Positions 1-34,711 of a DNA stretch of 34,711 bases are shown here, one piece after another. The notes under the pieces are model-generated. The model worked only from the letters and a program-made list of their open reading frames with translations. It was not told the origin of the DNA and did not search any database. Source of the stretch: Pelagibacteraceae bacterium AG-426-P20 (GTDB taxonomy: Bacteria > Pseudomonadota > Alphaproteobacteria > Pelagibacterales > Pelagibacteraceae). Numbering within the stretch: the first letter of the stretch is position 1; each line of letters starts with the position of its first letter. The DNA is taken from contig QCNX01000008.1 of assembly GCA_003210015.1 (NCBI GenBank), positions 1-34,711 of the forward strand, written 5' to 3'. Both the position numbers and the translations under genes were made by a program.

Positions 1-292
1 CTTGCTCATTTTTAAATTTATTGTGATCCGGTGGAGGATCTTTTTTTTCACTTATGTTAGGCCAGATTTCAGAATATTCTTTATTGATTTCTAACCATTT
101 TTCACTGCCAGGTTCTGTATCAGCAGTTATAGCATCAACTGGACACTCAGGCTCGCAAACGCCACAATCTATACACTCATCAGGTTTAATTACAAGCATA
201 TTTTTTCCTTCGTAAAAGCAATCAACTGGACAGACTTCAACACAGTCCATTAATTTACATTTAATACACTTCTCGTTTACAATGTATGTCAT
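1..292 (-). CDS. fdxA: Ferredoxin FdxA (7Fe, 3Fe-4S/4Fe-4S type), C-terminus cut by window edge
   Basis: Small cytoplasmic electron carrier; its redox partner is not evident here. This ORF is absent from the ORF track because it runs off the left edge. Reading the minus strand from ATG at 292 gives [20 protein letters not shown] and onward, about 97 codons in the window, with the family's usual cysteine pattern: C9, C12, C17, C21 and C25 in the first half, then [12 protein letters not shown]. This matches 7Fe ferredoxins of the Azotobacter FdI/FdxA type (usually about 107-112 aa), so only the last few residues should be missing. The start codon shares one base with the stop of the TerB-domain gene (TAATG), implying translational coupling as last visible gene of the helicase-TerB-fdxA operon. 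Family assignment is very secure. Confidence 0.93.
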
Positions 293-708
293 TATAAATT
301 TTCTTTTTTAATTTGTTCTTTGATATTTCCCATAGTTTTACTGTCAACATAAAGCAACCCCGCAAGTCTTCGCATTAAATTTGCCTCATATACATCAGCA
401 TTTTTGTCAGAGTAGATAATTTTCCAAAGAGATTTAATAATTTTAATCTTATCTGTTTCATTAAGATTTTTAATTTCTCTTGTATAATCAAGAATTTGAT
501 TAGCATTTTCTTCATTTTTTTTTGCATTTGCTATTAATGTTTCTAGTTCGTTTTGATTTGATCCAAGATCTAACATAGTTTTTTTTATTATTTCTTCCTC
601 TTCATCAGAGTATTTTTCATCAATTTTTGCTACATGAATAAGTAATGCTGCAATTTTAATGAGATAAGATTTATCTTTTTCTGCGGATTTTTTTTTATCA
701 AAAAACAT
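292..708 (-). CDS. TerB-domain (tellurite-resistance-like) protein
   Basis: 138-aa, highly charged, mostly helical soluble protein. Residues about 15-130 resemble the TerB fold: a hydrophobic helix ([15 protein letters not shown]), an acidic stretch ([13 protein letters not shown]), and a later repeat of that pattern near [22 protein letters not shown]. TerB-like domains are all-helical and were named after tellurite resistance, but most family members have no defined role, so no tellurite function is claimed. The ATG lies 3 nt after the helicase stop, and the TAA overlaps the fdxA ATG by one base, so it sits inside a three-gene operon. From memory, many alphaproteobacteria have a small S4 RNA-binding protein in this slot; I see no S4 motif here. 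Function unknown; domain call fairly confident. Confidence 0.8.
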
Positions 709-711
709 TAA

Positions 712-3189
712 TTAGCTTAAATTTAAATTTTTTAATACTTCAAACGGATTTTCTTTGTTAACAGTTTTATTAAAAGATTTTTTGTTCTTCTTTTGAGGAG
801 TATATTTAAAAAATGTTTCTTGATCCTTTTCTATAATTTTATAATTCATATTTCGAATAAGTTTTTTAAAATTATCTTTGCTACACCCTAGAAGATTGAG
901 CATTTCAGGAATAAGTTTAATTTCATTTTTTTCATCTGACCCAGAATTTATTATTTGCATAAATAGCCTTTCTAAAATATCAATTCGAACAAAAAAATTG
1001 TTGAATTTTTCAAAACCGCACAGCAACATAAAATTTTTATTGTTATTATTATCTTCAATGAAATTTAAGCCAAAAGTTGGAGGATTTAGTTTAAAATATT
1101 TTTGATGATAATTTTTCCATAACAAAGTTCTTATAGTTACTGGCTCAGGCTTAATTAATTTATGTAAAAAAATATGGTATCTACCAAATTTTACACCCAA
1201 ATCTCTTAAAATTTTTCTTTCATTTTGTCCTAAATTTTTCAAATACTCAGAAACATTTTCTCTTTTAAGCACACCGTTATTCTCATAAAGCTGGTAAGCT
1301 AGAGCTTTGATTGATGAGTGTTTATCCTTAATATTTTTTAAATCAACTAGACTTTGTAAAATAATATCAATTTTATTTTTTAACCATTTTTTAATAAAAG
1401 AATTTAATTTCATTTTTTGATTTTGTTCTAAGCTATCATCAACTATTAATTCAAAATTAGGACTAAGATAATCGTTTCCTGGAATTAGTTTTGCTATTGC
1501 AAAATCATTCCAATAAATCTTAAAATCATTATTGAGTTCGATTAGTCCTGTATCAATTATATTTTGAATTCTTCTTTCTAATTCTGGTCCAATGGTCTGT
1601 CTTGCTGCTTTTTTAAGTGACTTTATATCTGTTTTGAGAGCACCTTTTTTTAGATCTAATTCTAATTTTAAACCTTTAATTTTCCCTATGAACTGATCAT
1701 CAATTTTAACTTCATTGTTTTTAAGTATTTCTGTTTTAAATTCCATGTCCTGTTTTAATCCTCTTGCAAGTATACTGGCTCTTTTGTCAATGAAAGTTTT
1801 TGTAAGCTCTTCATGAAGTCGATCTGAAAGTTTATCTTCTAATAATTTTGTTTTTTCTATCCAATAATCCTGATTTTCAATCCAATTATTTTTATTTGAA
1901 ACATATGACCAAGTTCTCACATTTGCAATTCTATTTGATATAGAATCGACATTTCCTTCTAATTTGTCCAGTTTCATTAGCTGTATTCGCATATATTCGT
2001 TAGTAATTTTACCTTTATCACTACTTAGAAACTTAAATACACTCTCGATTACATTGTAATGATTTCCATAAGTCTTTTTAACAAAATCTGGAATTTGACA
2101 ACATTCCCATAGTAAGTTGAGTGTTTGACTATCAAAATTTACATTTTCAAAATTTTTATCTCTCAGAAAGTATTTCAAAGCTTTTTCATCTTCACATTCA
2201 TGAATTTTTCTTAACCATTCTTTTTGGGGTTTTTCCTCTAAAGATTTTATTAAGGTTAAAGAGTTGTTAAAATTAAGATTAGAATTTCTCCAAAATAAAG
2301 TTCTAATTTCTTCGAATTTATGATTTTCTAGTAAATCAACTTCCTCAGCATTTATTTCTTTACAATCACCAGTTATTCCAAAACTACCGTCATTAAGATA
2401 CCTTCCAGCTCTTCCAGCAATTTGTCCTATCTCTGATAAGTTAAGTTTCCTAAGTTTTTTTCCATCAAATTTTCTTAAATTTGAAAAATAAACATTTTCT
2501 AAATCCATGTTAATACCCATTCCAATTGCATCAGTTGCAACCAAAAAATCTACATCTCCAGATTGATATAATTCAACTTGCGCATTTCTAGTTTTAGGAC
2601 TTAATGATCCCATCACAATTGCAGCCCCACCCTTTTGTCTTCTTATTAGCTCTGCAATCGCATAAACCTCTTCAGTAGAGAAAGCGATAATTGCAGTTTT
2701 CCTATTAATTCTTGATATTTTTTTATGACCTGCATATGTAAGCTTAGATAATCTGTTCCTATTTATAAACTCTGTATCATCATCTAAATTTGAAATAATT
2801 TTTTTAATAGAGCTTGATCCCATAAGCATTGTAAGTTTACTACCTCTCATATTTAATAATCTATCAGTGAAAATGTGTCCTCTCTCATGGTCTGCACACA
2901 TTTGAATTTCATCTACCCCTACAAATTCCAAAGATTTATCAATTGGCATTGACTCAACAGTACATAAAAAATATTTTGCATTTATTGGGATAATTTTTTC
3001 TTCACCAGTAATTAAAGCAACCTTATCTGTTCCAACTTTGTTAATTACCTTATCGTAAACTTCTCTTGCTAATAATCTTAAAGGGAATCCAATCATGCCA
3101 CTTTCAAAAGACAACATAGTTTCGATTGCTAAATGGGTCTTTCCAGTATTTGTTGGACCGAGAACAGCAGTAATTTTATTATTTGTCAT
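712..3189 (-). CDS. Suv3-like ATP-dependent RNA helicase
   Basis: 825-aa superfamily 2 helicase related to the mitochondrial degradosome helicase SUV3 and to alphaproteobacterial MgpS-type proteins; probably unwinds structured RNA during decay or ribosome-related processing. Visible motifs: Walker A GPTNTGKT at residues 11-18, the Suv3-type Walker B DEIQ at 93-96, and a RecA-2 domain with VMGSLSPKTRN, FLVATDAIGMGINM and motif VI QIAGRAGR near 255-262. The remaining roughly 550 residues are helical and charged with a Lys/Asn-rich tail (KKNKKSFNK); this C-terminal extension is typical of the alphaproteobacterial members rather than of human SUV3. It is the first gene of the operon with TerB and fdxA. 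No strong Shine-Dalgarno precedes the ATG. Helicase class is certain, precise substrate unknown. Confidence 0.92.
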   Translation of the reverse strand: MTNNKITAVLGPTNTGKTHLAIETMLSFESGMIGFPLRLLAREVYDKVINKVGTDKVALITGEEKIIPINAKYFLCTVESMPIDKSLEFVGVDEIQMCADHERGHIFTDRLLNMRGSKLTMLMGSSSIKKIISNLDDDTEFINRNRLSKLTYAGHKKISRINRKTAIIAFSTEEVYAIAELIRRQKGGAAIVMGSLSPKTRNAQVELYQSGDVDFLVATDAIGMGINMDLENVYFSNLRKFDGKKLRKLNLSEIGQIAGRAGRYLNDGSFGITGDCKEINAEEVDLLENHKFEEIRTLFWRNSNLNFNNSLTLIKSLEEKPQKEWLRKIHECEDEKALKYFLRDKNFENVNFDSQTLNLLWECCQIPDFVKKTYGNHYNVIESVFKFLSSDKGKITNEYMRIQLMKLDKLEGNVDSISNRIANVRTWSYVSNKNNWIENQDYWIEKTKLLEDKLSDRLHEELTKTFIDKRASILARGLKQDMEFKTEILKNNEVKIDDQFIGKIKGLKLELDLKKGALKTDIKSLKKAARQTIGPELERRIQNIIDTGLIELNNDFKIYWNDFAIAKLIPGNDYLSPNFELIVDDSLEQNQKMKLNSFIKKWLKNKIDIILQSLVDLKNIKDKHSSIKALAYQLYENNGVLKRENVSEYLKNLGQNERKILRDLGVKFGRYHIFLHKLIKPEPVTIRTLLWKNYHQKYFKLNPPTFGLNFIEDNNNNKNFMLLCGFEKFNNFFVRIDILERLFMQIINSGSDEKNEIKLIPEMLNLLGCSKDNFKKLIRNMNYKIIEKDQETFFKYTPQKKNKKSFNKTVNKENPFEVLKNLNLS

Positions 3190-3319
3190 TTCTATCTTTG
3201 GTATACTTTTATTTTTACCTACCAGATATAGTTAGTGTAGAAGAACAAAAATAGACTAAAACATGACCGAATCGGAAGATAAAAAGTTCTCATTTTATTT
3301 ATTACAATTATTTTAGCAT

Positions 3320-3342
3320 AAGTTTCAAAACTCATGAAACTT
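3320..3342. promoter_or_regulatory. Inverted repeat upstream of TAXI gene (candidate operator)
   Basis: AAGTTTC and GAAACTT form a perfect 7-bp inverted repeat separated by 9 bases, about 70 bp before the TAXI start. Two overlapping TATGAT-like -10 candidates follow at about 3356-3367 without a good -35, so the repeat could be an activator or repressor site. The rest of the 3190-3408 intergenic region holds nothing else recognisable. Speculative. Confidence 0.3.
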
Positions 3343-3395
3343 TATTTGAATTATTTATGATTATGATGGTACCCTGAACTTTGATTAAATTAAAC

Positions 3396-3403
3396 AAGAG
3401 GAG
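3396..3403 (+). promoter_or_regulatory. Strong Shine-Dalgarno site of the TAXI gene
   Basis: AAGAGGAG ends 5 nt before the ATG at 3409. It is one of the few strong ribosome-binding sites in this window. High translation fits an abundant periplasmic binding protein, and it contrasts with the permease gene that follows, which has none. Confidence 0.75.
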
Positions 3404-3408
3404 AAAAA

Positions 3409-4416
3409 ATGTTTAGAAAATTATTTAAAACTTTCGCAATTGTTTTATTTTTGGCGGGCAGTTTTACAAGTAAAGTTATTTCGTCAGAACTAACTTTTTT
3501 TACTATAGGTACAGGCGGTACAGCCTATACTTACTATCCAGTTGGTGGAATGATTGCAAATGCAATCTCAAAACCTCCTGGTTCAAGAGAATGTGGAAAA
3601 GGTGGAAGCTGTGGAGTAGACGGTTTAATAGCATCTGCTGTATCTTCAAGAGGATCGGTTGATAATGTAAATGCTATTCTATCTGGATTGAGAAATTCTG
3701 GATTTGCACAATCAGATGTGGCTTATTGGGCTTACACTGGAACAGGAACAATGGAAGGTAAAGAGCCTGCTAAAGATCTTAGAACTATAGCAGCACTTTT
3801 TGAAGAACATATTCATTTAGTTACTCTCAAAAATAGCAAGATAAAATCTGTAAAAGATCTTAAAGGCAAAAGAGTCTCGCTAGATGAACCTGGTTCAGGA
3901 ACTTATGTTGATGCATTGTTAATCTTAGAAGCAAATGGTCTTAGTGAAAAAGATGTTAAAGCTGAAGCACTAAAAGGTAATGCGGCAACTGATGCACTTA
4001 GAAATAAAAAAGTTGATGCAATTTTTGTTGTTGCAGGTTTTCCAACAGGTGCAATTGTTGAACTAGCATCTTCAGTTCCAATTAAACTTGTTCCAATTGA
4101 TGGTGCTGGAGCAAAAAAATTAACAGATAAATATGGTTTTTTCTCTCAAAGTGATATTCCATCAGGAACTTATGAGAATGTAAAAACAACTAGCACGGTT
4201 GCAGTTGGTGCTCAATGGTTTACTTCAGCAAAAGAAGATGATCAGTTAATCTATAATATTACTAAAGCTCTTTGGAATAAAGAGTCTAGAAAATTAATGG
4301 ATGTTGGTCATGCGAAGGGAAAAACTATAACACCAGAAACTGCGCTATCTGGAGTTGGTGTACCTTTACATCCAGGGGCAGAACGTTTCTATAAAGAAGC
4401 AGGCTTACTTAAGTAA
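3409..4416 (+). CDS. TRAP transporter substrate-binding protein, TAXI family
   Basis: 335-aa periplasmic solute receptor. A Sec signal peptide is visible (FRKLFKTFAIVLFLAGSF, likely cleaved near residue 26 before ELTFFTIGTG). The mature part has the TAXI-family look: TIGTGGTAYTYYPVGGMIAN near the N-terminus, then SVKDLKGKRVSLDEPGSGT in the middle and GVPLHPGAERFYKEAG at the end, a characteristic TAXI terminus. TAXI receptors deliver substrates (organic acids or amino acids in the few studied cases) to a TRAP permease driven by an ion gradient; the ligand cannot be told from sequence. It is encoded just upstream of a fused permease, separated by an intrinsic terminator that should make the receptor more abundant than the permease. 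Confidence 0.94.
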   Translation: MFRKLFKTFAIVLFLAGSFTSKVISSELTFFTIGTGGTAYTYYPVGGMIANAISKPPGSRECGKGGSCGVDGLIASAVSSRGSVDNVNAILSGLRNSGFAQSDVAYWAYTGTGTMEGKEPAKDLRTIAALFEEHIHLVTLKNSKIKSVKDLKGKRVSLDEPGSGTYVDALLILEANGLSEKDVKAEALKGNAATDALRNKKVDAIFVVAGFPTGAIVELASSVPIKLVPIDGAGAKKLTDKYGFFSQSDIPSGTYENVKTTSTVAVGAQWFTSAKEDDQLIYNITKALWNKESRKLMDVGHAKGKTITPETALSGVGVPLHPGAERFYKEAGLLK

Positions 4417-4430
4417 AAATATATAATTAA

Positions 4431-4460
4431 AACCCTGGATAAATTATCCAGGGTTTTTTT
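4431..4460 (+). terminator. Intrinsic terminator between TAXI receptor and TRAP permease
   Basis: AACCCTGGATAA and TTATCCAGGGTT form a perfect 12-bp inverted repeat with one central base; folding with a small loop leaves a GC-containing stem of about 10 bp. It is followed by seven T (4454-4460). The ATG of the permease begins at the next base. Partial read-through is probably how the permease is expressed. Confidence 0.9.
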
Positions 4461-6485
4461 ATGGAAAATTCAAAAGAAAATATTAATTTCGAGGACATAG
4501 AAAAGAAATATGATCCTCAATTGTCATTTAGAAAATTAGGCCCACAGCTTGAAATTTCCATAGCTGCAATCTTAGTTTCGATGTCAGTTTACCATTTCTG
4601 GGCATCTGGATTTGGTTTAGTAAGAGAAGTTTTACATAGAGGAATTCATATTTCTTATGTGGTTGGTCTAGTTTTTATTCTTTTTAGATGGAAAAGGGGA
4701 AATAATAATTTTGAAAAAGGTACATTCAACTTTTTAAATTTTCAGAATATCAATTTGTTAGATTATATCTTTGCTTTTTTGGCTGTGTCTACAGCTTTAT
4801 ATTTACCGCTATTACCTCCTGAAATCTTGGCTCAAAGAGTTGGTAATCCAGACACAATAGACGTATTTATGGGCTCAATATTAATAATTTTGACTCTTGA
4901 GGCAGCAAGAAGATCTGTTGGTCCTACACTTCCTCTTATAAGTATAATTTTTATTTTATTTGCAATATTTGGACCTCTTGCTCCAGGAGCTTTAAAACAT
5001 GGGGGAACTTCTTGGTTAGGTTTTGTAAATCATATCTATATAACTAATCAGGGTGTTTATGGAATAGCAGTTGGTGTAATGGCACAATACGTTTTTTTAT
5101 TTATACTTTTTGGAGTTTTAGCAACACGAGTAGGCTTAGGAAAATTATTTATTGATTTATCAATGTTAATTGCTGGAAAATTTTCTGGAGGTCCAGCTAA
5201 AGTTGCAATTTTTTCTTCAGCGTTTATGGGAACAATTTCTGGGTCATCTATTGCTAATACTGTTACAACTGGATCTTTAACAATACCAGCAATGAAAAAA
5301 GTAGGTTACCCATCACATTTTGCTGGAGCTGTTGAGGCCGCATCTTCTACAGGTGGACAGATTACTCCTCCAATTTTAGGCGCTGCAGCTTTTATTATGG
5401 TAGAGTATCTTGAAATTCCTTTAAGAGATATTTTAGCTGCCGCACTTATTCCAGCTTTATTACATTATTTTGGCATTTTTATTATGGTGCATCTTGAAGC
5501 AAAAAAACTTGGTTTAAGAGGTTTAAGACAAGATGAGATGCCTAATTTATTGACAGTGATGAAAGATAATTGGTTATCACTTTTGCCTTTAATAATTCTT
5601 GTATATTTTATTTTAAGCGGACGAACTCCAGACTTTGCGGCAATTTATGGTATCATTTCATGTATCACTATCGGTTTTATAAAACCAACTAACAGACTTA
5701 ATGTAAAAGATCTTTGGAATTGTTTAGCATCAGGAGCAAAGAACACTTTAGCAGTTGGTGCTGCAGCAATTTGTGTTGGAATAATTGTAGGTGTTGTTAC
5801 ATTAACTGGGGTTGGTTTCAGATTAGGATTTGTGGTTATTCAGACAGCTGGAGATATAAGTAATTTTTTTTCAAATATTTGGCCAATATCTTTTTTTTCA
5901 TTTGAGGATTTAAGATTATTTTTCTCATTAGTTTTAATAGCAATTTCTTGTATTATAATGGGTGCAGGAATTCCTACAACTGCCACTTATATTATTCTTG
6001 TTGCTGTTGCGGCTCCAGCACTTGCACAACTCGGTATCGAACCTCTTGTTGCACATTTTTTCGTTTTTTATTATGGAGTTTTAGCTGATATAACTCCTCC
6101 AGTTGCATTAGCCGCATACGCAGCTTCTGGAATCGCAAAATCAAATCCTTTTAAAACTGGAAACACTGCATTTAGGTTAGGTATTGCAAAAGCTTTAGTT
6201 CCGTTTGTATTTGTTTATTCACCCTCTATATTATTGATAACGGGTGAATTTCAAACAAACGAATTAATCCTTACTTTGACAGGAACTTTGATAGGTATTG
6301 CATTGATCGGAATTGCATTTTCTGGCTACTGGTTCCGACCACTTAAAAAATATGAGCAATTTGTAATTGGCAGTGGTTCTTTATTTTTTGTAGCACCAGG
6401 AACAGGCTCAATGATCATTGGATTACTGATAATTGTACCTATGTTTTTTTTACAATTTTCTAAAAGACTAACCCCCAGGCCCTAA
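4461..6485 (+). CDS. TRAP transporter fused permease (small plus large membrane subunits)
   Basis: 674-aa inner-membrane protein of the fused 4TM/12TM TRAP family that pairs with TAXI receptors. Many hydrophobic helices are visible; the central region carries the DctM-like signature (SSAFMGTISGSSIANTVTTG, then AVEAASSTGGQITPPILGAAAF) and a C-terminal counterpart (MGAGIPTTATYIILVAVAAP, then DITPPVALAAYAASG). It imports the TAXI-bound solute using a sodium or proton gradient. The ATG directly abuts the terminator U-tract, so there is no Shine-Dalgarno and the upstream 30 nt are a hairpin. No nearby in-frame ATG would be better, because the next lies in the first membrane helix; a TTG near residue 21 is possible. 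The 3' end overlaps the convergent thioesterase gene by 18 bp. Confidence 0.94.
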   Translation: MENSKENINFEDIEKKYDPQLSFRKLGPQLEISIAAILVSMSVYHFWASGFGLVREVLHRGIHISYVVGLVFILFRWKRGNNNFEKGTFNFLNFQNINLLDYIFAFLAVSTALYLPLLPPEILAQRVGNPDTIDVFMGSILIILTLEAARRSVGPTLPLISIIFILFAIFGPLAPGALKHGGTSWLGFVNHIYITNQGVYGIAVGVMAQYVFLFILFGVLATRVGLGKLFIDLSMLIAGKFSGGPAKVAIFSSAFMGTISGSSIANTVTTGSLTIPAMKKVGYPSHFAGAVEAASSTGGQITPPILGAAAFIMVEYLEIPLRDILAAALIPALLHYFGIFIMVHLEAKKLGLRGLRQDEMPNLLTVMKDNWLSLLPLIILVYFILSGRTPDFAAIYGIISCITIGFIKPTNRLNVKDLWNCLASGAKNTLAVGAAAICVGIIVGVVTLTGVGFRLGFVVIQTAGDISNFFSNIWPISFFSFEDLRLFFSLVLIAISCIIMGAGIPTTATYIILVAVAAPALAQLGIEPLVAHFFVFYYGVLADITPPVALAAYAASGIAKSNPFKTGNTAFRLGIAKALVPFVFVYSPSILLITGEFQTNELILTLTGTLIGIALIGIAFSGYWFRPLKKYEQFVIGSGSLFFVAPGTGSMIIGLLIIVPMFFLQFSKRLTPRP

Positions 6486-6893
6486 ACTTGAAGGCTTAAC
6501 TTTTAAAATTTTCCAAACCCCAGAGGCAGATGTTATAATTTTTTCATGACATTTTAATTCACAAAATAAAAAAATAAGGGTTTTAGTTTTTTTTAAAATT
6601 CTTACGTTTCCAATTATTTCATCACCTACTTTTGAAGCTCCAATAAATTTTAGGTCTAATGAAATAGTTACACAAGGTGCATTATCAGCTGATCTATGAG
6701 CTGCTGTTCCTGCCCCAGCGTCTACTAAAGCTGATAAATATCCACCATGAGTAATACCAGCAGCATTTAAATGATTTTCATTAATAGTTGATTTAAATTC
6801 GTATTCTGTATTAGAAATATTTCTGAATAAAACTCCTCCATTATGTTTCATAAAACCTGGCTTTAAACTAATTTGTTCAAATTTTTTAGACAT
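6468..6893 (-). CDS. PaaI-like hotdog-fold thioesterase
   Basis: 141-aa protein of the PaaI/acyl-CoA thioesterase family. The family core is visible: HNGGVLFRNI, then NAAGITHGGYLSALVDAGAG, where HGG and the following Asp are the usual hotdog active-site region, and SLDLKFIGASKVGDEIIGNV as the central strand segment. It probably hydrolyses an acyl- or aryl-CoA, clearing dead-end CoA esters in the cytoplasm; the substrate is not predictable. It follows a 32-codon membrane micro-ORF by 6 nt and lies downstream of tRNA-Arg on the same strand. Its stop lies inside the TRAP permease gene (18-bp tail overlap), with no terminator between the two. Confidence 0.88.
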   Translation of the reverse strand: MSKKFEQISLKPGFMKHNGGVLFRNISNTEYEFKSTINENHLNAAGITHGGYLSALVDAGAGTAAHRSADNAPCVTISLDLKFIGASKVGDEIIGNVRILKKTKTLIFLFCELKCHEKIITSASGVWKILKVKPSSLGPGG

Positions 6894-6899
6894 AATTTT

Positions 6900-6998
6900 T
6901 TATAGTACAAAAGTTAAGATTAATAAAATTATAAAAATTATTATAAAAAAATATATTACAGACATCTGAAGAGAAGCTTTAATTAACCAATCGAACAT
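6900..6998 (-). CDS. Small single-helix membrane protein (32 aa), not in ORF track
   Basis: Reading minus from ATG at 6998 gives MFDWLIKASLQMSVIYFFII, followed by a hydrophobic stretch ending TFVL and TAA: 32 residues, with about 20 consecutive hydrophobic residues forming one predicted membrane helix and an N-terminal amphipathic part. A reasonable Shine-Dalgarno (AAAGGAAAT) lies just before the ATG. It sits between the 3' end of tRNA-Arg, 15 nt upstream, and the thioesterase, whose ATG is 6 nt downstream, so it fits an operon arrangement. I do not recognise the family; AT-rich DNA can produce hydrophobic ORFs by chance, but the ribosome site and spacing argue for a real gene. Confidence 0.55.
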   Translation of the reverse strand: MFDWLIKASLQMSVIYFFIIIFIILLILTFVL

Positions 6999-7013
6999 AA
7001 TATTTCCTTTTAT

Positions 7014-7090
7014 TGGTGCGCCTGCTAGGAGTCGAACCCAGAACCTCCTGGTCCGTAGCCAAGCGCTCTATCCAGTTGAGCTACAGGCGC
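7014..7090 (-). tRNA. tRNA-Arg (anticodon ACG)
   Basis: The minus-strand cloverleaf is complete: acceptor GCGCCTG/CAGGCGC perfectly paired, D stem GCTC/GAGC, anticodon stem CTTGG/CCAGG around loop CTACGGA (anticodon ACG, read as ICG after A34 deamination), T stem CTGGG/CCTAG with loop TTCGACT, discriminator A and encoded CCA. It decodes CGN arginine codons. No terminator follows; the 32-aa ORF starts 15 nt downstream, so the tRNA is probably cut from a longer transcript. Confidence 0.97.
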
Positions 7091-7111
7091 ATTTTTAATT
7101 TTATTTAATTA

Positions 7112-7140
7112 TTGTTTATTAATTTTTAGTGTATTTTAAT
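7112..7140 (+). promoter_or_regulatory. Candidate promoter of the thiolase gene
   Basis: TTGTTT, a 17-bp spacer and TTTAAT precede the thiolase ATG by 22 bp. The -10 matches consensus at 5 of 6 positions and the -35 at 3 of 6. In DNA this AT-rich such matches are common, so support is modest. Confidence 0.35.
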
Positions 7141-7162
7141 CATAAGACAAATTTAAAATATT

Positions 7163-8338
7163 ATGAGCAATAAATCAAAGGAAGTAGTTATTGTTAACGC
7201 AATCCGAACTCCTATAGGCACTTATAAAGGCTCATTAAAAAATATAAAATCTCATGCTCTTGGATCAATTGTCATAAAGGAAGTTTTATCTAGATCTAAA
7301 TTTGATACAGATGAAATTGATGAAGTTATTATGGGACAGGTATTAACTACTGGCGCTGGTCAAAACCCTGCAAGGCAAGCTGCTATAAACGCTGGTATAC
7401 CGATTTCAAAACCTGCACACATAATTAATCAAGTGTGTGGGTCTGGGCTAAGAGCAGTGATATCAGGCTATCAATCGATAAAATTAGGTGAGGCAAAAAA
7501 TATAATTTCTGGAGGTCAGGAAAACATGTCTATAGCTCCACATTCAATTTTTTATCGAGATAAAAAAAAAATTTCAGAAGATAAATTATTAGATACGATG
7601 ATTAATGATGGACTAATAGATGCTTTTAATAATTATCATATGGGCGTAACAGCAGAAAATGTTGCAAAAAAATTTCACATATCGAGGCAAGATCAAGATG
7701 AATTCGCACTTAATTCTCAAAAAAAAACAGAGGCAGCTACTAGTAAAAATAAATTTGATGATGAATTAGTAAAAATTAATCAAGATGGAAATATTTTAGA
7801 AAAAGATGAACATCCAAGAACAGGTTTAGAATTAGCTGATTTAAAAAAATTAAAAACAGTTTTTAAAGAAAATGGAACAGTTACTCCAGGAAATTCCTCA
7901 GGAATAAATGATGGAGCTGCAGCTTTGTTATTAACAACTTTAGAGGAGGCTGAAAAAAAATCTATTAAACCATTAGCAAAAATAGTCTCTTGGGCTTCAG
8001 TTGGAATAGATCCTGCTTTGATGGGATTGGGACCTATAGAAGCTGTGCGTGAATCAATTAAGAAGGCTAAATGGAATATAGATGAAATTGATTTATTCGA
8101 AATTAATGAAGCTTTTGCAGCTCAAAGTATTGTGGTAATTCGTGAACTTGGTATTGATAAAAATAAAGTAAACGTCAATGGCGGAGCCATTGCTCTTGGC
8201 CATCCCATTGGGGCTTCTGGTGCTAGAATACTAGTTACTTTGATTCATGAAATGAAAAGACAAAATAAAGATAAAGGCTGCGCAACACTTTGTATTGGTG
8301 GTGGCATGGGTATAGCCTTATGTGTAGAGAGAGTTTAG
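7163..8338 (+). CDS. Acetyl-CoA C-acetyltransferase (biosynthetic-type thiolase)
   Basis: 391-aa type II thiolase, catalysing 2 acetyl-CoA to acetoacetyl-CoA plus CoA and the reverse. All family landmarks are present: nucleophile Cys92 in [11 protein letters not shown], the NEAFAAQS motif, the catalytic His in [16 protein letters not shown], and the second catalytic Cys in [13 protein letters not shown] near the C-terminus. Length is typical of AtoB/PhaA. No PhaB, PhaC or ketogenic genes are adjacent, so a PHB role is not supported; acetoacetyl-CoA interconversion or short-chain acyl-CoA use is more likely. It stands alone between tRNA-Arg (divergent) and the pyruvate dehydrogenase genes. It contains an intact A10 tract near 7562-7571. 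Confidence 0.95.
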
Positions 8339-8451
8339 GAATTAATTTTTCCGTATTTCTCTTCTAGTAAAATTTTTTGAATCCAAGTTTTAGCATCTAT
8401 ATATGTGCTAACCTTTGGTTGAATTAGTGCATTTAATAACTTTTTAATCAT
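8335..8451 (-). CDS. Possible 38-aa small protein convergent to thiolase
   Basis: The minus strand from ATG at 8451 reads MIKKLLNALIQPKVSTYIDA and ends EEKYGKINS with TAA, overlapping the thiolase stop by 4 bp. The amino-acid mix (amphipathic, lysine and isoleucine rich, with a Trp) and the lack of gaps look coding-like for this genome, and it fills most of an otherwise empty 210-bp intergenic region. There is no Shine-Dalgarno, and an in-frame stop lies five codons upstream, so it cannot be longer. I do not recognise a family; it could be a genuine micro-protein, a gene remnant or chance. Confidence 0.4.
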   Translation of the reverse strand: MIKKLLNALIQPKVSTYIDAKTWIQKILLEEKYGKINS

Positions 8452-8474
8452 TTTTGAAGCATGTACTTAAAGAG

Positions 8475-8512
8475 TGTCTAAAAATTGGACAGAATGTGTT
8501 AGAATTTGTAAT
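8475..8512 (+). promoter_or_regulatory. Candidate promoter with inverted repeat before the aceE-aceF operon
   Basis: TGTCTAA and TTGGACA (8475-8491) form an inverted repeat with one mismatch. Its right arm contains TTGGAC, which with a 16-bp spacer and TGTAAT (8507-8512) makes a plausible sigma70-type promoter. A repressor binding the repeat would cover the -35. Upstream of aceE only; no protein is assigned. Confidence 0.35.
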
Positions 8513-8548
8513 TAAGTAAAATTTAATAGTGTATAAGACTTAAAAATA

Positions 8549-11500
8549 ATGACAGATAAATTATTAGTTCCTGACATTGGTGATTTTGAAAATGTAGAAG
8601 TAATTGAACTTCTAGTAAAAGAAGGACAGGAAATTAAAAAAAATGATCCAGTTGTTACAATAGAAAGTGATAAGTCTAGTGTAGAAATACCCTCAACTTT
8701 TTCTGGTAAAATAGAGTCTATAAAAGTAAAGGTTGGAGATAAGGTTTCAAAGGGAGATTTAATACTTAATATATTAAATTCTGATCAATCATCCTCTATT
8801 TCTAAAGTTATTCCAAAAGATACTGAGAATTTAATACAAGAAGCAGAAAATGCATTGCAAAAAAAACAAGAACCAACACCACAAATAAAAAAAAAAGAAA
8901 ATTCTACAATTCAAGTTGTTAAGGAAGGTGATTTAGATCCATTAGAGACAAGTGAATGGCTTGAGTCTTTATCTGCAGTGATAGAAAAAGATGGTAATCA
9001 AAGAGCTCATTACTTAATAAAAGAATTAATTAATAAAGCATATATGGAGGGTGCTAATATTCCTTATACTCAAAGCACTCCTTATATAAATACAATTCCA
9101 GTAAATGAAGAAAAAAAATCAAATGGAGATCAGAATATAGAGAGAAGAATTAGATCATTAATTAGATGGAATGCTGCAGCAATGGTTGTAAGAGCTAACA
9201 AAAAATTCTCTGAACTTGGGGGTCACATTGGAACATTTGCATCTGCAGCGACACTATATGATGTGGGAATGAATCATTTTTGGAGAGCTAAGAACAATAA
9301 GTTCGGAGGGGATTTGATTTATTTTCAAGGACACAGTGCACCTGGAATGTATGCAAGGGCATTTCTTGAGGGAAGGCTTAACGAAAAACAGTTAGATAGT
9401 TTTAGACAAGAAGTAAATCCAGGTGGTTTATCTTCTTATCCACACCCGTGGTTGATGCCAAACTTTTGGCAATTCCCAACTGTATCCATGGGATTAGGAC
9501 CAATGTTAGCAATATATCAAGCAAGATATATGAAATATTTAATTAACAGAGGTTTAATAAAGGATGAAGGTAGAAAAGTTTGGGCTTTTTTAGGAGATGG
9601 AGAGATGGATGAGCCTGAGTCTTTAGGCGCAATAGGTTTAGCTGCAAGAGAGAATCTCGATAATTTAATTTTTGTAGTTAATTGTAATCTACAAAGATTA
9701 GACGGACCTGTTCGTGGTAACGGTAAAATTATACAAGAGTTAGAGGGAATATTTAGAGGTGCTGGATGGAATGTAATTAAAGTAATTTGGGGATCTTATT
9801 GGGATTCTTTGTTAGCTAATGATAAAACAGGTTATCTTGTAAAAACTATGAACGAAACAGTAGATGGTGAATATCAAGCCATGAAAGCAAGAGATGGCGC
9901 ATATGTAAGGGAAAAATTTTTTGGAAAATATCCAGAAACAAAAGATTTAGTTTCGAGCCTATCTGATAAAGATATTTGGAGACTGAATAGAGGTGGTCAT
10001 GATCCTCATAAAGTTTTTGCAGCTTATGACAGAGCTATAAAAAACACTGGTAGTCCGACAGTTGTAATTGCAAAAACTATAAAAGGTTATGGCATGGGTA
10101 AAAGTGGTGAAAGTGTTAACACGACACATCAAACTAAAAAATTAGATATAGATGATTTAATGTATTATAGGGATAGGTTTGATGTTCCCTTAACTGATAA
10201 ACAGGTAAAAAATATTGAGTATTATAAACCTAAGCCAAATTCTCCGGAGATTAAATACATTAAAGAAAAAAGACTTAAACTTGGGGGCTATATTCCAGAA
10301 AGAACTACTTATGCAAAACCTATAAAAGCTCCACCTAAAGATATTTTTGATAATATGAAAGTCTCGACTGGCTCCAAAGAAATGTCTACAACAATGGCAC
10401 TGGTTAGAATGCTGACAAATTTATTGAGAGATAAAAATGTTGCGCCCAGATTAGTTCCTATTATTCCAGACGAAGCTAGAACGTTTGGCATGGAAGGTTT
10501 TTTTCAAAAGATTGGTATATACGCTAATGAGGGACAAAAATATGAACCTGAAGACTCTGAACAATTGAGTTCTTATAGAGAAGATAAAAGTGGGCAAGTT
10601 TTAGAAGAAGGAATAAACGAAGCAGGAGCAATGTCTTCTTGGATAGCTGCAGGAACGTCATACACAAATCATGATATTGAAATGATACCAATTTATCTTT
10701 TTTATTCTATGTTTGGCTTTCAAAGGATAGGTGATTTTGCTTGGGCAGGTGCAGATAGTCAATCTAGGGGATTTTTAATAGGTGCCACAGCTGGAAGAAC
10801 AACACTTGCAGGTGAAGGTTTACAGCATCAGGATGGTCATAGTCATCTTTTAGCGTCTACAATACCAAATTGTGTTTCCTATGACCCAACGTTTCATTAT
10901 GAACTTGCAGTTATTTTTAGAGAAGGATTAAGACGAATGCATGAAAAAAAAGAAAATATTTTTTATTACATTACAACTATGAACGAAAATTACCCACATC
11001 CCGCAATTCCAAAAGATAAATCATGTGAAGAAGGTATTTTAAAAGGCATGTACAAAATAAGAGAATTTAATAAAAATAAAAAAACTAAAATTCAGTTTTT
11101 AGGCTCAGGAACAATTCTAAGAGAAATGATAGCAGGAGCGGAGATTTTACAAAATGAGTACCAAATTGATAGTGAAGTTTGGAGTGTAACTAGTTTTAAT
11201 GAACTTAGAAGAGATGGTTTAGAGGTTGAAAGATTTAATCTTTTAAATCTAGATAAAGAACCCAAAAAATCTTATGTTGAAAAATGTTTAGGTAAAACTG
11301 AAGGACCAATATTGGCGGCCTCTGATTATATGAGAATGAACTCAGATCAAATTAGACCATATATAAACAAAAGTTTTTATTCTCTAGGAACTGATGGTTT
11401 TGGGAGAAGTGATACGAGAAAGAATTTAAGAAAATTTTTTGAAGTTGATAAAGAACATATTGTTGCATATGGGTTGAGTGTTCTGGCTAAAGAACAACTT

Positions 11501-11578
11501 GTAGCTTCTAAATATGCAAAAGACGCTATCAAAAAGTACAAAATTGACACAAATAAACCAATGCCAACAAAGTTATAA
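8549..11578 (+). CDS. aceE: Pyruvate dehydrogenase E1 (homodimeric type) with N-terminal lipoyl domain
   Basis: 1009-aa thiamine-diphosphate enzyme decarboxylating pyruvate and reductively acetylating lipoyl groups. Residues 1-75 are a complete lipoyl domain (LLVPDIGDFENVEV and TIESDKSSVEIP, lipoylated Lys42 expected); residues about 76-130 are a Lys/Glu/Gln-rich linker; from about 131 (DPLETSEWLESL) it is a standard AceE of about 880 residues with the ThDP motif GDGEMDEPES to NCNLQ and the conserved GEGLQHQDGHSH loop. Homodimeric E1 normally has no lipoyl domain; this one is about 120 residues longer than usual because of the fusion, and the domain closely resembles that of the downstream E2. 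The stop overlaps the aceF ATG by one base (TAATG). No lpd (E3) gene is adjacent. Confidence 0.95.
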   Translation: MTDKLLVPDIGDFENVEVIELLVKEGQEIKKNDPVVTIESDKSSVEIPSTFSGKIESIKVKVGDKVSKGDLILNILNSDQSSSISKVIPKDTENLIQEAENALQKKQEPTPQIKKKENSTIQVVKEGDLDPLETSEWLESLSAVIEKDGNQRAHYLIKELINKAYMEGANIPYTQSTPYINTIPVNEEKKSNGDQNIERRIRSLIRWNAAAMVVRANKKFSELGGHIGTFASAATLYDVGMNHFWRAKNNKFGGDLIYFQGHSAPGMYARAFLEGRLNEKQLDSFRQEVNPGGLSSYPHPWLMPNFWQFPTVSMGLGPMLAIYQARYMKYLINRGLIKDEGRKVWAFLGDGEMDEPESLGAIGLAARENLDNLIFVVNCNLQRLDGPVRGNGKIIQELEGIFRGAGWNVIKVIWGSYWDSLLANDKTGYLVKTMNETVDGEYQAMKARDGAYVREKFFGKYPETKDLVSSLSDKDIWRLNRGGHDPHKVFAAYDRAIKNTGSPTVVIAKTIKGYGMGKSGESVNTTHQTKKLDIDDLMYYRDRFDVPLTDKQVKNIEYYKPKPNSPEIKYIKEKRLKLGGYIPERTTYAKPIKAPPKDIFDNMKVSTGSKEMSTTMALVRMLTNLLRDKNVAPRLVPIIPDEARTFGMEGFFQKIGIYANEGQKYEPEDSEQLSSYREDKSGQVLEEGINEAGAMSSWIAAGTSYTNHDIEMIPIYLFYSMFGFQRIGDFAWAGADSQSRGFLIGATAGRTTLAGEGLQHQDGHSHLLASTIPNCVSYDPTFHYELAVIFREGLRRMHEKKENIFYYITTMNENYPHPAIPKDKSCEEGILKGMYKIREFNKNKKTKIQFLGSGTILREMIAGAEILQNEYQIDSEVWSVTSFNELRRDGLEVERFNLLNLDKEPKKSYVEKCLGKTEGPILAASDYMRMNSDQIRPYINKSFYSLGTDGFGRSDTRKNLRKFFEVDKEHIVAYGLSVLAKEQLVASKYAKDAIKKYKIDTNKPMPTKL

Positions 11579-12837
11579 TGTCTGTAACTGAAATAAAAGT
11601 ACCTAATATTGGAGATTTTAAAGATGTTGAGGTGATAGAAGTTTTAGTTTCGGAAGGTCAAACATTAAAAAAAAACGATCCTTTAATAACAATAGAGAGT
11701 GATAAATCTAGTGTAGAAATTCCATCAAATTTTGATGGTAAAATTAAAACATTAAAAATCAAAGTTGGCGACAAAGTTTCAGAGGGTGACTTAATATTGA
11801 TTTTAGAAAATACTTCGCAAACACAAGAAAAAGTTCAAAAAGAACCAACAATTGAAAAGGAGTTTAAAAAAATTAAGGTAATAACCCCAGAAATCCAGCA
11901 AACCGCAACTGATCAAAATAAAGTCAGTGATATCTCATCTGCAAGCCCGAAAGTCCGAAAATTCGCACGAGAGCTCGGTGTAGATATTAATCAAGTTAAG
12001 GGCAGTAAACGAAAAGGTAGAGTTATTGAAAGTGATATAAAGTTATTTGTAGCATCAAAATCAAAAAATATATCAATTAATGAAAATAAAAATAATGAAA
12101 AGATAAAACAAGAATATTTGCACTCTGAATTTGGAGAAATAGAAACTAAAGACTTACCGAGAGTTAAAAAATTATCATCAAAATATTTGATGAATTCTTG
12201 GACTAATATTCCTCATGTTACTAATCATGACGAAGCAGACATTACAGAGCTAGAAGAATTTAGAACATCGCTAACTGACATATATACTGGAGAAAAGAAA
12301 AAAATTACACCTTTAGCTTTTATTGTTAAGGCTCTAACCGCATCATTAAAAAAGTTTCCAAATTTTAATAGCTCTATTGACGAAATAGAAGAAGGAAAAA
12401 TGACTGTTAAAAAGTATTATCACATAGGTATTGCAGTCGACACACCACATGGCCTGATGGTACCAAAGTTAAGAAATGCAGGTAACAAAAATATTTCTTT
12501 AATAGGAGAAGAGCTTAAAAAATTAAGTAATGAATGTAAAAATTTAAAAATTGATAAAAAGGAATTATTTGGTGGTTCAATGACAATCACTAGCCTTGGG
12601 GGAATTGGAGGATCATTTTTCACACCTATTATTAATTATCCTGAAGTTGCCATATTAGGAGTTGGTAAATCAGAAAAAAAACAAATTAATATTGATGGTA
12701 AATTTGTTACAAGAATAATGTTGCCACTTTCTTTATCTTATGATCATAGAATAATTGATGGTGCTGAGGCAGCACGCTTTAATAATGATTTAAAGGAAAA
12801 TTTAGGCAAAAACTTTGCCTACAAATTAGCTATATAA
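11578..12837 (+). CDS. aceF: Dihydrolipoyl acetyltransferase (E2) of pyruvate dehydrogenase
   Basis: 419-aa E2 core that transfers acetyl from lipoamide to CoA. Domain order: one lipoyl domain (1-77; IESDKSSVEIP with Lys43), a charged linker, a peripheral-subunit-binding domain around 118-157 (SPKVRKFARELGVDINQVKG), a second linker, and the catalytic domain from about 190 to the end with the LSYDHRIIDGAEAARF motif holding the catalytic His and Asp. The length is that of a single-lipoyl E2. Translation is coupled to aceE by a one-base start/stop overlap. Together they supply acetyl-CoA to the TCA cycle; with the E1-borne lipoyl domain the complex would have additional swinging arms. Confidence 0.95.
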   Translation: MSVTEIKVPNIGDFKDVEVIEVLVSEGQTLKKNDPLITIESDKSSVEIPSNFDGKIKTLKIKVGDKVSEGDLILILENTSQTQEKVQKEPTIEKEFKKIKVITPEIQQTATDQNKVSDISSASPKVRKFARELGVDINQVKGSKRKGRVIESDIKLFVASKSKNISINENKNNEKIKQEYLHSEFGEIETKDLPRVKKLSSKYLMNSWTNIPHVTNHDEADITELEEFRTSLTDIYTGEKKKITPLAFIVKALTASLKKFPNFNSSIDEIEEGKMTVKKYYHIGIAVDTPHGLMVPKLRNAGNKNISLIGEELKKLSNECKNLKIDKKELFGGSMTITSLGGIGGSFFTPIINYPEVAILGVGKSEKKQINIDGKFVTRIMLPLSLSYDHRIIDGAEAARFNNDLKENLGKNFAYKLAI

Positions 12838-12844
12838 AAAAATT

Positions 12845-13735
12845 ATGTCAAAAACTGTCTCATTACTTAGCGCCTTATTGTGCACTTTTATTTGGGGAAC
12901 CACTTTTATTGCTCAAGATACAGGAATGGATGATATTGGTCCTTTTACTTTTAATGCAGTTAGATTTTTTGTGGGATTTTTAGCTATAACCCCTCTAGTT
13001 TTCTTGTTTGAGATCAAAAAATTTAAATCAGAGTTTAAATTAGACCATAAGACATTTGTTACTCTTTCTTTTTTTATTGGAGTATCACTATTTTTAGGGT
13101 CAGCTTTACAACAAGTAGCCTTGTTATATACAGACGTAGCAAATGCAGCCTTCTTTACTATTTTTTATGTGCCCATGGTTCCAATTATTATTTTTTTGTT
13201 TAAAAGAAAATCAATTCATTGGAGTGTATGGCCTTCTGTAATTTTATGTTTAATTGGTGGATATTTATTAACAAACTTTTATGATGCAACAGTAAGACTT
13301 GGTGATACTCTTGTAATCCTAGGAGCTTTATTTTGGAGTACACATATTATTTTCACTGGCATTATAGTTAAAAAATATAATCTTCCATTAACATTGGGAG
13401 CTATTCAAACACTGATTGTTGCTGTTTTTTCTTTTTTAATAGCACTCATTTACGAAGAGTTTATTTTTGAAAATATTTTAAAAGAAATTGATTCAATTTT
13501 GTATGCTGGTATTTTATCAGGTGGTTTTGCATTTGTATTACAAATTTATGCGCAAAAAAATATATCACCTGCACCTGCAGCTATTATTTTTTCCCTAGAG
13601 GGGGTTTTTGCAACTATTGCTGCATGGTTTTTATTAGATCAAATTCTAGGTATTAATAATTTATTAGGTTGTTTCTTTATATTGTGTGGGGTTTTATTGT
13701 CACAATTATTGCCTTTAGCTAAAAAAATTAACTAG
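12845..13735 (+). CDS. DMT-superfamily (EamA) permease
   Basis: 296-aa inner-membrane protein with about ten hydrophobic helices arranged as two EamA repeats: the first starts at LLSALLCTFIWGTTFIAQDT, and the second around LGDTLVILGALFWSTHIIFT. The SLEGVFATIAAWFLLDQ segment near the C-terminus is typical of drug/metabolite transporters in this family. Substrates vary widely (amino acids, nucleosides, organic compounds), so none is proposed. The ATG is 7 nt after aceF, so it may be co-transcribed with the pyruvate dehydrogenase genes, although a functional link is not implied. Its last 4 bp overlap the convergent uppP gene. Confidence 0.9.
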   Translation: MSKTVSLLSALLCTFIWGTTFIAQDTGMDDIGPFTFNAVRFFVGFLAITPLVFLFEIKKFKSEFKLDHKTFVTLSFFIGVSLFLGSALQQVALLYTDVANAAFFTIFYVPMVPIIIFLFKRKSIHWSVWPSVILCLIGGYLLTNFYDATVRLGDTLVILGALFWSTHIIFTGIIVKKYNLPLTLGAIQTLIVAVFSFLIALIYEEFIFENILKEIDSILYAGILSGGFAFVLQIYAQKNISPAPAAIIFSLEGVFATIAAWFLLDQILGINNLLGCFFILCGVLLSQLLPLAKKIN

Positions 13736-14499
13736 AAATATATTATTGTAAATAAGATTATTGAAATAATGATTCTATAAATAACAAAAATATTTAAAGA
13801 AAATTTATTTAAATAATTTAAGAAAAATTTAACAGTTACATATGAAAATAAAAAAGATAGTATTACTGCAAGTATAACTATCAAATTTATTTCTATCGAT
13901 TGATTAGACAAATCTTTTAGGCCCAGAAAGCTTGCACCTGCTAATGCAGGTATAGATAATAAAAATGAAATTTTACCTGAGTCAACTCTATTAAATTTAA
14001 GAAATCTAGCTGCTGTCATTGTAATTCCTGCTCTGCTAACACCAGGTATTAATGCAAGAATTTGAAATATCCCAATAAATATTATTGATTTAATATTTAA
14101 GTTTGTAGATATATTTTGATCAACTTTTCTTTGATCAGCAAAATATAAAATAATTGCGAAAAATAACGTAGTCCATGCTATTATTTTTATGTTTCTCAAA
14201 AGATGAACTAGTTCGGTTGTATGTAATATGTATCCAAAAATGATAAGTGGAATTGAGCCAATAATAATCAGACCTAATAATTTTTGATTATTTTGAAGAT
14301 CAAATAAATCTTTTTTAAAAAATAATATTATCGCAATTAAAGAGCCTAGGTGTAGACTAATATCTATTAACAAAGAACTTGTTTTAAGATCATATAAGTT
14401 AGAGACTACAATTAAATGAGCCGACGAACTTATTGGTAAGAATTCAGATATTCCTTGAATGGCAGATAGAATTAAAATTTCTATAAAATCTTGAAACAT
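13732..14499 (-). CDS. uppP: Undecaprenyl-diphosphatase (UppP/BacA)
   Basis: 255-aa integral membrane phosphatase that recycles undecaprenyl diphosphate to the monophosphate carrier for peptidoglycan and glycan export. The two family signatures are visible: ISEFLPISSSAHLIVVSNL near residue 17 (the conserved Glu and Ser region) and PGVSRAGITMTAARFLKFNR in the second half (PGxSRxG). The remaining sequence is a series of hydrophobic helices, and length matches the family (about 265 aa). It is transcribed away from gltD; the 185-bp divergent spacer contains the gltD promoter and no other gene. Its function fits the glycan-related genes at the far end of the window, but this is ordinary core machinery. 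Confidence 0.95.
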   Translation of the reverse strand: MFQDFIEILILSAIQGISEFLPISSSAHLIVVSNLYDLKTSSLLIDISLHLGSLIAIILFFKKDLFDLQNNQKLLGLIIIGSIPLIIFGYILHTTELVHLLRNIKIIAWTTLFFAIILYFADQRKVDQNISTNLNIKSIIFIGIFQILALIPGVSRAGITMTAARFLKFNRVDSGKISFLLSIPALAGASFLGLKDLSNQSIEINLIVILAVILSFLFSYVTVKFFLNYLNKFSLNIFVIYRIIISIILFTIIYF

Positions 14500-14605
14500 T
14501 TAACTGTCGTAACTTAAAAAATATTCATTTAAAACAATTCCATTTAATCATAATAGATATGCAAAACTTAAAGTTTCTATATTTTAAGCTCATTTTAGCT
14601 TTAAA

Positions 14606-14626
14606 TAGGTCATAAATATTGACCTA
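14606..14626. promoter_or_regulatory. Perfect inverted repeat overlapping the gltD -35 (candidate operator)
   Basis: TAGGTCA, seven bases, TGACCTA: a perfect 7-bp inverted repeat with 21-bp overall span, a typical size for a dimeric regulator. Its right arm contains the TTGACC -35 hexamer of the gltD promoter, so binding would be expected to block RNA polymerase. The regulator is unknown. Confidence 0.5.
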
Positions 14627-14646
14627 AATAATTCTTTTCCTATAAA
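14619..14646 (+). promoter_or_regulatory. Promoter of the gltD-gltB operon
   Basis: TTGACC, a 16-bp spacer and TATAAA: each hexamer matches consensus at 5 of 6 positions, the best promoter in the window. Transcription would start near 14653, giving a leader of about 32 nt before the gltD ATG. No Shine-Dalgarno is evident in that leader. Confidence 0.65.
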
Positions 14647-14684
14647 AAACAATGTATATTTTACCCTGATTGTAAAAAAAAATT

Positions 14685-16125
14685 ATGACTGACAAAATGC
14701 TTAAATTTGTAAAAATAGGTCAACAAACACCACCTAAAAGAGATGTAGGTGATAGAAAAGATGATTTTAACGAAATTTATGATGATTTTATAAAACAGAA
14801 AGCCGAAGAACAATCGAGTAGATGTTCTCAATGCGGAGTGCCTTTCTGTCAAGTTCATTGTCCCTTAAGTAATAATATCCCAGATTGGCTTAAATTAACA
14901 GCAGAGGGCAGACTTAAAGAGGCATATGAGCTATCTCAAAGCACAAATAATATGCCAGAAGTTTGTGGAAGAATATGTCCACAAGATCGACTTTGTGAGG
15001 GCAACTGTGTAATTGAACAATCTGGCCATGGAACAGTAACTATAGGTTCAATGGAAAAATATATTACAGATAATGCGTGGGAAAAAGGTTGGGTCAAACC
15101 AATTGAAGTAAAATTTGAAAAAGATCAAAGTGTTGGGGTAATTGGAGCGGGGCCAGCAGGACTAGCGGCAGCTGAACAATTAAGAAAAAACGGATATAAA
15201 ATTACTGTTTACGATCGATATGATCGAGCGGGAGGTTTATTAATTTATGGTATTCCTAATTTTAAACTAGAAAAATATGTTGTTGAAAGAAGAACAAAAC
15301 TTTTAAAAGATGGTGGTATTGAATTTGTTCATAATTTTGAAGTTGGTAAAGATGCTACTTTGGATCAGTTAAGAAAAAAAACATGATGCAATTTTAATTG
15401 CAACAGGAGTTTATAAACCTAGAGAAATAGAATTACCAGGAAATGACTTAGAAAATATTTTCCCCGCTATGGAATTTTTAACAGCTTCAAATAAGAAAGG
15501 CCTAGGAGATAAAGTTGAACTATTTGATAAAGGTATTTTAAATGCTGAAGGAAAAGATATTGTTGTTATTGGTGGTGGTGATACTGCTATGGATTGTGTG
15601 AGAACTTCAGTAAGACAAAAAGCAAAATCAGTTAAATGTCTTTACAGAAGAGATAAAGAAAATATGCCAGGATCAGCTCGAGAAGTTGCAAATGCGGAGG
15701 AGGAAGGTGTAGAATTTGTATGGCTGTCGAGTCCTAAAAAATTTAAAGGGACAAATAAAGTCGAAAATTTAATTGTTGATCAAATTCAATTAGGTGAACC
15801 TGATGACTCTGGTAGAAGAAGACCTCAAATTAAACAAGGATCAGAATTTGAAATTAAAGCTGATATGGTTATTAAAGCTCTAGGCTTTGATCCAGAAGAC
15901 CTTCCATATTTGTTTGATGCAAAAGAATTGCAAGTTACAAAATGGGGAACAGTAAAGACTGATTTTGACACAATGGAAACAAATTTAAAAGGAGTTTTTG
16001 CTGCAGGAGATATTGTCAGAGGAGCTTCGTTAGTTGTATGGGCTATAAAAGATGGAAGAGATGCAGCTGTAGCTATGAAAACTTATTTAGAAAATATTAA
16101 ATTAAAAAAATCAAAAGTAGCATAA
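14685..16125 (+). CDS. gltD: Glutamate synthase small subunit GltD, interrupted by a one-base frameshift
   Basis: NADPH-oxidising FAD subunit of glutamate synthase. The ORF track shows two pieces (14685-15386 and 15469-16125), but they are one gene of about 479 residues, the normal length. The first holds the cysteine-rich Fe-S region (CSQCGVPFCQVHCP, CGRICPQDRLCEGNC) and the FAD motif GAGPAGLAAAEQL; the second has the NADPH-binding GGGDTAMDC and ends KKSKVA. Frame is lost in an A8 tract at 15374-15381: with seven A the reading would be LRKKHDAILIATGVYKP, with eight it hits TGA at 15384-15386. This is a sequencing or assembly error, a real mutation, or a slippage site; everything else looks intact. 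It overlaps gltB by one base (TAATG). Confidence 0.9.
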
Positions 16126-19100
16126 TGGAAAATTATAAAAAGAATTTAGAATTATTAACCAAAAATTTTGTATATTCAAAAGAAATGGAACATGATGCTT
16201 GTGGAGTCGGTTTAATTGCATCTACAGAGGGAAAAAAATCTAGAGCTATTGTTGAATATGGAATTGAAGCTTTAAAAGCAGTTTGGCACAGGGGAGCTGT
16301 TGATGCAGATGGTAAAACAGGAGATGGCGCCGGAATCCACGTTGAGATTCCAAAAGATTTTTTTATAGAAAAAATACAAGTCACAGGACACGATTATGAT
16401 AACTCTGAAATCTGCGTAGGAATGATTTTTTTACCTAGAAATGACTATTCAGCTCAAGAGAACTGTAAAACAATTGTTGAAAGTGAACTAACTAAAAATA
16501 ATTTTAGTATATATGGTTGGCGGCAAGTACCTGTGAATCCAAAAGTTTTGGGTGAAAAAGCCCTTCAAACTATGCCAGAAATTATCCAGGTTCTGTTTAA
16601 ATCTAATGATCCAAATTTATTAGATAAAAACTTAGAAAGAAAAATTTATGAAACAAGAAAAAGAATTGAAAATAAAGCTTTTGAAGCATCATTAAATAAC
16701 TTTTATATTTGTTCAATTAGCTCAAAGTCTATAATTTATAAAGGGTTATACTTAGCAGAAGCAATATCTGAATTTTTTTTAGACCTCAAAGATCGAAGAT
16801 TCGTATCACGATATGCAATTTTTCATCAAAGATTTTCAACAAATACAGCACCTAGTTGGAGTTTAGCCCAACCGTTTAGAGCTATAGCGCATAATGGTGA
16901 AATTAATACCTATAAAGGAAATAAAAACTGGATGAAAGTACATGAACAAGAAATGAGTAGTCCACTTTTTGATAATGTAGAAAATTTAAAGCCAGTAATT
17001 CAAAAAGGTGTCTCTGACTCAGCTGCTTTAGATAATGTATTTGAGTTATTAAATAAATCTGGTCAATCAGCACCATTAGCTAAATTAATGTTGGTACCTG
17101 ATGCTTGGTCAAAAAAAAATAAAACATTATCAAAAAGTCATCAACAACTATTTAATTTTTTAAATAGCACAATGGAACCTTGGGATGGGCCTGCAGCTAT
17201 TGCTGCTACAGATAATGAATGGGTTATAGCCGCAAATGATAGAAACGGTCTTAGGCCTTTAAGATATGCCATAACAAAAGATAAGATGCTTTTTGCGGGT
17301 TCAGAAACAGGAATGATAGAATTAAATGAAAAAAAAATTTTAACTAAAGGTAGATTAGGTCCTGGCGAAATAATTGGAGTTAGAATTGAAAAAGGGAAAG
17401 TATTTTCAAATAGTCAAATAAAAGATTATTTAGCTAAAGAATTTAAACATTTTAATTCTCAAATAATTGACTTAGACGAAAAATTATCAATCTCCAATGA
17501 AAAACATAATTTTGATGGAGAAAGTTTGAGGAGAAGACAATATACTTTTGGAATAAGTCTGGAAGATTTAGAACTTATTTTGCATCCAATGGCAGAAGAT
17601 GCAAAAGAAGCAACAGGTTCAATGGGCGATGACACTCCTTTGGCTGTGTTATCTGATAAGTACAGACCACTTTATCATTTTTTTAGACAAAATTTTAGTC
17701 AAGTAACAAATCCACCAATTGATTCGTTGAGGGAAAATAAAGTAATGAGTTTAAAAACAAGATTTGGAAATTTAGGTAACATTCTTGATTTTGATACTCT
17801 TACAAAAGAAAATATTTATGTTTTAAATAGTCCTATTCTCTCAAATTCACAATTTAACAAGTTTATTAATTTTTTTGGTAAAAACTCAACAGTAATTGAT
17901 TGTTCTTTTTCTCAAAATGATAATTTATCAGACTCTATTAACAGAATTCAAAAAGAGGCAGAGATTGCTGCTAGACAAGGTATCACTCAGTTAATTTTAA
18001 GCGATAAAAATCTTTCCTCTGAAAGATTACCAATGCCAATGTTATTATGTGTCGGAGCTATTAACACATTTTTAATACAAAAAAAATTAAGAGGATATGT
18101 TTCTGTCAATGTCCAATCTGGTGAAGCTTTAGATACGCATTCATTCGCTACATTAATTGGAGTAGGAGCTACAACAGTAAATCCATATCTAGCTTTTGAT
18201 AGTTTATATCAGAGACATGAAAAAAAACTTTTCGGCCAATATAGTTTTGATGAGTGTGTACAACGTTATATAAACTCAGTTAACGCTGGTTTATTAAAGA
18301 TAATGTCTAAAATGGGAATTTCCGTTTTAAGTTCTTATAGAGGTGGATGTAATTTTGAAACTGTTGGATTAAGTAGAACAGTTGTAAATGATTACTTTCC
18401 TGGAGTTACATCAAAAATTTCAGGTATTGGTTTAATTGGAATTGAAAAAAAAATAAGAGAAATTCACAAAGAAGCATTTGAAAGTACAGAAACTATATTG
18501 CCAATAGGAGGTATCTATAGATACAGGAAAAATGGAGAGACACACCAATATCAAGGAAGGCTTATTCATTTATTGCAGAGTGCTGTAGGTTCAAATTCAT
18601 ATGAGGCATATAAGAAATACGCTGAGGGTATATATAATTTACCACCAATTAATTTAAGAGATTTGGTTGATTTTAGAAAAAAGAAACTAGGCCCATCGAT
18701 AGAAATATCTGAGGTTGAGCCAATAGAAAAAATATTAAAAAGATTTGGGAGTGGAAGTATGTCTCACGGAGCTTTATCTAAAGAAGCTCATGAAACATTA
18801 GCAATTGGGATGAATAGAATTAAAGGAGCTTCTTGCAGTGGTGAAGGTGGTGAGGATGCAGATAGATTTAAAATTATGGATAGTGGCGATAGTGCGAATT
18901 CTAGAGTTAAACAAATTGCTTCAGCTAGATTTGGTGTGACTGTAAATTATTTAAATAATTGTAATGAAATAGAAATTAAAATGGCCCAGGGCGCAAAACC
19001 AGGGGAAGGTGGTCAGCTTCCAGGGTTTAAAGTAACAAAAGAAATTGCAAGATTAAGACACTCTACCCCAGGAGTAACATTAATCTCTCCACCACCACAT

Positions 19101-20630
19101 CATGATATTTATTCAATAGAGGACTTAGCTCAACTAATTTATGATTTAAAACAGATAAATCCAAAAGCAAGAGTTGGAGTTAAATTGGTTGCTTCATCTG
19201 GTATTGGAACTATTGCTGCAGGTGTAGCTAAAGCAAAAGCAGACATTATTTTAATTTCAGGTCATAATGGAGGAACAGGGGCAACACCTCAAACAAGTGT
19301 TAAATATGTAGGAATACCTTGGGAGATGGGCCTAACCGAGGCTAATCAAGTTTTAACATTAAACAATTTAAGGCACAAAGTTACTTTAAGAACTGATGGT
19401 GGTATTAAAACTGGTAAGGATGTTGTAATTGCTGCAATGATGGGTGCAGAAGAATATGGAGTTGCTACAACTGCTTTGGTAGCGATGGGATGTATAATGG
19501 TACGACAATGTCATTCAAATACTTGCCCAGTAGGTGTTTGCACTCAAGATAAAAAATTAAGAGAAAAATTTACTGGCACTCCAGATAAAATTGTAAATTT
19601 ATTTACTTTTATAGCATCAGAGGTAAGAGAAATTTTAGCTGAATTAGGATTTAAATCATTAAATGATATTATTGGAAGAACTGATTTACTGATGCAAGTC
19701 AATAAAGCTTCACCAAATTTAGATGACCTAGATTTAAATCCTTTATTTGTTCAGGCCGATCCAGGCAATAATAAAAGATACTGTGAGACTCAAGAGATAA
19801 CTAAAGTACCAGAAACATTGGATCAAGAAATTTGGCCAGAAATAGAAAAATCTTTAGATAATTCAGAAAAAGTTGATAAAGAAGTTATTATTAAAAATAC
19901 GAATAGAGCAGTAGGAACAAGAATATCTCATCATCTTTATAAAAAGTATGGTTATGAAAAATTAGAAAATGACTTTCTTACTTTAAATTTTAAAGGTTCC
20001 GCAGGTCAGTCTTTTGGTGCTTTTTCTGCCAAAGGTTTAAAACTGAATCTCAAAGGAGATGCTAATGATTATGTTGGTAAAGGATTATCTGGAGCTATAA
20101 TTTCAATTAAACTTTCAGATGAAAGCAATCTAGTTTCAAATGAAAATACAATTATTGGAAATACAGTTCTTTACGGAGCCACTTCTGGCAAGCTTTTTGC
20201 TGCAGGACAAGCTGGTGATAGATTTGCTGTAAGAAACTCTGGTGCAACGACAGTTGTTGAGGGATGTGATTCAAATGGTTGTGAATATATGACTGGTGGG
20301 ACAGTTATAATTCTTGGTGAGGTTGGAGATAATTTTGCAGCTGGTATGACGGGAGGCATGGCATTTATCTATGATAAATCAAAAGAATTTGAAAAAAAAG
20401 TAAACCCAGAGTCAGTTGTTTGGCAGACTGTAGAAACAGAATATTGGATTAACTTTTTAAAAAAGCTAGTTTCAGAGCACGCACATGAGACAAATTCTAA
20501 AGTATCAAAAATTATAATTTCTAATTTTGATCAGGAGATTAAAAATTTCATTCAAGTTTGTCCAAAAGAGATGATTAATAAACTTCAAAATCCTATAACA
20601 CTCAAATCTAAAGAAAAAAAAGTTAGCTAA
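16125..20630 (+). CDS. gltB: Glutamate synthase (NADPH) large subunit
   Basis: 1501-aa enzyme making two glutamates from glutamine and 2-oxoglutarate, the GOGAT step of ammonia assimilation. Domains: class II glutamine amidotransferase with the nucleophile Cys26 in MEHDACGVGLIAS, preceded by a short propeptide; a central domain; the FMN/synthase domain (GSGSMSHGALSKEAHE, GEGGEDADRFK, ISGHNGGTGATPQTSVKY); the 3Fe-4S cysteines C1123, C1129, C1134 in CIMVRQCHSNTCPVGVC; and the C-terminal beta-helix with Gly-rich repeats. Length is normal. The ATG overlaps the gltD stop, so translation is coupled and the gltD frameshift could lower gltB expression. The 3' end overlaps a convergent hydrolase gene by 8 bp. 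Confidence 0.97.
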   Translation: MENYKKNLELLTKNFVYSKEMEHDACGVGLIASTEGKKSRAIVEYGIEALKAVWHRGAVDADGKTGDGAGIHVEIPKDFFIEKIQVTGHDYDNSEICVGMIFLPRNDYSAQENCKTIVESELTKNNFSIYGWRQVPVNPKVLGEKALQTMPEIIQVLFKSNDPNLLDKNLERKIYETRKRIENKAFEASLNNFYICSISSKSIIYKGLYLAEAISEFFLDLKDRRFVSRYAIFHQRFSTNTAPSWSLAQPFRAIAHNGEINTYKGNKNWMKVHEQEMSSPLFDNVENLKPVIQKGVSDSAALDNVFELLNKSGQSAPLAKLMLVPDAWSKKNKTLSKSHQQLFNFLNSTMEPWDGPAAIAATDNEWVIAANDRNGLRPLRYAITKDKMLFAGSETGMIELNEKKILTKGRLGPGEIIGVRIEKGKVFSNSQIKDYLAKEFKHFNSQIIDLDEKLSISNEKHNFDGESLRRRQYTFGISLEDLELILHPMAEDAKEATGSMGDDTPLAVLSDKYRPLYHFFRQNFSQVTNPPIDSLRENKVMSLKTRFGNLGNILDFDTLTKENIYVLNSPILSNSQFNKFINFFGKNSTVIDCSFSQNDNLSDSINRIQKEAEIAARQGITQLILSDKNLSSERLPMPMLLCVGAINTFLIQKKLRGYVSVNVQSGEALDTHSFATLIGVGATTVNPYLAFDSLYQRHEKKLFGQYSFDECVQRYINSVNAGLLKIMSKMGISVLSSYRGGCNFETVGLSRTVVNDYFPGVTSKISGIGLIGIEKKIREIHKEAFESTETILPIGGIYRYRKNGETHQYQGRLIHLLQSAVGSNSYEAYKKYAEGIYNLPPINLRDLVDFRKKKLGPSIEISEVEPIEKILKRFGSGSMSHGALSKEAHETLAIGMNRIKGASCSGEGGEDADRFKIMDSGDSANSRVKQIASARFGVTVNYLNNCNEIEIKMAQGAKPGEGGQLPGFKVTKEIARLRHSTPGVTLISPPPHHDIYSIEDLAQLIYDLKQINPKARVGVKLVASSGIGTIAAGVAKAKADIILISGHNGGTGATPQTSVKYVGIPWEMGLTEANQVLTLNNLRHKVTLRTDGGIKTGKDVVIAAMMGAEEYGVATTALVAMGCIMVRQCHSNTCPVGVCTQDKKLREKFTGTPDKIVNLFTFIASEVREILAELGFKSLNDIIGRTDLLMQVNKASPNLDDLDLNPLFVQADPGNNKRYCETQEITKVPETLDQEIWPEIEKSLDNSEKVDKEVIIKNTNRAVGTRISHHLYKKYGYEKLENDFLTLNFKGSAGQSFGAFSAKGLKLNLKGDANDYVGKGLSGAIISIKLSDESNLVSNENTIIGNTVLYGATSGKLFAAGQAGDRFAVRNSGATTVVEGCDSNGCEYMTGGTVIILGEVGDNFAAGMTGGMAFIYDKSKEFEKKVNPESVVWQTVETEYWINFLKKLVSEHAHETNSKVSKIIISNFDQEIKNFIQVCPKEMINKLQNPITLKSKEKKVS

Positions 20631-21369
20631 TAATTAATCTTAATTCTTTTTTTAATAATTTAAGCCATTTTGATGAAGATAAACTATGATCTCCGTTTTT
20701 CACTATTAATAATTTTTTTTTTGCATTGATAAACATTTTTAAAACTTTTCTTGAATATTTTACTGGTACAGATTTATCTTTACTTCCATGTATCATAGTT
20801 ACATTTAAATTTTGATATATTTTTTTATTAAGAACTTTGTTTGTTCTTCCATCTTTAATTAATTGTAAAGTTATTGGATATTCATAATCACCATGTTTCA
20901 AATAAATTATTCCATTTTTTTTTATTTCATTTTTCATTTTTTTTGAAAATTTTTTCCACATTAAGTTTTCTAAAAATTCGGGAGCAGAACCTACTCCTAA
21001 AAAACCTATTATTTGTTTTTTAAAATATCTAAATTGATTTAATGCAATCCACGCACCCATACTTGAGCCAATCAAAATAATTCTGTTTTTTTTTACTATT
21101 TTTTTAATTAATAATTTTGTTTCTCTAGTCCATTTTGAAATATTTCCACTAGTGAAATTACCAGATGATTTGCCATGACCTGAATATTCCAGTGCGAGGA
21201 AGCCAAGTCTGTTTTTTTTTGCAAAATTTAAAAAGGCTTTAGGTTTTTTTCCCTCTAAATCAGACATGAAACCGTGTAAAAAAACAATGTGGTTACTATT
21301 TTTTTGATTATGTTTTAAATACCTTATCTTTTTGGAGTTAGTAATTTTTATATAATTGAAATTAGTCAT
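20623..21369 (-). CDS. Alpha/beta hydrolase (ABHD10-like)
   Basis: 248-aa soluble serine hydrolase. The N-terminal part reads VFLHGFMSDLEGKKPKAFLN and LALEYSGHGKSSGNF, which resembles mitochondrial ABHD10 and its alphaproteobacterial relatives. The nucleophile elbow is GSSMG (Ser103), an Asp candidate lies in HGSKDKSVP, and the catalytic His in NGDHSLSSS near the C-terminus. ABHD10 proteins are described as acyl-protein thioesterases or acyl-glucuronide esterases; the bacterial substrate is not known. It is a single gene, convergent with gltB (8-bp overlap) and divergent from the glycosyltransferase gene with only 42 bp between the starts, where a shared palindromic -10 element lies. Confidence 0.85.
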   Translation of the reverse strand: MTNFNYIKITNSKKIRYLKHNQKNSNHIVFLHGFMSDLEGKKPKAFLNFAKKNRLGFLALEYSGHGKSSGNFTSGNISKWTRETKLLIKKIVKKNRIILIGSSMGAWIALNQFRYFKKQIIGFLGVGSAPEFLENLMWKKFSKKMKNEIKKNGIIYLKHGDYEYPITLQLIKDGRTNKVLNKKIYQNLNVTMIHGSKDKSVPVKYSRKVLKMFINAKKKLLIVKNGDHSLSSSKWLKLLKKELRLIIS

Positions 21370-21393
21370 AAAAGTTTATTAGTTAACCCTATT

Positions 21394-21403
21394 ATTATAT
21401 AAT
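21394..21403. promoter_or_regulatory. Palindromic -10 element shared by divergent genes
   Basis: ATTATATAAT is its own reverse complement and gives a consensus TATAAT on each strand. Rightward initiation would fall near 21410, about 2 nt before the glycosyltransferase ATG (almost leaderless); leftward initiation near 21387 would give an 18-nt leader for the hydrolase. Neither side has a strong -35. Confidence 0.5.
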
Positions 21404-21411
21404 CTTATCAA

Positions 21412-22566
21412 ATGTCATCTAATATTAAAGTTTTACAAGTAATACCAAAATTAGGCTTTGGTGGAGCTGAAACTGGTTGTTATGACATTGCACATTATCT
21501 TCCAGAGAATAACTGTAAATCATTCATAGTAACTAGTGGTGGAGAACTGACAAAATTTATTAATAAAGAAAAAGTTAAATTAATTAGATTGCCCGTGCAT
21601 AGCAAAAATCCAATATTGATATTTTTCAATTCAATTTTTTTAATTGGTATAATATTATTTTTTGATATCTCCATAGTACATGCTAGAAGTCGAGCACCAG
21701 CCTGGTCATGCTTGTTTGCTACAAAACTTACAGGAAGAAAATTTGTTACCACATTTCACGGTACTTATAATTTTAGTGGAAAAATAAAAAAATTATATAA
21801 TTCTATAATGGTAAGATCAGATTTAATAATTGCAGGATCAAATTTTATTTTTTCTCATATAAAAGAAAATTATTCAGAATTTTTAGGACTTAAAAAAAAA
21901 TTTCTTGTAATATTTAGAGGAATAAACGTAGATTATTTTGACCAATCTACAAAATTAGATTCTGATGAAAAAAAAATTTTGAAAAAATGGGAAATAGATA
22001 AAGAAAAAAAAATTATTTTGGTGCCAGGAAGACTCACAAATTGGAAAGGTCAACTTTTACTTATTGAAGCAATTAATTTAGTTAAAATTGAATTGGGATA
22101 CGAAGCTTTTAATGTGGTAATATTAGGAAGCGAACAAGGAAGAGATTTATACAAAAAAAAATTAATTCGTTTGACCGAGCAGTATCGTTTAACAAATCAA
22201 ATAAAATTTATAGATCATTGTGATGATATGGCTTTAGCTTATAAAGTTTCAGATATTGTTATTTCACCCTCGATAGAACCAGAGGCATTTGGTAGAGTTT
22301 CAGTAGAAGCCCAATCAATGGAAAAACTAATAATTGCTAGCAACATAGGTGGATCTAATGAAACAATCATTAATGAAAAAACTGGCTTTTTGTTTGAAGC
22401 TGGTAATGCGAATGATTTAAGTAAAAAAATTATTAGAGCAATAACAATGGATGAGATGTCCCTTCAATTAATGGGCAAAGAAGGAAGAAAAAACGTAATT
22501 AAAAAATTTAATGTTGAAAAAATGTGTTTTTCTACTTATTCAGAGTATAAAAGACTACTAAATTAA
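21412..22566 (+). CDS. GT4-family glycosyltransferase
   Basis: 384-aa GT-B fold glycosyltransferase. The N-terminal Rossmann domain opens with VLQVIPKLGFGGAETGCYDI, a frequent GT4 opening, with HARSRAPAWS following; the C-terminal nucleotide-sugar domain has VPGRLTNWKGQLLLIEAI and the family motif EPEAFGRVSVEAQSMEKLII (E-x7-E), followed by GGSNETI. It probably adds a sugar in lipopolysaccharide or another surface glycan, with donor and acceptor unknown. The stop is followed without a single base by the thrS ATG, so the gene heads a translation operon. Its start lies about 2 nt from a predicted transcription start. An in-frame A9 tract lies near 21968. Confidence 0.9.
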   Translation: MSSNIKVLQVIPKLGFGGAETGCYDIAHYLPENNCKSFIVTSGGELTKFINKEKVKLIRLPVHSKNPILIFFNSIFLIGIILFFDISIVHARSRAPAWSCLFATKLTGRKFVTTFHGTYNFSGKIKKLYNSIMVRSDLIIAGSNFIFSHIKENYSEFLGLKKKFLVIFRGINVDYFDQSTKLDSDEKKILKKWEIDKEKKIILVPGRLTNWKGQLLLIEAINLVKIELGYEAFNVVILGSEQGRDLYKKKLIRLTEQYRLTNQIKFIDHCDDMALAYKVSDIVISPSIEPEAFGRVSVEAQSMEKLIIASNIGGSNETIINEKTGFLFEAGNANDLSKKIIRAITMDEMSLQLMGKEGRKNVIKKFNVEKMCFSTYSEYKRLLN

Positions 22567-24483
22567 ATGCCTATAATTACCTTACCAGATGGAAACAATT
22601 TAGAATTTCCAAAAAAAGTTACAGGATTGGAAGTAGCTGAAAAAATAAGCAAATCTCTGGCTAAACAAGCATTAATAATGAGTGTTAATGGAGAATTAAA
22701 GGATTTGTATTATCCCATTGATAAAGATAGCTCTGTAAAAATTTTTACTGCTAAAGATCCTGAAGGACTTGATGCAATTAGACATGATACAACACATATA
22801 ATGGCGATGGCTGTTCAAGAATTATTTCCAGGAACGAAACTAGCCATTGGTCCAGCGATTAAAGATGGATTTTATTATGATTTTTATCGAGAAGAACCTT
22901 TTACCCCAAAAGATCTTGAAAAAATTGAAATTAAAATGAAAGAAATAATAGAAAAAGATGAAAAAACTAGAAGAGAAGTTTGGGAGAGAGAAGAAACAAA
23001 AAAACATTATTCTAAGCTAGGAGAAAAATATAAAGTTGAACTTGTTGATATGATTCCTAAAGATAATGAAGTTTCTATTTATTATCATGGTGATTGGTAC
23101 GATCTTTGTAGAGGTCCTCACTTATTATCAACTGGAAGAATTGGTAAGCATTTTAAATTAACAAAAGTAGCAGGGGCTTATTGGCGTGGAGACTCTAAAA
23201 ATGAGATGCTTCAAAGAATATATGGCACTGGTTGGGCTTCACAAAAGGATCTAGATAATTATCTAAAGAGGATAGAAGAGGCAGAAAAAAGAGATCATAG
23301 AAAACTCGGTAAAGAAATGGATTTATTTCATTTTAGAGAGGAAAGTCCAGGATCAGTTTTTTGGCATGAGAAAGGTTGGGCCCTATTTCAAAAATTAATT
23401 AATTATATGAGGAGTAGGCAAGATGCAGCTGGTTACAAAGAGGTAAATACTCCAGAGATATTAGACAGACAATTATGGGAAAAATCAGGGCATTGGGAAA
23501 AATATGGAGAAAATATGTATACCTCAGAAACACCTGACGAAAAAGTCTTTGCAATCAAACCAATGAATTGTCCTGGACATATTCAAGTATTTAATCAGGG
23601 TTTAAAAAGTTATCGTGATTTACCTTTGCGAATTACAGAATTTGGAAAAGTACATCGTTATGAACCATCTGGAGCTTTACACGGTTTATTAAGAGTAAGA
23701 GCATTTACTCAAGATGATGCTCATATATTTTGTTCTGAGGATCAAATTACAAGTGAATGTTTAGAGGTAACTAATTTAATTTTAGATATTTATAAAGATT
23801 TAGGTTTTGAAAATGTAATTCTTAAATATGCAGATAGACCAGAGGTACGAGTTGGGGAAGATGAAGTTTGGGATAAAGCAGAAGCTTCTTTACTTGAAGC
23901 AGTAAAAGCATCTAAGCTTGAATATAGTATTAATAAAGGTGAAGGTGCATTTTACGGTCCAAAAATTGAATTTGTTTTAAGAGATGCAATTGGAAGAGAT
24001 TGGCAGTGTGGAACTTTACAAGTTGATTTAAATCTACCTGGAAGATTAGATGCCTCTTATGTAGATAAAGATGGGACAAAAAAAGTACCTGTTATGTTGC
24101 ATAGAGCTTTATTTGGTTCTCTGGAAAGATTTATTGGAATTCTTATAGAAAACTATGCAGGCAAGTTTCCCTTCTGGATCTCTCCTTTACAGACGATGGT
24201 AATACCTATTTCAGAAGAATTTAATGATTATGCAAATAAAGTATCTAAAAAAATTAAAAGTGCAGGTATTAGTTCTGCTGTAGATTTAAAAAATAATAAT
24301 TTAAATTACAAAATAAGAGATCATTCATTAGCAAAAATCCCTATTTTATTAATTTGTGGTAAAAAAGAAGTTGACAGCAACTCAGTAACGATTAGAAGGT
24401 TGGATTCTAATAAACAAGAAAATATGGACTTAAATTTATTTTTAAAAAAATTCTCTGCTTTAAACAAAGCATCTTCAAACTAA
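22567..24483 (+). CDS. thrS: Threonyl-tRNA synthetase
   Basis: 638-aa class II synthetase charging tRNA-Thr. Domains: TGS (1-61, ITLPDGNNLEFPKKVTGLEV), the editing domain with HDTTHIMAM (HxxxH) and YDLCRGPH, the class II core with motif 2 (FGKVHRYEPSGALHGLLRVR), the zinc-site MNCPGH, and motif 3 around MLHRALFGSLERFIGIL, then the anticodon-binding domain from about 540. Length and domain order are as in E. coli. It starts at the base after the glycosyltransferase stop and ends directly before the infC GTG; no leader or tRNA-like operator is possible in the usual place, so E. coli-style thrS autocontrol is unlikely here. Confidence 0.97.
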   Translation: MPIITLPDGNNLEFPKKVTGLEVAEKISKSLAKQALIMSVNGELKDLYYPIDKDSSVKIFTAKDPEGLDAIRHDTTHIMAMAVQELFPGTKLAIGPAIKDGFYYDFYREEPFTPKDLEKIEIKMKEIIEKDEKTRREVWEREETKKHYSKLGEKYKVELVDMIPKDNEVSIYYHGDWYDLCRGPHLLSTGRIGKHFKLTKVAGAYWRGDSKNEMLQRIYGTGWASQKDLDNYLKRIEEAEKRDHRKLGKEMDLFHFREESPGSVFWHEKGWALFQKLINYMRSRQDAAGYKEVNTPEILDRQLWEKSGHWEKYGENMYTSETPDEKVFAIKPMNCPGHIQVFNQGLKSYRDLPLRITEFGKVHRYEPSGALHGLLRVRAFTQDDAHIFCSEDQITSECLEVTNLILDIYKDLGFENVILKYADRPEVRVGEDEVWDKAEASLLEAVKASKLEYSINKGEGAFYGPKIEFVLRDAIGRDWQCGTLQVDLNLPGRLDASYVDKDGTKKVPVMLHRALFGSLERFIGILIENYAGKFPFWISPLQTMVIPISEEFNDYANKVSKKIKSAGISSAVDLKNNNLNYKIRDHSLAKIPILLICGKKEVDSNSVTIRRLDSNKQENMDLNLFLKKFSALNKASSN

Positions 24484-25029
24484 GTGGCAGATTTTAAACA
24501 AAATTACTTTCAGAGAAGAACCAAGGATCGAGGTCCTAGATCAAATAATAGAATCTCTTCACCTGAAGTTCAAGTTATAGCAAGTGATGGAGAAAACTTA
24601 GGTACTCTCAATACGAATGAAGCTATATCGATGGCGAAAAATCAAGGATTAGATTTAATTGAAATAGCAGCAAACGCAAGTCCACCAGTTTGCAAAATAA
24701 TGGATATGGGAAAATTCAAATATGATGCACAAAAAAAAGCAAACCTTGCCAAAAAAAAACAAAAAATTGTTGCCTTAAAAGAAATTAAAATGAGACCAGT
24801 TACAGAAACTCACGATTATGAATTTAAAGTTAAAAATGCCAAAAAATTTATTTCAAAGGGAGATAAAGTAAAATTTACAATTAGATTTAAGGGGCGGGAG
24901 CTACAACATTCTCATCTAGGAAATGAATTAATGGGTAAAATTAAAGAGGACATGAAGGAAGTTGGAAAGGTAGAATTACATCCCAAGTTTGATGGTAAGC
25001 AAATGATAATGGTTATTCAGCCAATATAA
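24484..25029 (+). CDS. infC: Translation initiation factor IF-3
   Basis: 181-aa factor that binds the 30S subunit and monitors initiator tRNA and start codon. The N-domain (RRTKDRGPRSNNRISSPEVQ) and the C-domain (KEIKMRPVTETHDYEFKVKN, IRFKGRELQHSHLG) are both clear. The start is GTG, the base after the thrS TAA, with no room for an independent Shine-Dalgarno outside thrS. E. coli infC uses the rare AUU for feedback by IF-3; a GTG start is weaker discrimination, so similar feedback cannot be assumed. Part of the thrS-infC-rpmI-rplT-pheST order conserved across many bacteria. Confidence 0.96.
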   Translation: MADFKQNYFQRRTKDRGPRSNNRISSPEVQVIASDGENLGTLNTNEAISMAKNQGLDLIEIAANASPPVCKIMDMGKFKYDAQKKANLAKKKQKIVALKEIKMRPVTETHDYEFKVKNAKKFISKGDKVKFTIRFKGRELQHSHLGNELMGKIKEDMKEVGKVELHPKFDGKQMIMVIQPI

Positions 25030-25042
25030 GCCTTAATTAAGG

Positions 25043-25071
25043 TTGTAAATTTAAATCATTCTTTGTATAAC
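25043..25071 (+). promoter_or_regulatory. Candidate internal promoter before rpmI
   Basis: TTGTAA, a 17-bp spacer and TATAAC match consensus at 4 and 5 of 6 positions. The start site would be about 25078, some 6 nt from the rpmI ATG, making a nearly leaderless transcript. The same 54-bp gap begins with the palindrome CCTTAATTAAGG. Plausible but unproven in AT-rich DNA. Confidence 0.4.
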
Positions 25072-25083
25072 CTCGCAGAAATT

Positions 25084-25290
25084 ATGCCAAAACTTAAAAC
25101 TAAAAGCTCAGCTAAAAAAAGATTTAAAATTTCAGCTAAAGGCAAAGTGATGACTGCTCAAGCTGGTAAAAGACATGGTATGATTAAAAGAACAAATTCA
25201 CAAATCAGAAAATTAAGAGGTACTACTGCGATGTCAAAACAAGATGGAAAAATTGTTAAATCGTATATGCCTTACAGTCTAAGAGGATAA
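25084..25290 (+). CDS. rpmI: 50S ribosomal protein L35
   Basis: 68-aa basic ribosomal protein. The family opening [20 protein letters not shown] is clear, as is the [17 protein letters not shown] segment. The ORF-track entry begins at a TTG at 25063, seven codons upstream; I choose the ATG at 25084 because L35 proteins start MPK(L/M)KT and because the usual length is about 65 residues. It lies one base before the rplT ATG, so the two are co-translated, as expected for partners in the large subunit. Identity is secure. Confidence 0.96.
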
Positions 25291-25291
25291 A

Positions 25292-25648
25292 ATGGCAAGA
25301 GTTAAAAGAGGTGTAACCAGCCGAGCTAAACACAAAAAAGTTTTAAAAGCTGTCAAAGGACAATGGGGCAGAAGGAAAAATACTATAAGAGTTGCAAAGC
25401 AAGCTATGGAAAAAGCTATGCAGTATGCATATCGAGATAGAAGAAACAAAAAGAGAGATTTTAAATCGCTTTGGATTCAAAGAATTAACGCTGGTGTCAG
25501 GTCCGAAGGAATGACTTATTCGAAGTTTATTAATGGATTAAATAAGTGTGGAATTACTATTGATAGAAAAATTCTTGCTGAAATAGCCTATGATAGTCCA
25601 GAAGCTTTTAAAACAATAGTTCAAAAAGCTCAATCAGCTCTAAACTAA
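25292..25648 (+). CDS. rplT: 50S ribosomal protein L20
   Basis: 118-aa basic protein needed early in 50S assembly. Family landmarks include [19 protein letters not shown], then [18 protein letters not shown], then [20 protein letters not shown]. Length is the family's standard (about 117-120). It starts one base after rpmI. L20 represses its own operon in gammaproteobacteria and bacilli through structures in the rpmI leader; in the short infC-rpmI gap here I see only weak potential hairpins, so that control is not supported. Confidence 0.97.
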
Positions 25649-25691
25649 TCTTCTCTATTGTTTTTATTTCTTAAGGAAATAATCTACCAAT

Positions 25692-26759
25692 ATGTCAGAC
25701 TTAAAAAATATAAAAGAAAAATTTATTATCAAACTTAATGATAATCTAAATCTGGATGAGATAAATAAAATTAAATCAGAACTATTTGGAAAGAATGGTT
25801 TGATTTCATCTCAATTTAAAAACATTAGCTCAATATCGGAAATAGATAGAAAAAAATTTGCATCAGATCTCAATCAAATCAAAGATGAATTGCAGAATTT
25901 AATTACAAATAAAATAAACGAAATTGAGTCAAAAAAGATCAATGAAAAATTAGAAAAAGAAAAAGTTGATATAACTCTACCTGAAAGATCATTTGTAAGA
26001 GGTAAAATTCATCCTGTCTCCCAAACTATTGATGAAATCTCGTCGATTTTTTCTGAGATAGGGTTTAGTGTTGAAGAAGGTCCTGATGTTGAAAATGAAT
26101 ATAATAATTTTACGGCTTTAAATACACCTGATAATCATCCAGCAAGAGACATGCATGATACTTTTTATCTTGATGAGACTAAGAATCTTTTACTTAGAAC
26201 ACACACTTCTCCAGTTCAAATTAGAACGATGTTAAAAGATAAACCACCTTTCAAAATTATTGCACCAGGAAGAACTTATAGATCGGATAGTGACCAAACA
26301 CATGCTCCAATGTTTCACCAAGTAGAAGGTCTTCATATAGACAAAGATATCAATATGGGTCACTTAAAAGGATGTTTAAATTATTTTATAAAAGAATTTT
26401 TTGAAGTTGATAAGATTAAGATGAGATTTAGACCAAGCCATTTTCCTTTTACAGAACCATCTGCAGAAGTTGATATAGGTTACGAAATAAAAGACGGAAA
26501 GATTGTAATTGGGGAAGGCGATCAATGGCTTGAAATTCTAGGATGTGGAATGGTCCATCCCAATGTATTAAAAAATGTAAAAGTTGATCCTTCCAAATAC
26601 CAAGGATATGCATTTGGTATAGGGATAGATAGGCTGGCTATGCTTAAATATGGTATAAATGATTTAAGAGCATTTTTTGAATGTGATTACAGATGGCTAA
26701 ATCATTTTGGTTTTGATCCACTTGATGTTCCAACTAATTATAGAGGCTTGAGCAGATGA
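25692..26759 (+). CDS. pheS: Phenylalanyl-tRNA synthetase alpha subunit
   Basis: 355-aa catalytic subunit of the alpha2-beta2 enzyme charging tRNA-Phe. Residues 1-95 are a charged coiled coil that contacts tRNA ([20 protein letters not shown]), followed by the class II core: [19 protein letters not shown], motif 2 in [20 protein letters not shown] with MFHQVEGL, and motif 3 [18 protein letters not shown]. Length is near normal (about 330-360). An AAGGAAAT Shine-Dalgarno precedes the ATG by several bases. Its TGA overlaps the pheT ATG by 4 bp (ATGA), which coordinates subunit synthesis. No attenuator leader peptide is evident in the 43-bp gap after rplT. Confidence 0.97.
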
Positions 26760-29164
26760 AGATTACATTTGATTGGCTTAAAGAACATTTAAATACAAAT
26801 CTAAAAGAGGAAAAGCTTTTAGAACAACTTACAAATGTTGGTCTAGAGGTAGAAAGTGTAGCTAACTTATCGGAAGGACTTGATTTATTCAAAGTTGCTA
26901 GAATCATAAAAACAGAAAAACATCCAAACGCAGATCGACTAAAAGTTTGCGATGTTGATGTTGGAGAAAAAGAATTAAAAAAAGTTGTGTGTGGTGCTTC
27001 GAATGCTAGAAAAGGACTAATCACAATATATGCTCCTCCAGGTGCAGTTATTCCAAAAAGTAAAGCAAAACTAGTCGTTGCAAAGATAAGAGATGTCACT
27101 TCCTATGGGATGCTTTGCTCCGAATCTGAATTAAATTTATCAGATGAAAGTGATGGAATATCAGAATTGTCATCAGTAAAATACAAGAAAAGTATTGGAA
27201 AGAGTTATTTTTCTAAATCAAAATCTAATCTTATTGATCTATCAATCACACCTAATAGGCCAGATTGTCTTGGAGTTAGAGGAATAGCCAGAGATCTTGC
27301 TGCTTCTGGAATTGGAAAGTTAAAAGACTTTAAAGAAAAAAAAAATAAGTCAAATTTAAAACAATCTATAAAAGTAAAAATCAATAAAGAAAAAATTCAG
27401 GGCTGTAATGCTTTTGGTAGCTGCATAATTAAAAATGTTAAAAATGCAGAAAGTCCCAAATGGTTAAAAGATAAATTAATTTCGATTGGGGAAAAACCAA
27501 TTTCAGCAATAGTTGATATTACCAATTATGTAATGTTTGACATCAATCGCCCATTACATGCTTATGATGCAGATAAGATTGAAAAAGGTATTGTAGTTAG
27601 AAATTCTAAATCTGGAGAGGACTTTACTGCTTTAGATAAAAAAAATTATAAATTAGAAGACAATATGTGTGTCATAACTGATAATAAGGGAGTTTTAGGC
27701 ATAGGTGGTATTATTGGGGGCACAAGATCTGGTACTGAATTTGATACTAAAAATGTGTTTTTAGAGGCAGCTTATTTTGATCCAACATCAATAAGAAGTA
27801 CCGCAAAAAAATTAAATATCGACACAGATGCAAAATTTAGAAATGAACGGGGAATCGATCCATTGTCTATTGAAGAAGGCCTAAATAAAGCAGCATCATT
27901 GATAAAAGAAATTTGTGGTGGAGAGATCAGCAAAATAGATATTCAAAAAATCGAAACTTACAAAAATAAAATTATAAAATTTGATACTAATTTGTTTGAA
28001 AGGATATCTGGTTTTAAAATTTCCACTAAAGAAATGATAAAAATTTTAGAGGACCTTGGCTTTAATTGTAAAAAAGAAAAAAAATATTTAAGATTATCAG
28101 TTCCTTCTTGGAGGCCAGATATATTACAAGATATAGATATTGTCGAAGAGCTAGTAAGAATAAGTGGTTATGACAAAATAAATATTGTAGATCCAATTAA
28201 GGAAAGGACAAAATCAACTTTAACTCAGCCTCAAAAGTTGTTTCATTTTTTGCAAAGAGCAATTGCTTCAAAAGGTTATATGGAGGCAATAACATGGTCC
28301 TTTACTGATTCAAATTATAATGATCACTTCAAAGGTTTAAATAAAGAAATTAAAATTATAAATCCTATAAGCTCTGAATTAGGAGTTCTAAGAAATTCAA
28401 TATTTTCAAATTTAATTATGTATATTTCTAAAAATTTAGATCGAGGTTTTAAAGATTTATCAATATTTGAAATAGGCCCTGTTTTTTCTGGCTCTAATCC
28501 AGGTGATCAAACTACTGTGGTTTGCGGATTGTCAGCAGGTAAAAAATCTAGATTATCCTGGATTGAAAAAGAGAGGAATGTCGATGTATTTGATGTTAAA
28601 AAAGATGTAGTGCAAACGTTAGTTGAGGCTGGTTATAGCTCTGATAAGTTTTTTATAGATAACGAGACACCAAATTATTATCATCCTGGCAAGTCAGGTA
28701 GATTGTTTTTAAATAGAGGAAAAGATCAAATAGCAGCTAATTTTGGTGAAATTCATCCTAATATTCTAAAAAGTCTGGATATAAAATCCGAGTCTTTGGT
28801 AGGTTTTGAAATTTTTCTAGATAATTTAAAGCTTCCCAAAAAAACACTTAATGATCAAAAACCAAAATTTATAATTTCAGACTTTCAAAAATCTGAAAGA
28901 GACTTTGCATTTGTCGTGAAAAAAGATGTGAAAGCTCAAGATTTGATAAATGTAATTTCAAATGTGGATAAAGATTTGATTAGCAATATACAAGTTTTTG
29001 ATGTCTACGAGGGAGAAAATATACCTGAGAACCAAAAATCAATTGCAATTAGTGTAACAATCCAGTCATCTAAAAAAACATTAAATGATAATGATTTAGA
29101 GAGTATAAATAATTTAATAATCGAAACAGTTGAAAACAAAACTGGTGCTAAAATCCGTTCATAA
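26756..29164 (+). CDS. pheT: Phenylalanyl-tRNA synthetase beta subunit
   Basis: 802-aa beta subunit with editing and tRNA-binding roles. Domains in order: N-terminal B1 ([20 protein letters not shown]), an EMAP/Arc1-like tRNA-binding domain at about 40-150 ([35 protein letters not shown]), B3/B4 editing ([30 protein letters not shown]), B5 ([20 protein letters not shown]), the inactive class II-like core, and a C-terminal FDX-ACB domain ([20 protein letters not shown]). Length is typical. It overlaps pheS by 4 bp; lepA follows 5 nt after its stop. An intact A10 tract lies at 27336-27345. Confidence 0.97.
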
Positions 29165-29169
29165 AGTAA

Positions 29170-30978
29170 ATGAGCACAATTGACAATATTAGAAACTTCG
29201 CGATCATAGCACATATTGATCACGGCAAATCTACTATAGCCGATAGAATAATTCATAGCTGTGGTGGCCTAACTGAAAGAGAGATGAAAGCTCAAGTTTT
29301 AGACTCTATGGATATAGAGCGTGAAAGAGGAATTACGATTAAAGCTCAAACAGTAAAACTAAATTATAAAGCAAAAGACGGAAAAAAATATATCTTAAAT
29401 ATAATTGATACTCCGGGCCATGTTGATTTTAGTTATGAAGTAAGCAGATCTCTATACGCTTGTGAGGGGTCTATTTTAATTGTTGATAGCACTCAAGGGG
29501 TTGAAGCGCAAACATTAGCAAATGTATATCAAGCTTTAGATATAAATCATGAAATTGTACCTGTTCTTAATAAGGTAGATTTACCAGCTTCAGATTTAGA
29601 AAAAACAAAAAAGCAAATAGAAGAGGTGATAGGTATAGATACCGAAAATGCCATACCTTGTTCTGGAAAAACAGGTGAAGGTATTGATAATATTTTAGAA
29701 CAAATTATTACAGCTTTACCAGCTCCAAAGGGAGAAAATTCTGGTGATCTAAAATGTTTATTAGTTGATAGTTGGTATGATACTTATCTAGGAGTAGTTA
29801 TTTTAGTAAGAGTAATTGATGGAAAAATCTCAAAAAACATGAAAATAAAAATGATGTCTACTAACCAAGAATATATCGTTGAAAAAGTTGGAGTATTTAC
29901 TCCTAAAGCAGTAGATATTAATGAATTAAATGCTGGAGAAATTGGTTTTATAACAACTGGAATAAAAGTTTTATCTGAAACAAAAGTTGGTGATACAATC
30001 TGTGATGCCGCTAAACCTTTAAGAGAAGCGTTGCCCGGCTTTAAACCTAGTAAGCCAGTTGTATTTTGTGGATTATTTCCAGTAGATAGTTCAGAATATC
30101 AAAAATTAAAAGATGGTTTAGCTAAATTACAATTAAACGATGCAAGTTTTTCATTTGAACCAGAGTCATCCTCAGCTTTGGGTTTAGGATTTAGATGTGG
30201 TTTTTTAGGATTACTACATTTGGAAATTGTTACAGAGAGGCTAGAAAGAGAATTTGATGTAAACTTGTTAACAACGACACCTGGGGTTGTATATAAAGTT
30301 CACATGAATAATGGAAATATAGTTGATCTTCATAATCCTTCGAGTTTACCAGACCCAACATTAATAAAGTTAATTGAAGAACCATGGATTAAAGCAACAA
30401 TAATTACACCTGATGAATATCTGGGATCTATTATTAAAATGTGCCAGGATAAAAGGGGTATCCAAACTAATTTAAGTTATTCTGGAAATAGAGCTGTAAT
30501 AAATTATGAATTACCCTTAAACGAGGTTGTTTTTGATTTTAATGATCGCCTAAAATCAATGACAAGTGGGTATGCTAGTTTTGACTACGAGATCATACAA
30601 CATAGAGAGGGAAATTTAGTTAAACTTGGGATTTTAGTTAATGCAGAACCAGTTGATGCATTAGCTATGATGATTCACAAAGATTTTGCACAAAAAACTG
30701 GAAGAGAAGTTTGTGAAAAATTAAAAGATCTTATACCCAGACATAATTTTATGATACCTGTTCAAGCAGCAATAGGAGGAAAAATTATAGCAAGAGAAAC
30801 AATTAAGGGTTTTAAAAAAGATGTTTTAACTAAAATTCATGGCGGGGGAGCTACAGATAGAAAAAGAAAACTTCTTGAAAAACAAAAAAAAGGTAAAGCT
30901 CGTTCCAAACAATTTGGTAGAGTAGAAATTCCTCAAGAGGCATTTATAGGTGTATTAAAGATTAATAAAGAAAAATAG
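29170..30978 (+). CDS. lepA: Elongation factor 4 (LepA GTPase)
   Basis: 602-aa translational GTPase, ribosome-associated and implicated in back-translocation or 30S biogenesis. The opening [20 protein letters not shown] contains the P-loop, followed by the [10 protein letters not shown] switch [16 protein letters not shown] switch II, NKVDLP (NKxD), EF-G-like domains II, III and V, and the LepA-specific C-terminus ([39 protein letters not shown]). Length is standard (about 600). It follows pheT closely and is probably the last gene of the translation operon; a convergent glycosyltransferase starts the accessory segment 68 bp away. Confidence 0.97.
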
Positions 30979-31046
30979 AATGCTAAAAATTAAATTATTT
31001 CATTTAAAATAAAAGATTTTATCTAATCATGATTTAGTTAAAGGCA

Positions 31047-31868
31047 TCATTTTAATATCCATTCCTTATATAAATCTAAATTTTTTAATAAATATTCAGG
31101 ATAACTATTATCTATTTCTACTTTCTTTAACCTTAGATTTCTACCAAAAGGATCAATTAAATCATTAATCTTTTTTTTAATTGCAGATACATCTTTGAAT
31201 TTTTCTTTATTAAATTCTGTGTGGGCCATGTTTTCAATTTTCTTTGAAATTTCCTCTGGTTTCATCAAGTATGTAAAATGCCAACCACCCCCTTGAATTA
31301 ACTGAATACTTTTTTCTTTATCAATTCTCCAAAAGGGATAATTCAAATTCTTCTTTTTAAGCATTCTAAGATCAAAAAAAGACTTTAGGTGTTTCTTTTT
31401 GCAAATTCTAGATCCAGCCCAGTTTCCATTACCCTCATCTAGCCCTAGTATATTTAATTTATAGTAATACATATTTTGAAGAAAAAAACCAAATTTGAAA
31501 TCATTTGCCTTAAAATTAATTATAGATTTTGGTTCTGGAATTTCATCTTCATCAGAAAAAACTATTAGATCATCAGGCTCCGCTTTTGTAATTCCTTGAA
31601 ATAATCTTTCCATTTGAATTTTAAGAAGTTGATAGTCATTTTTCCCTTTAATTTTTATTTCAGGTAGATCATCAACTTTGATGTAAATGATTTTATCACC
31701 ATATTTTTCTAAAAATTTTTTATCAAAATTATAATCTTTATAATTACCGGTATGCGTTTTGTTTGCTTCGCAGACAACAAAGTAATCTACAAAATCTTTT
31801 AAAACATTAAATCTTAAATTGAATAATAAATTTGCATTATAAAATGTTATACAATCATAAATTTTCAT
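31047..31868 (-). CDS. Glycosyltransferase family 17 protein
   Basis: 273-aa cytoplasmic glycosyltransferase of the family that includes eukaryotic beta-1,4-mannosyl-glycoprotein GlcNAc-transferase (MGAT3-like). The family pattern is visible: MKIYDCITFYNANLLFNLRF at the start, YFVVCEANKTHTG, then the acidic DLIVFSDEDEIPEPKSI segment that probably binds metal and nucleotide sugar, and QGGGWHFTYLMKPEEISKKI. Bacterial members usually sit in surface-polysaccharide clusters and their acceptors are unknown; bisecting GlcNAc activity should not be assumed. It is transcribed opposite to lepA and divergently from the RmlC-like gene, across a 218-bp AT-only-looking spacer in which I see no gene. Confidence 0.85.
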   Translation of the reverse strand: MKIYDCITFYNANLLFNLRFNVLKDFVDYFVVCEANKTHTGNYKDYNFDKKFLEKYGDKIIYIKVDDLPEIKIKGKNDYQLLKIQMERLFQGITKAEPDDLIVFSDEDEIPEPKSIINFKANDFKFGFFLQNMYYYKLNILGLDEGNGNWAGSRICKKKHLKSFFDLRMLKKKNLNYPFWRIDKEKSIQLIQGGGWHFTYLMKPEEISKKIENMAHTEFNKEKFKDVSAIKKKINDLIDPFGRNLRLKKVEIDNSYPEYLLKNLDLYKEWILK

Positions 31869-32086
31869 TTATTTCTTATAAACATAAATAGTTGATGCTG
31901 AAATGATAAATTTTGTTTATCTTGTACAATAGTCACTTTATATATTTTCATATAATAATTTAAATCAATAAATTGTCACAAATTATAGGTTTTTTCTTAA
32001 TTTAAACATTAATTTTTTTGATTGAAATTAATATAAAATGATTAAATATCTATAATATACTTTGTTTAAAGAATAAAAATAAATAA

Positions 32087-32602
32087 ATGCATATCAAAAA
32101 AACTTCAATTAAAGATTTAGTATTACTTAAAACAAAAATTCACAGGGATAGCCGAGGCTTCCTTAAAGAAACATCAAAAAAAAATGTCATTAAAAAAGAT
32201 TTTATCTTTGATTTAATGTCATCATCTAACAAAAATGTACTGAGAGGACTTCATATTCAAACAAAGAAACCCCAAGCAAAATTAATTACAGTATCTTATG
32301 GTAAAATATTTGATGTAGCAGTTGATTTAAGAAAAAAATCTAAAACATTTGGAAAACATTTTTCTATAATTATGTCTAATAAAAGTGATTTTTCTTTATA
32401 TATACCAGAGGGATTTGCTCATGGTTTTATATGTTTATCTAAAATATGTATCATTAACTATAAATGTAATAAGTACAGAGATGCTAAAAGTGAAACTACA
32501 CTTAGATGGGACGACAGTAATTTAAAAATAAAATGGCCTGTTAAAAAACCTATTTTATCATTAAAAGATAAACATGGAAAAAATTTAAATTATTTTAAAT
32601 AG
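32087..32602 (+). CDS. dTDP-4-dehydrorhamnose 3,5-epimerase family protein (RmlC/RfbC-like)
   Basis: 171-aa cupin-type sugar-nucleotide epimerase. Family features: HRDSRGFLKETS, the RGLHIQ motif with the catalytic His, a FDVAVDLRKKSKTFGKHFSI strand pair, YIPEGFAHGFICLS and the INYKCNKY segment with the tyrosine expected at the active site, then WDDSNLKIKWP at the C-terminus. Length is slightly short (about 175-190 usual). It makes a 6-deoxy-4-keto-sugar intermediate for a surface glycan, but whether the product is dTDP-rhamnose or another deoxysugar cannot be decided: no rmlA or rmlB is in the window. Five bases separate it from the reductase gene, a likely operon. Confidence 0.85.
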   Translation: MHIKKTSIKDLVLLKTKIHRDSRGFLKETSKKNVIKKDFIFDLMSSSNKNVLRGLHIQTKKPQAKLITVSYGKIFDVAVDLRKKSKTFGKHFSIIMSNKSDFSLYIPEGFAHGFICLSKICIINYKCNKYRDAKSETTLRWDDSNLKIKWPVKKPILSLKDKHGKNLNYFK

Positions 32603-32607
32603 AAATA

Positions 32608-33333
32608 ATGAAAAAAAGAATTATTGTTACAGGTGGATCAGGAAGGTTTGGTAATTATCTTAAAAATATTAAGATTAATCATAATGTCCTTTTTCCAAAA
32701 AAAAAAATTTTTAATATTTTAAATCCAATTGTCTTAAAAAAATATTTAAAAAAAAATAGAGCAGATATGGTTATACACTTGGCTGGGTTATCAAGACCGA
32801 TGTCTATTCATGAAAAAGATATTAAAAAAAGTATTGATTTAAATATAATAGGTACAGCCAATATTACAAAAGTTTGTTCTGAGCTGAATATAAAATTAAT
32901 ATATTTTTCGACACACTATGTTTATCCAGGGGTTAAGGGAAGTTATTCTGAAAGGGATAATTTATTGCCAGTAAATAATTATGCGTGGTCAAAATTAGGT
33001 GGAGAATGTGCAGTTCAACTTTATAAAAACTCTCTAATTTTAAGGGTTTGCATGACCGAAAAACCTTTTTTACATAAAAAAGCTTTTGCAAATGTTAAAA
33101 CAAGCTTCATGTATCACGAAGATGTAGCTAAAATTTTATTTAAATTAATTAACAAAAGAGGAGTCATAAATATTGGAGGTAAAGCTGAATTTGTCTATAA
33201 TTTTGCTAAAAAAAACAATCCAAATGTAAAAAAAATTTTTTTAAAAAAAGATAATAAAATAGGAATGCCTTTTGATTCATCGTTAAATATAAAAAAGTTG
33301 CATAAAATAATTAAAAAAAATTCAAATAATTGA
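32608..33333 (+). CDS. NAD(P)-dependent sugar-nucleotide reductase (RmlD-like short-chain dehydrogenase)
   Basis: 241-aa extended SDR. The Rossmann motif is GGSGRFG near residue 9; further features are DMVIHLAGLSRPMSIHEKD, the NIIGTANI segment, STHYVYPGVKGSYSERD, and the YAWSKLGGE active site (Tyr-x3-Lys). It should reduce the 4-keto-sugar made by the RmlC-like neighbour. It is about 50 residues shorter than typical RmlD and the C-terminal substrate region is reduced, so its exact product is open. An A11 tract at 32697-32707 keeps frame (FPKKKIF). Its codon and base use is even more A-rich than the core genes, as is usual for variable glycan islands. Confidence 0.82.
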   Translation: MKKRIIVTGGSGRFGNYLKNIKINHNVLFPKKKIFNILNPIVLKKYLKKNRADMVIHLAGLSRPMSIHEKDIKKSIDLNIIGTANITKVCSELNIKLIYFSTHYVYPGVKGSYSERDNLLPVNNYAWSKLGGECAVQLYKNSLILRVCMTEKPFLHKKAFANVKTSFMYHEDVAKILFKLINKRGVINIGGKAEFVYNFAKKNNPNVKKIFLKKDNKIGMPFDSSLNIKKLHKIIKKNSNN

Positions 33334-33399
33334 AAAAAAAATGCCACAGATTTATTTATGTTCACTTACTAGCTCTAAATTAAAACGATTATTAACTAA

Positions 33400-34197
33400 A
33401 TGAAAAATTTAGATATTTATTGTGTTACAGATAAAAAGTTAGATTTTTTAGAAAAAACAAATCTTAAATTAGTTGGTGTCGGTAAAGAAAAATTTTCTGA
33501 AAAATACTTAAGATGTGACACAAAAAAAAATATTAATTATAAAGAAAAATATTATTCTGAGTTAGCATTTCATTACTGGTATTGGCAAAATATATTACCA
33601 AATGAAAAACAGGATTGGATTGGATTTTGTCAAAAGAGGAGATTTTGGATTAATCCAGAAAAAGACAAAAATTTAATTACCTCAGAAAATTTGAATGAAT
33701 TTTTACTTTTGGAAATTGATGATAAGTTGAGTAAATCAGAAAGTTTCATTTGTAGTCCTGTTAATCTTACTGGGGTAAAAAAAATGAAGATGATCAAAAG
33801 GGGATGGAAAAATTTGATAAAAGATCCAAACATATTTTTTAATAATCAAAAACACACTATCGCTTTACATTTTGATATGCATCATGGATACAACAATTTA
33901 AATAAAGCTATTAATTTGCTGGATAGTGAAAATAAAAGAGATTTTTTTGATTTTGTAAATAACAAAACATATTTTAATCCACATATAATGTGCATTTCTA
34001 GACCCGATATTTTAGAGAAGTGGTTTAAAAGTTTATTTTCATGGTTAGAAAGATGTGAGAGTGAATTTGGTTTTAATAAATTAAACGGATATGACACTCA
34101 AAGACTTTATGCTTATTTAGCAGAAAGATATCTATCTTACTGGTTTCAAAAATATACAAAATTTAGAGAAATACCTTGGACTTTAATCCAAATATAA
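33400..34197 (+). CDS. DUF4422-family protein, putative glycosyltransferase
   Basis: 265-aa protein. The layout fits DUF4422, a family found in capsule and LPS gene clusters and thought to be glycosyltransferases: [18 protein letters not shown], then [12 protein letters not shown] (usual form HYRR), then [20 protein letters not shown], and [20 protein letters not shown] near the C-terminus. Here HYRR is replaced by QKRR, an atypical residue at a conserved spot. It is 66 bp downstream of the RmlD-like gene and ends 6 nt before tRNA-Ser, on the same strand. Function is inferred from context and fold; the sugar transferred is unknown. Confidence 0.75.
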
Positions 34198-34203
34198 AAA
34201 CCT

Positions 34204-34293
34204 GGAGAGGTGGCCGAGTGGTTGAAGGCGCACGCTTGGAAAGCGTGTAAAGGAGCAATTCTTTCATGGGTTCGAATCCCATTCTCTCCGCCA
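34204..34293 (+). tRNA. tRNA-Ser (anticodon GGA)
   Basis: A complete class II tRNA: acceptor GGAGAGG/TCTCTCC (one G-T pair), anticodon stem CACGC/GCGTG around loop TTGGAAA (anticodon GGA), a long variable arm (TAAAGGAGCAATTCTTTC), T stem ATGGG/CCCAT with loop TTCGAAT, discriminator G and encoded CCA. It reads UCC/UCU serine codons. It begins 6 nt after the DUF4422 stop codon, so it is either co-transcribed or has a promoter inside that gene. Such tRNA genes are common island boundaries. Confidence 0.97.
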
Positions 34294-34356
34294 TCTAATT
34301 ACCCTTTATTTAAAAGCTTATTTAACTTATTTGGCAAATATTAATGATTTAATTTA

Positions 34357-34391
34357 AACATTTTTATTTAAAAATGTTATAATTTTTTTTT
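34357..34391 (+). terminator. Candidate AT-rich terminator after tRNA-Ser, overlapping a consensus -10
   Basis: AACATTTTT and AAAAATGTT form a perfect 9-bp inverted repeat with a 4-base loop, and nine T follow 4 bases later (34383-34391). The stem has only two G-C pairs. The right arm runs into TGTTATAAT (34375-34383), an exact extended -10 element that could serve the gene starting at 34479. Either reading, or both, is possible. Confidence 0.45.
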
Positions 34392-34478
34392 CCAAAAATT
34401 GAAAAAATGATAAATAATAAAACATATCGAGCATACCCCATCAGATATTCATAAAGGTACTACTTCATAAATTAAGAA

Positions 34479-34711
34479 ATGGATAAAAATGAATTAAATA
34501 TTTGCCAAGTATCATTAAACAGAGATATTGCTTTAATTGAAGAAAATTTAACTAATTTTAAAAAAATTTATAAAAAAGATTTAAGATTATTTGTTGTTTG
34601 TCCTGAAACTCAAATTAATGAATTCAAAAAGGGATTAAAATTTAATGAAGTAGAAATCATCAATGAAAATGAATTGATTTCTTTTAATGATTTTAAAAAA
34701 ATATTTGATAA
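34479..34711 (+). CDS. Partial CDS, unidentified; possibly a glycosyltransferase-like protein
   Basis: Not in the ORF track because it runs off the right edge. From ATG at 34479, 77 codons are open: MDKNELNICQVSLNRDIALI, then NLTNFKKIYKKDLRLFVVCP and ENELISFNDFKKIF. The opening strand VSLNRD followed by a helix and the FVVCPE strand resembles the start of GT-A-like sugar transferases, which fits the glycan cluster on its left, but the C-terminal part is missing and the family cannot be named. The preceding 185 bp hold the tRNA-Ser terminator candidate and a possible extended -10 promoter; no clear Shine-Dalgarno is seen. Confidence 0.6.
   Translation, partial: MDKNELNICQVSLNRDIALIEENLTNFKKIYKKDLRLFVVCPETQINEFKKGLKFNEVEIINENELISFNDFKKIFD

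Follow-up and report, generated by a model that had tools for sequence, protein, structure and literature searches.

What does a hairpin do when it stands between the receptor and permease genes of a transporter operon and its T-tract runs straight into the permease start codon? We met this arrangement in a window of 34,711 nucleotides, a Pelagibacter-like (SAR11) contig, one of 59 that make up a genome of about 0.9 Mb. The two genes encode a TAXI-type TRAP transporter, with a TAXI/NMT1-like receptor, or substrate-binding protein (SBP), beside a DctM-type permease (matches to PF16868 and PF06808, respectively; Table 1). Their intergenic region of 44 nt contains the hairpin, a T7 tract and then the ATG. 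The same junction is found in independent assemblies of close relatives and is therefore not an assembly artefact. It matches no curated Rfam RNA family or riboswitch; the only such matches in the window are two tRNAs. At its other end, the permease gene shares its last 18 nt (window positions 6468–6485) with the 3′ end of a convergent 4HBT thioesterase gene, and no terminator separates the two.

Table 1. Mapped parts of the TAXI receptor–permease locus, in window positions
Feature	Positions	Strand	Basis
Promoter-like site 5′ of the TAXI gene	3334..3361	+	ATGAAA-16-TATGAT, consensus match 9/12 only; not evidence of function
Shine-Dalgarno (SD) AAGAGGAGA of the TAXI receptor gene	3397..3405	+	Sequence; SD-like words in orthologues
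TAXI-family TRAP receptor (substrate-binding protein), 335 aa	3409..4416	+	NMT1_3 PF16868, E 1.4e-75
Intercistronic hairpin, 5′ arm AAAACCCTGGATA	4429..4441	+	Sequence, folding; pairing kept in relatives
Intercistronic hairpin, 3′ arm TATCCAGGGTTTT	4445..4457	+	Sequence, folding; pairing kept in relatives
T7 tract (U-tract), overlapping the stem foot	4454..4460	+	Sequence
TRAP permease, fused small and large subunits, 674 aa	4461..6485	+	DctM PF06808, E 5.9e-101

We examined the structure of the junction. Positions 4429–4463 read, in order, AAAACCCTGGATA, AAT, TATCCAGGGTTTT, TTT and ATG. The original prediction had described a perfect 12-bp inverted repeat, a T7 tract and an ATG as the next base; all of these elements are present, with the ATG at 4461 immediately after the T7, but the stem (4429–4457) comprises 13 bp around a 3-nt loop. 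Of the seven Ts, four belong to the stem, paired with an A4 run. The 90-nt junction folds with a predicted energy of −19.5 kcal/mol, compared to a shuffle mean of −10.1 (z = −3.9), and none of 200 shuffles folded as well. Among 434,711 bases from this and a sister genome, this is the only intergenic hairpin of its class that touches a same-strand start codon.

The junction is a stable hairpin between co-directional SBP and transporter genes, as in elements that produce SBP excess. In the window and its clade it also has the form of an intrinsic terminator, a GC-containing stem with an immediate U-run (T6–T7), a form that most other SAR11 orthologues lack. A simple terminator scan reports the hairpin on the minus strand only and misses it on the plus strand because half of the U-tract sits within the stem. 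A loose scan was uninformative (5 found versus 5.2 expected).

From the sequence, the true permease start is ATG 4461. No in-frame ATG, GTG or TTG occurs between the upstream stop (4440) and this codon, and a conserved E..KYDP motif of distant homologues corresponds to permease residues 13–20; the start is therefore placed here. Initiation at a later TTG, near residue 21, had been named as a finding that would count against the prediction. This start is ruled out by the conserved permease N-terminus, as the motif precedes the TTG.

The permease was also predicted to lack an SD and to rely on SD-independent initiation. The SD is indeed absent, but its absence is not a special trait of the permease: no more than 13% of the genes sampled from this genome carry AGGA, GGAG or GAGG ahead of the ATG (7% in shuffles), and 5-mer SDs are found in only 6%. 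Within the operon there is nonetheless a contrast, as the TAXI gene has an SD and the permease gene does not. Nearly every SAR11 orthologue has an SD-like GGAG/AGGG ahead of its TAXI ATG (AAGAGGAGA in the window). The 3′ tail of the 16S rRNA retains an intact CCUCC anti-SD. Searches with the exact usual tail patterns gave no match in SAR11, where the tail reads GGATTACCTCC and not GGATCACCTCC; in three loci (L219–L221) it is GGATTACCTCCTTTCT, the usual form being GGATCACCTCCTTTCT.

The hairpin is predicted to make the permease start unusually inaccessible. Unfolding of the region from −20 to +15 around the permease ATG has a modelled cost of 19.2 kcal/mol, the highest of 158 sampled genes (median 6.7; TAXI start 6.9), although the figure comes from a model and the stem may be opened by ribosomes or S1. 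Across SAR11 orthologues, the modelled cost at the permease start has a median of 21.3, compared to 10.3 in other bacteria. By this model, little initiation is expected if read-through mRNA keeps the hairpin folded. The spacing between the TAXI stop and the hairpin, 9–26 nt in SAR11, means that a terminating TAXI ribosome, judged by footprint size, should not hold the hairpin open and should leave it free to fold. Given that the permease start is the least accessible of the 158 in the model, it is plausible that the hairpin acts at both levels, on mRNA and on translation, as had been suggested.

We gathered orthologous junctions by searching whole genomes and scanning genome contigs. Each of the 63 SAR11 junctions compared (47 distinct) has a hairpin separating the TAXI stop from the permease start, contrary to the possibility, raised together with the original prediction, that the junction is not conserved in close relatives. 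The distance from hairpin to ATG is 0–7 nt, with a median of 4. In the window's clade (6 distinct junctions; relatives' permease identity 90–91%), every member has the hairpin, T6–T7 and directly the ATG. The main SAR11 clade lacks the T6–T7 tract and has a hairpin of different sequence (GCCCTAG...CTAGGGC), followed by ATTATT, ATTTTTT or ATTTTTTC and then ATG; most SAR11 orthologues read GGGC-ATTATT-ATG, without a good U-tract. The predicted abutment therefore extends to relatives in that a hairpin lies near the ATG throughout SAR11, but strict T7–ATG fusion is found only in the window's clade. Terminator read-through, which had been put forward as the basis of permease expression, is not borne out as a conserved function, as most SAR11 orthologues have no good U-tract. 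A second SAR11 TAXI–TRAP group carries a hairpin with T8–T9 in 7 of 7 readable loci, at 18–26 nt from the ATG.

What is conserved in this element is position and pairing rather than sequence. Across a set of 24 distinct SAR11 sequences, pairing is retained in 99.6% of pair cells, and 21 double changes occur. The covariation score is 0.345 versus 0.195 when shuffled (0 of 500 as high) and at most 0.09 when slid; with few evolutionary events behind it, this covariation is to be read as supporting evidence only. In non-SAR11 orthologues, mostly from alphaproteobacteria, the best stem is at least 8 bp in 45 of 45 cases and is unrelated in sequence. There the hairpin lies 18–271 nt from the start (median 36; 45 orthologues), and an SD-like word shortly precedes the start in 17 of the 45. 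The simplest history would involve an ancestral SBP–permease hairpin with a spacer and an SD. Genome streamlining in SAR11 would have deleted both, so that the hairpin came to abut the ATG, with other bacteria retaining spacer and SD.

To place the junction among others, we sampled 1,234,711 bases from four SAR11 genomes, taken as 20-kb stretches. Receptor genes were assigned by homology seeds, which replaced a signal-peptide heuristic that missed some receptors. An intergenic hairpin is present at 29 of 827 co-directional junctions, and 15 of these 29 follow receptor genes (DctP, SBP_bac_1, SBP_bac_3, OpuAC, NMT1 and TAXI), the others following, for example, rhodopsin, chaperonin and recA genes. 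Expressed per junction, hairpins occur at 15/16 receptor-to-next-gene junctions versus 14/811 others (Fisher p ~3e-23), a count in which the seeds come largely from hairpin-bearing junctions and so favour those families. Only five hairpins lie within 10 nt of a start codon, and all five are receptor-to-permease (2 DctP, 1 TAXI and 2 SBP_bac_3). Abutment is thus seen at 5/16 SBP junctions versus 0/811 others (p ~1e-9) and, when only hairpins are compared, at 5/15 SBP and 0/14 other junctions; it may be a passive outcome of compaction. One of the non-receptor hairpins, an 18-bp stem in a complete relative (G012; L232:10866-10953), lies between rhodopsin (PF01036) and ferredoxin (PF00111) genes, 22 nt from the start.

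Because most seeds derived from hairpin-bearing junctions, we added family-defined samples as a check on seed bias and counted hairpins in them by visual inspection of each junction. By this count 30 of 30 DctP loci carry a hairpin, 16 of them with the start within about 10 nt, and type-1 SBP_bac_3 loci have an abutting hairpin in 23 of 23. These 23 junctions, from SBP_bac_3 to an ABC permease (L189–L211), have an 8–12 bp hairpin, leave 2–8 nt between it and the permease ATG, and lack a U-tract. The rule has exceptions: a clear hairpin is absent at one SBP junction of the four-genome sample (L244) and at 5 of 5 readable type-2 SBP_bac_3 junctions (L213, L214 and L216–L218). At one locus (L243:17855-19902), a DctP receptor gene and a strong hairpin are followed by a glyoxalase/BphC-like gene instead of a permease. 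Overall, the junction in the window, first described as one compact element, is one instance of a general SAR11 arrangement, and both the conserved hairpin and its strong SBP-to-permease association fit the receptor excess that had been anticipated.

The abutting junctions differ in what follows the stem. SBP_bac_3 junctions (CCAATCTATATG) and some DctP junctions (CCTGAAAAAAAATG) have no U-tract, and some DctP junctions carry an A-tract in its place. Four DctP-to-DctQ junctions (L160–L163) have the hairpin CAGGCCCTC...GAGGGCCTG, then an A-run, then ATG; given the A-run, this hairpin cannot be a canonical intrinsic terminator on the coding strand. As several abutting junctions are without a U-tract, their common feature is the hairpin beside the AUG and not termination. 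Judged from these sequences, namely the poor U-tract of most SAR11 orthologues and the A-tract of some DctP junctions, termination cannot be the function common to all such junctions.

We consider it probable, at roughly 0.6, that the hairpin is an intercistronic receptor-excess (gene-dosage) element that works through partial termination and/or 3′-end protection, with permease translation probably damped. Transcription of the TAXI gene would mostly end at the hairpin, or the RNA would later be trimmed back to it, and receptor mRNA with a protected 3′ end would accumulate. A minority of transcripts would continue into the permease gene, and on this read-through RNA the stable hairpin, lying in the ribosome footprint of the permease AUG, would probably lower initiation. 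The outcome would be many receptors per permease, as expected of an oligotroph. For the window's clade, with its U6–U7 run, the chief step is likely to be partial intrinsic termination; for most other SAR11 orthologues, whose U-tract is poor, the effect would have to come from 3′-end protection together with translational damping. A broader proposal, which we offer only tentatively, is that start-codon-abutting hairpins in SAR11 could be a general, convergent dual-level device in TAXI, DctP and ABC systems that would terminate or protect the mRNA of the receptor, conceal the AUG of the permease and so hold the receptor:channel ratio high without transcription factors or an SD.

Other readings place the effect of the hairpin wholly on the mRNA. 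Were it a full intrinsic terminator, receptor and permease would be separate transcription units, with a permease promoter inside the TAXI gene or in the AT-rich stretch before the hairpin. The perfect stem and T7 of the window's clade are compatible with this, and the window contains a TATAAT at 4422–4427 from which a start near 4434 would yield an mRNA without the 5′ arm and with a free start codon. However, no sigma-70-like site scored in the TAXI–permease intergenic region, the TATAAT has no −35-like hexamer at the proper distance and is lost even in close relatives, and on these grounds a promoter in the junction was rejected. With a good U-tract also missing from most SAR11 orthologues, and with the gene pair kept across orthologues as a single operon would be, separate units seem to us quite improbable. 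We regard as rather unlikely a purely mRNA-stability element of the malE–malF or puf type, in which there is no termination, an RNase cuts the permease region and 3′–5′ decay halts at the hairpin. The poor U-tracts of most SAR11 TAXI junctions, of SBP_bac_3 junctions and of A-tract DctP junctions would be accounted for, and E. coli SBP genes offer a precedent (PMC5927463), but a U-tract stands right after the stem in the window's clade, in the second TAXI group, in several DctP groups and in most non-SAR11 orthologues.

The remaining readings concern the start codon. The 3′ arm could be a masked ribosome-binding site, its AGGG acting as an SD such that folding and ribosome binding are mutually exclusive. 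This AGGG is invariant among SAR11 TAXI junctions, always at an SD-like spacing of 6–9 nt from the AUG, and the CCUCC anti-SD is intact. Yet AGGG is absent from other abutting junctions (SBP_bac_3 and GGCC-type DctP), so that a concealed SD in the 3′ arm cannot hold for all of them; outgroups with a separate SD also have GGG adjoining the U-tract, and retention of a G-rich arm is explained by C-to-T changes being tolerated (as G–U pairs) and G-to-A changes not. We therefore find a masked SD hard to credit even for the TAXI junctions. Somewhat unlikely, in our judgement, is that the abutment is functionless, the hairpin being an ordinary inherited terminator that adjoins the AUG only through spacer loss in SAR11. 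Intergenic regions in SAR11 have a median length of 3 nt (PMC2704228), and both this and the genome-wide scarcity of SDs are in keeping with such passive loss. Against it, abutting hairpins in our sample are confined to SBP–permease junctions, and the hairpin-to-ATG distance is tight (0–7 nt) where the stop-to-hairpin distance varies (9–26 nt).

A receptor-excess element has counterparts in other bacteria. In the ABC importers of Clostridia, the ratio is set by internal terminators that follow SBP genes (PMC9045158). As in cellulolytic Clostridia, the SAR11 stem-loop comes immediately after an SBP gene within a transporter operon and has a long stem, and the U-tract is partly paired with a 5′ A-run and often has few Us (PMC9045158). 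SBP excess was the role proposed in Clostridia, where termination efficiencies were measured in ABC operons (PMC9045158); the SAR11 case is known here from sequence. Unlike the clostridial elements, it covers both TRAP and ABC operons and has the permease AUG directly behind the hairpin, without an SD. Passages of PMC5927463 describe 3′ hairpins that protect malE and other E. coli SBP mRNAs, and the malE–malF hairpin resembles ours in lying between SBP and channel genes with the SBP as the favoured product. In those same passages, decay and not start-codon blockage is shown for malE–malF, and abutment of hairpin and start is not mentioned. The puf operon of Rhodobacter capsulatus, as cited in PMC5927463, similarly has an alphaproteobacterial intercistronic hairpin that sets stoichiometry as a decay stop. 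Unlike the SAR11 junction, puf comprises photosynthesis genes. To our knowledge, its stem-loop has no U-tract–AUG fusion.

The element is thus known in kind from malE–malF and clostridial ABC operons, and the start-codon abutment is a SAR11 variant. We found no prior description in the literature on SAR11 hairpins, terminators and transporters. An earlier SAR11 RNA survey was directed at intergenic regions longer than 100 bp (PMC2704228), and junctions of about 40–60 nt would therefore have escaped it. As far as the literature shows, the near-systematic receptor–permease hairpins of SAR11, and the recurrence of abutment in unrelated transporter families, appear to be new. SAR11 bacteria rank with the most numerous cells of the ocean, and uptake models attribute their nanomolar affinities to a high binding protein:transporter ratio (PMC8168909). 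If our reading is true, a hairpin hard-wired at nearly every receptor–permease junction would be a genetic device that sets this receptor:transporter ratio.
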